A DNA stretch of 64,000 nt from Schlesneria paludicola DSM 18645 (lineage in GTDB: Bacteria; Planctomycetota; Planctomycetia; Planctomycetales; Planctomycetaceae). The notes beneath the pieces were generated by a model. It saw only the letters and a list, made by a program, of their open reading frames with translations, did no database searches and was not told the origin of the DNA. Positions 1 through 64,000 of this stretch are shown one piece after another. Position numbers and translations under genes: made by a program. The stretch lies in assembly GCA_945876035.1 (NCBI GenBank), contig CAMCMU010000024.1, forward strand, positions 1 through 64,000. The letters are read 5' to 3'. Every line of letters starts with the position of its first letter. Positions within the stretch are counted from its first letter, which is position 1.

Positions 1-464
1 TGGCGCTGTTGGTCCGCCGCTCCAACATTTCTGCCGTCTCGACCGCGAACAATTCATTGGACACAACCGACACCCACACTCGCCTGAGTTGCCGGTCCAT
101 CGCCGACTCGAACTCCAATAATTGCCTTTCACCACGGGCTGCTAGGAGGCGAGTGCTGCCGATGCAACGGTTCTTCCGCCCGCTTGCCGAGGTTCGACGT
201 GGACTTGGCGAAGGCGTGCCCCGTCGCCCTGTTTGTTCCGGTGATTTTCACTCCAATGCAACGGCCGTCAACACGAACCCAATATCCTCATTGGAGACAT
301 CACCGACTGAAACCGCTTCAACGAGGGGATCCCGTTTTTGAACACGAGCAGCGAGGCAACGTGAATGCGTTGTGGAATCTCAGGGGAGTCGCTCACAATG
401 CCGAAAACCACGGAGAATTCCCCGAGTGCCAAATGATTGTGAGCCCGGATGTCCGAGACGCAAT
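1..464. other. left edge, no confident gene
   Basis: No recognisable protein family is seen here. On the minus strand a frame is open from about 118 to the window edge. It could start at a TTG (116-118) preceded by GAAAGG six bases upstream, reading into a charged sequence that includes RRVWVSVVSNELFAVETAEM. This may be the N-terminus of a gene leaving the window, but it is too short to judge. Open plus-strand frames here have low-complexity Ser/Thr/Arg composition and look like chance. Confidence 0.3.
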
Positions 465-2110
<1,646 letters not shown>

Positions 2111-3013
2111 TCACTCATCATCCGACTCCAAGCGTCGCTGGCACTCGAGTAAAGCCTGTCGTTGTTCGTTACTGATTTTGGGGAACTGGAGATCGAGCTT
2201 GCTGATCTCATGGGCGAGGATCACAGCGACGAGTGCCCGACAGACCCACTTGTTGTCGGCGGGAAGAACATGCCACGGTGCCTGCTTGGTGCTTGTCTCA
2301 CGCAGCATCGACTCGAAAGCCGCCATATAGTCGTTCCAATGAGCGCGTTCGTTCAAATCGGCCTGTTCAAACTTCCAGTTCTTGTTCGGGTCATTGATTC
2401 GAGCCAGCAGTCGTTTTTTTTGCTCTTGCTTCGACACATGCAGAAAGAACTTAATCACACGCGTCCCATTTCGAGTCAAATGTTGCTCGAAGTCGTTGAT
2501 GCTTGCGTAGCGGGCGTTCCAAAACTTTTTTCGGGCCGAATCGACTTCCGGTATCCGCTGATTGGCGATGAATTCAGGATGCACCTTGACCGTCAGAACT
2601 TCTTCATAATACGACCGATTGAAGATGCCGATGCAGCCCCTCGCGGGGAGTGCCTTGGAGCATCTCCACAGAAAATCGTGGTCCAGCTCTTCGGCGGACG
2701 GTCGTTTGAAACTGAAGACCTGCACTCCCTGTGGGTTCACCCCCGACATGACATGTTTGATCGTGCCATCCTTGCCCGCGGCATCCATGGCTTGAAACAC
2801 GCACAAGATCGACCACGAGTTAGCGGCATAAAGCCGCTCTTGAGCGGCCGTCAGTTCCTCGACGTTCTTGGCCAGCAGTTCGGCTGCCAATCGGCGTCGC
2901 TCCTCCTCCGGCAATGAGTCGTCTCCGTCCCAGTCCGTACGGTAGTCCTGCAACTTGATTTTCTTTTCTGGAGGGACCCGGAACATCTCGATAACATCTC
3001 GCAGTTTCAGCAT
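2111..3013 (-). CDS. PPK2-family polyphosphate:nucleotide phosphotransferase
   Basis: A polyphosphate kinase 2-type enzyme, which transfers phosphate between inorganic polyphosphate and nucleoside mono- or diphosphates. The 300-residue protein shows a Walker A region (AMDAAGKDG, about residues 75-83), the downstream SFKRPSAEELDHDFLWR segment, the Walker B-like FNRSYYEEVL (131-140), and the lid segment KKRLLARINDPNKNWKF. Together these are typical of the single-domain PPK2 group. The ATG at 3011-3013 gives the family N-terminus (MLKLRDV). An in-frame ATG at 3052 has a better purine-rich box (GAGAAGTGGG) and would add 13 residues, so the start is not certain. Whether it favours AMP or ADP cannot be read from sequence alone. 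Confidence 0.9.
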   Translation of the reverse strand: MLKLRDVIEMFRVPPEKKIKLQDYRTDWDGDDSLPEEERRRLAAELLAKNVEELTAAQERLYAANSWSILCVFQAMDAAGKDGTIKHVMSGVNPQGVQVFSFKRPSAEELDHDFLWRCSKALPARGCIGIFNRSYYEEVLTVKVHPEFIANQRIPEVDSARKKFWNARYASINDFEQHLTRNGTRVIKFFLHVSKQEQKKRLLARINDPNKNWKFEQADLNERAHWNDYMAAFESMLRETSTKQAPWHVLPADNKWVCRALVAVILAHEISKLDLQFPKISNEQRQALLECQRRLESDDE

Positions 3014-3598
3014 AGTGAGGGACTTTCTGCAGGAAGGAGATTGAAAAGTCATCCCACTTCTCACGTATCGAGGGACCGGTGTCAATCGGATTGTGTGGAT
3101 CAACTCGTCGCCGGGGAGCGAAGGACTAATGCAATTTGGTACCGAATCGGGCGCACGCTCAGGACAGGGATAGCGACGGGCATCACGTGTTTCGGACACA
3201 CCTGTCGGTCGTCAAATTCGACGCGGAAGCAGCGTCTCTTGATTCCAATCAAACTCGTTTTGTGCCACGATTTCGAATGCTCCGCAACGCGTCGGGTCTG
3301 GCGAGGATCCACCCACTTCGGCACTGTTCCCCGGCTTGGCCTTGAAAGACGGGCCGGATGAGAAGACACTGAGTCGAGACCTCGCTGCCGCTCAGGACTC
3401 GCTCCCGGATCTGGTGTTTTGATCGGTTTCTCGGAGGCGTTTGAGAATCAGCACGCCGCAAAAGTCGGGCGGATTATGACTGAAAAAATCGCCAACGTGC
3501 CAAGCCTATCGGTAGAATGACAAAGTTGTTTTGGTGCTGGCCGAGTCCTGTTAAGGGCTCGACTAGACTGCGTTTTATCAGACTGGATCACGTCTTCT
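3014..3598. other. intergenic between divergent PPK2 and pdxH
   Basis: About 585 bases with overlapping short frames on both strands and no recognisable family. It should contain promoters for both flanking divergent genes. No hairpin or repeat stands out. Confidence 0.4.
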
Positions 3599-4237
3599 AT
3601 GAATCTTCCCGTCGATCACCGTGACTTCAATTTCCCTCCATTACGCAAGGCCGAACTGCTGACAGATCCTGTCGCTCAGTTTCAGCGTTGGGTGGACGAT
3701 GCCCGTGCTGCAAAGGTTTCGGACTGGGAAGCGATGACTCTTGCCACATCGTCTGCTGAGGGACGGCCGACGGCTCGGGTCGTATTTCTACGAGGCGCTG
3801 ACCGACGCGGATTCGTGTTTTATACAAGTTACGAAAGCCGCAAAGGGAAACAACTGGCTGAAAACCCTCAGGCTGCGTTGGTACTGCATTGGAGGGAACT
3901 CGAACGCCAGATCTGCATTGAGGGGATCGTTTCTCGAATCTCAGCGGAGGACTCAGATGAGTATTTCGCTGGCCGTCCTCAACAAAGTCAACTCGGAGCG
4001 TGGGCCTCTGAGCAGAGCGAGCCGCTCGATTCTGCGGAAGTTTTGGAACATCGCGTCGATGAACTTCGCCGCCGATTTGCTCACGGAACAATCCCCCGAC
4101 CGTCAACGTGGGGCGGATACCGGCTCGTTCCACACCACATAGAGTTTTGGCAGGGACGTCCTAGCCGTCTCCATGATCGGTTTCTGTATCGTTTGCAAGC
4201 GGACGGAACCTGGTCCAAGCAGCGGCTGAATCCTTAG
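3599..4237 (+). CDS. pdxH: pyridoxamine 5'-phosphate oxidase
   Basis: FMN-dependent oxidation of pyridoxine or pyridoxamine 5'-phosphate to pyridoxal 5'-phosphate, the last step of vitamin B6 salvage. The 212 residues match the family length. Motifs seen are the FMN-binding RVVFLRGADRRGFVFYTSY and SRKGKQLAENPQAALVLHW, the central GRPQQSQLGAWAS, and the C-terminal signature WGGYRLVPHHIEFWQGR followed by RLHDRFLY. It starts at ATG 3599 without a strong ribosome site. It stands alone between the divergent PPK2 and the convergent ACP gene. Confidence 0.96.
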   Translation: MNLPVDHRDFNFPPLRKAELLTDPVAQFQRWVDDARAAKVSDWEAMTLATSSAEGRPTARVVFLRGADRRGFVFYTSYESRKGKQLAENPQAALVLHWRELERQICIEGIVSRISAEDSDEYFAGRPQQSQLGAWASEQSEPLDSAEVLEHRVDELRRRFAHGTIPRPSTWGGYRLVPHHIEFWQGRPSRLHDRFLYRLQADGTWSKQRLNP

Positions 4238-4413
4238 GATCACCGGACTCAACCGCTTGGATCGACACGCTCGGGTCAATGTCCCACGGTAACCTCTGGT
4301 TGAGGTGACTCAGTTTCTGATCCATGGCGCCCGTGGTCGAGGTACGCTTTTCAACAACGCAATCAGCGTTTCCAAACACGATAACCCCGCACCGGCGGAC
4401 ATCCGCCCTCGGA

Positions 4414-4680
4414 TCAGGCTGCGGCGGAGGGGTGGCACTCAGAAATTTTGCGTTGGACAAGATCAACCAACTGTCCGAATTGTTGTGCTTGTGCCAGTTC
4501 TTCATGCGTCAGCCGGACCTTGAAGCGTCGCTCCAGTTGCATGATCAGGCTGACCATATCAACAGAGTCGAGTCCGAGTTTTTCGGAGACGCATTGATCA
4601 TCGCGCAGCGAAGCGACGGCCTCACCTGTCTCGGCCTCGAACAACTCCAATAAAATTTCACGAATTTGATTTCTCGCCAT
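4414..4680 (-). CDS. acyl carrier protein
   Basis: An 88-residue carrier protein. It has the phosphopantetheine attachment motif LGLDSVDMVSL with Ser39, and the usual acidic four-helix layout (helix 1 from about residue 4, helix 2 after Ser39). I chose the ATG at 4678-4680 because GGAAGGGG lies upstream; a longer frame runs to 4764 but adds 28 basic, unconserved residues. It is transcribed divergently from a ketosynthase-like pair about 300 bases away, so I infer that it serves that pair and not general fatty-acid synthesis. It cannot be separated by eye from the housekeeping ACP, whose usual fabD/fabG neighbours are absent. Confidence 0.88.
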   Translation of the reverse strand: MARNQIREILLELFEAETGEAVASLRDDQCVSEKLGLDSVDMVSLIMQLERRFKVRLTHEELAQAQQFGQLVDLVQRKISECHPSAAA

Positions 4681-4986
4681 TCGGAGCCCCTTCCGTGGTT
4701 GCATGACGAGCGTCATCCGCATCGTCGATGTCCGAATGAAATCAGATTTCGACTTTCGACTCAACCCCGATTTCAGCAGTATGACGTGATCCTACGGAAA
4801 GAGATTTTACCTGCGGCTCGATTTCAAAAATGCGATGTGATCTCGGAAAATATTCCAAAGCGGACTATCCGCAATCGGCGAGATCATTAGACTCCGTCAA
4901 CTTTAAGTGCTTCTGGATCAAGATCAGCAGCGTGGTATTTCGTTCGTTTTGAAAATGGATCCCTCTCCCGTGGGAAGGAGTTAGTC
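4681..4986. promoter_or_regulatory. divergent intergenic region, ACP / ketosynthase-like gene
   Basis: About 306 bases between the divergent ACP and ketosynthase-like genes, so it probably holds both promoters. It is AT-richer than the flanks. A strong ribosome site (GGAAGGAG, six bases before the GTG at 4987) ends the region and fixes the start of the plus-strand gene. Confidence 0.4.
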
Positions 4987-5865
4987 GTGTCTGCTGCTGC
5001 CGATAGCCCGTCTTCGACGTTCGCAGCGTCGGAGTCTTGTTTTGCACTGGAATGCGATGTGGCCGCTTTCGGCACTGCAAGTCTCAACGAGGAGCAACTC
5101 AGAGACATTCGCAAGTCACCGATGATTCAGACATCAATACCTTTGGCCCCCTCCGTGGCGCGACACTGTGATGAGCAGACAATCGCATCGTTGTTCGCTG
5201 TGGGCGAGGCAATGCGTCGGATGAATTCCAAAACATCCGATTTCAGCGATTGGGGAATTGTTGCTTCAACGAGATATCTCGGCCGTGCATTCTTCTCCCA
5301 AGCTCTGGACAAATTTGATCGAGAAGGTCCTTGGAATACTTCGGTTCAGGTGGTCCCTCATCGTTCGCTGCATTCCCCTTCAAGCACGATCAGCCTTGCA
5401 CTCGGTTGCCACGGGCCCAATGTGGGAGTCGGCGGAGCGATCGATGGCGAAGGTCAAGGACTTCTGGCTGCGGCCTCAATGCTTGACGAGTTTTCACTGC
5501 CCGGCGTGTGGCTGATCTTTGCGGGATGGTCGCCGGAACTGAGCGTCGATGCGCTCGGCCAGCCAATTCAAAAGGCTCATTGTGATTCTCTGGCGATGGC
5601 TCTGAAACCGATCGACTCCGCCTCTCACGGGCTTCGGTTGCGGTTGGTTCCGGATTTCGACGACTCCCCCGAACAACCGCTTTCCACGGGCAACGTGCTC
5701 ATGTCGAGTTGGCTTTCGACCCTGACGACTCTGCTCCACAAGGGGTCACGAAATCTCAATGTCATCGCTTCCCTAGCCGATGGAATTCGTGTCGAAATCA
5801 CGTGGAACGCTGTTGAGGCGTCTGTCGCTGAGGACTCCCGAACGGATTTCCGTGCGGCCGGATGA
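4987..5865 (+). CDS. ketosynthase-like protein lacking the catalytic Cys
   Basis: A 292-residue protein resembling the N-terminal half of beta-ketoacyl synthases. The stretch SSTISLALGCHGPNVGVGGA corresponds to the active-site region of the neighbouring enzyme (GPTLTISAACASG). By that alignment the nucleophilic Cys is replaced by Ile (about residue 152). At 292 residues it is also well short of a full ketosynthase (about 410), so the His-bearing C-terminal part is missing or unrecognisable. I infer a non-catalytic partner, like the chain-length factor of type II polyketide systems. GTG start 4987 is supported by GGAAGGAG. The active ketosynthase follows 84 bases downstream on the same strand, and an ACP lies divergently upstream. 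Confidence 0.75.
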   Translation: MSAAADSPSSTFAASESCFALECDVAAFGTASLNEEQLRDIRKSPMIQTSIPLAPSVARHCDEQTIASLFAVGEAMRRMNSKTSDFSDWGIVASTRYLGRAFFSQALDKFDREGPWNTSVQVVPHRSLHSPSSTISLALGCHGPNVGVGGAIDGEGQGLLAAASMLDEFSLPGVWLIFAGWSPELSVDALGQPIQKAHCDSLAMALKPIDSASHGLRLRLVPDFDDSPEQPLSTGNVLMSSWLSTLTTLLHKGSRNLNVIASLADGIRVEITWNAVEASVAEDSRTDFRAAG

Positions 5866-5949
5866 TGGAGAGTCTATTCGCTGTCTCGCTCTGCGGGAGT
5901 TCTCGTTTCACTGTTCAGATTCCTGAAATTTTTATTTCCCGAGCCAATT

Positions 5950-7167
5950 ATGTCACAACGGCCTGCGATCTGGATTACCGGTGTTGGGCTAGCCACGTCG
6001 CTGGGTCATGACTTTCCGCAGTTTGCAACAAGCCTGCTTGAAGGGCGTTCCGGCATTCGCCGTGTCGAACGATTCAACGTCGACGAACATCCGTGTCGGA
6101 TTGCCGGTCTTGCAGGAGAGATTCCCTGCCCTGAGGGTTACGACCCCGTCTCATTCAAGAACTTGTTGCGTTTGGAGCAACTGGCAATTTGGTGTGGGCA
6201 ATCGGCAATTCAGAACGCTCGACTGGACACTCACGGGCTGCGAGTTGGCTTGATACTTGGCATGGGCGCCGAGTGGATGCAGATGTGGGAACCGGATCGT
6301 CACCGAGGGGGCACGCGGTTGCAAGATGCAACTCTGGATCATGAATCGGTGGTGACAAAAACACAACGGCGGTTGGGTTTACGCGGCCCGACTCTGACGA
6401 TCTCGGCGGCATGTGCCAGCGGGAATTGGGCACTTGCTGAAGCTCGTCGCTGGCTGCAACTGGGTTGGGCTGATGTCTGCGTGGCAGGAGCCATCGACAA
6501 CGGTGTGTCGCCACTTTCCATGGCGGGTTTCGGTAATTTGCGAGCTCTGTCTCGCAAGAATGAGAGACCCGAAGCGGCATCTCGTCCGTTTGACAAGGAT
6601 CGAGACGGAATGGTTTTGGGTGATGGTGGAGCCTTGTTCGTTCTCGAGCGAGAATCGAATGCCCGAGCAAGACAGGCCAAATCCTATGCTGAAATTGCCG
6701 GATTTGGAGGCACGAGCGATGCCCATCATCTCGTCATTCCCTGTCCCGAGCCGGCACAGGGGATCGCCGCGATGAGGCAGGCATTACGCAATGCAAACGT
6801 CAGCCCTCAAGAATTGAGCTATATCAACGCGCACGCAACCTCCACGTGCGTGGGAGACGTGGGTGAGGCTCGAGTCCTGCACGCAGTCCTGGGTGGTTCT
6901 GTCAGTTCTATTCCGATCAGTTCGACCAAAAGCATGACGGGACATCTCCTGAGTGCTGCGGCCGCTGTTGAAGCAGTGGCGTGCCTCGTGGCGATCGAGC
7001 GACAAGCGGTTCCACCCACGATCAACCTTGATGAAACCGATCCCGAATGTGCGATGCTTTGTCACGTCCCGCATCGCGCGATCAGCCATCCGGTGTCGAT
7101 CACCGTCTCCAACTCGTTTGGATTCGGTGGTAACAACACGTCGCTCGTGTTGCGTGCCGTCGCCTGA
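5950..7167 (+). CDS. beta-ketoacyl-ACP synthase, FabF-like (active)
   Basis: A 405-residue condensing enzyme that elongates acyl chains by decarboxylative condensation on ACP. The catalytic set is complete: Cys155 in SAACASG, His295 in NAHATST, Lys327 and His332 in STKSMTGHLLSAAAAVEA, plus the C-terminal SNSFGFGGNN. It shares the locus with a Cys-less ketosynthase-like protein just upstream and a divergent ACP, a KS/CLF/ACP-like arrangement. No ketoreductase, dehydratase, malonyltransferase or thioesterase is nearby, so the product cannot be inferred. It could also be a fatty-acid FabF, but the paired inactive homologue argues for a specialised pathway. Confidence 0.9.
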   Translation: MSQRPAIWITGVGLATSLGHDFPQFATSLLEGRSGIRRVERFNVDEHPCRIAGLAGEIPCPEGYDPVSFKNLLRLEQLAIWCGQSAIQNARLDTHGLRVGLILGMGAEWMQMWEPDRHRGGTRLQDATLDHESVVTKTQRRLGLRGPTLTISAACASGNWALAEARRWLQLGWADVCVAGAIDNGVSPLSMAGFGNLRALSRKNERPEAASRPFDKDRDGMVLGDGGALFVLERESNARARQAKSYAEIAGFGGTSDAHHLVIPCPEPAQGIAAMRQALRNANVSPQELSYINAHATSTCVGDVGEARVLHAVLGGSVSSIPISSTKSMTGHLLSAAAAVEAVACLVAIERQAVPPTINLDETDPECAMLCHVPHRAISHPVSITVSNSFGFGGNNTSLVLRAVA

Positions 7168-7651
7168 TCCGACCAGAACCTCCAGTCCCTGTTCCGCTCG
7201 TGTTTGTGTTTTAGGACGGGGATCCTCTGTCGGAGGACGCTGACAACCCCTTGCCGATGGAGGGGGTCATGTGTCGCCGATGGACGGCCAGCGGATGTCT
7301 CGAGTTTTGACTCGCGGGGAAAACAACGCGTGACGGAGACACGCAGTGATGTGACCCGCAGTTCCCTTGCCGCCCCGTGGGAGGACCAGTACTCCTGTTG
7401 TGGACAGTCCTGGGACAGTCTCTCCGTTGCACCCTCTGGCACTCAGGCTCTTCGCTTGCGCAACCGTCATCGCCGTCGAGTGTTCACGAGGAGAAAACTC
7501 AATTGCCGTGCTTGTTTTGGTAGACGAAAGGCCGATGTTGACACCCTGTTTTCGGAAATTCACGAATAGGCGGACTCAGCACACGGCCAGACTTGACCAA
7601 GAAAATTTTCTCTGGGACACGGCGTGTTAGATGTCATTCAAAATGACAAAT
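7168..7651. other. convergent intergenic, nothing recognised
   Basis: About 480 bases between two convergent genes. Several frames of 70-125 codons are open on both strands, but none shows a family signature, a ribosome site or normal amino-acid composition. No clear terminator hairpin is seen. Confidence 0.4.
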
Positions 7652-8569
7652 CTAGCCGACGACAAACTGCCTTAAATAGGTTGCACTTTGCTGGATCGAT
7701 TCCAGACGATGTTCCAGTGTCCTTTCATAGGCCCTGTCCTCGACTTCGACGCAGACCGGCCCGCGATAGCCGACGTCCGTGAGCACACTGAAAAATTGAT
7801 TCCAATGGACGTCACCCAATCCCGGCAGCTTTGGTGTGTGGTACAGATTCGGAGCAGCCATGATGCCGACTTGGTCTCGTTTTTCCTTGTCGATCCGCAC
7901 GTCTTTCGCGTGAATGTGGACCAATCGATCGGCGAACTCGCGAATCGGCTTTAAATAGTCCATCTGTTGCCAGATCATGTGCGATGGATCGTAGTTCAAT
8001 CCCAGCGACAAACTGGGAATCTCGTCGAACATGCGTCGCCAGATGGCGGGTGACGTGGCTAGGTTTTTGCCGCCCGGCCATTCCTCATTCGAAAAGAGCA
8101 TGGGGCAGTTCTCGATCCCAATCCGCACGCCGTGGTCCTCTGCCAGTTTCACGAGTGGCTTCCAGGTCGAACAGAAACGAGGCCAGTTGTCATCGACTGA
8201 CTTGGTCCAGTCACGACCGATGAACGTGTTGACTCGAGTCAGGCCGAGCAATGCTGCGGCTTTGATTACGCAGGCGATGTGCTCGACAGACCGCTGCGCT
8301 TCGGCGAGCTCTGGTGTGAGCGGATTGGGATAGTAGCCGAGGCCGCTGATCGTAACTCCGGAATCCGCCATGATTCCTTGCACGTCGTCCGCCTTGGCCC
8401 GAGTGAAGTCAATCACATCAACGTGTGTCACGCCGGCGTAACGCCGCTCGGCCTTGCTGACCGGCCAGCACATCAACTCGACACACGAATAGCCCGCCCC
8501 TTTGGCGCACTGCGCCACATCAGTCAAAGAGAGTTCTGGAAAAATCGCACTGACGAAACCGAGTTGCAT
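7652..8569 (-). CDS. sugar phosphate isomerase/epimerase-like TIM-barrel protein
   Basis: A 305-residue protein of the xylose-isomerase-like TIM-barrel (AP endonuclease 2) superfamily. Expected metal-site segments appear in order: GIENCPM (Glu), NYDPSHMIW (Asp/His), HIHAKD (His), and [10 protein letters not shown] near the C-terminus. Planctomycete genomes have many such paralogues, most without known substrate, so only the fold and probable sugar isomerase/epimerase chemistry can be claimed. The ATG at 8567-8569 has AAAGG seven bases upstream. There is no signal peptide, so it is probably cytoplasmic. Confidence 0.85.
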
Positions 8570-8622
8570 GGATCAGCCTTTCAAGTGAGTCCGTTGCGGT
8601 GAGATCGTGGTTGGTGGCGTGT

Positions 8623-9283
8623 TCAATGTGCGTCTAAGGGACACCCCATCAGGAATGTCCAAATCTTGCTATTGATGTCCGCCTTGACGGCCCTGAAGTG
8701 ATTGAGCAGAGGGATCTCGACGTATGCGACATTCATCCAGCCCCATGCCTCACGCCTTGCGGTCTTCCTCGGCCGTCGCGATCGAGTCCTCTATGACACC
8801 GTCCCTGTGTTTGATCACCGGCTGACATCGAGCGAAGAGACCGATGCCACCGGAATGACAGGCAATCGCCCCAACGACATCGCCTTTTTGTGATGCCAGC
8901 AGGTGTGCAAAGTCGGCAGCATTGGACAACCGCGTCAGATCAATGCGGTTGCGATCGATGTTGTACTTACCGACCCGGTGGGTCCGCAACGGGTCGAAGA
9001 CAATGAAATCGTCTCTGGCCAAGGCGGGAAGACGTCGCCAGTCCTAGTCCTTCGCTTGGGGATAGACCAGCACAAAGCCGGCCTGTTCTGCCAACGCATC
9101 GAGTTATGAATACTTCGGCATCCCGTCTGTGCTATCGATTAGACAGCCGTCAAATCCCAACAGAATTGGCACAGGCTGCGTCCTGTCAGCCGATTGGGGG
9201 ACGGCCAGTCGGTACTCGCGTGACACGCCGTCAATCTCGATCTGCTCGTCCGAAAACGTCCCCACTGCTCGGCCCTTCCCCAT
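8623..9283 (-). pseudogene. decayed polyhydroxybutyrate-depolymerase-like alpha/beta hydrolase
   Basis: Read from 9283 leftwards, the frame gives an N-terminus with IEIDGVSREYRLAVPQS and VPILLGFDGC. It is then interrupted by an in-frame TAA (9104-9106) and a TAG (9044-9046). It continues as DDFIVFD, KYNIDRNRIDLT and AIACHSGG to about 8760. A frameshift there moves the reading to REAWGWMNVAYVEIPLL and KIWTFLMG, ending at the TGA at 8623-8625. Order and spacing match esterases of the PHB-depolymerase type (dG..R.Y.l.vP, GLSNGA nucleophile elbow, C-terminal H and W-F motif). The elbow itself is damaged: RLSNAA in place of GLSNGA. Two stops, a frameshift and a damaged active site show an inactive relic. 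Confidence 0.8.
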
Positions 9284-9524
9284 CGAGGGTTAGTCTACGG
9301 GATCCGATGCGAACGATCTGTGGCTGGCGACCCAGAAATACGTCAAACTCACGAAGATCGAAGCGAAGATATCCGCTCGTTTTGGGGCTGTCCTGACGAT
9401 CCTTCGACATTTCGTCGGGTGAGTTGCTGACGCTCCGTCCGTCGTACGACAGCCGAACGGAATCAGCGCAGTCTCGATTCGACCAGTCCGCTTCGAAGAC
9501 GCGACGTACGCGATAAGACGTCAT
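9231..9524 (-). CDS. small hypothetical protein coupled to the M48 gene
   Basis: A 97-residue frame whose ATG (9522-9524) overlaps the TGA of the upstream protease gene as ATGA, an arrangement typical of translational coupling. The sequence is charged, with a protein-like stretch (GYLRFDLREFDVFLGRQPQ), but matches no family I know. Its 3' end overlaps the start of the decayed hydrolase in another frame, so it may be part of the same decaying area or a chance frame. No signal peptide or membrane segment is seen. Confidence 0.35.
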   Translation of the reverse strand: MTSYRVRRVFEADWSNRDCADSVRLSYDGRSVSNSPDEMSKDRQDSPKTSGYLRFDLREFDVFLGRQPQIVRIGSRRLTLDGEGPSSGDVFGRADRD

Positions 9525-10426
9525 TCCACACTCGGCAGAACGCGTGTGCCACTTTTCCAGGGACTATGCTCGTAGAGTGGCAAAGCCTCCGGAATCCAGA
9601 GCCTCAGGTCGCGGATGCGTGTGCCGTGACTGGGGTGAGTGGAGACGAACTCGGGCGGTGACGTCCCCCCTGCCGCCGCGGACATTCGCCTCCAAAATTC
9701 GAGAGATTCGCGAGGGTCGTAACCGGCTGCCGCCATCAGCAGTAGTCCCATGTGATCGGCCTCAGACTCATGACCGCGGCTATAGCCAAGAATTCCGAAC
9801 TTGGCTCCCGCATTAAGCACGGACATCAGCGATTGCCGCTGTCCCCGATCCATGTCGCCCATCGCCGCCCCCGCAGAGATGAGGCCAAGGTTGGCGATGT
9901 TCGTCTGGGCCATTCGTTCGGCACCGTGGTGCGCCAGTGCGTGCGAAATCTCGTGGCCCATCACGGTTGCCAATCCCGCATCGCTCATGGCCACTGGCAG
10001 GATCGCGGTATAGACGACCATTTTTCCACCAGGCAGGCAGAATGCGTTGACCTGATTCTCTCGGACGAGCCTCACGTCCCAATCAAACTCCGGAATTTTG
10101 ACACCAATGCATCGCTGAAATTCAGGGTCTTTTGTGGCCTCCACAAGCCGAGCGGTGATCTCACGAACCGCACCATAAGTCCGCCCGCGATTGACGACGT
10201 GCGAATCACTCAATACCTCTTGGAATGCCTGCAAGCCGAGTTGTGTTTCCTGTTGTGAGTTCATGGAGACGACTTGAGCACGCCCAAATGGTCCCTGCTG
10301 ACAACCACGCGCCAGTGTGACGCCGATGGCAATCATGCCCAAAAAAAATGGAATCCACCGAGCATTGAAATTCATTCTCGGTCCCTGATAGCGTCGAGAG
10401 TTGTCGCCTGAATTGCCGTCACTCAT
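9521..10426 (-). CDS. M48-family zinc metalloprotease, membrane anchored
   Basis: A 301-residue peptidase with the zinc motif HEISH (His158, Glu159, His162) and the third ligand Glu220 in HESEADHMG. A single hydrophobic segment at about residues 24-40 follows a short polar N-terminus, so the catalytic domain is probably exported and anchored. The family (BepA/LoiP/Oma1-like M48) degrades misfolded envelope proteins; the specific substrate is unknown. The ATG at 10424-10426 has a textbook GGAGG seven bases upstream. The stop overlaps the start of a small downstream frame. A Cys at 42 follows the hydrophobic stretch (ARGC), so a lipoprotein form is possible but the lipobox is poor. Confidence 0.9.
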   Translation of the reverse strand: MSDGNSGDNSRRYQGPRMNFNARWIPFFLGMIAIGVTLARGCQQGPFGRAQVVSMNSQQETQLGLQAFQEVLSDSHVVNRGRTYGAVREITARLVEATKDPEFQRCIGVKIPEFDWDVRLVRENQVNAFCLPGGKMVVYTAILPVAMSDAGLATVMGHEISHALAHHGAERMAQTNIANLGLISAGAAMGDMDRGQRQSLMSVLNAGAKFGILGYSRGHESEADHMGLLLMAAAGYDPRESLEFWRRMSAAAGGTSPPEFVSTHPSHGTRIRDLRLWIPEALPLYEHSPWKSGTRVLPSVE

Positions 10427-10552
10427 GATAAGACCTCCGGATGATCACTCGGAAATGACCCGCTCAAACATCAGGTTCTGCCCCGTGGAGACACACGTTC
10501 TTCAATAAGGAATTTGCGGCCGTCCGCTGGCGACAGGGAATCGGTGATCAGG

Positions 10553-11866
10553 TCATTGGGGATCGCGTGGACTCGGGACGTTTGTTTCAAGAATCCGAGC
10601 CAGCTTATAAAAGTCGCTTTCCGGTTTGATGAAACGGACGATCGTTGTCAGCGTCGTCTGATCGACGAGTTCCTCGAAGGGGACATATCGCAGGTCAAAC
10701 TGCCGCTCGACCGACACCATGACGCCGGTCTGGCCGTTCTCAATGAGTCCCCGATACGCTCCGACTCCAAGTTGGCTTCCAAGAATCACGTCGAACGCCT
10801 GTGGCCGTGCACAGCGGACTTCGTAGCCTAGTTGGACACCGTTGACTTTACGTTTTCGCTGGGTCTGCTTTTGGAATTCATCCGCCACAAGTCTGGCGAT
10901 TTTCTTGCCGAGATCAGCACCAGCGACGGCAATGTGTCCGAAGGGGTCGTATTCGACGTCGCCCAATAATTCCAGGGGGAGTTTTTCGGCCAGACCTTCG
11001 GCCAGCACGATCACGCCAAATGGCTTCCCTTCGACCTCTTCACGATAACGCATCAGTGCGGTGAGCTTCTCAATCAGGCGCGGCATGTTCATGATACTGC
11101 GGCATTCCAGCACTCCTGTTTTCGGGTTCTGAATGTGTTCCGTGGTGAGCAGACTTTGATCAAGGTCTTCAATGCTTAATACGAGACTTGCCTCGCCAGC
11201 AATGGCCGCACCGTAGGCGAGCCATCCCGCACTGCGTCCCATCGATTCGACGATGAAATACGCACGGCTGGCTTCGGCATCCGCCAGCAGATTTCGAATC
11301 TCCGCGGCCATCTGTTCCACGGCCGTAAAAAATCCGAACGTAAAGTCGATGCCGTTGTAGTCGTTGTCGATGGTCTTCGGAACATGCACGATTTGAATGC
11401 GGGGCAAGTTGGTGGATAGCGTGTCTTGATATCTCAGGAGTTTATTCGCGGTCTTCAATGTGTCATCGCCGCCAATCGAAACGAGGGCATCAATCCCGAG
11501 TGATCGCAGACCGTCATAAACCGTACGCAATTTCGCGCATTTTTGCGGGTCATGGAGATCCTCGGGAACCGTCACGTCCTTGCCCGGATTTTCGCGAGCA
11601 GTCCCGATCAGGATTCCGCCACTGCAGCGGATCTGCTGGATTCGATCGACGGTCAACCGGATGTAGTCACGACCCTCCTGCAACGGATTCACGGCAGAGA
11701 AACCCATCAAACCGGAATAACCATGCAGCATTCCATAGACCTCAATGCCGGCTCTCCTAAACGACGCGGCCGCCGCCGAAATCACGGCATTGGCTGCAGG
11801 AGCCGGCCCACCGGAAAACAAGATCGCCACTTTCTGGACGTTCACCTTTGAGCTGGTCTTGAGCAT
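10553..11866 (-). CDS. 6-phosphofructokinase, pyrophosphate-type signature
   Basis: A 437-residue phosphofructokinase converting fructose 6-phosphate to fructose 1,6-bisphosphate. Visible motifs are the FSGGPAPAANAVI phosphoryl-donor loop, IGGDDT (132-136), VPKTIDNDYNG (162-172) and ESMGRSAGW. ATP-using enzymes normally have GGDGS and PGTIDND. Asp at 135 and Lys at 164 are the established marks of pyrophosphate-dependent enzymes, so PPi is the likely donor and the reaction may be reversible. The length is above the bacterial ATP-PFK size (about 320), also in line with the PPi group. ATG start 11864-11866 has GGAG nine bases upstream. Confidence 0.93.
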   Translation of the reverse strand: MLKTSSKVNVQKVAILFSGGPAPAANAVISAAAASFRRAGIEVYGMLHGYSGLMGFSAVNPLQEGRDYIRLTVDRIQQIRCSGGILIGTARENPGKDVTVPEDLHDPQKCAKLRTVYDGLRSLGIDALVSIGGDDTLKTANKLLRYQDTLSTNLPRIQIVHVPKTIDNDYNGIDFTFGFFTAVEQMAAEIRNLLADAEASRAYFIVESMGRSAGWLAYGAAIAGEASLVLSIEDLDQSLLTTEHIQNPKTGVLECRSIMNMPRLIEKLTALMRYREEVEGKPFGVIVLAEGLAEKLPLELLGDVEYDPFGHIAVAGADLGKKIARLVADEFQKQTQRKRKVNGVQLGYEVRCARPQAFDVILGSQLGVGAYRGLIENGQTGVMVSVERQFDLRYVPFEELVDQTTLTTIVRFIKPESDFYKLARILETNVPSPRDPQ

Positions 11867-12142
11867 TCGAAATAACTCCGTGATGTGGAATCGCCCGCGA
11901 TTCGGCGAGCCGAGTGGGTCACCCGCTTGTGGCGGGTGGTGTCATACGAGGACGCGTGTTTGCCGAGGGGTGGTGGCTCTTGACCGAAGAACCCTCTTTT
12001 TAGCATTAGTTTTATTCTGATCGGCCATTGGATGACGAACCACGCCGCCAAGCGAATTGTGAACAGCTCTAAGAAGGGAGGCAAGCCCTACGCGGGATCC
12101 TCTCACGAACCTCCGATTTCGCAGACGATTGGCCGACGTTGT

Positions 12143-13408
12143 TCAATCGACAATTTGTTTTTTCCACCACAGAGGCGGTCCGTCCATGTGGTTGATGTAT
12201 CGATCACGAAATTCAAAAAAACGGGAGTCCACTGTTTGCTGAGCCGCCATCGTGGCGGCTCCGAATCGAATGGCCTCTTGCAGAGGATGTTCCAGGCCGA
12301 GTCCGGTGGAGATCAGCGTCTCCCGCATTTTCTGGATCTGAGGATCGTCTACAATTCGAGATTCAAGATCGCTGCGTATTGTCGTGGCGTCCGCTGTTTC
12401 TCGGGCAGACCAGACCGTCTCCCATGTCCCCTCGATCATCCGCACGGCGAACACGGATTGAACAGCGGCTTGGTGTGTCTCCAGATGCAACTCGACTTGC
12501 GTGGCACGGAATCCGGGTGACTCAAGTCGATCCGCCTCGCGCATTGCGGACCTGAGCCAGTCGTTGCCGGATGGCTTGTAGTCGTGCGTCGGATCATTGT
12601 CGCGAGTGAAGTCTTTGAAGAGTGAATCCAACGGGCCACGCAGGACTTGGGCAATCACGGGTACCAGCTCCTTCAACTCGGATGTTGAGTCCGATCGTAC
12701 AAGCATGCCGCCCGTCCCTTGAAAATCGAGTTTTGTGCCTAACGAGTATTGCACGAGTGCCCATCGCGCCGACCATTCACGGTCATCTTGGGGGCGCGCG
12801 GCGAATTCCTGGGATAAGTCGGGCGGTAATGTTGTTGGGTCAACGCCTCTCTGCTTTAGCTCCTTCGTCAAATGAGCGACGTCGCGCTGCTCCACGTCGT
12901 TCAGTCGCTCGCTCCAAGCCCAGAACGCGATTTGCCTTCGATCCACCGAAGACAGTGAGACCTTGGCGATTGTCTCCCGCTGGGGATCGAACCAGACGAA
13001 CTGACGTGGTTCCGACGGTTCGGAGTGGGCCATTCGCTTTTCAATCCGCTCAAGTTCGTTCTTTACGAAGACGATCAACCGTGCCGATTTCGAGGGATTG
13101 GCGAGCCACGAAGTCAGTCGTTGTCGCAATTGCTCCCAAGCCACCCGCTGGGCCGTTGTCTCATCCTGTGACAGCCGCGTGGAAAGTTCGACGTTGGCCT
13201 GCTGGAGCCAGACTCGTGGCACCACCATCGTCAGCGAGGAAAGGCCCTCATTTTTTATGACAACTCCGCGGATAATTTTCCCCGACTTGAGAGTCACTAT
13301 GTCGACACCCAGTCTTGAAGCGGTGGCTGTTTTTGTGTGGGGAGCCGCCGCCAAGCCATCCCCCAACAGAATTAAGAACAGTCCCATCCAACACATTCGG
13401 GCAACCAC
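12143..13408 (-). CDS. secreted protein of unknown function
   Basis: A 421-residue protein with a clear signal peptide (hydrophobic residues 5-20, then AAAP). The mature part is mostly helical and charged. Near its start is a short beta-like segment (LKSGKIIRGVVIKNE) resembling the SH3-like start of planctomycete secreted proteins. I recognise no catalytic motif or domain; the rest is rich in Arg, Glu and Trp. The GTG start at 13406-13408 is fixed by GGAGG six bases upstream. It is a single-gene unit. Planctomycete-restricted orphan is the best description. Confidence 0.75.
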   Translation of the reverse strand: MVARMCWMGLFLILLGDGLAAAPHTKTATASRLGVDIVTLKSGKIIRGVVIKNEGLSSLTMVVPRVWLQQANVELSTRLSQDETTAQRVAWEQLRQRLTSWLANPSKSARLIVFVKNELERIEKRMAHSEPSEPRQFVWFDPQRETIAKVSLSSVDRRQIAFWAWSERLNDVEQRDVAHLTKELKQRGVDPTTLPPDLSQEFAARPQDDREWSARWALVQYSLGTKLDFQGTGGMLVRSDSTSELKELVPVIAQVLRGPLDSLFKDFTRDNDPTHDYKPSGNDWLRSAMREADRLESPGFRATQVELHLETHQAAVQSVFAVRMIEGTWETVWSARETADATTIRSDLESRIVDDPQIQKMRETLISTGLGLEHPLQEAIRFGAATMAAQQTVDSRFFEFRDRYINHMDGPPLWWKKQIVD

Positions 13409-14070
13409 GATTCACCTCCGACACGACGTACAAGACCAGTGAGTCATCAGTCAAGACTAGCGACAATACGGTGATTCTCGTTCGCAGCAGCATCTGCGCC
13501 ATCAAGGATCTTAAACCGGTTTGGATGTTGAACTCCAACTGCTCAAACCATCGCCACACCTGTTTCTAACCGGATCTTCCAAACAACATGTCTCGCGGCA
13601 TAGCCAGAGAGCCGGCGATGACCGGGAGTGGCGGAGAGATCACGGCCTTGAGAAAGAGTGCCAGTGGAATAATGATCAACCGAAACTCGCGAAACATCGT
13701 GATCAGCGGCTTGACTGCGGAGAAGCATCGAGAACAGCGGAGTGCCAAGCCACGCGATCAGATCTCAAATTCGGTGTTAGCTCAAAACAGCGCATCCGTG
13801 AACGTCGGCGGGTCTCCGATTCCACGACAAAAAACAACGACAAAATTTCACGAAAGGGGTCAGACATCGTGCCGCGAAACGACTTGTTGGACAACGGAAA
13901 TCGGCTCAACCAACGCGTTTTCCCGCGATTCGTCCTTCTCCGTGAATCAGGTTCGTGAGTGTGGCTCAATCGACCAAGTTTTTTTGTCCCCCCAAAGAGA
14001 TCCCGCGGGAGCCTCTCTCGGCCGTGACTCCATTCAGTCTTTCACGAGGAAATATCTGATTGAATCACCG
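13409..14070. other. intergenic, no confident gene
   Basis: About 660 bases. On the minus strand a hydrophobic 43-codon frame ending near 13566 (RLIIIPLALFLKAVI) could encode a small membrane peptide, but it lacks a ribosome site. Plus-strand frames have low-complexity Ser/Arg composition. It should contain the promoter of the secreted-protein gene at its left end. Confidence 0.35.
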
Positions 14071-15489
14071 TCAAGCGGTAATTCCGCGGATAACTTTTGC
14101 CCCTGTAATGCGTGCTTCCGTCAGAGTTTCTTCGACACCGTGATGTTGGTAGCCCAGCTTGGTATGATCCAGCCCCAGTTGATTCAGTATTGTGGCCATT
14201 AGATCAGGGACACCGACGCGATCTTGGACCGCACGATACCCCAATTCGTCTGTGGCACCGTACACGCAACCGGTCTTAAAACCACCCCCGGCAAGCAGAA
14301 GGGAAAAGCCATGAGGATTATGGTCTCGGCCGTGGCCTCGCTGTGAAATCGGCATGCGACCAAACTCACCGGCCCACAACACGATGGTATCTTTCAGCAA
14401 ACCACGCCGTTTCAGATCTTGAATCAGTGCTGCTGAGGGACGATCCACCTGACGGCAGATGTGGGGAAGTTTGTCATAAATTTTGTCGTGATGATCCCAA
14501 GTATTGTGCGGCGCCGGAGCGAGGATTTGAACGAAACGGACTCCACGTTCGACGAGACGTCGAGCCAGCAAGCACTGGCGGCCATACGGTGCGGTGACCT
14601 CATCATCAAGGCCGTACAGCCGTTGAGTTTCCGCCGTTTCGCTGGAGAGATCGAACTCTTTTTCCGCAGCCACCTGCATCCGGCCTGCCAGTTCATAATT
14701 TTGAATCCGTGCGTCCAGTTCTGACTCCCGTGGATAATTTTTTCGGTGGCGTTCGTTGAGCTGGGTCAGCAGACGCATCGCGCTGTCGCGGGTCCCGGCC
14801 TGCAATTGGACGGGAGGTCGGAGATTGAGCACGGGATCCCCTTCGGACCGCAGTTCAGTTCCCCGAAACAAGCTGGGTAGCCACCCGCTGGTAATTTGCA
14901 TGGAACCCCCGGAGTGAAACACGGTGGGATCTCGAAGACACACGAAGGAAGGGAGATTTTGTGTTTCGCTTCCGAGCGCATACGTGATCCAAGCTCCGAG
15001 AGTCGGCCGCCCCGGACGACGACTGCATGAGCACATCATATAGGTGCCTCCCGGGTGATTGGGATCGAGATGGTACATCGAGCGTACCACACACAGATCA
15101 TCCGCTGTTTCACTCAAATGCGGCACAAGTTCAGAAAATTCGGTTCCAGAATCGCCACACGCCCGAAATTTCAGGGGACTACTCATCAACGGCTCGGTGT
15201 TGCCGTTCATGGCATTTCTGATCGCCACGCTTTCACCATGCCGACGAGTGAGCTCCGGCTTGGGATCAAAGAGATCGACTTGGCTCGGGCCCCCATTTTG
15301 GAACAGCAGGATCACCGACTTGGCAGAGGCCGGAAAATGCGGCCCCCGCATTTTTAAATCGGAATTCGCCAGATGAGAATCGGCGATTGCATCGCGGCTG
15401 CACAGGTCGTTGAGGGCGATCGCTCCCAATCCGAAACCACTGCGTTGCAGCATCGCACGGCGCGAAAACGCCACGTCATCGTTCATCAT
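14071..15489 (-). CDS. DUF1501 family protein (copy 1)
   Basis: A 472-residue member of the DUF1501 family, an alkaline-phosphatase/sulfatase-fold group abundant in planctomycetes. The N-terminus (SRRAMLQRSGFGLGAIAL) is a twin-arginine-like export signal, so folded export is likely. Family marks seen are FQNGGPSQVDLFDPKPEL near residue 65, PNHPGG, and the C-terminal block WAGEFGRMPISQRGHGRDHN followed by HGFSLLLAGGG. Two adjacent ATGs (15484-15489) follow GGGAG. It lies 14 bases after the PSD1 gene and is clearly co-transcribed with it. Function in the family is unproven; the constant pairing suggests a two-protein envelope system. Confidence 0.92.
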   Translation of the reverse strand: MMNDDVAFSRRAMLQRSGFGLGAIALNDLCSRDAIADSHLANSDLKMRGPHFPASAKSVILLFQNGGPSQVDLFDPKPELTRRHGESVAIRNAMNGNTEPLMSSPLKFRACGDSGTEFSELVPHLSETADDLCVVRSMYHLDPNHPGGTYMMCSCSRRPGRPTLGAWITYALGSETQNLPSFVCLRDPTVFHSGGSMQITSGWLPSLFRGTELRSEGDPVLNLRPPVQLQAGTRDSAMRLLTQLNERHRKNYPRESELDARIQNYELAGRMQVAAEKEFDLSSETAETQRLYGLDDEVTAPYGRQCLLARRLVERGVRFVQILAPAPHNTWDHHDKIYDKLPHICRQVDRPSAALIQDLKRRGLLKDTIVLWAGEFGRMPISQRGHGRDHNPHGFSLLLAGGGFKTGCVYGATDELGYRAVQDRVGVPDLMATILNQLGLDHTKLGYQHHGVEETLTEARITGAKVIRGITA

Positions 15490-15503
15490 CGGCTCCCGCT
15501 AAT

Positions 15504-18500
15504 CTAACGAAGGTACAGAAAGTCGTTCGTGCCCCACAGTGTCTGACCCAGAATCGCTAACGCCTTGCGGACACTATCACAATCGGAAAAGTCTGCCCGG
15601 CGAAACAATGCGATTTGCTCTTCCAGTAGGTCTCGGGACCATTGTTTTTCCTCAGTCGACGGTCGACGAGAGAGAGTTAACTCAAAAGTTCGCAGAATCT
15701 GTTGCTCGGAGGAATTTCCGGCCTGCTCATAAACGTAGTCGGCGAAGTCGCCTGAGGATTCAATCACAAACGGGTCATTCATCAAGCTCAATGATTGCAA
15801 CGCTGAGGCGGAATAGTCACGTTGGCAAATGCCACTTGTCACGTTCGGTTTATCGAACACACTCAGGAACGATGGATTGTAGACACGTCGATTGGTCAGA
15901 AATAGACTGCGTCGTCGCTGGGCGGTTTTGGACGCGAGCGGTTGTTCTCCGACGGCTCCGGTTTTGAGATCGTAGACGAGGGGGACAGGTGGGCCTTCGA
16001 GAGATTCATCAAGTTTTCCGCTGGCAGCCAAGATCGCATCCCGCAGAGCTTCGGCATCCAGACGCCGCAATCGCATTTGCCACAACAGCAGATTGGCTGG
16101 GTCGAGGGCATTCGGATCGGTCGCCAGGCCTGTGGGGTGCTCGTCAGTTCCGGATCGCTGTCGGTAGGCCGCTGACAACAACATCGACCGAATCAAGGGC
16201 TTGATCTGCCAGCCGTTTTTGCGGAAGTTCTCGGCCAGCCAATCGAGGAGTTCAGGATGTGTCGGTGCCGTGCCTGAAAGCCCTAGATTTTCTGAATTTG
16301 CGGCCAGCCCCCGACCAAACAGATGCTGCCACAGACGGTTGACCATGACTCGCGAAACCAAACCCGATGCCGGTGAACTCGTTGAGGTCATCCAGCGGGC
16401 AAGTGCAGTCCGACGACCACTCGATGTGCTTGAAGCCGATTCCGAGAACAGAGACTCCGTATCATTGTCCGAAAGAATTCGCAGAAATCCTGCCGGAACT
16501 TCCCGTCCCCGTGATTCGAAGTCACCGCGTTTGAAAAGAAAAGTCGCCGGAGGTGGACCAACATCGTACACCGCGTGAATCCAGCCGTGGATTTGCTTCG
16601 TGGAATTCAGTGCGGCGATCTGTCCTAAGTTGTTTTGAATCAGCCCCTTTTCTGTAGGAGTGAGTACCGCATCCACGGCCGTGGTCTCCACCTTAACGAG
16701 GTCGCCGAACTTATTGATTAATTCCTTTTGCACCGCATTTTGCGTCTCGGGTGCCGTGTCCAATGCCTCAATCAGATCCGGCCGCATTAATTCAGGGACG
16801 GCGAACAGCTTTTCCTCGCGTAATCGTCGCTCATGAACATGCCTCAAACTATTGATTTCACTCTGCAACGTCTCTGTCTGCTTCACAATTTCCGAGTTCA
16901 CACGACTCAGCTCTGCGAAGGCTGAGGACGAGATATCTGGCAACAATCGTTCCCGCAATTTTTTCCATTTCGCCGGATTCAGGGACGGCGTGAACAGCGA
17001 CATCAGACTGTAATAATCTTGTTGCAGAATCGGCTCAAACTTGTGGCTGTGACACCGAGCACAGTGAAGAGTTAAACCTAGAAAACTGGTTGCGGTCTGC
17101 TCCACGGTCTCGTGCACCGTCGTCCACATCCCGAACGGGTTTGAATCGTCGTCGCTAATATCTTGAACTGTCCGAAGAAATCCGGTGGCGACGAGCCGCT
17201 CGATGATCTCCGGAGAATATTTGGAGACATCCCGCCAATCGGTCAACTCGTCACCGGCCAACTGATCGAGGATGAACCGATCGTAAGGAATGTCGGCATT
17301 CAGTGCCTTGACGACATAATCACGGTATCTCCATTTTCCATCCACGGCCCCACCGGGGGGGCCAAAGTCCTCATCAAACGAAACGGTGTCCGTGTATCCG
17401 ACAATGTCCAGCCAGTATCGCCCCCAACGCACGCCGAACTGGGGCGAGGCGATCAGTCGATCGACCACTCGTTCATAAGCATCAACGCGTTCATCCCCCA
17501 GAAATTCGTGGAGTTCCTTTGGTGTCGGCGGCAATCCCGTGGTGTCCATCAAGACGCGCCGCAGCAAGGTCTCGCGATCGGCCTCCGGCGAAAAGGTTAA
17601 ACCGTGTGCTTCCAGTTTCGAGAGCAAAAAACAATCGAGGATCGTTCGAGTTTTGCTGATCTGGGAAATCGAGGGTGGTTCCACAGGATTCAGTCGTCGA
17701 AACGCCCAATGATTTCGCTCTGCATCACTGAAAATGGAGGTCACAACAGGCCGGACTTGCTCCTCAGCCTGCAGTCCACCTTTGATCCAGCGTCGGAGAA
17801 TAAAAGTTTCCTCCGGCGAGAGGCGATCCTCCTTCTGCGGGGGCATCTCTCCGGCAAGAACGCGTTCCATGAGCAGGCTTTTTTCTGGTGAGCCTCGCAT
17901 TACGGCTGGGCCCAAACTGCCCCCCGCGAGCATCGCCGAAACCGTACCCAGATCCAGACGTCCCTCACGTGTGGAAGAATTGTGACACTCTTGACAGCGA
18001 GCCGCGAGGATCGGCACGACATCCGTTTCAAATCGAGGTTGCGGCGAAGGGGCGGCACCAGAAATCGTAATCGTGACGTCAAATTGCGTCCGGTCGCCAT
18101 CGTCCGGCGACGTTGTTCCGTCGGCATCGGCGTCCATCACGAAATAGAGAAAATCTCCCGGCTGAAGCCGCTGATCAGAAAGATGAAACTCTTGGAACGA
18201 ACTAGAACCATCGCCACCAATCACACCCGAGGCGAGTGAAACGGGCTCGAAACCCGCATCCGAATCAGGGGCCCGCCCGCGCTCGACATACCAGCGAACC
18301 TGCCCTTTCACGTCCGAACTCTCCTGGGCACGCTTAAAGAAACCATCGATCTGGCCGGTCCCGACGACCGGACAACGCCATCCCACAACGACGGCATGGT
18401 CTAACCCGGGACTCAGTAAAATTTGACCGGGTTCCAATCGCAAACTCGGATTGGGTGTGCCGACTAACTGGCAGACCGAAGGGGATAGCGACTGCTCACC

Positions 18501-18830
18501 CGCCTGAAAGACCCATCCGTCCAGTGGATAACCAAATAGTTTTTCACCCACGTCGGACAATGGTACATACCGGCCATCTCTGATCCACTGACGGGACTCG
18601 ATCGACCCTCGGCTGCTGGTGGTTCGGAGAAAAAACCACCCGGTCAAGTTGTTTTTGTCAAAGTTGGGATTTTCTCGATCGGCACCCGTTCGAAAATCGC
18701 GATGGAGAGTCCAACTCATTGCAGGATTGGCAGACGCGGCGTCTTCAAAGGCACGAAGTGTCTCAACGCCCTCCAATAACATGGCATGGCACACAAAAAC
18801 GGCAAGGAGGCAAAGTCTCATTGATTGCAT
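15504..18830 (-). CDS. PSD1/DUF1549-DUF1553 cytochrome c-like protein (copy 1)
   Basis: An exported protein of 1,108 residues, longer than copy 2 (856). A signal peptide is at 1-30. About 240 residues follow that are absent from copy 2, with a beta-sandwich-like composition. Next come the planctomycete cytochrome c domain with a CQECH heme site (Cys279), the DUF1549 region (WGRYWLDIVGYTDTVSFDEDFG, and a second CARCH motif in LTLHCARCHSHKFEPI), a central coiled region, and the DUF1553 C-terminus (SRVMVNRLWQHLFGRGL, NDPFV). Co-transcribed with the DUF1501 gene 14 bases downstream. Heme attachment suggests an electron-transfer or oxidoreductase role in the periplasm, but the substrate is unknown. 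Confidence 0.93.
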   Translation of the reverse strand: MQSMRLCLLAVFVCHAMLLEGVETLRAFEDAASANPAMSWTLHRDFRTGADRENPNFDKNNLTGWFFLRTTSSRGSIESRQWIRDGRYVPLSDVGEKLFGYPLDGWVFQAGEQSLSPSVCQLVGTPNPSLRLEPGQILLSPGLDHAVVVGWRCPVVGTGQIDGFFKRAQESSDVKGQVRWYVERGRAPDSDAGFEPVSLASGVIGGDGSSSFQEFHLSDQRLQPGDFLYFVMDADADGTTSPDDGDRTQFDVTITISGAAPSPQPRFETDVVPILAARCQECHNSSTREGRLDLGTVSAMLAGGSLGPAVMRGSPEKSLLMERVLAGEMPPQKEDRLSPEETFILRRWIKGGLQAEEQVRPVVTSIFSDAERNHWAFRRLNPVEPPSISQISKTRTILDCFLLSKLEAHGLTFSPEADRETLLRRVLMDTTGLPPTPKELHEFLGDERVDAYERVVDRLIASPQFGVRWGRYWLDIVGYTDTVSFDEDFGPPGGAVDGKWRYRDYVVKALNADIPYDRFILDQLAGDELTDWRDVSKYSPEIIERLVATGFLRTVQDISDDDSNPFGMWTTVHETVEQTATSFLGLTLHCARCHSHKFEPILQQDYYSLMSLFTPSLNPAKWKKLRERLLPDISSSAFAELSRVNSEIVKQTETLQSEINSLRHVHERRLREEKLFAVPELMRPDLIEALDTAPETQNAVQKELINKFGDLVKVETTAVDAVLTPTEKGLIQNNLGQIAALNSTKQIHGWIHAVYDVGPPPATFLFKRGDFESRGREVPAGFLRILSDNDTESLFSESASSTSSGRRTALARWMTSTSSPASGLVSRVMVNRLWQHLFGRGLAANSENLGLSGTAPTHPELLDWLAENFRKNGWQIKPLIRSMLLSAAYRQRSGTDEHPTGLATDPNALDPANLLLWQMRLRRLDAEALRDAILAASGKLDESLEGPPVPLVYDLKTGAVGEQPLASKTAQRRRSLFLTNRRVYNPSFLSVFDKPNVTSGICQRDYSASALQSLSLMNDPFVIESSGDFADYVYEQAGNSSEQQILRTFELTLSRRPSTEEKQWSRDLLEEQIALFRRADFSDCDSVRKALAILGQTLWGTNDFLYLR

Positions 18831-19389
18831 ACGGGTTCAATTTCAGATTCAAAGGAATTCGCGAAGCAAGAACCACACCAACAGCACTTGATCGAGGTTC
18901 GTTTTGACATTCGCGCGGCATCGTTGATCAAGGAACTTCAAATAAACGGTCGAGGCCTCATCTCGAGTGGGTGAATTTTAAAAAGTGAAGACGACCATCG
19001 AACCACCGGGCTCCACGACCATTCTAACCTAATAAAAACGTGTTACGATGGTAAATTATCGTCTATTCTAACATTCATCTCAATTCGGGAAAGATACAGC
19101 CGGCGGTAGAACAGATGGGGTGCTTTTCATGAGCCAAGCCGATCAGAAAGATTTTTCTGGATGCACAGTGTTCACCGGATGCAACAGACGCGCCGGATCC
19201 GATTGCCCAACGACGGGTTGTCGGTTTGGTGATTTTGAGGAATCAGGCTGCCGTTCCGTGCTTGAAGGGCGATTCCTTGGGCATTATACTCCACAGTTGG
19301 CGATGGCCGATGCTTGGTAAGTGCCGCGAAAATAATGCCGCACTGAATAAACTAGACTCTTCTTATCAACGGCCCTGAGATGAGTTGTC
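18831..19389. other. divergent intergenic region
   Basis: About 560 bases between the divergent PSD1 operon and the YrdC-phosphatase gene. The segment 18960-19090 is AT-rich and probably holds the promoters. A possible small Cys-rich gene (19129-19320) is listed separately. Confidence 0.4.
19129..19320 (+). CDS. possible small Cys-rich protein
   Basis: A 63-residue frame with five cysteines (12, 18, 26, 31, 41), three of them in a GC or TGC context and none in CxxC pairs. A GGGGTG box sits six bases before the ATG. It ends about 70 bases before the YrdC-phosphatase start, so it could be a leader gene of that unit. It matches no family I know; composition and the ribosome site are the only support. 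Confidence 0.35.
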   Translation: MSQADQKDFSGCTVFTGCNRRAGSDCPTTGCRFGDFEESGCRSVLEGRFLGHYTPQLAMADAW

Positions 19390-20505
19390 ATGCCGCAGAT
19401 TGTTGAGATTCGCGATGCCGACGATTCTCGCGAGGTGATTCACCGCGCCTGCCAGTTGTTGGTTGAGGGGCAGGTTGTGGCATTCCCCACGGAGACCTCG
19501 TACGTCGTGGCTGCGAGTTCGTTGAGTCCTGCAGGCCTACAGCGGCTCGGATCGCTGGCGCCAGCAGGAATTGTCCTGACGTTAAAATCGGTGGAGGAAG
19601 CTCAGGGGTATTTGTCGAAGGTGCCAGTGGCCGCGGATAAGCTCGGGCGACGCGCCTGGCCCGGGCCGTTAACGATGGAGTTTGCAGCCGCATCCTTTGG
19701 GGAGCTGTTTCATCAACTACTGGAACCGACCAGAATTCTTCTCGCCGGATCCACGTCGCATGTTGGCCTGAGAGTCGTGACGCACGAGATCTTCCGCAAC
19801 GTTCAACAATTGGTCCCAGGGCCGTTGCTGATTAATGCCGACAGGGGAACGAGGGGATCTCTGTCTCGTACGGCGGCCGATGTTGTCCAGCAATACGGGG
19901 ATGCGGTTTCGCTGATTATTGATGATGGCCCTTGCCGCTACGGTGAGCCCACTTCGACAATCCGATTCGAGGGGGAGCAATGGAGCCTCGTCGAATTGGG
20001 AATGATTTCCGCACTCAACCTCGATCGCTTGACGAGTGAGATCTATTTGTTTGTCTGTACGGGAAATACCTGCCGCAGTCCGATGGCCGAATCACTGTTT
20101 CGACGGCGGTTGTCCGAACGGTTGCGGTGTTCGGATGACGACTTGATGGACCGAGGCTTTGCGGTTCTCTCAGCCGGATTATCGGCGGAAATGGGTGTCC
20201 CGGCAAGTGAGCAGGCCATTGCGGTCTTGAAAAATGAAGGTATTGACCTGCTGTCACATGAGAGCCAGCCGGTGACAAGCCGCTTGCTCAGGCAGGCGGA
20301 TCACATCCTGCCGATGACGCGCGGGCATCTGCAAACAATTCTGGGTCAGTATCCAGAATTGATCCGTCGTGTCAGAATGCTGTCACAGGATCGAACAGAC
20401 ATTTTTGATCCTTACGGGGGCGACCTCCGGGAGTATCAAGGCTGTAAAGCCCAAATTGAGCGTTCTGTGTTGACACTCATCAACCAACTGTCGTTAAACA
20501 GCTGA
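19390..20505 (+). CDS. YrdC/Sua5-like domain fused to low-molecular-weight phosphotyrosine phosphatase-like domain
   Basis: A 371-residue two-domain protein. Residues 1 to about 210 resemble YrdC/Sua5 (AFPTETSYVVAA, and PTSTIRFEG near residue 187), the fold that makes threonylcarbamoyl-adenylate for tRNA modification. Residues 217-371 are a low-molecular-weight phosphatase or arsenate-reductase-like domain with the P-loop VCTGNTCRS (Cys223, Arg229) and the general-acid Asp340 in DIFDPYGG, so this half looks catalytic. In the YrdC half the usual K-x-R loop and the SAN motif are not visible (LLINADRGTRG instead), so synthase activity is doubtful. The fusion recurs in planctomycetes. rpiB follows 52 bases downstream on the same strand. 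Confidence 0.88.
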   Translation: MPQIVEIRDADDSREVIHRACQLLVEGQVVAFPTETSYVVAASSLSPAGLQRLGSLAPAGIVLTLKSVEEAQGYLSKVPVAADKLGRRAWPGPLTMEFAAASFGELFHQLLEPTRILLAGSTSHVGLRVVTHEIFRNVQQLVPGPLLINADRGTRGSLSRTAADVVQQYGDAVSLIIDDGPCRYGEPTSTIRFEGEQWSLVELGMISALNLDRLTSEIYLFVCTGNTCRSPMAESLFRRRLSERLRCSDDDLMDRGFAVLSAGLSAEMGVPASEQAIAVLKNEGIDLLSHESQPVTSRLLRQADHILPMTRGHLQTILGQYPELIRRVRMLSQDRTDIFDPYGGDLREYQGCKAQIERSVLTLINQLSLNS

Positions 20506-20557
20506 CCTGCATTTGTATCGGGGCCCCCTTGGTGGGGCCAAAATTCATCGAGAACTC

Positions 20558-21001
20558 ATGAAAATAGCCGTCGCCAGCGACCACAGAGGATTTGAAGTCA
20601 AAGACAGAATCGTGTCGTTTTTGTCTGAACTCCAGCACGAATGTCATGACTTCGGCACGTCTTCCGCCGAAGTCTGCGATTATCCAGACTACGCCGCCGT
20701 GGCCGCCCAAGCGGTCTCCGAGGGGCGTATGGATCGTGCCATTCTGATTTGTTGCTCAGGGATCGGAATGTGTATCGTGGCCAACAAATTCAAGGGAGTC
20801 CGTGCTGCCTTGTGTCATGACGATCTGGCCGCTGAGATGAGTCGCAGACACAATGACTCGAACGTGTTGTGTTTGTCCGCCGATTTGCTCAGTGATCGCC
20901 TCGCCTCTCGAATGATCGAGTTGTGGTTGGAAACCCCGTTTGAGGGAGGTCGACACACGCGACGGATTGACAAGATCGCCGGCTATGAGGCCAAGCAATA
21001 A
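20558..21001 (+). CDS. rpiB: ribose-5-phosphate isomerase B (RpiB/LacAB family)
   Basis: Interconverts ribose 5-phosphate and ribulose 5-phosphate in the pentose phosphate pathway. The 147 residues match the family. Motifs are ASDHRGFEVK at the N-terminus, GTSSAEVCDYPDYA, ILICCSGIGMCIVANK carrying the catalytic-base Cys (65 or 66), and RRHNDSNVLCL. The ATG at 20558 gives the canonical N-terminus; the frame is open 15 codons further upstream to a TTG, which I reject. It probably shares a transcript with the YrdC-phosphatase gene. Confidence 0.94.
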   Translation: MKIAVASDHRGFEVKDRIVSFLSELQHECHDFGTSSAEVCDYPDYAAVAAQAVSEGRMDRAILICCSGIGMCIVANKFKGVRAALCHDDLAAEMSRRHNDSNVLCLSADLLSDRLASRMIELWLETPFEGGRHTRRIDKIAGYEAKQ

Positions 21002-21248
21002 GCGTTAGGGAAGCCTGTTTTCGACGTGTCTGTGATGAATTCTACAGGCATTTGGCGTGGCGCAAGCGTTAGGACAGGAGCTCCAATTTAATTGAAACGA
21101 ATACGCCACAGAGATAGAGCAAAGATGGGGAATAACGTTACCATTCCAGAATTTCCAGACAGTCCGAGTCGGTGGACTTTATGCGTTGGCAAAGCGATGG
21201 TTTCGAAGATATTACAAACTTAATCATTTCCGAAAGGGGCGGCTCGCG

Positions 21249-21635
21249 ATGAAGCCCGAAGAGTTAAAGTACACCAAGACACATGAATGGGTTGCCGTTG
21301 ACGGAGACATCGCCACGATTGGCATTACCGATTTTGCGGTTCACTTGCTCAGTGATCTTGTGTATGCGGAGTTGCCAATCGTGGGGAAAATTTTGATTCA
21401 AGGACAACCGTTCGGCGAAGTAGAAAGCGTGAAGGCCGTGAGTGACTTATACGCCCCAATGAGCGGCGTTGTGACGGACCGAAATGCGATTCTTTCTGAC
21501 CACCTCGATCTGCTCACTCAAGATCCATTCGGAGCGGGCTGGATGATCAAAGTCTGTCTCGCCGACTCCAAGGAGCTTGCGAATCTACTCGATTATCAGG
21601 CTTACAAAGCTCACTGCGATTCCAATTCACACTAG
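21249..21635 (+). CDS. gcvH: glycine cleavage system H protein
   Basis: A lipoyl carrier that shuttles the aminomethyl group between the P, T and L proteins of the glycine cleavage system. It is 128 residues long, the usual size. It has KYTKTHEWV at the N-terminus and the lipoylation site GEVESVKAVSD with Lys62. The ATG at 21249 is preceded by GAAAGGGG; an upstream frame to 21186 adds 21 basic residues and is rejected. The gcvT and gcvP partners are not in the window, so the gene stands alone here. Confidence 0.95.
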   Translation: MKPEELKYTKTHEWVAVDGDIATIGITDFAVHLLSDLVYAELPIVGKILIQGQPFGEVESVKAVSDLYAPMSGVVTDRNAILSDHLDLLTQDPFGAGWMIKVCLADSKELANLLDYQAYKAHCDSNSH

Positions 21636-21891
21636 ACTTCTGATCGACTGCTTCGCCGATCAGGAATTGATGCGGAGCGTGTGTTTTCGAATTCTAGCTG
21701 TGCCCTTAACCTGTGTGGACGTGATCAGATCGCTTGTGTCGGTTTCGGTTTCGCGGTTCGTATCATCTGCAGGTTGACGTCATCGGTGACCGGGGTGCTT
21801 CTGCCGCCTCGACCCGCAATTATTAATGTCACCGAACGCCGCCGCCCGAGACGACTCTCCACCGGCGATCTACGTCCCTAGCCTCTTGCTG

Positions 21892-23364
21892 TCATCCACC
21901 GGCGATCTTTTTCCACAGTAGAGCGGCTGCAATCCCACCGTAGACAAAGGCACACAAGACGAGGCCTAGTCGTCGCCAGAGTGGCGGACGAAGTTCTGGT
22001 GGGAGGAATCGAGTGTTCACTCGCAAAATCTGTATGGCACCAATCGCCATGATGGGACACGCGATGACGCCGAGGACTTCGAACAATTGCAGGACCGTTC
22101 CCAACCGAACGGCGAACATCGCCCACGTTGTCAGCAGGATTAGTAGCACCGCATAAAGTCGGCTCACCGGCCATCGCCTCGCTCCCGGAAAGGCCACCCA
22201 ACTGATGTCACTCACAGTCCGAACCAGGATGTCCGTGTTGCCTAAATGAGTGGAGAACAGAATCCAGAACCCGTTGAACAGGGCCAAATACCAAAACCCA
22301 CTCCAGAGCTGATCTGCCATGAATTGGGCTTGGTATGTTCCCGCCTCTTGGCCCTTCAAGATGGCGTCGGCAGGAATGATCTTCGCCGCGAGATTCACGT
22401 TGAGAAACATGCCCATCAGGCATCCGAATCCCCACAGGGCGACCTGATCCAAAACGGTGTACCGCCACCAGATCCGCCAGCGACGCAGGTTCTCGGGATT
22501 GATTGGAAACGTGGTGCCGATGGGGCGGACGACCGAATGATCCCCAGCCAGTTCACTGCCGATCGCTCCCGAGAGCTGACCCATTCCGAATCCCTTGTCG
22601 CGAAACCAATTTGAAATGGCGAGGTTTCCCATACCACCCGATCCGGCTGTCGCTGCAAAGGTGGCCAGCAACACGAGATCAATCGTGCCTCGAGTCGGTT
22701 GCATTCCGAAGAATCCTGCCGCCGTCAGGATCCAGTCTCCCGCCGGAACAAATAAGACGTTGGCGATGATCAGAAAGCCGAAGATGAACACAATCATGGC
22801 CCACGAGAGTTTCTCCAACATGCGTTCGATGGACTTCCCGGAGAGAAGCATCACGACGGCCAATGCGATGACTCCGGTGGCGATCCAATGCTGCATGGCC
22901 ACCTCCTGCTCGTTCTGCGGCAGTCGTCCATAGAAGGCCGCGAACAGGACCGAACCACACGCGGCCGCCAAGGCAGGAGTCGCCAACTGTGCCATGCCGA
23001 TCACAATGTAGAACCAGGCCCAGAATCGCGATCCAGGACGCAGACGCATGAAGCCGGTGATGATCGGCTCGCCGGTGTACAGAGTGTACCGAACGGCCTC
23101 GAGATTGAAGAGCGTTTGCAACATGATGGCCACGGTTGCCACCCACAAAATACCGCGACCATGCTTGATTGTGGTCAGCGGCCCGACGATCCACTCGCCG
23201 CCACCAATTGCCGCCGCCAGCAGGATTGCTCCGGGTCCGATCGTCTTGAACAGATTGACGATACCAAACGGTAACGGTTCCGGCAGGTCTGCTCGTTCCC
23301 ATGCCGGCAGGCCGCCGTGATCAAAATATTCGGTGGAAACGGGCGATTGATTGTTGGCGGTCAT
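21892..23364 (-). CDS. Nramp-related multi-pass transporter
   Basis: A 490-residue integral membrane protein with about eleven hydrophobic segments. The first begins TIGPGAILLAAAIGGGEWI, which corresponds to the Nramp TM1 region. The metal-binding DPGN of TM1 and the MPH of TM6 that define true Mn/Fe Nramp transporters are not visible. The protein therefore seems a divergent branch of the superfamily, possibly with another substrate. The ATG at 23362-23364 starts just before the cytoplasmic N-terminus (MTANNQSP); an upstream extension of 26 residues is unlikely. It is a single gene. Confidence 0.8.
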   Translation of the reverse strand: MTANNQSPVSTEYFDHGGLPAWERADLPEPLPFGIVNLFKTIGPGAILLAAAIGGGEWIVGPLTTIKHGRGILWVATVAIMLQTLFNLEAVRYTLYTGEPIITGFMRLRPGSRFWAWFYIVIGMAQLATPALAAACGSVLFAAFYGRLPQNEQEVAMQHWIATGVIALAVVMLLSGKSIERMLEKLSWAMIVFIFGFLIIANVLFVPAGDWILTAAGFFGMQPTRGTIDLVLLATFAATAGSGGMGNLAISNWFRDKGFGMGQLSGAIGSELAGDHSVVRPIGTTFPINPENLRRWRIWWRYTVLDQVALWGFGCLMGMFLNVNLAAKIIPADAILKGQEAGTYQAQFMADQLWSGFWYLALFNGFWILFSTHLGNTDILVRTVSDISWVAFPGARRWPVSRLYAVLLILLTTWAMFAVRLGTVLQLFEVLGVIACPIMAIGAIQILRVNTRFLPPELRPPLWRRLGLVLCAFVYGGIAAALLWKKIAGG

Positions 23365-23598
23365 CAGTGCGGAACCCTTATATCGGGATAAACGACTCTG
23401 TTGAAATAAGCGTGAGGCACATGGGCGGCTTCGAGTTTCCACAGCCGGTTTTGTGAAAGCATTCGGTGATGTGTCCTCTGTCTGCAGGGTGACCGAGGAT
23501 TTTTTTTCTTAACAAGGAACAGGCGGCATGGCGATGCCAGCAGAGTTCGCGGACAAACACAACGACGTGAACCGGATAAGAGTACACGAACCTCGCCC

Positions 23599-24243
23599 TC
23601 AATTCACTTTCCAAGCGGAGTTTATCCGGCACGTTTGATTGGCGTTCGGTGGATTTTCGGGGGCGTGTATCAGGCCCCGTATGTCGCCATAAGCGAACAG
23701 ACGACCGCGTGGGGTGTATCCTGGTTCGCCGTCGTCTTCGCCGAAAAGTTGCGGAACGTGATCCGGTCGGATCGGACCCGTGAAGCCGATGTCTCGATAC
23801 GCCCTCATCGCCGCGGCCCTGTCGCTGGGGCCGTTGTCGTGAAACGTCTCCGCGCAGTTGTCGCGAGTGCCTCTGATGTCGCGGAAGTGGACGTATCCAA
23901 TGTGTTGTCCGAGGCGGCGGATTGTCTGCGGGATAGTGACTTCCATGGCTGCAAATGTCCCCTGGCAAAAACAAATGCCATTGGAACGACTCGGAACGAG
24001 AGTGACCAGCCGTTCGAAGTTTTCGACCGAATTCATGATTCGATCTTGGCCAAGCAGTGCGGCTGCGAGTGGACCATCCGGGTGCATGGACATTGTGACT
24101 CCAGAAGCTTCGGCGACGGGAACTAGAAGACGCAGACATTGTTCGAGGTTCCGCCACAATTCGTCTGTAGAGGTCACTCCACACTGTGCCGCCAACGCGA
24201 GATTCTGATCGGACATCGGAGTCAAAACAGTAGCGAGCCTCAT
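23599..24243 (-). CDS. mannonate dehydratase-like protein with a large internal deletion
   Basis: The 214 residues match the ends of UxuA-type mannonate dehydratases but lack a central block. The first 23 residues (MRLATVLTPM, LALAAQCGVT) are the usual start. The text then jumps to DELWRNLEQ and PVAEASGVTMSMHPDGP, which normally lie about 120-140 residues later. The C-terminal half is well kept: FCQGTFAAMEVTIPQTIRR, VHFRDIRGT, ETFHDNG, MRAYRDIGFTGPIRPDHVP, GRLFAYGDIRGL. The HPDDP motif reads HPDGP. The reading frame is intact throughout, so it may be a recent decay or a shortened variant. Activity is doubtful without the missing barrel strands. ATG 24241-24243 fits the family start. Confidence 0.78.
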   Translation of the reverse strand: MRLATVLTPMSDQNLALAAQCGVTSTDELWRNLEQCLRLLVPVAEASGVTMSMHPDGPLAAALLGQDRIMNSVENFERLVTLVPSRSNGICFCQGTFAAMEVTIPQTIRRLGQHIGYVHFRDIRGTRDNCAETFHDNGPSDRAAAMRAYRDIGFTGPIRPDHVPQLFGEDDGEPGYTPRGRLFAYGDIRGLIHAPENPPNANQTCRINSAWKVN

Positions 24244-24700
24244 GGTCGAATTGTTCTGCTCCTTCGACGGTCCCGGTCTACGGCAGTAGCGAGGCCCATC
24301 AACCGACAACGCGGGTAGGACGGGATTCGTGACGACCGAGTTCGTTCGGGGGCTGGGCTAAATCTGACAACGCCAAAGAGATCGACCTCGATCTGCGAAA
24401 CAAACGACTGGAGGCTTGCCCAAGTTCGTAATTGCCGGAAGTCTGTTTCGTTTGTCACTGCGTCCATTTCTTTTGCCGATTCGAAAACGGGTCAGACCTT
24501 TGGTCCGTTTTGCAGTCGACTCGCAGGCACATGAAATACGCCACCACGGTTGTGACTGCTTAGTGGACAAGGATCAATAGAACGTCTCACGGCAGGTTGA
24601 AATAGCCGTGGCGTTCACACGCCGAGCGGAGACCGTGAAGCGCGTCGTGCTTGAGCAGCAACGGATCTCGCGTCGCTCCGCTACTACGGGGGTCGGCAGA
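24244..24700. other. intergenic, nothing recognised
   Basis: About 460 bases. Short frames on both strands have no family signature and no good ribosome site. No hairpin with a U-run was found after the VWA gene. Confidence 0.4.
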
Positions 24701-26398
24701 TCACGAGCCGAGAATCGACTTTCGACGGTTGACGTAGTCCCACACGACGAAGCGATCGAGATCTCGACCAGCGGTGAAGAACACGCGGCCCTTAGTCGAT
24801 TCCGCCAGACGGTGAGCAAAGCGGATGTCTTCATGCGTTTGCGACCAGCTGGGTAAAAGAAAAATGTTGATCACGATTCCTTCACGCTGACAGCGTAGAG
24901 CCTCGCGCATGGTCGCGGATTCCGTGGCGGGATCCGAGGGGTACAGTAAATAGAGAAGCGGTCCTTCGAAGTGGGCCGTGGGAAGTCCATCGGTAATCAA
25001 GATGATTTGGCGGTTGGGGGTATCGCGTGTCGACAGGAACTGACGCCCGAGTTGCAACGCGTGTTGGATATTCGTGAAGTGCGGCGGAATATCCGATTCG
25101 GTGACATCGTCGCGGCTCATGTCGGCTCGAAGTCGGACGACCGGGTCAAAAATCGTGACGACTTTGGGCAACAAGGTGACAACTTCACTGAAGTGACGCG
25201 GCTTCGCAAAGCTGGCCATCTCGATGAATTGCAGGAAGTCGCCCGGATATTCTCGGCGAATCAGACCGTCAAGCGCCAAGCCCATTCGCTTCACGTTGAT
25301 GTACTGCCCACCCTGTCGCATCGAACCGCTCATGTCCATCAATACCGCGGTGGCACACTTGGGGTTGTTGCGAGAGCGGTGAATGACGATATCCTCGGGC
25401 CGCATTCGTAATGGTCGCGAACGATCGCGGATCATGGCGTTCACGAGCGACTGTGGAATATCCATCTGTGACACCGAATCTCCAAACTCGTATTCCTTCG
25501 TGACGGGGAGTTCGACAGCACCTTCACCTTGAATCGGACCTTGATGGCGGCCCGTGCGCGACGCCTGCAACTGACTGAAAATTTGTTCGAGCAACCGACC
25601 CTGAAACAGGCGATAGGCTTGTGGGCTCAATTGATAGCCGTTCTTCGTCTTTTCCAAACCCTGTTGCGAGGCCAACTGCCGGACGAGTTCCTCAATCTGC
25701 CGCTGCATTTCCGTCAGCCCTTCGAGCTGTTCCGCATCTGCGAACTGGCTCAACTCTGAAAAATCGATTACGGCGATCTGCGCCGTCTTCGCGGCCTCCT
25801 GCAGTTGCTTCAACAGGCGGTCAATCGTTTCTAATTCCTCTTTGACAGCGAGGGCCTGATCGATGGTCAACGGCTTGCGTCCCGTAAACTCGTATTTCGA
25901 GGCGAGTTCGTCGACCTGATACTTGTCGCCTAACCGATCTATCAATTGAACGAGTTGTCGAGCGAACCGCGAGCGATCATCACCGATGCGATACCACAGA
26001 CTTTCCAGCTCACGAATTTGTTCGTCCCGCACTCCTTTTTCAAAGGCCGATTTCAGTGCGTCCGGCGGATGCGTGTTGTGAGCGAGTTTCGTGAACGAAC
26101 GCTCGGCGAGGTCGACCACCTGCTGTGTTTCCCATGTCGCCAAGATTTTTTGTTTTCGTTCGAGCAGCATCCTGCTGAGTCCCTCGAGGCTCGGTCCGAG
26201 GCCCGCGATTTGGCGAATGTCGAGCTTGATCGCCTGCGCCAATTCGGCCTCGCTCAATTCGCGCATGTCCCCGAATTGGAGCATGTGTTCGAATGCAGGT
26301 GAAACCAGATCGGGAGGTGACAGCGAGGGATTGGGAATGTTCCTCGGATCGTACCGCTGATAGGTATGGATCACGCCACCCAACGGGGGATTCTTCAT
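24701..26398 (-). CDS. VWA domain protein, MoxR partner (CoxE-like)
   Basis: A 565-residue cytoplasmic-looking protein. The N-terminal two thirds are helical and charged with likely coiled coils (EELVRQLASQQGL). The C-terminal third is a von Willebrand A domain with the MIDAS motif DMSGSM and a later ITDGLPTAHFEG. Such proteins work with MoxR-type AAA ATPases in metal insertion, protein maturation or stress responses. The AAA partner is encoded immediately upstream on the same strand (173-base gap). The start at 26398 is the first ATG giving a normal N-terminus; ATGs further up to 26458 are possible. Confidence 0.88.
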   Translation of the reverse strand: MKNPPLGGVIHTYQRYDPRNIPNPSLSPPDLVSPAFEHMLQFGDMRELSEAELAQAIKLDIRQIAGLGPSLEGLSRMLLERKQKILATWETQQVVDLAERSFTKLAHNTHPPDALKSAFEKGVRDEQIRELESLWYRIGDDRSRFARQLVQLIDRLGDKYQVDELASKYEFTGRKPLTIDQALAVKEELETIDRLLKQLQEAAKTAQIAVIDFSELSQFADAEQLEGLTEMQRQIEELVRQLASQQGLEKTKNGYQLSPQAYRLFQGRLLEQIFSQLQASRTGRHQGPIQGEGAVELPVTKEYEFGDSVSQMDIPQSLVNAMIRDRSRPLRMRPEDIVIHRSRNNPKCATAVLMDMSGSMRQGGQYINVKRMGLALDGLIRREYPGDFLQFIEMASFAKPRHFSEVVTLLPKVVTIFDPVVRLRADMSRDDVTESDIPPHFTNIQHALQLGRQFLSTRDTPNRQIILITDGLPTAHFEGPLLYLLYPSDPATESATMREALRCQREGIVINIFLLPSWSQTHEDIRFAHRLAESTKGRVFFTAGRDLDRFVVWDYVNRRKSILGS

Positions 26399-26571
26399 CA
26401 CAGGTTTTCCGTGTTTGCATCTTGAGGACGGCGGAGGAAGGCGAATCATTGGGGTCACAGGGGGAATTCAAACCTAGGCAGAGAACCGGAATCCTTTGGC
26501 ACCCCTCTCCCCTCCCCTGCGACTCTGGATGGCTTTGGTTTGTCTGTCTCCTCTGGTGGACACAGAGTATT

Positions 26572-27987
26572 TCAAACTTCGTATCGAATATTTCCTCGCG
26601 ACTGGCTGCGGGAGATCTTTTCGGTCGCATACAAGCCTGCGAGGACGAATTCGACGCACGCAGCGCGGACCGCCGGATCACTCGAAGCGTTCACATCAAA
26701 GGCTTTGTCCCAGGCGGGTGGAACGCGTTTAAGGCGTTCGGAATAGTGAGAAGAAGGCAGCATATCACCGACTTCGATCTTCACTCCTTGGCTGAAAATT
26801 TGCGAGATCTCATCCATCCCATGCTCGTCGATATACTCCTCAAACACCGTTCGAATCGCGTCCGCGATCAGTGAATCGAGGATCTGGCGTTCGCTCATTT
26901 GATGGCTGCCCATCAAATCGAGTTCCAGCTTGCCGAGCGATGATGAGTACAGATGTCCCAAATCGCTAATCCGAGGGACCGCGGGAGATTCGCCCAGACG
27001 GGCTCCCCGCTGTCGGGCGCTGGCGATCATGGTTCCGTAGTTGGCAATGCTGAATCGTGTGCTGACTCCAGACTGTTGATCGATGTACTTTGACTTCCTG
27101 GCGGCAACGCTCAGTTCTTCGATAATTTCTTTCATGAAACGGGGAACGATGACGGGAAAAGCTCCTTCGAGGCTGATGCGGGTCTCTTGCTCCATGATCT
27201 CGATGCCGAGATCCCGGTCCTCGGGATAGTGCGTATGGATCACCGAGCCAATCCGATCCTTAAGCTGAGGGATCACTTTACCACTGCGATTGTAAGTGGC
27301 AGGATTGGCGGAAAAGAGAATCAAGACGTCGATCTCGAATCGAACCGGGAAGCCACGAATTTGAACGTCGCGTTCTTCGAGAATATTGAACATTCCGACT
27401 TGGACCAGTTCATCGAGTTCCGGCAGTTCGTTCATTGCAAAAATACCGCGATGCATTCGCGGGATTAGGCCGAAGTGAAGCGACTCTTCCGCAGACATGC
27501 TGGTTCCGCCGGCAAGTTTGGCGGGGTCGATCTCACCAATGATGTCGGCAAATTTTGTCCCCGGAGCGAGTCGCTCAACGTACCGCTCGTCCCGCGGCCA
27601 CCAGCCGATCGGGACTTCGGACTCCGGACGGGTGGCCACGAGTTCTCGACAGACGCGCGTGATCGGTTGGTACGGGTCCTCGTGCAGTGGCGATTCAGGG
27701 TGCTCAATATAAGGGATTGCGTCATCGAGGAACCGAGAAAGGGTTCGCATCAGGCGGCTTTTCCCCTGCCCCTTTTCGCCAAGAAAAAGCATATCATGAC
27801 CGGCGATCAAGGCGATGTTGATCTCGGGAATGACCGTATTCTCGTAGCCCACAATTCCCGGAAAGAGAGGCGCGCCCTCTGCCAGTGCAGTCAGAAAATT
27901 GTCGCGTATTTCTTGTTTGACCGTCTTCGAGACCCAGCCACTGCGTCGCAGTTGTTCAAGATTTGTCGGTCGACTTTGATTGAGCAT
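26572..27987 (-). CDS. MoxR-type AAA+ ATPase (magnesium-chelatase-like)
   Basis: A 471-residue AAA+ ATPase with Walker A GEKGQGKS (residues 70-77), a Walker B/sensor region [13 protein letters not shown], and the helix-2 insert style of the MoxR/ChlI group ([34 protein letters not shown]). MoxR ATPases act as chaperones with VWA-domain proteins, and the VWA gene lies directly downstream. I infer that the two proteins form one complex. The client is not encoded next to them; the following genes belong to a DUF1501 operon. Confidence 0.93.
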
Positions 27988-28398
27988 AAAGATCTCGTTG
28001 TGGGGAAGTCCCGGTCTGATATTGCCGCGGCGTCAGCGCGGACGATTGATTTCGCCCAGATGTCGTGTCTTCGGTATCGATAAAGTATAGAACAACGACA
28101 CCAATCGACAATCGTTTCCTTTGGGCAATGTTCAAACTCGTGTTCAAATACGGAACGCGCAACAGACACACGCTGTCATTTCGTCGCTCGCTGAGCAAGA
28201 TGCTGAAGCGCGGCTCGCGTTCCATTCGACGTTGTCGGTTGCCGATGTGACGCTGTGGAGCGTGATCTGCCTCGGCTCGGATGAGGCGATTCGAACTGCG
28301 GCGAGGACGGGCGTGCTGCACCAGGGTTTCCAAGCGAGGTCATCCCCGGTTCGATGCCAAAACCGCTCCGCTTTCCGCCGCTCCGATCGCTTTCTGAG
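27988..28398. other. intergenic upstream of the MoxR gene
   Basis: About 410 bases between the DUF1501 stop and the MoxR start, both on the minus strand. Frames here are short and unconserved. It probably contains the promoter of the MoxR/VWA unit; no motif is clear. Confidence 0.4.
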
Positions 28399-29784
28399 CT
28401 ACGCAATTACCTCGTGCAGAACCTTGCCGGCGACATCCGTTAATCGGAAATCTCTGGCTGAATAGCGGTATGTCAGTCGTTCGTGATTCAGTCCGAGAAG
28501 TTGCAAGATTGTGGCGTGGAGGTCGTGGATATGGACTCGGTTCTGGATCGCTTGAAAGCCGAAGTCGTCGGTTTCGCCGTAAGTCATGCCACCGCGGATG
28601 CCGCCCCCAGCCAGCCACATGGTAAAGCCGTAGTGATTGTGGTCTCGTCCCGATTCATTCTCTGTCGTCGGAGTGCGGCCAAACTCACCACCCCAAATGA
28701 CCAGTGTTTCTTCAAGCATGCCGCGACGTTTTAGGTCTCGTAGGAGTGCTGCAATCGGCTGATCAATATCCTTGGTGAGGATCTTCGCATTCCCGTTGTG
28801 GCCAAAGTGTGTGTCCCAGGGGTTGTCATCACCGTAATAGACTTGCGTGAATCGAACGCCCCGTTCGGCAAGCCGTCTGGCCAGCAGGCAACCGTTGGAG
28901 AAGTGGCCGGATCCGTATTCCTCGCGGATATGTTTCGGTTCGTTGTTGAGGTCGAAGGCTTCCGTCGCAGAAAATTGCATCCGGAACGCAGTTTCCATGG
29001 CCGCGATGCGTGATTCCAGTTGCTTGTCTTCGGAACGTTCCGCCAAATGCCGATTGTTGAGATCGCGCATGAGTTGAAGTTGCTGTGATTGCTCTTTGAA
29101 TGACAGTGTCGTATTTCGTAAATACGGAATCAATTTTTGAGGGTCAAGATGGGAATGATTAATATAAGTTCCCTGATGCTGCCCTGGCAGAAAGGCACTG
29201 GTCCACAGGATCGATGTTCTCACCGGATGACCTGGGCAGAGGACGACATATCCCGGCAGATTTTCCGATTCGGAGCCCAATCCATACGATATCCAAGATC
29301 CGATGCTCGGGCGGGTGGGCATAATCGTCCCGTTGTTCATGAGCAGAAGTGCTGCCGCATGATTGGGGTTGTCGGTATGGACCGACCTCAAAACGCAGAC
29401 ATCATCAATGCAGGTGGCAAAGTGTGGTAACAGTTCGCTGACTGCGATTCCGCTTTCACCGTGCAACCGGAATTGAAAGGGAGAGGCCATCAATCCCTCG
29501 GTTTTGCGTTCGGTCCGAAATGTACTGAGCTCCGCTGGCCGCTGCCCTTCAAATTTCGCGACGTTCGGCTTCGGATCGAACAGATCTGGACCGTGCGGAC
29601 CACCGTTCATGAAGAGTTGAATGACACGTTTCGCACGCGGAATCGTATGCGCTGAGACTTCTTTGGCCGACGACGACTGGTCCAACATGCCGGCTAGGCC
29701 AATGGCCCCGAGGCCACCACCGAGTGAACGGACGAACTGCCGACGAGAGCGTCGCTCAGCGGTGTGGAGGTCATGGTCCGGCAT
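28399..29784 (-). CDS. DUF1501 family protein (copy 2)
   Basis: A 461-residue DUF1501 protein with a clear twin-arginine-type signal (RRSRRQFVRSLGGGLGAIGL). Family marks: LFMNGGPHGPDLFDPKPNV, DNPNHAAAL, and WGGEFGRTPTTENESGRDHN with HYGFTMWLAGGG. I chose the ATG at 29782-29784, which has GAGG five bases upstream. A TTG 14 codons earlier sits directly after the PSD1 stop and would leave only three bases between the genes. It forms an operon with the PSD1 gene upstream. It is clearly paralogous to the 14.1-15.5 kb copy. Confidence 0.92.
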   Translation of the reverse strand: MPDHDLHTAERRSRRQFVRSLGGGLGAIGLAGMLDQSSSAKEVSAHTIPRAKRVIQLFMNGGPHGPDLFDPKPNVAKFEGQRPAELSTFRTERKTEGLMASPFQFRLHGESGIAVSELLPHFATCIDDVCVLRSVHTDNPNHAAALLLMNNGTIMPTRPSIGSWISYGLGSESENLPGYVVLCPGHPVRTSILWTSAFLPGQHQGTYINHSHLDPQKLIPYLRNTTLSFKEQSQQLQLMRDLNNRHLAERSEDKQLESRIAAMETAFRMQFSATEAFDLNNEPKHIREEYGSGHFSNGCLLARRLAERGVRFTQVYYGDDNPWDTHFGHNGNAKILTKDIDQPIAALLRDLKRRGMLEETLVIWGGEFGRTPTTENESGRDHNHYGFTMWLAGGGIRGGMTYGETDDFGFQAIQNRVHIHDLHATILQLLGLNHERLTYRYSARDFRLTDVAGKVLHEVIA

Positions 29785-29829
29785 TTTGGCCTCGCGACTA
29801 TTTTTCAACCGAGCGTGATTTATCAACCA

Positions 29830-32400
29830 TCAATCAATGAATAAGAACTCGTTCAGTCCGATCAAAGACTGAATGTAGATTCGCCAACGGTTTGCTGTCC
29901 CGTCAAGGTGATTTGCGGAATCCGACAAAAAATGCTCCCCCAACTCCAGTTCGCCTGCGTCGGGATCCCGTTGAAAAACAAACTGGTAACATTGAGTCAG
30001 TCGTTCCTGCGCTGTCCCATCTCCTGCGATCGCATTCAGTCGCTCGGCCAGTGCGTCGGCTTGGCTGGTGATGAACGGACTGTTGAGAACAAACAACTGT
30101 TGTAGTGCTGTGGTCGTCATGTTCCGTGCGGGGCTATGGGAGGTGGGGAGCGGAAAGTCAAATGTCCGCAGCATATCATGTTGCTCTTCGCGGCTAATTG
30201 TGCCGTACAGGGTGCGGCGATGGTTTGTCGTCAGATCGAGATTTAACGAATGCTGGCCCATCGTGTCGTCAAAATTTCCGCCAACGGTCAGCATGGCGTC
30301 ACGCCACGGTTCGATGTCGAGTCGTCGCCGACTCATACGCCACAGAAGTTGGTTTTCCGGATCAACCACGAGAGGCGAACTTGCGGTCTCTAACGTGGAG
30401 TCCAGCACGCGGCTGGTTTGACGATACGTCGCGGAGTTCACGAGACAACGATGCAGCCTCTTCAACGCCCATCGTGGATCCCTCTCCCCGCCGAATTCTG
30501 CCGCCAGCCAATTGAGTAATTCAAGATGGCTCGGTGGTTCGCCTTGTAAGCCAAAATCGCTATTTGACCGTACCAATCCGTGACCGAAGTAATGCGACCA
30601 AATTCGATTCACAATCACCCGCGCTGTTAGAGCCCGTGCTTCCTGAAAAAGAGCGTCCGCGAATTGGCGTCGACCGCTGTCCTGTTGGAACGGCACGGGT
30701 GTGTTCAGGGAAAAGACTTCGAGGAATCGGCGAGGAACGATTTCGCCGGAGTTGTTGGGATTGCCGCGATGGAAGACGGGGAGGTCTCGCGGTTGGTTTC
30801 TGCGGGCATCTAGTTTTGTCGCGTCTGGCCCATCAGGCATGACGAAAACACTGACGTCCTCAATCCCAGGCGCCATCGTGGAATAAAACTCGGGTGTGGA
30901 TTGGCTGATTTCCGCAATCTGTCGTTGCATCCGCTTGCCATTGTCGTCATCTTTAAAGTTCAGCTTGTCGAGTTCTTTGTTCAAAGACTCGACCTGTAGG
31001 TGAGCCTCTCGCACTTGATCCGCCAGCGGCGATGTCAACAGGGGCCGATCCGAGAGATTTGTACTGGCAAAGATTCCCGCCAATGCGTAATAGTCGCGCG
31101 TTGTAATCGGATCGAATTTGTGATCGTGGCACCGGGCGCACGAGACAGTCAAGCCAAGAAATGTACGTGAGACCGCATCGAGTCTTTCGTCCCACTCGTC
31201 CGCCTGGAAGATTTCAATGATCGACGGCGCAACGCGAAGTTCCATAAATTGTCGCGGGCTTAATCCCAAAAAGCCGAGGGCGGCGTAGTCCTCCTTGGCA
31301 ACGGTGCGATTTCGGGTCGGAAGCCCTGTGGCGGCCAATCTGTTGTGCTTTGAGGAAGTGGAGAAATCGCCGGCCATCGAAGCTCTTGAAACGGTCGATT
31401 CGTTTTCTGGGGGAGTGTCGTCCCTGTCCAATAAATCGGCCGCAAGTTGCAGTTTGACGAATTCGTCGTAGGGACGGTCCTCATTCAAGGCCCGCACAAC
31501 CCAATCTCGATAGACCCAACTTTCGGCCTTGGTCTTGAACCATTTCGGTAATTCGTCGGCGTATCGCATTAAATCGAGCCAGTGCCGAGCCCATCGTTCA
31601 CCAAAATGAGGCGATGCCAGAACCCGATCGACGAGCTGCTCGTAAGCATCTGGGCGATCATTGTCGACAAACTCCTTGACCTGGTCGAGGCTCGGTGGGA
31701 GGCCCATCAGGTCGAAGGACAATCGGCGGATGAGCGTTCTCCGTTCCGCCGCAGGAGACGGAATAATGCCTTTCTCTTGGTGTTTGAAGGCGACAAATGA
31801 GTCAATGGGATTACGAAACTCGAAGTGCGACACTTGGTGCTGAGAATCCGCAGAAATCTCGGCAGCGTCGGTTTTGACGGGGTTTGTCGCTTCCGGTAAA
31901 ACGCCCGCTACATGGGGAATGGAAACCCGTTCCAAAGGCCGTAACGACCAGAAGTTTCTGGCGGCATTCCAGTCGATTCCCGAGGAATGTGTTTCCTGTG
32001 CCGTGCCGTACTCCGGAAGAGAGGCTCCGCTGGCGATCCAATCAGTGAGCGTTTCAATTTCCGAATCGGTCAGCTTTCCCGCTGGCGGCATCTGCAACCG
32101 GGGATCGCCATACTTGACCGCATGAATCAGTAGGCTTTCGTAGGGTTTGCCTGCCAACAAAACCGGGCCACGAGTTCCCCCTCTGAGCAGTGAGGTCCGC
32201 GAATCAAACGCCAGTTGCCCATTTGCGGCGGCGTTGTTCGTGTTATGACATTCGTAGCAATGCTGGGTCAGCAACGGGAGAATTTGATTCTCGAAGAATT
32301 GTGCGTTGCCCACCGGATCCACAGTGATCGGATCGGTCGTCATTGACGAACCCGATGTCATCCAACACGCAACGACAAACAGGACCGCCAGTGGTTTCAT
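29830..32400 (-). CDS. PSD1/DUF1549-DUF1553 cytochrome c-like protein (copy 2)
   Basis: An exported protein of 856 residues. It has a signal peptide (1-20), a cytochrome c heme site in HCYECHN near residue 48, DUF1549 with HFGERWARHWLDLMRYADE, and a second CARCH in LTVSCARCHDHKFDPIT. The DUF1553 C-terminus contains ARVIVNRIWSHYFGHGLV and ends QSLIGLNEFLFID. It lacks the extra N-terminal region of copy 1, so it has the more usual PSD1 layout. The DUF1501 gene follows at once. Confidence 0.94.
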   Translation of the reverse strand: MKPLAVLFVVACWMTSGSSMTTDPITVDPVGNAQFFENQILPLLTQHCYECHNTNNAAANGQLAFDSRTSLLRGGTRGPVLLAGKPYESLLIHAVKYGDPRLQMPPAGKLTDSEIETLTDWIASGASLPEYGTAQETHSSGIDWNAARNFWSLRPLERVSIPHVAGVLPEATNPVKTDAAEISADSQHQVSHFEFRNPIDSFVAFKHQEKGIIPSPAAERRTLIRRLSFDLMGLPPSLDQVKEFVDNDRPDAYEQLVDRVLASPHFGERWARHWLDLMRYADELPKWFKTKAESWVYRDWVVRALNEDRPYDEFVKLQLAADLLDRDDTPPENESTVSRASMAGDFSTSSKHNRLAATGLPTRNRTVAKEDYAALGFLGLSPRQFMELRVAPSIIEIFQADEWDERLDAVSRTFLGLTVSCARCHDHKFDPITTRDYYALAGIFASTNLSDRPLLTSPLADQVREAHLQVESLNKELDKLNFKDDDNGKRMQRQIAEISQSTPEFYSTMAPGIEDVSVFVMPDGPDATKLDARRNQPRDLPVFHRGNPNNSGEIVPRRFLEVFSLNTPVPFQQDSGRRQFADALFQEARALTARVIVNRIWSHYFGHGLVRSNSDFGLQGEPPSHLELLNWLAAEFGGERDPRWALKRLHRCLVNSATYRQTSRVLDSTLETASSPLVVDPENQLLWRMSRRRLDIEPWRDAMLTVGGNFDDTMGQHSLNLDLTTNHRRTLYGTISREEQHDMLRTFDFPLPTSHSPARNMTTTALQQLFVLNSPFITSQADALAERLNAIAGDGTAQERLTQCYQFVFQRDPDAGELELGEHFLSDSANHLDGTANRWRIYIQSLIGLNEFLFID

Positions 32401-33066
32401 CGAGAAATTCTTAGAAAATTATCGGAGAGAACTCCCTCGATAATGTCGGCCATTGTTCTTCTAGGATCATCATTGGCAGCGTTCCGAAAGCGATCGTCAG
32501 TGGAGCACTCAGGCGGAGCGTGACGCCAGCATCCCTTGAATCGCCTAAGACAAATGGTCTATCTCACTCCGTGGACATGTCAAATGATCACGGAATATCC
32601 ACCCCTTCCCTTTTTATTCTACAGGGGTGGAAAGTCTTGACAAGTCCCCATTGGGCACCGGGGGAAATAAGAGGTAGAGGCACGGCCAAATTTCGGCGCA
32701 GCGGCGTTTCACGGATCCCGCTCGACCCGCGCCGATTTCCGACGTTCCGAATTTTTTCAGAGACGGTGAATTGGGGTTCTTCCGCCGGTAAGCGACGGGC
32801 GATCTGGTCGACAGATGAGCGGGACAGTCCGTGTCAATAGCGACACGGGTTACCGTCCTGAGTGTACTGCCGTTGCTCTGATCAAGCCCGCCAGACAATG
32901 TGCGATTGCGGGCTACCAGGCGTTATCCATTGGACAGAGAGCGGGCACCTTGGCGATGGTTCTGGGCGGTCGCCGCCCTCCACAAGGGAGATTTCGGAAT
33001 GCCCCTGGAACCGCGTCAGGAGCGGATTGATCGGCTCCGTATCGCCGGAGGCCCGAGAGGGCCGAG
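32401..33066. other. intergenic, no confident gene
   Basis: About 670 bases between two minus-strand units. Frames of 70-118 codons overlap each other on both strands from 32520 to 33240, with Arg/Pro/Ser-rich composition and no family signature. It probably holds the promoter of the PSD1/DUF1501 operon at its left end. Confidence 0.4.
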
Positions 33067-34185
33067 TTATTGACTGGCAGACTTCGAACCTTTGGGCGAT
33101 CCGGCAATCGGAATTCCATTGGGAAGCGGCCGGGCAGCAACCGGGAATCCGTGCTCGTGCGCAAAGGTCTGTAACTTCCGATAGATCGCAAAGCTGTCCG
33201 GATAAACCCAAAAGGTGAGGGTCGAATCCGGGTCGGCACCAATCAGAGATTCATAAAAAAAGGAACCCTGCGACAACGCGATCTGTTCGGTTTCGCCCCT
33301 CAGTTCAGGCTCGGGAACGACATCCCACGATGACACGCTGATCTGATAGCCCCCGTGACCCGCGCGCAATTCATCAAGACCATTGAGAGTCTCAACCCGC
33401 ACCAGATAGTTCATCGTAAAACCGGCGAAGGGTCCCACCTGTCCCTGATGGGACCGAGTTCGAACCAGCCAGTCTTTGCGTCGTTCGATTTGCTCCTTGA
33501 GTTTCGTGACAAGGACTTCAATGGGCACTTCTGCCACTCGATTCTTTTCGAGGCGGTAGTGTTTCTCTTTCCCCGACACCGTCCTGCTGACCGGCGTGAG
33601 GTGATGCTGCAAGGACTCCACGGCCGGCGTCCGCTCCTCGAGAGTGTTCAGTTGAGCGAGCAGCCGCGCGAGTGTCTCTTTGGCGAGTCGGATGTCTGCT
33701 TTTTGGCTGGCGTTGGCTTCCAGAGTCGTATTCAATTGGATCTGTTCCAAGGCCACGCATGCGCGTGCTGTTTGCACGCGATCCTTCAACTCGGATTGTT
33801 GCCGCATGTGCGACTGCAGGGTCAAGGCGAGGTGTTCACTGTTTTTCGACAAGTCGGCGATTTCCGTTTCCAATCCCTCGACCCGGGCGACCAACTCGGA
33901 CGAAGGAGCCAGTTCCACCAACGGTGGTAACTCTTCAGGATCGATCGTGGAGAGGAGCGGTGTCGGCTCAGAATCTTCGACCAGACCCATTGTTTCAGGC
34001 AAATCGTTGATGAACGGCGGCGATGGAACGGCAGGTGTTGGCAATGTGGCCAAGCGAACCGGCATGCGGCCAACTTTGACTCCGGCGATCACAATCAAGA
34101 TGATCAAAATCCCGACGATATTGGCGATGACATCTAAAAATGAGTCGGAACCGAATACGATTTCAAAATCACGACGTCGACTCAT
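33067..34185 (-). CDS. single-pass coiled-coil protein, ExbD/TolR-like N-terminus with Asp18
   Basis: 372 residues. After a short basic N-terminus comes FGSDSFLDVIANIVGILIIL, one membrane segment (about 17-36) opening with FLDV and Asp18, the place of the proton-relay Asp in ExbD/TolR/MotB-type partners. A proline-rich linker follows, then a coiled coil (about 95-195). The C-terminal domain (about 255-360) contains TLTFWVYPDSFAIYRKLQTF, which loosely resembles the periplasmic ExbD domain. Its ATG overlaps the stop of the upstream gene (ATGA, 34182-34185), so translation is coupled. The TolQ-like gene heads the same operon. I infer a stator-partner role; no peptidoglycan-binding OmpA domain is visible. 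Confidence 0.75.
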   Translation of the reverse strand: MSRRRDFEIVFGSDSFLDVIANIVGILIILIVIAGVKVGRMPVRLATLPTPAVPSPPFINDLPETMGLVEDSEPTPLLSTIDPEELPPLVELAPSSELVARVEGLETEIADLSKNSEHLALTLQSHMRQQSELKDRVQTARACVALEQIQLNTTLEANASQKADIRLAKETLARLLAQLNTLEERTPAVESLQHHLTPVSRTVSGKEKHYRLEKNRVAEVPIEVLVTKLKEQIERRKDWLVRTRSHQGQVGPFAGFTMNYLVRVETLNGLDELRAGHGGYQISVSSWDVVPEPELRGETEQIALSQGSFFYESLIGADPDSTLTFWVYPDSFAIYRKLQTFAHEHGFPVAARPLPNGIPIAGSPKGSKSASQ

Positions 34186-36275
34186 GGGGTACCTCCCCGA
34201 GTCGCCAGAGGCCCGTTGGAACGGGTTGCCGCAGAGGGAGTTGCGTACTTGATTTTACCGTCGGTTGCATATTCTTTCGATGAGCCGAGGCCCGCTCGTT
34301 TCGTGATTGCGTGGAGACCCTCGAAGTTTGAATTGCCTTCCTTGACGACCACGAAGCACAAGTTTGGAGTCCAATAGAATCCGCGTGGTGGCTGCCCCCA
34401 CTCCCGCGCCTGCAAATCGAGAACGACGATGAGGCGTTCAAATGTCTGCTGATTTGATTCTCCGGGAGCGATGTGGATGGCGTGTTTATCAGAGACGACA
34501 AGGCGGTTCGCCTCGACCTTAATGCGGACTTCTCGTTCCAAGCCGATCACAGCATCGGGGGCCGACAACCCCCAGTGCTTTCGTCGCAGGTGTTCGGGAT
34601 CGGCCGGTTTGCTGCGGGTGGAGCGTGGTTTCGTTCGCAGGTCCTCGACTGCGATGGATGGCGTTCCAGTGGAACCCAGGCCGATATCCATCGCTGCCGT
34701 ATTACGGCTCGTCTTGTTGTCACCAGAATTGGCCGCGGTGCTTTCGACGGCCTCCGCAATCTGGAGTGACTCGATGCCGTCATCGGCCGGCGGCGCAGTG
34801 TCCGCTTCTGGCAAGAATTCCTTTGTTTTTGAGGCGGTTCGTGTTGGTTTAGACAGTGGATTTCGTTGCCTCACCGGCTGTTCATCACCGCCCACCGGTT
34901 GACGGTCTTGGTCCGCCTGTGACCCGCCTTGTGCGGGTTCATCGCTGAACTCTTGTCGCAGAGTTTCCAAGGGCGAAGATTCTGTGGCTGCCACGGAATC
35001 CCCCGGAATGTCGGTGGTCTTTTTGTGCCGTGAGGTGCCTCGCCGAAATTTGTCGATGCGTTCCCAACTTCGACTGCCGACTTCATCCCCTTCGCCAGTA
35101 ATATCGGTGACATCAAAACGTTTTGTTTTCTGACCCCCAGCGGTTGCAGAGTCACTGCCGCGGAAGGCTTCACCCCTCCCGCCCAGTCGACGACCGCCCC
35201 CGCCCGGGACACTTCCTGCGGCAAATGCCTGAATACTGTCACGCTCGGCAAGCAATTGTTTCACCGCAGCCTCACAGGTCGTCCTCGCGGCCGGATCAAC
35301 GATTGGTTCTTGAAGTGTCGTCTCCGCTTCAATCAGTTCGTATCCATGCGGTTGTTGGAGGGTTTCCAACATTCGCATCGCAATGTAGTAGGTGATTGTC
35401 CCACTCGGGCGAACCAGTATCAGGACGTAAGGCTCCGGTTCGTTGGTCGGTTTCGGTTGCTTCAGGTTCCATTGCGTCCAATAACGGACCAGGGAATTCG
35501 TTCCAGCCAGCAAAGGATTGACGCGTGGAGTAAACCCTTCCAGATCTTCTGCTTTGAGCACAATGTTTTCAGGAACAAAACGAATTCCGTCTGCCGTACA
35601 TTCGATCAAGATCGGCCTCCGCGACGTGCCGGATTGAGGATCAAAAGGGACCACCGCGACGTTGTGAATCTCAGTCGCTTGAGCAATCTGTGCCTGTTTG
35701 AGTCTCTTCTTCACCAGCGAGATTTGTTGCTCTAAAGTTTGTCGTTCCCGCACTGTCGCATCGCCCTTGAGCGACGACAGTTCTCCCGCAAGGCTGGCGA
35801 GTTGTCGCTCCCATTTATCCAACTCATCTTTTAGGGCCGTGGTCCGTTGTTCGGCAGCCTCCGTCAAGGGCTGTCGTTGATTGAGGTTGCAGGCGTGATC
35901 GTCGCGGAGTTTTTCCAGTTGTCCGGCCCTCTGATTCCACTCCGCAAGCAGATCCTCAAGCTCCCGTTCTCTGGCTTTCAACTTTGCCGAATGGTCTGCG
36001 CGAGATTGTTTGCGCTGTTGAAGATCACTCTCGGACTCTCGCTCATCAGGTGACATAGAAATGATGCGAGGTTTGAGTAACATCGGAGCGGGCGCCGAAA
36101 TGGGTGGGGCTGGAGTCACATTCGGCGACTCGGAGACGGCTTGTGCAATAGCCCGTACGCGTATCTGTCGAGTTGTGACGAGCAACAGAAAAATCAGCGA
36201 ACCCATGGTACAGACGAGGACCGCAAGAAACGGGAAGAGCGCGACCGACATCGTTTTTTTGCTGCGGCGGGCCAT
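34182..36275 (-). CDS. single-pass coiled-coil protein, ExbD/TolR-like N-terminus with Ala in place of Asp
   Basis: 697 residues. The N-terminus RRSKKTMSVALFPFLAVLV leads into one membrane segment (about 14-36). It aligns without gaps with the downstream protein, FLAV here against FLDV there, so the channel-partner Asp is Ala18. Then come a proline-rich spacer, a strong coiled coil (about 65-200), a domain with EPYVLILVRPSGTITYYIAM (about 290-340), a Gly/Ser/Thr-rich disordered stretch (about 360-570), and a C-terminal domain (580-697). The ATG at 36273-36275 puts the basic residues right before the membrane; a GTG at 36308 is the alternative. It is the middle gene of the operon, 83 bases after the TolQ-like gene. 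Confidence 0.72.
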   Translation of the reverse strand: MARRSKKTMSVALFPFLAVLVCTMGSLIFLLLVTTRQIRVRAIAQAVSESPNVTPAPPISAPAPMLLKPRIISMSPDERESESDLQQRKQSRADHSAKLKARERELEDLLAEWNQRAGQLEKLRDDHACNLNQRQPLTEAAEQRTTALKDELDKWERQLASLAGELSSLKGDATVRERQTLEQQISLVKKRLKQAQIAQATEIHNVAVVPFDPQSGTSRRPILIECTADGIRFVPENIVLKAEDLEGFTPRVNPLLAGTNSLVRYWTQWNLKQPKPTNEPEPYVLILVRPSGTITYYIAMRMLETLQQPHGYELIEAETTLQEPIVDPAARTTCEAAVKQLLAERDSIQAFAAGSVPGGGGRRLGGRGEAFRGSDSATAGGQKTKRFDVTDITGEGDEVGSRSWERIDKFRRGTSRHKKTTDIPGDSVAATESSPLETLRQEFSDEPAQGGSQADQDRQPVGGDEQPVRQRNPLSKPTRTASKTKEFLPEADTAPPADDGIESLQIAEAVESTAANSGDNKTSRNTAAMDIGLGSTGTPSIAVEDLRTKPRSTRSKPADPEHLRRKHWGLSAPDAVIGLEREVRIKVEANRLVVSDKHAIHIAPGESNQQTFERLIVVLDLQAREWGQPPRGFYWTPNLCFVVVKEGNSNFEGLHAITKRAGLGSSKEYATDGKIKYATPSAATRSNGPLATRGGTP

Positions 36276-36358
36276 GTTTTGCAAATCCGCAACGAAGACA
36301 GGGAGCACAAAAAAACATACGACGATTCACTTTCCTCATGGCTGTCCGGCCGCAAGGG

Positions 36359-37825
36359 TTACGCGGCTTTTGCTTTCGCACGCGCTGTCAGCAAGATCAC
36401 CGCGGCGTTGAGATTCAGCAGTGTTTCTTCGAGCGTGTCGACGACACGCACGGTATCGAGGTTTTGAACTAACCGTTGTTCGAGCCGAATCAGTTCAGAC
36501 TCCCCTTCTGTAATTTTCAGGAGACTTTCTCCTTGGTGACGCAGTTCGGTGAGCTGATCCGTCATTGCGAGGGTTGCGATGTGGAGACGCTCGGTCCATC
36601 CGCCGACTTCGGCGGCCGTTGATCGCGTCATTTCTGCCATCTGTTGAACCTGACCGTCTCGAGCGGCGATGAGATCCCCATGGAATGCCTTCCACGTTTC
36701 GGCAATGAGAAAAGCACCGCGTTCATGGTGTTCCGTCAGAGCCGTTTGTGATTCGGCCACCTGATGGGCAATGATCGTTGAGGCGGATTGATATGTGGCA
36801 ACAAATTCAACACGCGCTGCTGCGAGTTGTTGTGCGTGATCGACCAGAGTGGAAGAGAATCCGTCTTGAAGTGCTTGGTCGAGCATCTGCTGCTGTCTCG
36901 CCAAAGTTGATGTCCAACGGTCTCGCAGTGATTCGAGAGAATTTTGCCAGAGATCCGTCTGTCGATTGATCATGTCTTCGGTACGCGTCAGCAACTGTTC
37001 CGCAGCCTGGGTCTCGGCAAGAATCATTGGACCGTTGCCGGAATCATTGGCCGGGAAGAGGCTGAGCAAATGCTTGACTCCAAAGTCTTCGACGTCGTCA
37101 AGCGTGTTCTGCTCCGATTTTTCAATGACGAATGTCGTGAAAACCAGAATCATCGACAAAGCCAGAGACAGTGCCGTTGTATCAAACGCGACTGCCAAAC
37201 CTGCGGTGACTTCAGGCAGAGACGATTCCAACTGATCCGGTGTGATGTTCGCAATCGCCATCGTGATTCCGATGACCGTTCCCAGAAAACCCAAAATAGG
37301 AACGGCCCACGTGATGGTGCGAATCAGGGCGTAGCCGTCGCTCAACCTTGCGGATCCCAGTTCGGCGAGATAGCTCAGGTGCCCTTCGAGGCCGGCGGCG
37401 GATCGACATCCGATGACGTACGCGCTGATCTGACGAATGCGTCGTACGAGATGGGTATCGGCAGAACGCTGAGCCACCAACTGGAGTTGTTTTTCTACGG
37501 CTCCGGCGATCGTCACCGGATCGGCTTGCGGATCGAGTTGTAAGCCCTTGAGGAAGTCGCCGGCCAGCGCGCGTCGTTCCGCGGGAATACACATGCCCTT
37601 CATTACGAGTGTCGAGATCCCCACGAAAAACAATCCTGTCGTGGCGTACTCAATCCAATGGGCGGTGAAGTAGTGTTCAATAGACTCTTGGTAGACGGGG
37701 ACGTAAGGCAGAGCGGCATAAAATGCGAAAGTCAGTCCAGCCCCCCACAGCCAAGGGGACCTGAGGACGACGCTGAGGCCTCGAGCCGTCGATCTGGTGG
37801 GAGAGGTCTGGATGGAGTTCGTCAT
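36359..37825 (-). CDS. MotA/TolQ/ExbB-family proton channel with long coiled-coil tail
   Basis: 488 residues. Four membrane segments lie at about 24-44, 58-76, 167-192 and 205-235. The last two carry the family signature (AVPILGFLGTVIGITMAIAN and GLAVAFDTTALSLALSMILV) with the conserved Gly and Thr positions. A cytoplasmic loop of about 90 residues sits between segments 2 and 3, as in TolQ/MotA. A coiled coil of more than 200 residues (265-488) follows, much longer than in ExbB or TolQ and recalling ZorA of the Zorya defence system. It leads the operon with the two single-pass proteins. The family forms pentameric ion-driven stators; what this one drives is unknown. Confidence 0.88.
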   Translation of the reverse strand: MTNSIQTSPTRSTARGLSVVLRSPWLWGAGLTFAFYAALPYVPVYQESIEHYFTAHWIEYATTGLFFVGISTLVMKGMCIPAERRALAGDFLKGLQLDPQADPVTIAGAVEKQLQLVAQRSADTHLVRRIRQISAYVIGCRSAAGLEGHLSYLAELGSARLSDGYALIRTITWAVPILGFLGTVIGITMAIANITPDQLESSLPEVTAGLAVAFDTTALSLALSMILVFTTFVIEKSEQNTLDDVEDFGVKHLLSLFPANDSGNGPMILAETQAAEQLLTRTEDMINRQTDLWQNSLESLRDRWTSTLARQQQMLDQALQDGFSSTLVDHAQQLAAARVEFVATYQSASTIIAHQVAESQTALTEHHERGAFLIAETWKAFHGDLIAARDGQVQQMAEMTRSTAAEVGGWTERLHIATLAMTDQLTELRHQGESLLKITEGESELIRLEQRLVQNLDTVRVVDTLEETLLNLNAAVILLTARAKAKAA

Positions 37826-38399
37826 ACAACGCGATTCCTGATTGTTTTTTCAAAGTTTCGGGTGATGCGGCAAGGAGATCTGCTCGAGGGGGCCTCTATC
37901 CTTATTTTCATCCGCGGAAATCGCAGTCCGACATACGCCGCAATAAGCTTCGATCGGCCACAGGCTGGGTGTGAATACCCGTGAATTCTGAACCAATTCC
38001 AGCGGAAATGAACGCTCCGGCATTATCTGCAGATGAGGACTCTCCTTTTGCCTTTTCGAAGCTCCGTGAATCACGAGAGAGTTCCTGCAGACGTCATAGA
38101 GAGTACAATCGTCAAGGTTTTGCTCCGAAGTTGAGGTTAATTTTGAGACGGATCGGGACGAATGGTTCTTGTCGTCAAAATGAGAAGGTCCGCCGTGTTG
38201 GAGACATCAAGGCGAACGTGGAGCATTTCACTCCGTAGATCATCTCCAATATTTTTAGGCGGATTAAACAACTCTTGTTTGCGAAACGTGGTGTCGGTTC
38301 CGTATTCTGTAAAGTCGAGGTCGCGCCCTGACCGGATAATCGGCTCACTTGATTTTCGAGCGGCATGCGGCGAACACCCGCCAGTGGAGGAGTTTTCAA
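37826..38399. promoter_or_regulatory. divergent intergenic region, TolQ-like operon / giant helical protein
   Basis: About 570 bases separating the divergent TolQ-like operon and the 1,320-residue protein gene, so it should hold both promoters and perhaps shared control. Frames inside are short and lack ribosome sites. No obvious operator repeat was seen. Confidence 0.4.
38386..38392 (+). promoter_or_regulatory. ribosome binding site deciding a TTG start
   Basis: GGAGGAG followed by seven bases and TTG (38400). The frame is open further upstream to another TTG at 38349, which lacks any such box, so this site fixes the start of the 1,320-residue protein. Confidence 0.75.
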
Positions 38400-41300
38400 T
38401 TGAAGTTACGTCCACAAGACGCCGCATTCACGCAGGAGCTGCTCGGCTATTTGAATTTTTCCGGAGGCCGTCCTGATCCAAAATTTCAGAGGAATCTTGA
38501 CGAATTCTGGCAGGTTGTTCCCGCAGCCTTAGTTCCCCTCACCCTGCGGCAGGTGCTGGCGGATCTCCAAGAAAAATCGACTGCCTTTGCAGACATCACT
38601 CAGGCTGAACAGGTCATTTCGCTGACTTTTGATCATGTGCTTCCGGCATACCGGGAGCACCATCGTGATTTGTTGTTTCACCTGAAACCAGAGGATCTGC
38701 AACAGTCGTATTTTGTGGCGAAGGTTTTTGAGGCGGTTCTGGAACAGGGTGCTCCTTGGGGTGACCGGAGCCGCGTTGTCGCAGGAACGCTTGATCGGTT
38801 GAATGATTTTATCGGGTATCGTCCGATCGCAATTCTCGAAAACCGTCGTAAATTGGAGCCCTATCCCCACGAGCGATTTCGTCCGCTGCCGATCTACCTG
38901 CGTGGTGCTGGGGTCGCCGCCGGTCCCTATCGTGCCCTCATCACTCGCACGCTGAATCTGCTTCGTGAGTTGCCCCCCCGATTACTGGCAGAGGCCTATT
39001 TTGACCTCGAGCAACTGGAAGAGTTGGCGGTCGATTTGCGCGCGCATGATCACCTGCACCCAGCGAATAAGAGAACGAACTACTTGTTCGGCGAATGGGA
39101 TCCGCATCAGATCGATCTGAAAGGACGCTATCGGCGGTTTGTGGTTCGTAAAATCATTCTCGATGCCCTGCTGGATTGGTCTGCCAAACAAAAACGTGTT
39201 GATCCCGACGAGACCCTTTTCGATATTTCGGCCGTCTTGTGCGGCACCATCCTGATGGCATCGTCAATCAGTGGTGACGGACCCGACTGCCACGATTCCA
39301 GCGTGACACTCACGTCGCTGTTGCCGCGTGTTGCACGCCAACGGGATGAGTTTTATGCCGTGCTGTCCCAGTCTTTGACGGGAGTACGTGCCAAGCGTCT
39401 TGGACGACATGCTAAGCAGACTCGACAGCCGTTCGGGCATGTCCGCCAAGCATTGAACATGTTTCTCGCGCAGTACGGTGCGCAACAGATTCAGCGGCGT
39501 CAATTGGCCTATTTATTTGCTCGAATGGGCTACGCGGAGGCGAGTCTGCGTCAGGCGGAGATCATTCCCTGTGCGTCGGCTCGATTTGAGTGCGAAGTGC
39601 TCTGCCGGATTCACTCCGCCCGGCGGATTGTCGAACAAAAACAGATCTCGGAAGCGTTTCGGCTTCTACAAGCGGGCGAAGAGTATCTCCACCGTGGCAT
39701 CGAGTGTGGTGCAATCGTGGATCCATGGAATATTTTGGGATTTCAGGGACTCTTTCCCCTGTTCGTCTCACGCGAAGACAGTGTCCCGGACCAGCGGATC
39801 GAAATGCTGTTTCACATGATCGAATCGTTGCTCGATGCCTATTCGCGAACACTTGAAGAAGCCGCCGCGTGTGGTGAGAAGTCTCTGGAACTGGCGATCT
39901 CGCAGCGCTATCAACAATTGGCGGACTTCTGGGATCGCTTCGGCACACTGGCCGTTCAAGATCTTCCCCGCATCGCCGCTCACGAACAACTGGATTCCGC
40001 CGAGCATGTCGCGCGGGCCCTTGCAGAATGGAAAGCGGTGGGAGAAGCCGCGGGTGATATGCTTTTTTGGCGAGGACATGTGGGACAATTTCAATCGGCC
40101 AAGGCCTACGCTCAAGTGGTCTCGGCGCTGCTTGAGCGTCGCGATCGCATTGCGGCACTGGGCCTGTTGATGCAATGGCTCAGCCAGCATGAAACGGTGG
40201 GACTGGAAGCGGGCCATATCTCGTTTGAAGATTTGATGCTGTGGTGGATGGGGCAGGCCATTGAGGATGGTTCGACTTCGAAAGAAGACCCCTGGCCGCT
40301 CGTTCGCCGAATGTTTGACTACCTCGAAGCCAATGCCAGCGAATTGTGGTCAGCACCCGTCTATAAGTCGACAGCCTTCTTAAACGATGCCGCCACGGAC
40401 TCCGAATGGCCAGATGGCGAAGACGAAAGGCGCAGTGACGAAGACGAAAACGAGAAGGAATTATTTGACGCGGCCTACGATGAGGTTGTTTTCCGCGACA
40501 GCGCGGATGATGGACAAGAAGGCCCGACCATGGACGATGGACAGGGTTCGCCGGGAGGCTCCGAATTCGACTTGATCGAGAAGCAACTCGAACCGCGACT
40601 CAAATTTCTGCGGATGGTGGCTCAGTTGTGGCAAATGGCGGCGACGTTGGCCGTCGAACGCGAAGTCAGTGCGATCCGAGATGAGTCGAAAGACACGCGG
40701 GCCGCCCGAGTTCTGCAGGCCGAATCGCTCCGAGACTGGCTGAAATATTCCGAGCGACTTCAAACAGATCTGTCCCAGTTAATTGATGCGTTATGGAAGG
40801 GGGACATTGATGAATCCAGTGGCGAACATGACGCCAATGTCGAATATGATTCGCAGTTGCAAACAAAGCTCTACCTGATCCAGACGGCACTCGCCACATG
40901 GCTCAGCCTCCGGTCTGCACAGTGGTGCTTGGCCTGCGCGATATCTCCGGAAGATGAGTCGGTTCGCAGTTCAGCCGAGGAAGTGCGAATCATTGATATC
41001 TATCGCGGCATTATGCAACGCAATGGCGATGAAGTTCGCCGCGTTCTTCCAGGACTTCTCCGCTCACTGCAAAACAAACCGCTCTTGTATGTGCCTCTCG
41101 AACACGGCGGTGAGCCGAAGCAAATTCTAACGGCACGGGCGATGCAGATGCTGGTGAGATTTCTTGTCTCCCATCTTCCACAATTGGGATTACTCCGTGA
41201 GACTTGGCACCTATTACGCACCGCACGCCAAATGGAGCGTTCGTCGCGGCCCCGTGGCATGGCGGTCACCGAATTTGATCGCCTGTTTCGGATTGCGCTG

Positions 41301-42362
41301 CGTAATTCACTGGAGTGTGTCGTCCAAGCCTCGAATGACTGGAAAGGTGGCCGATTCCGTGACGAAGATCTGATTGAAATCGTGGGCGAAATCGTCGAAC
41401 TTTATCTCGATCAGTGGCTCGAACACAGTGGCACAATGAGATTGTCCTCGGTGGAGGCTCTGAAGATCGAGCACATTTGGACGGACACCGCTCAGTTCGT
41501 GAAGACTTATGGATCGGATATTCTCAATGCGAGAATCCTCACGCTCGGAAATGTGCGAGCCATCCTCCACAGCGGAGTCTCAAAGTTTCTGGAATATCTG
41601 GAACAGAACGAAGACCCGCTCCACCCTGTTCGCCTGCTGAATGATCTGCGCAATGGAAATGTCGATCGTGAGAAAGCCATCGAACAACTGCATTTGATCT
41701 ATCAGGTTGTTGTCGAAAAGTTTGATAGGTTTCTCGAATACAATACGACAACCACTCAGTCGGACTACGGTGAGCAATTTTTCAGCCTATTGGACTTTCT
41801 TCGACTGGAAACCACATACGAGAGAGATGCTTGGAACCTTCTGCCGGTCGCAGTCGCTCATGAAGTTCTAGCGCGACAGGGAAAACCCGCAGCGGCGGTC
41901 ATCTGGGAAGATGTTTTTGCGGTCAAAACCGAGGATATGGCCGACACGCACTTGGAAGGATTGGAATCCCTTCAGAAAAAATATGGGATGAAACTGCTCT
42001 CCATTTCCAATCACCTCCAAGAACGCTTCGTCAAGCCCTTGGCGGTCAATCACATGTTGGCGCGCATTCGTCCCGCCTGTGAAGACGCTGGCGTGGGTCG
42101 ATCAAATTCCCCATCATTTCTTGCGTTGCAGGCAGGTGTGGAAGAGTATGTCAAGACAACATCGGGGTCTGGTCTTGATATTCCTCTGTGGCTCAAGACC
42201 TTGGAAGATGAACTGAACAGGGTTCATGAATCAGGAGATCAGCCGGCCCCAGACGCAGAACCGCAATTGCGTCTGCCGGCTCCCGCAATCACGCTGAAGG
42301 ATATCCGCCAACAACTCAAACAGTGGAAGGAACCGCCCAGCCAGCGCAAGGGCAAAGCGTGA
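38400..42362 (+). CDS. very large soluble helical protein of unknown function
   Basis: 1,320 residues from a TTG start with a near-perfect ribosome site. No signal peptide or membrane segment is visible, so it should be cytoplasmic. The sequence is almost wholly alpha-helical in character, rich in Leu, Glu, Arg and Trp. A very acidic low-complexity insert at about residues 665-720 (GEDERRSDEDENEKELFDAA) separates two helical halves. The C-terminus is basic. I recognise no catalytic motif, Walker box, zinc site or named repeat; TPR- or HEAT-like superhelix folding is possible. It is divergent from the TolQ-like operon, which suggests but does not prove a shared role. Confidence 0.85.
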   Translation: MKLRPQDAAFTQELLGYLNFSGGRPDPKFQRNLDEFWQVVPAALVPLTLRQVLADLQEKSTAFADITQAEQVISLTFDHVLPAYREHHRDLLFHLKPEDLQQSYFVAKVFEAVLEQGAPWGDRSRVVAGTLDRLNDFIGYRPIAILENRRKLEPYPHERFRPLPIYLRGAGVAAGPYRALITRTLNLLRELPPRLLAEAYFDLEQLEELAVDLRAHDHLHPANKRTNYLFGEWDPHQIDLKGRYRRFVVRKIILDALLDWSAKQKRVDPDETLFDISAVLCGTILMASSISGDGPDCHDSSVTLTSLLPRVARQRDEFYAVLSQSLTGVRAKRLGRHAKQTRQPFGHVRQALNMFLAQYGAQQIQRRQLAYLFARMGYAEASLRQAEIIPCASARFECEVLCRIHSARRIVEQKQISEAFRLLQAGEEYLHRGIECGAIVDPWNILGFQGLFPLFVSREDSVPDQRIEMLFHMIESLLDAYSRTLEEAAACGEKSLELAISQRYQQLADFWDRFGTLAVQDLPRIAAHEQLDSAEHVARALAEWKAVGEAAGDMLFWRGHVGQFQSAKAYAQVVSALLERRDRIAALGLLMQWLSQHETVGLEAGHISFEDLMLWWMGQAIEDGSTSKEDPWPLVRRMFDYLEANASELWSAPVYKSTAFLNDAATDSEWPDGEDERRSDEDENEKELFDAAYDEVVFRDSADDGQEGPTMDDGQGSPGGSEFDLIEKQLEPRLKFLRMVAQLWQMAATLAVEREVSAIRDESKDTRAARVLQAESLRDWLKYSERLQTDLSQLIDALWKGDIDESSGEHDANVEYDSQLQTKLYLIQTALATWLSLRSAQWCLACAISPEDESVRSSAEEVRIIDIYRGIMQRNGDEVRRVLPGLLRSLQNKPLLYVPLEHGGEPKQILTARAMQMLVRFLVSHLPQLGLLRETWHLLRTARQMERSSRPRGMAVTEFDRLFRIALRNSLECVVQASNDWKGGRFRDEDLIEIVGEIVELYLDQWLEHSGTMRLSSVEALKIEHIWTDTAQFVKTYGSDILNARILTLGNVRAILHSGVSKFLEYLEQNEDPLHPVRLLNDLRNGNVDREKAIEQLHLIYQVVVEKFDRFLEYNTTTTQSDYGEQFFSLLDFLRLETTYERDAWNLLPVAVAHEVLARQGKPAAAVIWEDVFAVKTEDMADTHLEGLESLQKKYGMKLLSISNHLQERFVKPLAVNHMLARIRPACEDAGVGRSNSPSFLALQAGVEEYVKTTSGSGLDIPLWLKTLEDELNRVHESGDQPAPDAEPQLRLPAPAITLKDIRQQLKQWKEPPSQRKGKA

Positions 42363-42423
42363 TCGCGGCAGCATCATTGTTCAGAGCTTGCCGCCGTTGT
42401 TGGATTCCCAACGCGTTCGCCAT

Positions 42424-43368
42424 TCAAACGATCGAACAGCCACCTTTCTCGCTGCAACTCCCGCAGCCGCCGGCTGCCCCGTCTGTACCACAGCCCTGTG
42501 CCTCATCTGTTCCGCACTTCGGGCCGCAACCTGCTTCTGCACGCTCCATGAACTGCAGGAACTCAATGCGGGCGTCGTATTGTTCTGCGAGTTGCTGTGT
42601 GAGATCCGTGATTTCGGATGGCGGGTCGCCAAGAAAATGAAAGATGATGTTTTCTCCGTCAAGCAATTGCTCGACGTCGATCAACTCCATTGGCATGTTT
42701 CGTTCGGCAAGAAGTTTCTGGCAGGCGTCGAAGGCCCGAGCCTCACCCTCGTGCGCTGCGCGTTCTTGGAGCTTGTCTTCTTCGGTCATGCTTCTTAACA
42801 GCTCCCCCGCGTGAGAGTTGTCGGCCGTGGTCGGGGCCCCCTCTCTTTCAGAAGTCAAGACCTCACCAGATTCGAGGCCGCGGTGCGTTCGAACAACAAC
42901 ACGCTCCTTGATTTCGTATCCGACGGATGCCCGGCTGTGAAACCAACTCAGGTGACCCATCGAACCGAACCGAACGAGATATCGCAGCCCCTCGATTTCT
43001 GGATCTGAAACGATACGCTCCGCAGGGAACTCCAGCAGAACCGCGTCGTTTTCGATAATCAGCGGGTACGTCCGAACCTTCGATCCGTTGTTCGGACTGA
43101 CACACACGCCAGTTGTGATGTCAAACTTCCATTGATGGAGTGGGCAACTCACAATGTTTCCGTCCCTCCCACCATGAGCGAGCTCGCCTCCACGATGGGG
43201 ACAGGCGTTGTCGATCGCGTGGAAGATTTTATTGACATTGAAAATGGCAATTCGTTGTCCCTGCACGTCAAAACGCGTAACAGATTCGGCCGCGAGATCG
43301 CCCACCATGCAGACTTTGACGAGCCGTCCTGTTCGTTGATCTGTCTCATTGTCTTTGAATGAAACCAA
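42424..43368 (-). CDS. Rieske [2Fe-2S] domain fused to PSP1 domain with Cys-rich tail
   Basis: 314 residues in three parts. Residues about 13-115 form a Rieske ferredoxin domain of the nitrite-reductase small-subunit type, with ligands Cys56-x-His58 (CPHRGGE) and Cys75-x2-His78 (CPLHQW). Residues about 129-273 resemble the PSP1 C-terminal domain (YaaT/RicT type): YLVRFGSMG, VVVRTHRGLESGEVLT, DACQKLLAERNMPMELIDVE, IIFHFLGD. The tail has six Cys in 31 residues (281-311). I place the start at the TTG at 43366-43368 after AAGGG; the frame is open to a GTG at 43449. No oxygenase or reductase catalytic domain is present. It converges on the giant helical gene with a 61-base gap. Confidence 0.87.
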   Translation of the reverse strand: MVSFKDNETDQRTGRLVKVCMVGDLAAESVTRFDVQGQRIAIFNVNKIFHAIDNACPHRGGELAHGGRDGNIVSCPLHQWKFDITTGVCVSPNNGSKVRTYPLIIENDAVLLEFPAERIVSDPEIEGLRYLVRFGSMGHLSWFHSRASVGYEIKERVVVRTHRGLESGEVLTSEREGAPTTADNSHAGELLRSMTEEDKLQERAAHEGEARAFDACQKLLAERNMPMELIDVEQLLDGENIIFHFLGDPPSEITDLTQQLAEQYDARIEFLQFMERAEAGCGPKCGTDEAQGCGTDGAAGGCGSCSEKGGCSIV

Positions 43369-43958
43369 TTCCTCACCCTTCCCCTGTTTGACAAGGTTTA
43401 TACCACAAGAATAATCAAGACACCGTCTGCCAAATCCAATGTGACACACCGAAGCATTCCAGCTTCGTCAGCAAGTGCCCTCTTGATTTCCTGCCGTCGA
43501 TTTGTTGATTTTCCATCGATTGCCCTGCGGGTCTCTCACCGCCGATGACTCGTAGCATGAACGGACGCATGCCAGATTGCCAGCATTGACCGATGTCTTG
43601 TCTTGCAAATTGAATGTTTTTGAAACAATTCATTGAGACAAAGTTGGACACATCGAGACAACACCCCCTGCAATCAGGTCGGACGCAACAGGTGACAGGC
43701 GGAATGAATCGGAGTTGAGGAAGTCTCCGCCGAGAAGACGCCGTGCGGATGACAAAGTTGTCAATTTGACATTCTCCGCAGTGGCCTCAGTGACATGCTG
43801 AACCCCTCTTCAATCGCGTCTCATGTTATTTTCGATCAGGGGGTTGAAAAAGCGTCGGTTGGCACGAAGTCTGCTGCATGGGAAGGAGTCATTATTCGGC
43901 AACGTTTTTGCCCGGTCCCAAAACCGAGCGTCTTCAACCCTGAGGGAGGGAGGATGCC
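43369..43958. other. divergent intergenic region
   Basis: About 590 bases between the divergent Rieske-PSP1 gene and the small helical-repeat gene. No family signature appears in any frame. It ends with a strong GGGAGGGAGG ribosome site for the plus-strand gene. Confidence 0.4.
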
Positions 43959-44402
43959 ATGCGTCAATCCACGGAAAAGAACCCAGAAAAACCCTTCAAT
44001 TCGGTTCAAGTGGTCCGGAGGCTCGCGGCCGCCGAAGGCTATCTTGAAATTGGCCTGCCAACCTATGCGCTGAGCGAATTGAGTTTAGTCGGTGACCCCG
44101 GACCGTTTGAACCGATCGTTCAACTGTTTCGAGGTGAGGCACTTCAGGCGCAGGAGAAATTTGCCGAGGCCATTGCTCCACTCAATCGTGCTGCCCAGAT
44201 GTTTTCTGCTCCGCTCAACCAGCGTGCCTTGATCGCTTTGAGCGACTGCTATCGCCACGAAGGACACGAGATCCTTGCTGACAGGGCGGCGGCGGCGGCG
44301 ATTCCCCCGAATCGGCCTGTCGGATCCACCACAAAAACGGGTTTTCCTGATCCGATTTTTCATGTCGCAACCAAGCCACAAAACCGCATCTCAATGCCAT
44401 AA
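43959..44402 (+). CDS. small TPR-like helical protein
   Basis: 147 residues, starting at an ATG with GGGAGGGAGG six bases upstream, a strong translation signal. Residues 18-115 form about three helix pairs of TPR character (AAAEGYLEIGLPTYALSELS, FRGEALQAQEKFAEAIAPLN, QRALIALSDCYRHEG). The C-terminal 30 residues are Pro/Lys-rich and probably unstructured. TPR proteins mediate protein contacts; no partner is evident, since the next stretch is a decayed transposon. There is no signal peptide. Confidence 0.68.
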   Translation: MRQSTEKNPEKPFNSVQVVRRLAAAEGYLEIGLPTYALSELSLVGDPGPFEPIVQLFRGEALQAQEKFAEAIAPLNRAAQMFSAPLNQRALIALSDCYRHEGHEILADRAAAAAIPPNRPVGSTTKTGFPDPIFHVATKPQNRISMP

Positions 44403-44739
44403 GAACGCCCGATCGCGTCACGCGAAAAGGCAGATCAACCGATCGGCGATCGGATGAGTTTGACGAACGTTACTTTGCTGACGACCTTGCGATGACTCAG
44501 GAAAGAAGGGCTGAGTCCCGCCGATGTGACCCGCCTCACCCGTGAAAACGCGGCCAGTGTCCGCGATCTGCTCCGCTTGGCGAAGGACACTGAAAGCGAG
44601 TCCGCTACAGGCCCAGCGAACGGAGAGTTTTCAGCGGTCACCTCAACCGGGCGGAGCCCCGCCCCGCCCCCCGCCCCCCGCCCGTGATTGCCTGTGACTC
44701 TGCACGTTCAATCCCATTCAGGCAACATCGCTGCGTGTC
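44403..44739. other. intergenic with possible gene fragment
   Basis: Directly after the TPR-like gene, two overlapping plus-strand frames read SDEFDERYFADDLAMTQE and then, after a one-base shift, LSPADVTRLTRENAASVRDL. The second resembles the C-terminal helix of metal-dependent hydrolases, so a frameshifted fragment is possible, but the match is weak. At about 44650-44690 lies a C-rich run with repeated CCCCGCC units. Confidence 0.25.
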
Positions 44740-45614
44740 TCACGCCGGTGGAAGATTCGTTAGTCCCCGGCGGACGCGGGTGCCGTTTTCTAGGATGTCG
44801 TCGACGTTCTTAATCCAGAGAAATGATTGCGGATTGGCCTTGGGATGGTCGAGGTCATCGCGAAACGCCTGTTCCAGTTCGGCGACCCTGCGGAAGACGC
44901 CGTAGCACATGCAGTGCCGCCTCGGTTCCCGGAATCCCCGCGTTCAGCGACGAACTGCTGGTCGAGGTGAAGTGTTGGTGGAACCGCGGATGCCGCATCA
45001 GCCACGACGGAAATTTCGGATGCTGGTGCAGGGTGTCGTTGTTTGGGGTCAGATGCAGGTCCAATTCCGGCGGCGTCCGAGTGTCGATCTTCCTCAGATA
45101 ACGTGATCCATTCCTGATGTCGGTGCCGCCGCAGGCAGTCCGAACATGATTTTGCCTTGGGCCAGTTCGACGGCCGCGAATAGCGTCGTCATGCCGTCAG
45201 AGTTTTGAGCCGCACTCGGAACAACGGCACACTTTTGCGCGTCCGATCCAAGACTTGGTTTTGGCTCTTCTCGTCGCACCACAAGACCAACGCATGTTCC
45301 GGTAGATCGAGAGATTGTCCGGCAAAGTTCGACCCGTTTCTGGACGAACCGTTCGAGACCTTAAAAGCCTTTGATCTGATGCGGTTTCAGACGGGTGTCG
45401 TGTCAAGCACCCGAGATTGTATCCTTGCCCCCCCACCGCCCACCGCCTTCGCCAGACTGTGGGTCGACCGCCGCGCGGCGGATCGTGTTCAATCTCTGCC
45501 CGCCGCCGTCAGCACAATCGGGCTTGCTACACGAGTCGCCACGGGATGCCGCGTCCACGGGGTCAGCGTGACGCGCTCGTCGTCCGACAACACAAGGACT
45601 ATCGTAATCCGCAT
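44740..45614 (-). mobile_element. decayed IS630-family transposase
   Basis: Reading leftwards from an ATG at 45612-45614, pieces of an IS630 transposase appear in the correct order but in changing frames. These are [35 protein letters not shown], then KVSN and [20 protein letters not shown] (first catalytic Asp, DEKS). [16 protein letters not shown] follows a stop, then WLMRHPRFHQHFTSTSSS, and finally ELEQAFRDDLDHPKANPQSF with LWIKNVDDIL to a TGA at 44740-44742. At least four frameshifts and several stops are needed. The remnant spans 875 bases against about 1,060 for an intact gene, so it also has deletions. It cannot transpose by itself. Confidence 0.82.
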
Positions 45615-46012
45615 GGCACGAATCCCCAGGGGTTGAAAGGTTTACGCCAGTCCGCTTGGCGACGCCCGATAATTCAGCGGCACTCCCTGAGGAACAGACC
45701 GTGTTTCGTGGAGCGATGCTGAGCCTTGAGTCCATCGCAACGCCGCCTTGCGATGGACTCAAGGCTCAGCATCGAATGGGCGATTGGAACGGGCGGCGTT
45801 AGTTCGTGGATCCGGTACGCGGATCAAGAAAAACATCAGCAGCGGACACATTTGCATGCGTACGTCGCGCGTCGATGTTGCCGCATTCGAGCCTCTCTTT
45901 GAACACACGGTCTGTGAGGAAAAGCATTTCTCAGCGTTGCTTGTGAGCAGGGTTCAGCTGGCCTAGAATTCGGATTCGTTCAACATCGAAATTCCTCACA
46001 GCGGATAATTCT
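45615..46012. other. intergenic holding a long perfect inverted repeat
   Basis: About 400 bases between the transposase relic and the YhaM-type gene. It contains the 27-bp inverted repeat listed separately and no supported gene. Confidence 0.4.
45714..45774. repeat. perfect 27-bp inverted repeat with 7-base loop
   Basis: The arms are 45714-45740 and 45748-45774; each base of one arm pairs with the other, and the loop is CGCCGCC. The arm begins CGATGCTGAGCCTTGAGTCC. No U-run follows on either strand, so it is not a standard terminator. It lies 100 bases beyond the start of the decayed IS630 transposase and may be two element ends joined head to head, or a small non-autonomous element. I saw no second copy of the arm near the other end of the relic. 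Confidence 0.85.
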
Positions 46013-46978
46013 ATGACGCGTCGGTACGTGACGGATCTCCGGGACGGAGATCTTGTTGATGAGGTGTTCTTAGTCGCCGACAAGCAGTTGCGCGCGAATC
46101 GTAATGCGGCACTCTACTTGACGGTTGATCTTCGTGATCGAACCGGAGTCGTCAACGGGCGAATGTGGAACGTGTTGGAAGAGTCCTGCAATCACATTCA
46201 AGTCGGTGGATTTGTGCGAACACGCGGCAAGGTGCAGGTCTTCCAAGGGACGCTGCAAATGATTCTGACCCATATCGATGCCGTACCCGTGTCGAGCATC
46301 GACCCTGTTGATTTTGAGTCGATGACGTCTCAAAAGATTGAAGATCTGTTCGTTCAACTCCGAGCGATCATGCTTGGTTTTGAGGATCCTCAGTTGCGGA
46401 TGTTGATGGAGTGCTTCTTGCTCGACGATTCTTTGATGCGGTTACTGGCTGAAACTCCCGCCGGCGTGAAGGCACACCACGCCTATCGGGGCGGGCTGAT
46501 CGAACACGTCGTATCGCTGATGCAAATCGCGAAAAAAATGTGTGAGGTCTACGTGGACCTGAATGCCGAACTGCTGCTGGCGGGGATCTTTCTGCACGAT
46601 ATTGGCAAACTGCGTGAGCTCTCCTGTACCGCGGGATTCGTTTATACCGATGAAGGCCAACTCCTTGGCCATCTTGTGATTGGTGTCGAGATGTTGTCCG
46701 AAAAGATTCGCCAAGTGGAGCAACTGACAGGTCAGCCGTTTTCAGACGAGCTGGCTTGGAGGCTGAAACATATGATCGTGAGCCACCATGGGTCGTACGA
46801 ATTTGGTAGCCCGCGTCTGCCAATGACACCCGAGGCTGTCGTACTTCACGCGTTGGACAACCTCGATGCAAAGCTCCATGAATTTACGCGCGCGATTCAA
46901 GATGACCCCAACAGCGGATCGCACTGGACACTGTTTATTCAGCGACTGGATCGTAAAATTTTTAAAGGAGCTCGATAG
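46013..46978 (+). CDS. YhaM-type OB-fold/HD-domain 3'-5' exoribonuclease
   Basis: 321 residues. An N-terminal OB-fold (1-90; FLVADKQLRANRNAALYLTV, GRMWN, GGFVRTRGKVQVFQGTLQM) is followed by an HD phosphohydrolase domain. Metal residues are seen in HHAYRGGLIEHV (155-166), FLHDIGK (His195-Asp196), LGHLVIG (His220) and VSHHGSYEFGSP (258-259). This order is that of Bacillus YhaM/CbfA, a 3'-5' exonuclease acting on short RNA and single-stranded DNA. Length fits (about 314). It stands alone, with a perfect palindrome about 107 bases after its stop. Confidence 0.9.
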   Translation: MTRRYVTDLRDGDLVDEVFLVADKQLRANRNAALYLTVDLRDRTGVVNGRMWNVLEESCNHIQVGGFVRTRGKVQVFQGTLQMILTHIDAVPVSSIDPVDFESMTSQKIEDLFVQLRAIMLGFEDPQLRMLMECFLLDDSLMRLLAETPAGVKAHHAYRGGLIEHVVSLMQIAKKMCEVYVDLNAELLLAGIFLHDIGKLRELSCTAGFVYTDEGQLLGHLVIGVEMLSEKIRQVEQLTGQPFSDELAWRLKHMIVSHHGSYEFGSPRLPMTPEAVVLHALDNLDAKLHEFTRAIQDDPNSGSHWTLFIQRLDRKIFKGAR

Positions 46979-47084
46979 CGGCCGATGATCCACGGTCTTG
47001 TGGGAGCGTGAAAATCCTCCTGAGTCGCGATCCACAGGCCAACTTGCGGAGCACGTGTCGGACTCACGAAAAGTATTGCGTCGG

Positions 47085-47108
47085 GCTTGCGTCGGTACCG
47101 ACGCAAGC
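47085..47108. repeat. 24-base perfect palindrome
   Basis: GCTTGCGTCGGT followed at once by its exact reverse complement, with no spacer. It lies about 107 bases after the YhaM-type stop. With no U-run behind it, it could be a dimer-protein binding site, a cruciform, or part of an RNA 3' end. Confidence 0.7.
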
Positions 47109-47288
47109 TCACAACGAAAAACCTTCAAACGCCCGTTGAAAACCTCGTGAATCAAACAGACGGGATTTGCCAATCCCTCGACCCCATCAGCCCTCTGCCG
47201 CAAACAGACTTGATCTTCCGGCCCCCTTTTTGGCGATTTGTAAAAACGGGATTTTCGTCTGTGAAACGAAGCACCTTAGCCCATGACG

Positions 47289-47318
47289 ACGATAGTACGT
47301 CAAGTTACGTGCTATCGT
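47289..47318. repeat. hairpin in the prepilin upstream region
   Basis: Arms 47289-47300 and 47307-47318 pair at 11 of 12 positions around a six-base loop (CAAGTT). No U-run follows. It could be an operator or an mRNA structure; it lies about 225 bases before the likely prepilin promoter. Confidence 0.45.
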
Positions 47319-47542
47319 TGGAGTCTGTTCTCGTTAGGTTTCCGCGAGTTTTAGCACATGCGATTCTTACCGGATGAAATTTCGGCGTGAACCGAACAAT
47401 AAAAAACGATCGGCTGAAATTCTCGGAATTCGCTTGCAAAATACTTTGGAGCCGTTTACTCTAAGAGGTGAGATATTGTCTGATCTCATCTTCTGTCGAT
47501 CTTAATATCTATTTGTCCTTAGTATCGTTGGTTTTGTTAAGA

Positions 47543-47571
47543 TTGACTTTTTAGTTCTCGGTTCCGAAAAT
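47543..47571 (+). promoter_or_regulatory. candidate sigma-70-type promoter of the prepilin gene
   Basis: TTGACT (47543-47548), a 17-base spacer and GAAAAT (47566-47571), placing the transcript start near 47578, about 35 bases before the ATG. The -35 box is close to consensus and the -10 matches at four of six positions. It lies in the AT-rich stretch. Confidence 0.35.
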
Positions 47572-47613
47572 TTCTTTTCGGATGTATCAACCCCTTTGTT
47601 TGAGGAGTGCTTT

Positions 47614-48753
47614 ATGGCAAGGTCTTCGTCTCGTCGCGCATTCACATTAATCGAGTTATTGGTCGTCATCGCCATCATTGCGGTGTTGATCTCCTTGCTG
47701 CTCCCTGCAGTTCAGCAAGCTCGTGAGGCCGCTCGCCGCACGCAGTGCAAAAATCAATTGAAACAAATTGGTCTTGCCTTGCACAATTACCACGATACGA
47801 ATCTCCTGTTTCCTCCAGGTTACGTTTCAACGCTTCCGAATTATCAAAACTGGGCTTGGACGTCGATGATTCTTCCGTATCTTGATCAGGAGGCCCTTTA
47901 CAAGACACTCGACTTCACGAGCGGTAACGGTACTCCTGTTTACTCTCCTCGTGCGGGTGCCGCCACTGTTATTAACTCCCTGCGCTGCCCATCGGATACC
48001 GGTAAGTCCGGCATTGCTTTAATGGCTATTGAATCGGCTAGATCAAACTATCTCGGTGTTTACGGTGCCTCCTCTTTGAAGGCAGACAACAGCTACAATA
48101 AAGGTACATTCTCTGCGAATAGCAAAACATCGGTCAAAGACATAGTTGACGGATTGAGCAACGTGTTTATAGTCGGTGAAGGAAGATCCGGTGCGAGGAA
48201 TTCTTCTGCTAGCGGTGTAGTTTACGTGGGTGGTCCTAGTAATTGGGCTGGTCCGCTTTCAGGCATTCCATGCGATGCGAACGATAACTTAGGCTTGACC
48301 GTTGGTACTAATTCGATCGCTCTTGTTTTGCGTACAAGCCATTCAGCCACTGGAGTTACTGCAGGGACAGGGGCTCCGCTGCCTATCAACGCCGTTTCGC
48401 TCCTGAGTACTTTGCTCGACGTCACTGTTGCACCTGTTGCCACTCAAGCCTCTCCAGGTGACGGATTTAGTAGCGGTCATCCTGGTATTGCACACTTCCT
48501 CCTAGCTGACGGATCTGTGAGAGGTGTCTCGCAAAACATTCGTTCTAGTGATCCTAACGACGCTACTGCAGCTAATGCTGTAGCATCCGGACAGGATGCA
48601 ACTGCTGCGGTCGGTTGGTCTGCGGTAACAGTATTGGGTGGTACTACCACAGCCACGAACAATTATGGGATGATTACACGTGCCAAATCAGCACTGTACC
48701 AGAATCTCTGTACCTACGCCGATGGCCAAGAGCTGCTCACTAACGATTTTTGA
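47614..48753 (+). CDS. DUF1559 prepilin-like protein with H-x9-DG motif
   Basis: 379 residues of the planctomycete prepilin-type family. The N-terminus has the type IV pilin/pseudopilin signal: basic leader (SSSRR), cleavage before F in RRAFTLIELLVVIAI, Glu at +5, then one hydrophobic helix. The C-terminal H-x9-DG mark is in GHPGIAHFLLADGSV. Start ATG 47614 follows GAGGAG six bases upstream. Codon use differs from neighbours (many GGT, GCT, ACT), which suggests high expression; a promoter and a strong terminator bracket it as a single transcript. The substrate or structure these proteins build is not known; they may form pseudopili of a type II-like secretion apparatus. Confidence 0.94.
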   Translation: MARSSSRRAFTLIELLVVIAIIAVLISLLLPAVQQAREAARRTQCKNQLKQIGLALHNYHDTNLLFPPGYVSTLPNYQNWAWTSMILPYLDQEALYKTLDFTSGNGTPVYSPRAGAATVINSLRCPSDTGKSGIALMAIESARSNYLGVYGASSLKADNSYNKGTFSANSKTSVKDIVDGLSNVFIVGEGRSGARNSSASGVVYVGGPSNWAGPLSGIPCDANDNLGLTVGTNSIALVLRTSHSATGVTAGTGAPLPINAVSLLSTLLDVTVAPVATQASPGDGFSSGHPGIAHFLLADGSVRGVSQNIRSSDPNDATAANAVASGQDATAAVGWSAVTVLGGTTTATNNYGMITRAKSALYQNLCTYADGQELLTNDF

Positions 48754-48781
48754 TAACCAGCAGACGTGATTTAAATTTTCG

Positions 48782-48818
48782 TGGCCGTGATCAATTTCAA
48801 ATTGACCACGGCCATTTT
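48782..48818 (+). terminator. intrinsic terminator after the prepilin gene
   Basis: Stem arms 48782-48797 and 48799-48814 pair at 15 of 16 positions (one G-T type mismatch) and are followed by TTTT. It starts 28 bases after the stop codon, the ideal place for a Rho-independent terminator. Confidence 0.8.
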
Positions 48819-49414
48819 GTTATTCGATACTGGTTACACGGATGTTTCTAGATCGCCGAATTCTTGTACGGTTTTAAGAAGAAACACGGCTGATTGTCGG
48901 AATGTGTTGGGTAGCGGTTGGTGTAGTCATCAGATTGACGAGTCGATCGAAAATTTCTACAAAACCCGAGAGGCTCAGGGAATCAGATTTCTGCGCGTGT
49001 TTAGCGTGACGTTTCTTTAGAAGCCAGAAAATGGTTTTTGATCTCTCTCGGTTAACACAGCGGCAGGGCCCATAGGATCTGTCGTCGAGATGTAAAAAAA
49101 ATCAACCACTGAATTTGGGATGGAGCATTCGAAAGGAATCTAGACAGGGCAACGCAAGCCATTTTCCGTGTCACTCTTCTCAGGGGGCGGGCAGATTCAG
49201 ACACGCTAGCGACGAAGTGGCTCAAGGAAATTGCGGTCGCAATCAAAGACGGGTTTTCCGCCATCAGAATCTCACAAAACAAAGTCGGATGGCAGAAAAT
49301 GTACGGTCGAACTTGGTGGGACCTGTTTCTTGTGGATGACGTTCGCGATTGGTTTATTAATTCGCGATTGGTTTATTAATTACAGGATACACAGGCAATA
49401 GTGATAGGCGTCCC
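48819..49414. other. intergenic with tandem repeat and an orphan open frame
   Basis: About 600 bases. A plus-strand frame from about 49111 to 49381 reads with a protein-like composition (LRGRADSDTLATKWLKEIAV, WQKMYGRTWWDLFLVDDV) but has no start codon, so it may be a gene fragment. It ends in the 19-base tandem repeat listed separately. No complete gene is supported. Confidence 0.35.
49342..49379. repeat. tandem direct repeat, 2 x 19 bases
   Basis: The unit TTCGCGATTGGTTTATTAA occurs twice without a gap (49342-49360 and 49361-49379). It lies 36 bases before the WecA-type start, so it overlaps that gene's probable promoter or leader region. A simple slippage duplication is the likely origin. 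Confidence 0.8.
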
Positions 49415-50503
49415 ATGGTATTTCTGGTACTCGGTTGTTTGGTATCGGCCTTCTGGGTCTCATTTTTGGCAACAGGCGTAATGCGTATTGTTGCACCGAG
49501 GCTGGGGTTGATTGATAGGCCGTCTTCTCGGAAGGTCCATCTTGTCGCGACACCTCTCGGTGGAGGTGTCGCGATATGGGCGGGCGTCGTGGTTCCCTTT
49601 TTGGTGGTTTACCTAGTACTTTCGTATTGGGGTAAGAGTCCGCCGATGTGGCTCCCGTCTGAGTTGCGAGAACAAATTGAAGGGGCGATTTACCGCACCA
49701 GCGAACTTTGGGGCATATTAGGGGCCGCGACAGTTCTCGCCATCATTGGTCTCGTCGATGACTTCTATCCGTTGTCGTGGCGTGCACGTTTGGTGATCCA
49801 GTTTGCGGTGTCGGCGGGGGTAGTTTTTTCAGGGGTCAGAGCAACGATCTTCGTCGAGAATCCTTGGGTAGGTGGTGCGTTCTCGATTTGCTGGTTCGTC
49901 GTGCTCGTAAACTCATTCAATTTCCTCGACAATATGGACGGTTTATCAGCAGGAGTTGCGCTGATTGTGAGCCTGCTATTTGGTTTGATGATGTTCACGA
50001 AACCGGGTGATCCACGGTGGCTGGTCGGCGGTTTTTTTTTGGTGGTCGCAGGATCGGTGTTGGGGTTCCTATGCCACAATTGGTCTCCAGCCCGAATTTT
50101 TATGGGAGACTCAGGTAGCTACTTTCTTGGATTCGCAATTGCGAGTATGACCGTCCTAGGGACGTTTTATACTCCATTGGATCAAAATCGGCATGTGATT
50201 CTTGCTCCGTTTTGTGTCATGGCAGTTCCCTTGTATGACATCTGCTCGGTTGTGCTGATCCGCTTGTGGGAGGGTCGCAGTCCGTTCCAGCCCGACAAAA
50301 AACATTTTTCACATCGGCTGGTTGCACTGGGGCTGACGAAAGTGCAGGCGGTGTTGACCGTTCATCTGACGACATTGATAACCGGACTTCTGGGGTTGAC
50401 GCTGTACGCCGTGACGACTTGGAGTGCTGCGGTTGTTGTACTTGTCTGCGTTGGTTGCATTCTATTATTGATTGCCGTTTTGGAATCAGCGAAACGTGAT
50501 TGA
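49415..50503 (+). CDS. WecA/MraY-family undecaprenyl-phosphate glycosyl-1-phosphate transferase
   Basis: A 362-residue integral membrane enzyme with about ten membrane segments. It loads the first sugar-phosphate onto undecaprenyl phosphate to begin a surface glycan. Catalytic features are GLVDDFYPL (Asp115-Asp116), NFLDNMDGLSAG (about 169-180), ARIFMGDSGSYFLGF and the substrate-loop HFSHRL. The HFSHRL and DNMDGL forms fit the WecA/TagO side (UDP-GlcNAc-type) more than MraY. The O-antigen-ligase-like gene follows 150 bases downstream, so both belong to a polysaccharide pathway. Start ATG 49415 has AGG eight bases upstream. Confidence 0.92.
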   Translation: MVFLVLGCLVSAFWVSFLATGVMRIVAPRLGLIDRPSSRKVHLVATPLGGGVAIWAGVVVPFLVVYLVLSYWGKSPPMWLPSELREQIEGAIYRTSELWGILGAATVLAIIGLVDDFYPLSWRARLVIQFAVSAGVVFSGVRATIFVENPWVGGAFSICWFVVLVNSFNFLDNMDGLSAGVALIVSLLFGLMMFTKPGDPRWLVGGFFLVVAGSVLGFLCHNWSPARIFMGDSGSYFLGFAIASMTVLGTFYTPLDQNRHVILAPFCVMAVPLYDICSVVLIRLWEGRSPFQPDKKHFSHRLVALGLTKVQAVLTVHLTTLITGLLGLTLYAVTTWSAAVVVLVCVGCILLLIAVLESAKRD

Positions 50504-50656
50504 AGCTCTTCTTGAGAGGCCGCTTTCCATTCGTTCGTCCGGAGTACCCCCTCATAGACGTGGGAATAGCGAACGGGATGACTCTTGGAGAGACTTTTGC
50601 GGTGTCGGCGAAATGAATGGAATCAGAACGGTTTAGCAGCCTGTTGAAGCAGGCCA

Positions 50657-53014
50657 GTGACAAACCTGTCGGATCAGGCATCGCTTGATCACGCTTCTTG
50701 CCGACTGGAATCCAACCACGATGAAATCGATGAAGGCATCGCCAAGCAGTATCGGAGCAAGATGATCCAGCGGGCTTCTTTCCAAACAGCGGGAACCGCT
50801 TTGTTGCGGGAAAGACGAGGCGATGTTGTCTTGAGTGGCCTTGTCGTTGTTGCCTTTTTTTCGCGTTTCTATCTGCCCGCTGAATCCACCGAGCACGGTG
50901 AGACGCTATGGATCGCGGGTCTGTGGTTTTTGGTTGGTCTGGTGTCCTTGTTATCGTCTTGGCAAAACGGTTTCGGGGTCAGACGGCGAGACTGGCAGGA
51001 TCTTTCCGTGGTGCTTCTCGTCGGTGCGCAGGTCGTTTCAGGCCTGGTTGTGGTGATGACGTCCGGGGACAAATGTTCTGCAGCCAACATGTCTTGGGAA
51101 TGGTTCTGCGTCGGGATCGTTTGGTTCGTACTGCGGTCGCGAATGAACGATGCGTCATTTCGGGCGGCGTTTTTTCAGGCATCGATTGTGACCGGAATCG
51201 TTCTTTCCGGATTGGGACTTTGGGAGCACTTTATTTCTCAACCGCAGCTTGCGGCGGAATTTCGCCCGCTGTTTGATCAATTACGCACGGCCAGCGATGC
51301 CGATGCTGCTCGGACATTACAAAAGTTGGCTGTGGCGGGGGTCCCCACGGATCCGTCAGGCTTAATGCTGTTTGAAAAACGATTGCTTGACAGTCGCGAG
51401 CCAATGGGATTATTCGGCTTGGCCAACACATTCGGCGGCTGTCTCGTTGCTTGGTTGATGATGTCCCTCGCCGCGTTGTTTACAAAGTCGCGCCGCGGTC
51501 GCTGGCAGTTGGCCGTGATGCCTGTTCTTTCGATAGGTGTGATTGCCTTGTGTTTGTTGCTCACGAAGAGTCGTACCGCTGCGGTTGGGGCCGCCTGTGG
51601 CCTCGCTGTGTTTTTTGCCGGAAACCGCTCGGCTCTCAGATCGTCTCGTCGGTTCGTGATGTTTTTTGGCATGGGTAGTGCCTTGCTGGTTGTGGTGATC
51701 GGATTACTGCTCCGTTTTGGAGGTCTCGATCGAGAAACACTTTTCGAAGCACCCAAATCACTCGCCTATCGTCTGCAGTATTGGCAGGCTACATCACGAC
51801 TGGTCGGCGATCATTTTTTGTTCGGAGTCGGGCCGGGAAATTTTCGCCAGCACTACTTGCGGTATAAGGTTGCCGAAGCCAGCGAAGAGATCTCGGATCC
51901 CCACAATATGTTTTTTGAAGTGGCGGCAACGGGCGGCATCGTCTCGCTTCTGGGGCTGCTGATGCTGATCGGTTCCACCGTATTTGTGAGCGGTCGTTGC
52001 GGATCGCGAATGCTTGAGGGAGGCAAGTCCGATTCGTTGGATTCTGGCAATCGGTCGTCCCGAAGTGCGTTCTGGTTGGCGGGGCTTGGCCCGCTTCTCG
52101 CTTTTACCGTCCAGCTGGGAATGAGTGGTACATGGGATGATCGTCAGCTTCTCATGACGGGGTTTTGGTTTGTCACCGCCTGGGTGTGGTGCCAATGCCA
52201 AAAAGGCAATTCAACCGAGACGCCGTATCAAATACACGCGGCATTTGCAGCGTTTGTGGCGTTGGCTGTGCATCTTCTCGGGGCAGGCGGAATCGCCATG
52301 CCAGCCGTCTCTCAATTGTTGCTGGCGTTGATCGCATTGAGCCGCGCGCCAGCGCAAGACTCAGAGGGACAACCTTCGTCCCAATCACCCCGATGGCTGG
52401 CGTCGATAGCGATCCTGTTGACACTGTCCGCCAGCGCATTCGTTGGACTGACGTTAATTCCAGTGACAAAGAGACTTTGGTTGCAAGAACAGGGAAATCG
52501 GTATCTGACATCATTCGAGAATCGATCGAAAGCCGAGTTGGCCTATCGTGCGGCGTGCCTTGCTGATGATTGGTGTCACGAGCCATGGTTGCGTCGTGCT
52601 GAGTTAGCCTTTGCCACGACGTTGGCCGACCGTTTTCGATCCAACGAAACATTTGAAATAGCCGTAAATTTACTGAAGTCAGCGATTGATCGTGATCCGT
52701 ACAATTTTCAGGGGCCCCGGTTTTTGGGAAACTGGTGGTTCACCCGTTGGCAAGTCACAAACAGTCCGGATGATGCATTGCAAGCGGTCGGTGGTCTCCT
52801 CCGTGCGCGAGAGGGGTGTCCCACGAACGCATCGGTGTTGGCAGAACTCGCCTTTGCCATGGCTGCCGCTGGCCAGACAAAGGATGCGGCAGCGATCGCG
52901 AGACAGGCAATTTTTCAAGAGATGCTCAATCGACAGCTTGGTCACGCAGACCGATTTTTGACGGAGGAGATTGTCCAACGTTTGCAACGCTTGAAGAATG
53001 TGTCTGCTCCATGA
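50657..53014 (+). CDS. O-antigen ligase / polymerase-like membrane protein with C-terminal helical repeats
   Basis: 785 residues. About eleven hydrophobic segments between residues 58 and 610 surround the large periplasmic loop typical of the Wzy_C (O-antigen ligase) family; its mark is GVGPGNFRQHYLRYKV with DPHNMFFEVAATGG. The last 160 residues are soluble with TPR-like helices (KAELAYRAACLADD, ELAFAMAAAGQTKDAAAIAR). Such proteins join or polymerise lipid-linked glycans at the outer side of the inner membrane. It pairs with the WecA-type gene upstream. The GTG at 50657 is used here; an ATG at 50762 after GGAG is an alternative that would shorten the cytoplasmic N-terminus by 35 residues. Confidence 0.88.
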   Translation: MTNLSDQASLDHASCRLESNHDEIDEGIAKQYRSKMIQRASFQTAGTALLRERRGDVVLSGLVVVAFFSRFYLPAESTEHGETLWIAGLWFLVGLVSLLSSWQNGFGVRRRDWQDLSVVLLVGAQVVSGLVVVMTSGDKCSAANMSWEWFCVGIVWFVLRSRMNDASFRAAFFQASIVTGIVLSGLGLWEHFISQPQLAAEFRPLFDQLRTASDADAARTLQKLAVAGVPTDPSGLMLFEKRLLDSREPMGLFGLANTFGGCLVAWLMMSLAALFTKSRRGRWQLAVMPVLSIGVIALCLLLTKSRTAAVGAACGLAVFFAGNRSALRSSRRFVMFFGMGSALLVVVIGLLLRFGGLDRETLFEAPKSLAYRLQYWQATSRLVGDHFLFGVGPGNFRQHYLRYKVAEASEEISDPHNMFFEVAATGGIVSLLGLLMLIGSTVFVSGRCGSRMLEGGKSDSLDSGNRSSRSAFWLAGLGPLLAFTVQLGMSGTWDDRQLLMTGFWFVTAWVWCQCQKGNSTETPYQIHAAFAAFVALAVHLLGAGGIAMPAVSQLLLALIALSRAPAQDSEGQPSSQSPRWLASIAILLTLSASAFVGLTLIPVTKRLWLQEQGNRYLTSFENRSKAELAYRAACLADDWCHEPWLRRAELAFATTLADRFRSNETFEIAVNLLKSAIDRDPYNFQGPRFLGNWWFTRWQVTNSPDDALQAVGGLLRAREGCPTNASVLAELAFAMAAAGQTKDAAAIARQAIFQEMLNRQLGHADRFLTEEIVQRLQRLKNVSAP

Positions 53015-53124
53015 ACACGGAGCCCTAAAACGAAAATTGTAATCACCGACATTTCTTCATAAAGTATTCGCCATCCTGTTTTGTTACGTCGTGTTATCAT
53101 TCCCTCGTTCTTTGGGGTTTCTGA

Positions 53125-54300
53125 ATGAAATATATTGGGTTGATCTTGGTGGCCGTTCTCGTTGTTGTCTGGTTCGGACGGAATTATTCGGAAAGACATC
53201 CGGTGACGGGTGAGGTGATGCCGACTGTCGCCGCCCACGTTCCGAGTGCGAAACAAAATCCGGACGATTCTCCGCCTCCCCCCCAAACGGTACTGCTTGG
53301 CAAAGCGGAAGCACTCGAGACAAATTATGACTTCGGTTCGATGGCCTATGGGCAGAAAGGTGCCCACACTTTTATTATCAAAAATGAGGGTCAGGGCCCA
53401 TTGAAGGTGAAATCGGCAGGGTCTTCGTGCAGTTGTACGTTAGGTGGGGTGAAAAATGGAAACAATGTTCTGCCTGGAGAAACGGTTGAGGTGGAACTGA
53501 CTTGGACGGTCAAGCAAAAGTCCGAAAAGTTTCGGCATTGGGCCGAAGTTTCAACGAATGACCCGGAAAACCATCTGATGCGATTTGATGTCGTTGGTCG
53601 AGTTGTTGAAATGTATCATATGATACCGGGTGGCGAATGGGATCTGGGTGAATTGCAAACGAATGAACCGACAGTTTTTGAGGGGGTGATTTATTCGTTG
53701 GCCATGGATAAGTTCGATGTCGTCAGGTCGGAGTGTCAGAATCCACTGGTTTCCGTGTCTTGGGAACCGATTTCCTTGGAGTCCGTTAAGGCGGAGAATG
53801 CTAAATCCGCACAGAAAGTCTTGGTGACGGTGGCTCCCGGTTCCCCCACCGGAAACTTGCGAGAGCTCATCAGTCTCACGACTTCGGACAAAATGGGGGG
53901 CTTTTTAGCGTCCTTTATAATCGCAGGACGGTTAACAGGGCCGATCGTATTTCAGGACATCGAATTGAGAGGAGTTGGTTGGAATCCCCAAACCAACACG
54001 ATCAATTTAGGCAATTTTTTGGCGCGAGATGGGAAAAAAATCAAAGTCTATTTCTATGTTCGTGACGTGGAAGGCGAATTCGAAGTCCAAGCGATCGAAC
54101 AAAAATTCGATTCACTGCAATTCACGTTCAATCCGGTTGGAAGAGTTGTTGGAAAGTCGAAGGTTTATGATGTCGATATCGAAATTCCACCAGGGTCATC
54201 AGCCACACGAATTGAGGACAACATGGAGCATGTGAAATTGAACTTAAAGAACCCCGGGGGAAAGGAGTTCCTGTTTAAGGTGAGTTACCGATCGATTTAA
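53125..54300 (+). CDS. DUF1573 domain protein, membrane anchored
   Basis: 391 residues. One N-terminal membrane segment or uncleaved signal (4-18, LILVAVLVVVWF) precedes a proline-rich linker and a DUF1573 immunoglobulin-like domain (about 65-160; YDFGSMAYGQKGAHTFIIKN, GSSCSCTLGG). A second beta-rich region follows to the C-terminus. The paired Cys-x-Cys in CSCT is usual for the family, whose members are exported and of unknown function. The ATG at 53125 has GGGG seven bases upstream. It lies between the O-antigen-ligase-like gene and the tetraheme gene on the same strand, probably as its own unit. Confidence 0.88.
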   Translation: MKYIGLILVAVLVVVWFGRNYSERHPVTGEVMPTVAAHVPSAKQNPDDSPPPPQTVLLGKAEALETNYDFGSMAYGQKGAHTFIIKNEGQGPLKVKSAGSSCSCTLGGVKNGNNVLPGETVEVELTWTVKQKSEKFRHWAEVSTNDPENHLMRFDVVGRVVEMYHMIPGGEWDLGELQTNEPTVFEGVIYSLAMDKFDVVRSECQNPLVSVSWEPISLESVKAENAKSAQKVLVTVAPGSPTGNLRELISLTTSDKMGGFLASFIIAGRLTGPIVFQDIELRGVGWNPQTNTINLGNFLARDGKKIKVYFYVRDVEGEFEVQAIEQKFDSLQFTFNPVGRVVGKSKVYDVDIEIPPGSSATRIEDNMEHVKLNLKNPGGKEFLFKVSYRSI

Positions 54301-54439
54301 GGCAGTGCGCGTTGTCCAACCGTGATGAATCAGGGCTTGACCGCGTGTTGTCGCTCTTGGTAGCAACACCGCTGTTGAATGACGGTGTTTCTTCATTAAG
54401 GAAACATTCAACGTCGAAGCGTGTTTGTGAAGGATCTCT

Positions 54440-56122
54440 ATGCAGTCGATTCGCAGGTTATTGGCTTTAGCAGGGGCGGAGGGAATTCGATTCCAAGAGG
54501 GAAGTCCATTGCAACGGATGTCGGTTCCTTTCTTGCTGACGCTGGTCTTGGTCTGCGGTTGCTCCGATCAACCGCAGAAGATCGAGGATGGTTTGCAGGC
54601 CGTCAAAACCGGTGATAGGAGAAGTGGCGGACCTGAGATTGACCGAAGTGAGAACTCTAGCGACAGAAAGCACGCCCCAGATACTGAGCGGAAGACGATT
54701 TTGCCGGACTGGAATTCTCCTGCCGCAGTGCTATTAATGACGGGTGAGCAACATGGATATTTCGAACCGTGCGGTTGCAGCATCCATCAACTGGGTGGCA
54801 TGGCGCGGCGGGCTGATTTGGTTCGAATCCTTACGGAAGAGCGGAAGTGGCCCGTTGGCGGACTCGATGTGGGAGGGACGGTCCGACGCAATCGACGTCA
54901 AGACCAGATCAAGTTTCTTACACTTTTTGAGGCCTTTCGCAAATTGAAATACGGCGTCGTTGCTGTCGGATTGGAGGAACTCAAGTTGGGAGCCGATTTC
55001 CTGCTTCAGCAGCAGGTTGTCGATCCTGCCGAAGCGCAGAGGGCGGTGGGAATTGTCGGTGCAAACGTCGTCTTATACGACCCGCCGCTTGAAGGTTGGC
55101 CGCTGCAGTCGCGCATTGTTCAGGTCGGCTCGGTCAAAATCGGTGTGACCGCCATCGTTGGCCAGAGTCTTCGGGATGAAGTCGCACCCCTTGGTGTGAT
55201 GAATAATATTTTGGTGATCGATCCCGTGGACGCAATTCCTCAGGCCCTGGCCGCATTGAAAGTCGAGACACCCGATGTGCTGATTCTTCTTTCTCATGGA
55301 CAGCCAGAGGAGGCCAAGCAACTTGCAGAAAAGTTTCCGGAATTTCAGATCGTCCTGACCGCAGGAGGTCCGGAGGAAGCAGACAAAACACCTGTTGTGG
55401 TGGGAAACACTTGGATTCTGCAAGCGGGTCACAAAGGTAAGCGCGTTGGCGTGCTCGGTTACTTTCCGGACAGTCAGACAGAACGATTCCGATACGATTT
55501 GATTGATCTCGACGACCAGCGGTTTGAAAACGCTCCGGCGATGCGTGAGTTGATGAAGACCTATCAACAGCAGTTGCAGGATGAGGAGATCTCCACCTCG
55601 GACGAATTGCTGTTCAAACATCCTTCGGGCCACGCGTTCGTCGGTGCGGACAAGTGTGGTGAATGCCATACCAAAGCGTTTAATGTCTGGAAGAGCACGC
55701 CGCATGCGAAAGCCTTCAAAACACTGATTTCGGGACGTGAAGGCGCGGTGGATCCCCTTTCGCGGATCCACGATCCCGAATGTCTATCTTGCCATGTGAC
55801 GGGATGGGAGCCGCAACAGATGTTGCGTTACGACACCGGTTTCATGTCGCAGCAGATCACTCCACATTTGTTGAATCAGCAATGCGAAAACTGTCACGGC
55901 CCGGGGAGTGATCACGTCCGCCTGCAAGAGAAATTCGCCAGCGATGAGTCCAGTGTCACGCTCGAAGAGTTAAAGTCGGGTCAGGCGACTGTCCGTCGAA
56001 CATTGGCGCAGGCCAAGAGTGGTGACTGTGCCAAGTGCCACGACTCGGATAACGATCCGAAGTTCACTCCGGATGCTTTTGATCAATATTGGGAAAAGGT
56101 GAAGCATCCCGAACGAGATTGA
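54440..56122 (+). CDS. lipoprotein with phosphoesterase-like domain and four c-type heme motifs
   Basis: 560 residues. A hydrophobic segment (29-40) ends in LVCGC, a lipobox with Cys41. The middle (about 90-380) resembles the UshA/5'-nucleotidase-type metallophosphoesterase fold (HGYFEPCGCSIHQLGGMARR, LDVGGTVRR, LILLSHGQPEEAKQLAEKF), but several metal ligands are not obvious. The C-terminal 160 residues carry CGECH (Cys406), CLSCH, CENCH and CAKCH, a cytochrome c554-like tetraheme unit. The ATG at 54440 has AAGGA five bases upstream, though an ATG at 54518 would give a tidier lipoprotein signal. Known in planctomycetes; the substrate is unknown. I infer periplasmic electron transfer. Confidence 0.88.
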   Translation: MQSIRRLLALAGAEGIRFQEGSPLQRMSVPFLLTLVLVCGCSDQPQKIEDGLQAVKTGDRRSGGPEIDRSENSSDRKHAPDTERKTILPDWNSPAAVLLMTGEQHGYFEPCGCSIHQLGGMARRADLVRILTEERKWPVGGLDVGGTVRRNRRQDQIKFLTLFEAFRKLKYGVVAVGLEELKLGADFLLQQQVVDPAEAQRAVGIVGANVVLYDPPLEGWPLQSRIVQVGSVKIGVTAIVGQSLRDEVAPLGVMNNILVIDPVDAIPQALAALKVETPDVLILLSHGQPEEAKQLAEKFPEFQIVLTAGGPEEADKTPVVVGNTWILQAGHKGKRVGVLGYFPDSQTERFRYDLIDLDDQRFENAPAMRELMKTYQQQLQDEEISTSDELLFKHPSGHAFVGADKCGECHTKAFNVWKSTPHAKAFKTLISGREGAVDPLSRIHDPECLSCHVTGWEPQQMLRYDTGFMSQQITPHLLNQQCENCHGPGSDHVRLQEKFASDESSVTLEELKSGQATVRRTLAQAKSGDCAKCHDSDNDPKFTPDAFDQYWEKVKHPERD

Positions 56123-56227
56123 TCGAGAACCGATTTCTGGCCTGATTGGCTCCCCTTGCCGAGACTCCGTGCGAGGAAACTTCCTGTCCCTGATGGACAC
56201 CCGCTATTCGACGGAATTCACCAAACT

Positions 56228-56557
56228 ATGCTACTTCCACCACAAGTCCTTCGCGCGTTGACGGAATTTTCTTGTTTCGAACTGCAGTGGTCCGATGGAA
56301 CCGCCTACCGTCTTCCTTTTAAACTCGTTCGAACCGAGTGTCCCTGCGCCGAATGTGTTCATGAAATCACGGGAGAACGACTCATCAGGCCCGAATTGAT
56401 TCCAGAAGACATTCGCCCGCTGGAATTGAGTTACGCTGGCAACTATGCCCTCAAAGTCGTCTGGAGTGATCGCCATGCGTCCGGGATTTTTACCTGGGAA
56501 CGACTGCGCGGACTGTGTTCTCATTACGAAGCCATCGCGCTCGATGGTCGTTGCTGA
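56228..56557 (+). CDS. DUF971 protein (gamma-butyrobetaine hydroxylase N-terminal-like)
   Basis: A 109-residue single-domain protein of the DUF971 family, named after the N-terminal domain of gamma-butyrobetaine hydroxylase. Seen are FELQWSDGTAYRLPFKLVR, the Cys motif CPCAEC (zinc site in the family), IRPLELSYAGNYALKVVWSD and FTWERLRGLC near the end. The ATG at 56228 gives the normal length; the frame is open to a TTG at 56156. Function of the free-standing domain is unsettled; some members sit with Fe-S cluster or iron-carrier genes. The Cys-rich neighbour upstream may be coincidental. Confidence 0.85.
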   Translation: MLLPPQVLRALTEFSCFELQWSDGTAYRLPFKLVRTECPCAECVHEITGERLIRPELIPEDIRPLELSYAGNYALKVVWSDRHASGIFTWERLRGLCSHYEAIALDGRC

Positions 56558-56940
56558 ACTCGGATCGCAATGGCGTTCGTCGCAACTCATCGTCTCTGTG
56601 TTGCCTTGATTCACACGGTGAGGTCACTCAATTTTCACGCCTTGTGAAGAACGTTGTTTCCGATCAGGTCCTGTTTTTAATCTTCGGTTTTAGGTCGTCA
56701 GGAGGCTCTGCCAAGATTTGTCCGACAGTCGACATCACGAACCTCTCCAGCGGATGTGAGGTTACTGCCAGCAAATTCTTCATCGATCATCAACGCCGAT
56801 GCTCGGAAACGATTTCCCGCATTCTTCAACACGGGACTTTGAGCAGTCAGCGGAAATGGTTCACGCATGGCCGTGTCTGTTGGGCGGGGCGACTTGCCGA
56901 AGAACGCGATTTGGAAATCATCAGACCGCACGGAATGAAC
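56558..56940. other. convergent intergenic, nothing recognised
   Basis: About 380 bases between the convergent DUF971 and YaiI genes. A long open plus-strand frame (56515-57495) passes through but reads the YaiI gene antisense and has no ribosome site. No terminator hairpin is clear. Confidence 0.4.
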
Positions 56941-57396
56941 TCAATTTCCCCGCCTCAGTTTTGCCAGAATACGATCCAATTGGTTGGCAAACGCCTGTTT
57001 GTGCTTCGTTCCGAACGGAGCAGGACCACCCATGATGAGATCATTTCCACGGAGTTCGTCCATCAGATTTCTCATGCTGATCCGTTCACCGATATTTTCT
57101 GTGGTCAGGAGTTCACCACGTGGATCAAGTGCGATTCCACCCTTCTGGACGACATGCGCGGCAAGAGGCACATCCGCTGTGATCACGAGATCACCGGCCT
57201 CAAGCAACTCCACAATCTGTTTGTCCGCGACGTTTGTCCCCGTGCCGACAACCAAAATTTGAATGAACTCAGAAGCTGGAACTCGCAGTTTTTCATTTGC
57301 GACGACGGTGACCAAGATTTTCAGACGCACAGCAGCCCGAAACAGAAGCTCCTTGATCACTCCGGGACAGGCATCGCCATCGATCCAAATATGCAT
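56941..57396 (-). CDS. YaiI/YqxD-family (UPF0178, DUF188) protein
   Basis: 151 residues matching the YaiI/YqxD family, a PIN-like fold: the N-terminal acidic motif WIDGDACPGVIKELLFRA, VVGTGTNVADKQIVELLEAG, DLVITADVPLAA, and the C-terminal FANQLDRIL. The conserved Asp residues (6, 8 and in TADVPLA) could bind metal as in PIN nucleases, but no activity is established for the family. The ATG at 57394-57396 has AAGGA nine bases upstream. It follows alaS on the same strand after about 95 bases. Confidence 0.93.
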   Translation of the reverse strand: MHIWIDGDACPGVIKELLFRAAVRLKILVTVVANEKLRVPASEFIQILVVGTGTNVADKQIVELLEAGDLVITADVPLAAHVVQKGGIALDPRGELLTTENIGERISMRNLMDELRGNDLIMGGPAPFGTKHKQAFANQLDRILAKLRRGN

Positions 57397-57491
57397 CGCG
57401 TGTGTTCCTTGTTTCTTTCTTCATCACGTTGCCGAGATGCAGTGCAGAAAGAAACGGACCCGATCCAGCGTCTTCTGGACTTCGCATTCGG

Positions 57492-60104
57492 TTAGGCGAG
57501 CTTTCCGCGGAAATAGGTCGCTCCGGCGGCGAGAGCCGCTGCAAGTTTCGTAATATCTTTTCCGCCGGCTTCCGCCAGATCGGGTCGCCCCCCTCCTCCG
57601 CCTCCGGCGATCTTGGCCGCAGTTTTTACGCAGTCACCAGCACTGACTCCCTTGGCCATCAGATCTTTGCTGACAGCGGCGATCAAAGCCACTTTGTCGT
57701 CGGCGATCAGACCCAGCAGAATGGCCGCTGACGGAGCCTTCTCCCGGATTCGGTCGACGAATTCCTTGAGCTGATCGCGAGTGACGTCCTTGATTTCAGC
57801 AACGATCAGCAAGGAGCGGCCCAGCGACTCGGCCTTGGCGACAAGTTGAGCTGCGGAATCGGCGAGCGACTGGCCGGCATACTTGGCAAGCTCTTTCTTT
57901 GCGTCACGCAGTTCGTTCAGCAAACTTTCGACTTTGCGTGGAAGATCCTCAGGTTGAATCTTCAACAACGTGACCGAATCTTTGACCAGATTTTCCGTTT
58001 CGCGAATGCGGGCGATCGCTTTGGGGCCGGTGTAGCACGTGATTCGCCGAACTCCGGCAGCCACCAGTTCCTCTCGGATCACGCGACACAGTCCGACTTG
58101 TCCTGAATTCGACAGGTGAGTTCCGCCACACAGTTCGGTACTAAATTCGCCCATTCGAACGACACGCACGTTGTCCGGATATTTCTCCCCGAAGAGTGCC
58201 ATCGCACCGAGTTGCCTGGCTTCAGAGATAGGCATCACGTTCGTCGAAATCGGTGCTCCGTCAGCAATCCGCTGATTGATCTCGTCCTCAATTTTCAGCA
58301 ATTCGTCGTGAGTCAAGCCCTTGGGATGAGCGAAATCGAACCGCAATTCGTCTTGTTGAACCTTGGAACCGCGTTGAGTGGCGTTTTCACCGAGGTGCTT
58401 TCGAAGGGCATGATGCAGCAGATGAGTCGCCGAGTGCGCCCGTCGGATTCCCTCACGGCGCGTTGTATTCGCAACCGCTTGAATCGTCGTGCCGACGGAC
58501 AGCGTTCCCGACGTCAGAGAGCCAATGTGAACGATCAACTCGCCATTACGCTGTGTGTCCTGAACGTCCACTTCGACGCCATTCCCGATCAGTTTTCCCG
58601 TGTCTCCGACTTGACCTCCCGCCTCACCGTAAAATGGCGAACGATCCAGGACGAGACCGACTTGAACCCCAGGAGCATCGAACGTCGGCACGAGCTGACC
58701 ATCAGCAATGATTCCGACAACGGTCACTTCAGAGGTTGTCCTATCGTATCCCAAAAACACAGTCCCCCCTGTTTTTCGCAAGGTATCGAGCGGACCTGCC
58801 GACATCACGGAGTTGGCAAAGGCGCCGCGTCCGCTCGTCTCTTTGTGTTTCGTTTGACAGTCGTTGAATTGGGTCATGTCCACGGTCAGCCCTGCGTTGG
58901 ACGCGAGCGATTCCGTCAACTCGATTAGGAAACCATCGGTCTGATGAAGATCGAAAGCGGCTGCTCCCGACAGCACTTTGGATCCGGCGGACTTGGCAAC
59001 GCTGATCAGTTTTTGGAGTCGACCGATCCCCGATTCAACGACTCGCAGGAACTGTTTTTCCTCTTCGTGAATGGCATTTTGAACGGCTTCAACCGTTTGG
59101 CCGAATTCGGGATACGGCTGCTTCATCATTTGTGCCACAACCGGAACAAGTTGCGAAAGAAACGGCTCGCGCGTCCCCAACAAAAAGCCTTCCATCGATG
59201 CGCGTCGAAGCAGCAACCGAACAATATAGTTTTCTTTCTCGGGTCCCGGACCACATCCTTCATGCAATGCGAATGAGCAGGCACGCACATGATCGGCAAT
59301 ACGTCGCAACGCCCTTCCCTCCGGAGCGGAATACTCATACGTCTTCCCAACGATCTCGCCCGCGGCCTGACAGATCGGCTTCAAAATATCGATTTCAAAG
59401 TTGCTCAGGACTCCCTGTAACGTGGACGCACATCGTTCGAGTCCCATACCGGTATCAATGTTTTTTTTGGGGAGTGGATTCAAGTTGTTTGGTAGGTTGC
59501 CGACACGATTAAATTGGGTGAAGACGAGATTCCAGATCTCAACCGTTTTTGTCGAGCCGGATGGCAGATAGTAGATTTCGCTGCACGGTCCACACACACC
59601 ATCAGGACCTAGGGAAGGAGCGGATGCCGGCCAGAAGTTTTCCCCTTCGTCTTCGCGAGAGATCCGGCTGGGATCCAGTCCGATTTCCGTATTCCAAATG
59701 TTGAACGCTTCGTCATCTTCCAAGTAAACGGTCACGGTTAACCGTGAAGCATCCAAGCCGAGCCACTTCTTGGTGGTCAGGAACTCCCATGCCCAGTGAA
59801 TGGCTTCCTTTTTGAAATAGTCGCCAAACGAAAAATTGCCAAGCATTTCAAAGAACGTGTGGTGATAGGCCGTGACTCCGACATTACCGATGTCACCCGT
59901 TCGAAGGCATTTTTGCGACGTCGCCGCGCGCGTGAATTCAACCGGGCCAATCCCCAAGAACTGATTCTTGAATTGATTCATTCCGGCAGGAGTGAATAGA
60001 ACCGTCGGATCGCTCTTAGGCACAAGCACATCTGTTGGCCGACGCACACAACCTTTGGACTCAAAAAACGCCAAATACTTTTCACGCAGTTCGTCTGTCT
60101 TCAT
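57492..60104 (-). CDS. alaS: alanyl-tRNA synthetase
   Basis: 870 residues, the normal size for AlaS. It charges tRNA-Ala and edits Ser and Gly. The class II catalytic core is N-terminal ([50 protein letters not shown]). The editing domain shows [12 protein letters not shown] and [13 protein letters not shown], its zinc-binding His/Cys set. The C-Ala domain ends in the Gly-rich [21 protein letters not shown] start 60104 is the family start, without a strong ribosome site. No tRNA-Ala or recA/recX neighbours are present. Confidence 0.97.
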
Positions 60105-60324
60105 GGTGAAAGAACGACCCTTCTTCCGTGACCGGTACGATCGATCGGAAAATTTGCTTCCGGCACAGTCTGTCCGTCCGCGACGTCAATAGAAAAAATT
60201 TACGGATTCGCTCCAGCAAAGCCAATCAAAACGAGTCGCGAGAAGATAGCAGAAGTGCTTCGGTCGGGCGACATCAAGCGGGTCGCTGGTTCTTGTTGTC
60301 CGCGCGGTACCTCCGGAATGGCAA

Positions 60325-61428
60325 TTAAACAGTCTCTGTGGTGAGTCTGTGGGTCGGAACAGGACGACCGGGGCGAAAGCTTTGGAGTGTGTTAATCACG
60401 TGTGTAGCATTCACTTTGCAACACGCTGCGGCGAGTTCTTCACGGACGAAGGCTTCAAGCAGGACGGGATCGGCGGCCACGCGGGCATTGACGACGACAT
60501 GCGCCGAGCACACGCGGCAGTTGGAAGGCAGAGACAGTTCTGGTTCCGTGAAACTGCTCACCAGATTGGCGACAGCGTAGCTGCTGTCTACTAGGCCGAT
60601 CGTCTTGAGGTGTGCCGTTTCAGAACCGGATGCGGCCAGCCGCTGATACAACCGGCGAATCAGATCGAGTAAGAACAGATCCAGATCAAACGCTGCGGAT
60701 GCAGTCACCGTCGCTTGGCTGTTGAGCCAGCCGAGTTCGGCTTCGCCCTCGGCGTAGACATCGTAGTCGAGATCCATCACGCGTTGGCCGAAGAGGCCAC
60801 GTTGTTCGAGGAATTCACAGAGAGACTCAAAGCCCGCACCGGTCCTCGCCGAGGTTCGAATGATCGTCCGACCGGGAAAATCGGCTTCCAGGAGGCCAAC
60901 GATTTCGTTGGCTTCTTTTTCTGGAAGTTCATCGATGCGATTCAGAATGATGAAGTCAGCCTCTTCCAATTGCTTGCGGAAAATGTATTCCGCCTTGGGT
61001 GAGAATCCGCCGCGAGTCTCCCGCCGCAGGATCTTTGCGCCGTGACTCGGTTTGAGAATCACGCCGTAGGGCGCGACGTCCAACGGGCGTTGATAAACCA
61101 ACACTAGGGGCCGAATGACCGTTGCCACGAGATCCGTACAACTGCCCACCGGCTCGGCAAGAAAGATGTCTGGCAGAGCGTCCGAACTGATCTGATCCAC
61201 GGTTGATGTCAGTTCATTGAAGTTGCAACAGAAGCAGGCTCCGGCCACTTCGCCGACGTCGAAACCTTGCGACCGCAGGCTATGCGTATCGACAAGATCC
61301 GTTGTCTGGTCATTGGTGATAATTCCGACTTTTAGGCCTTGGCTGATGTAATGGCGTGCCAGCCGACTGATAGTTGTAGTCTTACCGGCTCCCAAGAAGC
61401 CGCCAATCATGATAAAGCGTGGATTCAT
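60325..61428 (-). CDS. CobW/G3E-family GTPase (metallochaperone-like)
   Basis: 367 residues with Walker A GGFLGAGKTTT (residues 9-19), the metal-binding loop GACFCCNF (Cys65, Cys67, Cys68), LAEPVGSCTDL and the guanine motif NRIDEL. These are marks of the G3E family, which insert or deliver Zn, Ni, Co or other metals. The C-terminal half is longer than in small family members and carries CRVCSAHVVVNA. I chose the ATG at 61426-61428 because it overlaps the upstream stop as ATGA; the frame is open to 61671 inside the transglutaminase gene. It is the last gene of a coupled three-gene operon. Confidence 0.92.
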   Translation of the reverse strand: MNPRFIMIGGFLGAGKTTTISRLARHYISQGLKVGIITNDQTTDLVDTHSLRSQGFDVGEVAGACFCCNFNELTSTVDQISSDALPDIFLAEPVGSCTDLVATVIRPLVLVYQRPLDVAPYGVILKPSHGAKILRRETRGGFSPKAEYIFRKQLEEADFIILNRIDELPEKEANEIVGLLEADFPGRTIIRTSARTGAGFESLCEFLEQRGLFGQRVMDLDYDVYAEGEAELGWLNSQATVTASAAFDLDLFLLDLIRRLYQRLAASGSETAHLKTIGLVDSSYAVANLVSSFTEPELSLPSNCRVCSAHVVVNARVAADPVLLEAFVREELAAACCKVNATHVINTLQSFRPGRPVPTHRLTTETV

Positions 61429-62582
61429 TGTTGGTCCTTGTTGGCCCATTCCTTCAGGCTGTGAGTGTCCTTGAATGGATATGAGATGGGGTGGTCGGTC
61501 ACGAAACGATGTGAGGTCATCCAGGCGAACTTTTTTTCCTGACTGTTTGACGGATCGGGGTCGGACAGTGGCTGGCCATCGGCCTCCGCATAAATCGTGC
61601 GGACGACGGGAACGGGACCCCGGGCAGGCGGAATGAGTTGATAGTCCGTACCACGAGTCTGAACGAACCACGTGTTGTCGCGAAAACCCTGCATCAAACG
61701 ACGATTTGCCGCGTCGATCAACGTTTTTCGTTCCGCGTTAGAAAGGTCCTGATTGGCATGAATCGCTTGGGCGAGTTTCTGCGTTTCCGAAACATCGAAG
61801 CTGACCCAGCCGAAGGGGGGCAGAAACGCCTCCAGCTTGCAGTGTGAGGGCGAACTTTTGGGAAACGTATTGATGCCGTAGGTGATTCGCGTCGGTGAAT
61901 TCAATAAACGTCCCATCGCGGCACAGAAACCGTGATAGTCACTGCAATGGCCACGACGTAGTTCCAATGCATGAACAGAACTGGCCTGGAGCGACGCGTG
62001 CGCGTGGTCATAAGTGAAGTTGCGGTCCACAAATGTCATGACCGAACGAAAATCGTCCAAGGGATTGTGGCGCACCGGGACGATGTCAAGCAGCAACGTT
62101 TCAAAACGGGCATCGAAGACGACAGACTGGTCCTCACTGCGGCGGTACGGCGCGAACGAATCGGGCCATTCAACAAACGCCTGGATTCGTGCCGGATCCA
62201 GATTCCAGCGGAGTTCCCACACCGTCACTTGGAACGTGTGCCTCAGGATTTGCGCCCCAAGGGGATCAGGAAACTCGAAGTAGGCGAAACGGTTGCCAAA
62301 GACTGGCTCGGTATTGAATTGAGGTTGAACACGCTCAGGAAAGGTGGTGAACTCCGACGATGAAACGTCTTGCCCCTGATCGTTGAGCGGGATTGGCATC
62401 CAGACTTTGAGCAGCTGTGTTTTGGCAGGAGGGGTTACCGTGACGACCAATTCCGTGTCGTAGGTGACGGGGCTTGATCGCTCTGCCGAATAGGGCTGCG
62501 CGGGATCCCACATCACCGGCTCGGCCGCTTGTAACTGAGTCGCCGCGATCCACAGAATGACGCTGAAGCAGGATGTCTTCAT
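61425..62582 (-). CDS. exported transglutaminase-like protein
   Basis: 385 residues with a signal peptide (1-20, ending LQAAEP). A beta-rich N-terminal region (about 40-160) precedes a transglutaminase-like cysteine protease fold with the triad Cys213 in RRGHCSDYHGFC, His247 in PSHCKLEAF and Asp263 in GWVSFDVSE. All three are present, so it may be active, as a peptidase or amide-forming enzyme in the periplasm. Its start and stop overlap its neighbours by four bases each (aquaporin upstream, CobW downstream), so the three are translated together. Confidence 0.9.
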   Translation of the reverse strand: MKTSCFSVILWIAATQLQAAEPVMWDPAQPYSAERSSPVTYDTELVVTVTPPAKTQLLKVWMPIPLNDQGQDVSSSEFTTFPERVQPQFNTEPVFGNRFAYFEFPDPLGAQILRHTFQVTVWELRWNLDPARIQAFVEWPDSFAPYRRSEDQSVVFDARFETLLLDIVPVRHNPLDDFRSVMTFVDRNFTYDHAHASLQASSVHALELRRGHCSDYHGFCAAMGRLLNSPTRITYGINTFPKSSPSHCKLEAFLPPFGWVSFDVSETQKLAQAIHANQDLSNAERKTLIDAANRRLMQGFRDNTWFVQTRGTDYQLIPPARGPVPVVRTIYAEADGQPLSDPDPSNSQEKKFAWMTSHRFVTDHPISYPFKDTHSLKEWANKDQQ

Positions 62583-63472
62583 GGCTTAGCTTCAATACGG
62601 GTGAGCGGAAACGACGGACGGATCAGTAACTCGTACAAACCGCCACCGATCATCGCCCCCGCAAACGGTGCGATGATATACACCGTGAGCCAACCGAAAT
62701 CTTGAAATCCGGGCAGAGCGATGCTGCCCCAGCCCGCAACCGCAGCGAAGCACCGAGGTCCCAAGTCGCGTGCGGGGTTGAAGCAAGCCTGCGTTAATGG
62801 TGCGATCACCGAAATCAGCGCAGCGATCGTTAGCCCAATGAAAATTGGAGCTTGCCCGTTCAGGGGGCGTCCGGGATTACGACCATCCGTAACCGCGAAT
62901 ACGATGAAGCTCAAAATCAGCGTTCCGAGCAATTCTGCCGCAAACGCCACATGGTGCGGCACGAGACGGCGTACGTTTTCTCGTTCTTCCAACGAAATGA
63001 AATCAGGGCCTGCGGACCACATGTTGGGGTTGGGATAGTATTCGCCGTAGCACATGGCGGTGACCTCGCTACCGGCCGCACCACGCACGACCCCCTTTTC
63101 CGCCTCTTTAGCAGACAAAAGTGGACCGAACAGGAAGTACAACGCCGCCGCCGCGATCACGCTGCCAACGAACTGCGCTGCGATGAAGGGGATAACACGA
63201 TTCTTGGGAAAGCCTCGCCAAGCGGCGAACGCCAAGGTCATCGCGGGGTTGATGTGCGCACCACTGACCGCGCCGATGGCATAGATTGCCAGCATGATTG
63301 AGATTCCCCACACGATTGCAACTTGCCACAAACCTTGCTGCGCGCCGGTCAAAACGGCCGCATGGACCACACCACAGCCGAAAAAGATCAGCAGGAATGT
63401 TCCCACCGCTTCGGCAATCACTTGCCGCCAGACACTCGGCTCAGGTACGAGCATATTCTGAATTAACTCCAT
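62579..63472 (-). CDS. aquaporin/glycerol facilitator (MIP family)
   Basis: 297 residues with six membrane helices and the two NPA half-helices: SGAHINPAMTLAF (Asn75-Ala77) and QACFNPARDLGPR (Asn232-Ala234, Arg235). The Asp after NPAR is typical of the glycerol-conducting (GlpF) branch. The loop between helices 3 and 4 (about 117-170) is longer than usual and charged, with a YYPNPN stretch. It passively conducts water and perhaps glycerol or other small solutes. It heads an operon with the transglutaminase and CobW genes through ATGA overlaps. The start could also be the ATG six codons on (MLVPEP). Confidence 0.93.
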   Translation of the reverse strand: MELIQNMLVPEPSVWRQVIAEAVGTFLLIFFGCGVVHAAVLTGAQQGLWQVAIVWGISIMLAIYAIGAVSGAHINPAMTLAFAAWRGFPKNRVIPFIAAQFVGSVIAAAALYFLFGPLLSAKEAEKGVVRGAAGSEVTAMCYGEYYPNPNMWSAGPDFISLEERENVRRLVPHHVAFAAELLGTLILSFIVFAVTDGRNPGRPLNGQAPIFIGLTIAALISVIAPLTQACFNPARDLGPRCFAAVAGWGSIALPGFQDFGWLTVYIIAPFAGAMIGGGLYELLIRPSFPLTRIEAKP

Positions 63473-64000
63473 ACTTTCGGTGTCTCATCGTCTGTCGAAT
63501 CCAAACCGTAGATTAGCGGGGATTTTGAATGATTTCCAACCAAAAGCGGCTTTCGACATGCCTGCGCTGTTCGTTTTTCGCCGCGCGCTCGTTGCGACAG
63601 AGAACGCCCAATTGTTGACTGTTCAACTCGCGAACGTGTCGCATCATCGATGAGTCACTTCGTCTGTACCCGCAAGGCGGGTGCAGACGAAGTGACAGGG
63701 CAAGCGAACCGGCAGTTCGAATCCTCCACACGACTCGCACCAGGCGTCAGTACATCCATCTTGGTTTGCTGTTGAGACGAGAGATTCAAGTCAGCAGTCG
63801 GGGGTCGTGAGGCGTGGTTGGTGAAAGATCACAACAAGACAGTCACGGTTTTGAACGCGGACACGAAACGCACCGACGTGCCGGGTATGACCGTGACCGT
63901 TGCGGAGGGAATTTTGAAACAATCGGTACAGACGAAATCGCATGTGCGATGCTACTCGCGGACGATGACAGAGCGAGATTCGGCAGAGGCTCCTGGGTAC
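63473..64000. other. right edge, no confident gene
   Basis: About 530 bases upstream of the aquaporin operon. It includes the hairpin at 63654-63696, listed separately, and presumably the operon promoter. Frames running to the window edge are unconserved. Confidence 0.4.
63654..63696. repeat. 20-bp hairpin with 3-base loop
   Basis: Arms 63654-63673 and 63677-63696 pair at 19 of 20 positions (the exception is a G-T pair on one strand) around AAG. No U-run follows on either side. Its length suggests a small palindromic element (REP-like) or a terminator for a gene beyond the window. Confidence 0.65.

Follow-up and report, generated by a model that had tools for sequence, protein, structure and literature searches.

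The locus described here raises the question of how a channel of the ion-driven stator type works with two different single-pass partners, and whether the very large protein encoded next door belongs with them. The window is a 64,000-nucleotide stretch of a Schlesneria paludicola DSM 18645 contig (CAMCMU010000024.1), and the four genes lie in it where a sequence-only reading had placed them:

36359..37825, minus strand: S1 channel of the MotA/TolQ/ExbB family (PF01618 match and tree), 488 aa, with a long C-terminal tail
34182..36275, minus strand: alpha partner, 697 aa counted from the conserved start; the ORF extends to 36308
33067..34185, minus strand: beta partner, 372 aa
34182..34185, minus strand: overlap of the alpha stop and the beta start, 4 bases in ORF coordinates
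38400..42362, plus strand: giant alpha-helical protein, ~1,320 aa, divergently transcribed; the open frame begins at 38349
37826..38399, no strand: divergent intergenic region between the channel and giant genes

The channel scores 42.1 bits against Pfam MotA_ExbB (PF01618), and because this exceeds the curated cut-off of 22.9, S1 is by its sequence a member of the MotA/TolQ/ExbB channel family, as the sequence-only reading had proposed. That reading also described four helices and a coiled-coil tail of over 200 residues. Three clear transmembrane (TM) stretches appear in a hydropathy scan, at about residues 62-82, 167-192, and 216-234, but the fourth, at residues 23-44, is plausible by eye and falls under the scan threshold, so the channel is likely, and only likely, a four-helix one. 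The tail has the expected length (~245 residues, Pro/Gly-poor with 13 of 244), but the coiled coil is unproven, as a heptad periodicity reached in 427 of 2000 shuffles lacks significance. S1 has the TM3/TM4 Thr/Ser ring of its family, with T183 conserved in 47/47 S1 rows, T216 in 96%, and T217 in 98%. The TM4 motif AFDTT carries an Asp, D215 (codon about 37183-37181), and in a weak alignment with ExbB (E 0.16) T217 pairs with an ExbB Thr and D215 with a Leu.

Translational coupling of alpha and beta is likely, since the alpha stop overlaps the beta start. Hydropathy scans give each partner a single N-terminal TM stretch. That of beta, SDSFLDVIANIVGIL, carries Asp18, and an AlphaFold2 model of beta consists of the TM helix (14-39), a single helix of 89 residues (96-184), and a globular domain (201-365). 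In the 708-aa alpha ORF the conserved start is residue 12 (base 36275). The alpha TM, LFPFLAVLVCTMG, has an Ala at ORF residue 29 where beta has the Asp. Beyond the TM, alpha runs through a Pro/Gly-poor stretch, a conserved region D1, a low-complexity linker of ~200 residues, and a second conserved region D2. Of the claim that both downstream genes combine one N-terminal helix with a coiled coil, the helix is borne out; the coiled coil is unproven, as heptad periodicity lacks significance in alpha 91-215 (193/2000 shuffles) and in beta 96-184 (138/2000 shuffles). PDB profile searches of both partners are dominated by coiled-coil matches and are uninformative. At E 1, the Pfam families matched by alpha and beta of the window do not include the ExbD family PF02472, which is also absent, among the matches listed, for 20 alpha members (first 25 of 70 families) and 18 beta members (first 25 of 101 families). 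Matches to the beta globular domain are weak (best Foldseek E 0.059, best VIA Z 5.0) and mostly to RNase-H-like folds, an identity that we do not claim for this reason; among the weak Foldseek and VIA matches listed there is no ExbD/TolR row.

The two TM segments are nevertheless related to each other. HHalign of alpha TM against beta TM gives 94-95% (E 4e-8 and 1.7e-7), so by this comparison alpha and beta are paralogous in the TM segment, and in the alignment the alpha Ala falls on the beta Asp. Similarity to canonical ExbD is weak (32% for alpha and 5% for beta, with one unrelated TM-window control pair at 44%); in these weak alignments the alpha Ala and the beta Asp both fall on the ExbD Asp. 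Among the named loci, which are the best 80 of 272 relatives found by scanning genome contigs with a beta alignment, the beta TM holds exactly one acid, an Asp, in 78/78 sequences fitting the pattern; of the two outside it, L105 is cut off and L142 reads GSFLD with the Asp present. Beta thus has one N-terminal TM that carries one conserved Asp, as is typical of ExbD/TolR proteins, and alpha mostly lacks this Asp: in the same best 80 of 272, the corresponding alpha residue is Ala in 52 of 65 visible loci, Thr in 2, and Asp in 11, leaving 54/65 without a TM acid. The pattern missed the alpha TM in 13 loci, 12 being cut off or without the motif, and motif scans of this kind overlook variants outside the pattern. 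The thirteenth is L142 in genome G041, whose alpha starts with a beta-type TM, so the alpha and beta TMs appear to be interchangeable. Other families of the class show the same division, with alpha Ala in 8/8, beta Asp in 8/8, and the channel Asp in 7/7 where the motif was found (of 8).

The class bearing the triad of channel, alpha, and beta is, judging from how its records are named, Planctomycetia. A strong beta match is found in 38/40 sampled genomes of this class and in 0/352 other genomes of the phylum; the giant is found in 39/40 and 0/352, respectively (37 genomes with giant and strong beta, 2 with the giant only, 1 with beta only). Scanning genome contigs with the channel sequence alone gave no relatives. 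Of the best 80 of 272 relatives, 78 loci have alpha and beta together and 57 the complete triad, 27 of these with the giant too. Among the 23 loci without the full triad are 16 in which the sequence upstream of the partners is shorter than 1 kb; the other seven (L086, L088, L089, L094, L095, L098, and L142) lack an adjacent channel. Outside the window's family, 8/9 loci of the class keep the order channel-alpha-beta. When 14 genomes were searched with alpha and beta profiles, 12 had one strong pair, G029 had an alpha near a contig end, and G070 had neither. Conservation across a bacterial class indicates that the triad is more than a chance arrangement. The co-occurrence of all four genes, on which the sequence-only reading staked its proposal, holds for the triad. 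The giant co-occurs with strong beta at class level, but of the 96 family genomes with both giant and channel, 28 have the two less than 15 kb apart (measured to the channel's best match), and the giant is present in G070 without alpha or beta.

The channel tree separates S1 from a sister channel type, S2, which is mostly paired with an Asp-bearing alpha. S1 goes with a non-Asp alpha in 46/47 cases (44 Ala and 2 Thr, against 1 Asp) and S2 with an Asp alpha in 12/16 (Fisher p 8e-9 for the 2x2 table, counted by eye, with relatedness not corrected for). Position 215 differs as well, being Asp in S1 47/47 and Asn in S2 17/17, a count that omits the near-identical S2 rows L163, L165, L175, and L177. 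Two more paralogous triads were found, S3 with alpha Ser (21/21 visible of 22 loci) and S4 with alpha Asp, and HHalign connects the partners across sister systems (a1-a3 98.9%, a1-a4 97.0%, b1-b3 97.8%, b3-b4 96.0%). A strict rule that a ring Asp replaces the alpha Asp is rejected on the exceptions: in family f2, S3 combines a ring Asn with an alpha Ser (6/21 visible), S4 has ring Glu with alpha Asp, four genomes (G034, G096, G067, and G048) have a lone S2 channel with alpha Ala, and L113, a long branch in the channel tree, has Asp in both ring and alpha. G034 and G096, both of the Schlesneria type, have lost the S1 channel and keep only a distant S2, with an Ala alpha, so the pairing of channel type and alpha residue is not strict. 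The tree implies few independent changes in the ring/alpha Asp trait.

Among the known systems closest to the triad is AglRQS, the Myxococcus gliding motor, in which a TolQ/MotA-type channel (AglR) likewise has two different partners, AglQ and AglS, of the TolR/ExbD type (PMC3169522, PMC9389320). AglQ has 162 aa and AglS 194 aa; Pfam places the two in ExbD/TolR (PMC3169522), an Asp is predicted in each (PMC9389320), and the dimer composition is undecided there as well (PMC9389320 section 15). Here, in contrast, there is no ExbD match for either partner and the Asp is missing from alpha, so the pair of ExbD/TolR partners with a TM Asp in each is not what the triad has. The example of AglRQS, together with tandem ExbD matches that recur in genomes of the sampled set, contradicts the premise that known stators have one kind of partner; what stands of the proposed planctomycete-specific stator is the stator-type channel, the two single-pass partners, and their restriction to one clade. 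With ExbB-ExbD and TolQ-TolR the triad shares a PF01618 channel, a Thr ring, and a single-pass partner with one TM Asp (beta), but it differs in its two diverged partners, the long helix in beta, the two conserved periplasmic regions of alpha, and the long channel tail. The OmpA-like peptidoglycan-binding domain that MotB contributes to MotAB stators was not found in alpha or beta.

Our preferred reading is an asymmetric one-Asp stator serving a cell-envelope task. We put the probability at roughly 0.5 that S1, alpha, and beta form an ion-driven stator in which the homodimeric single-pass axle is replaced by a heterodimer of the diverged paralogues alpha and beta. The channel family, triad conservation, alpha-beta TM paralogy, Asp pattern, and sister systems are the observations behind it. 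Beta would supply the one proton-binding Asp (D18), and alpha would take the second axle place without one, in a 5:1:1 complex. One Asp per axle would then control how protons pass the Thr ring of the channel pentamer, and a full turn would take about five 72-degree steps rather than ten, unless the channel's own TM4 acid is involved. With its long periplasmic reach of conserved region, low-complexity linker, and second conserved region, alpha probably passes force to the wall or outer membrane, and the channel tail would be a likely dock for a cytoplasmic scaffold, possibly the giant. So read, the triad would belong to the core envelope equipment of one planctomycete class and would not be a mobile defence system. 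More tentatively, and at odds somewhat against, the class may run such a core motor with a single proton-carrying Asp while across the phylum the design with two partners has branched into four or more parallel motors (S1-S4), a ring acid replacing that of the second axle chain in some of them.

Loss of the alpha Asp would be equally expected if alpha sat off the axle, outside the ring. Beta would then be a normal homodimeric axle (5:2) and alpha a force transducer that lost its Asp because it carries no protons. TonB and TolA transducers have a layout of TM, linker, and C-terminal region, to which that of alpha, including its helix-like stretch, is analogous, and the scarcity of Asp in S1 and S3 alphas fits as well. 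Yet the alpha TM is paralogous to that of beta, the Asp is still there in most S2 alphas and in those of the S4 systems found, and one alpha bears a beta-type TM; an axle place suits alpha better on these grounds, and we consider the transducer arrangement unlikely, if a serious competitor. Alternative 5:2 homodimers of alpha and of beta on the same channel would accommodate a partner-to-channel ratio that is not always one to one, as in G075 with S1 and S2 channels and one alpha/beta pair; such separate motors are improbable given that an alpha homodimer would lack a TM acid in most S1 and in S3 systems and that alpha and beta so regularly co-occur. A Zorya-like antiphage motor, whose long ZorA-like tail recruits effectors, is suggested by the PADLOC matches of the channel, which are to ZorA profiles (best 8.3e-12, residues 162-366), and by the long cytoplasmic tail that ZorA also has in the portion of PMC11890865 consulted. 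It is the least credible of these readings: neither partner matches ZorB or an OmpA-like domain, in agreement with the sequence-only reading, no ZorC/D or ZorE effector is seen among 9 neighbours in a Pfam scan, the giant has no PADLOC match, and the triad is near-universal in its class, not patchy.

Whether the giant is a member of the system is a separate matter. Membership is plausible. There is a little short of an even chance that the triad is the proposed stator and the giant a core gene of the class unrelated to it, in the window's family no more than a long-standing neighbour. In 68/96 family genomes that have both, many of them fragmented, the 15 kb around the channel's best match do not include the giant (6/13 among single-contig genomes); in the 11 genomes of other families with both beta and giant, the two lie over 1 Mb from each other or on separate contigs; and G456 has beta and no giant, the converse of G070. 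Chance proximity, by our own arithmetic, would be about half a percent per genome, however, and the 28 genomes with the giant near an S1 or S2 channel are spread over 19 genera (these two counts and the complementary 7/13 were made by eye). The giant also adjoins alpha-beta in 5 channel-less loci of the best 80 of 272 relatives.

If the one-Asp axle is real, it would provide a natural, direct test of whether both Asp are needed and of the role of each chain, since in 5:2 motor models two equivalent Asp alternate over ten steps per turn (PMC9389320, in the portion consulted). A class with unusual, poorly annotated envelope biology would gain a candidate dedicated envelope motor in nearly all sampled genomes. 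The axle partner without Asp, the unrecognised partner families, and the class-wide presence are new. Literature on ExbB/TolQ relatives of planctomycetes, few papers of which were examined in full, yielded no published description of the triad; it is not described in the consulted part of a MotA-relative survey covering Planctomycetota (PMC12505986), and a term search of the main text of the P. limnophila TraDIS study (PMC10632474) gave no TolQ, ExbB, or MotA. The Asp-less alpha TM, the alpha/beta paralogy, and the sister systems also go beyond the sequence-only reading.

For the giant, whose likely start is a TTG near base 38400, no PDB sequence match falls under E 0.96 and none in Pfam or NCBIfam is significant. 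A model of 1,183 of its residues is almost wholly helical (mean pLDDT 75.5), as had been predicted for it. The model matches generic alpha-solenoids only (SKI3, FANCI/FANCD2, nucleoporins, and karyopherins). Its top VIA match reaches Z 9.8 over 262 residues at 19 A rmsd and its top Foldseek match E 1.4e-3, and for that reason we assign the giant no function. One of the 9 neighbours is a protein with HD and OB-fold domains in Pfam, which we take to resemble the exoribonuclease YhaM.

The sequence-only reading had placed a TolQ/MotA-like channel, two unlike single-pass partners (alpha and beta) and a giant helical protein in this stretch, and all four genes were confirmed:

36359-37825, minus strand: channel, 488 aa, first in transcription order, with a MotA_ExbB profile match over cut-off
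34182-36308 (ORF; conserved start 36275), minus strand: alpha, second in transcription order, with one N-terminal TM stretch
33067-34185, minus strand: beta, third in transcription order, with one N-terminal TM stretch and a 4-base overlap with alpha
38349-42362 (open frame; likely start near 38400), plus strand: giant, a long helical protein divergent from the channel

In profile searches, neither alpha nor beta matched any family above its curated cut-off. The model of beta (pLDDT 82.6) has a TM segment at 14-39, a single helix at 96-184 and a globular domain at 201-365. The giant, modeled over 1,183 residues (pLDDT 75.5), is helical nearly throughout, and structure comparison found likeness to generic alpha-solenoids only.

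A channel match is found in 98 of 101 genomes of the window's family, some to paralogues only, and the giant in 99. Across a phylum sample of 392 genomes (28 from this family, 12 from the rest of the class and 352 from outside it), strong beta matches (E below 1e-50) occur in 26/28, 12/12 and 0/352, respectively, and the giant in 28/28, 11/12 and 0/352; 20 weaker beta matches were found outside the class, the best at 2e-12. Since the triad (channel, alpha and beta) occurs in named loci from Schlesneria, Gimesia, Planctomicrobium, Thalassoglobus and Fuerstiella, among others, we infer that the class is Planctomycetia. Individual genomes depart from the full set: G070 has the giant without an alpha or beta match, G029 has only a weak beta match with alpha near a contig end, and G456 has no giant match and a beta homologue (L258, 1406-2506) whose N-terminal TM lacks the usual SDSFLD motif.

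Among 80 named loci, all four genes are present in 27, the triad without the giant in 30, the giant with alpha and beta in 5, alpha and beta in 16, and beta only in 2. In 16 of the 23 channel-less loci the sequence available upstream of the partner genes is <1 kb long, leaving 7 truly without an adjacent channel. Of nine loci taken from the class's other families, eight keep the order channel-alpha-beta, and the ninth starts at a contig edge inside alpha. Counted from the match lists, the giant lies ≤15 kb from the channel's best match in 28/96 family genomes having both (19 genera), and within that distance in 7/13 single-contig genomes; the other families include 11 genomes with both beta and the giant, which there lie >1 Mb apart or on different contigs. 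In family f2 (L251, L252, L255, L257 and L259), a gene stands close to the triad beyond the channel, the side the giant takes in the window's family. Its N-terminus presumably resembles an excisionase-type helix-turn-helix.

Alpha and beta are paralogous, judged by sequence: profile comparison matched their TM segments at a probability of 94-95% (E values 4e-8 and 1.7e-7), and the alignment sets beta's Asp opposite alpha's Ala. Against canonical ExbD of the same clade, the segments matched weakly (32% and 5%, where unrelated TM controls reached 44% at the highest and <2% in every other case), and in these weak alignments both positions fall on the ExbD Asp. The two conserved regions of alpha resemble each other (40-57%) and, faintly, the domain of beta (11-13%). 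In one genome (G041, L142) alpha starts with a beta-type TM, Asp included, as if the two segments can replace one another.

Exactly one acid is present in the beta TM in 78/78 sequences, while alpha has Ala (52), Thr (2) or Asp (11) at that position in the 65 visible by pattern. The channel tree separates three types, S1 (47 rows, the window's type), S2 (21) and the zinc-ribbon-like S3 (5). S1 is paired with a non-Asp alpha in 46/47 cases, the window included (44 Ala, 2 Thr; the exception, L113, has Asp), and S2 with an Asp alpha in 12/16. Channel residue 215 in TM4, the ring residue, is Asp in 47/47 S1 and Asn in 17/17 S2. Strict compensation by this residue for alpha's acid was considered and rejected, as it does not hold strictly. 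Other families of the class show Ala in alpha (8/8), Asp in beta (8/8) and Asp in the channel (7/7 seen); an alpha lacking the Asp is therefore probably an old feature.

S3 triads also occur outside the class, with Ser in alpha in 21/21 visible and a ring residue of Asp (15) or Asn (6). In S3 triads L169-L173 and L260-L281, the channels that were read have an N-terminal CxxC zinc-ribbon-like motif, and beta has Asp wherever visible. A fourth type, S4, has a channel of ~290 aa with a ring Glu and Asp in both partners, and is found in the window's own genome:

G000:C26, L290, 2039-4664: S4 two-partner stator; channel, then single-pass partners of 278 and 304 aa, both with TM Asp

The acid found in all four types is that of beta. 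Within the window's genus, the window's genome has S1 and no S2 match and G075 has both; G034 and G096 have no S1 match and S2 only, distant from alpha, beta and giant. Each of these four genomes has a single strong alpha/beta pair. That one pair persists while S1 and S2 content varies suggests that the same two partners can come to serve a distant channel. Lone S2 channel genes in this genus (L162, L163 and L168) lie apart from the genome's alpha/beta pair.

The observation behind the sequence-only reading is thus real, and its interpretation was partly right. It was wrong, though, to assume a single kind of partner for stators, as AglRQS has two (PMC3169522, PMC9389320). Adjacent ExbD matches also recur among these genomes, and tandem canonical ExbD genes (L295, 1612-2663; L298, 1519-2498) have the TM Asp in both members. 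Unlike AglRQS and tandem ExbD, the partners here are not recognisable as ExbD by profile, one of them has no Asp in the majority of its members, and several paralogous versions exist. The long tail of the channel had been likened to that of ZorA. Zorya was rejected by the tests made, given the core distribution and the lack of an effector match or an OmpA-type partner; the earlier statement that no ZorB OmpA domain is present held for alpha and beta, in which no such match was found.

In 5:2 motors (PMC9389320, PMC11890865), two axle helices sit inside a pentameric channel that bears a Ser/Thr ring, and the Asp residues of these helices are the ion carriers. By analogy with the behaviour of these motors, the best explanation of the two axle helices here would be a mixed pair, alpha with beta; only one of them would then carry the proton, and each turn is predicted to take five steps, not ten, unless the TM4 acid takes part. 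This asymmetric axle is the interesting claim here and is directly testable. Because of its long linker and second region, alpha may pass force on through the periplasm. Like the tail of ZorA, that of the channel could be a holding site for a cytoplasmic partner, with the giant as a candidate.

Elsewhere in the window, 42424-43449 encodes a Rieske [2Fe-2S] domain fused to a PSP1 C-terminal region, and at 24701-27987 a Von Willebrand A-domain protein adjoins an AAA/Mg-chelatase-like protein. A protein with an HD domain and an OB-fold (46013-46978) presumably resembles the exoribonuclease YhaM.
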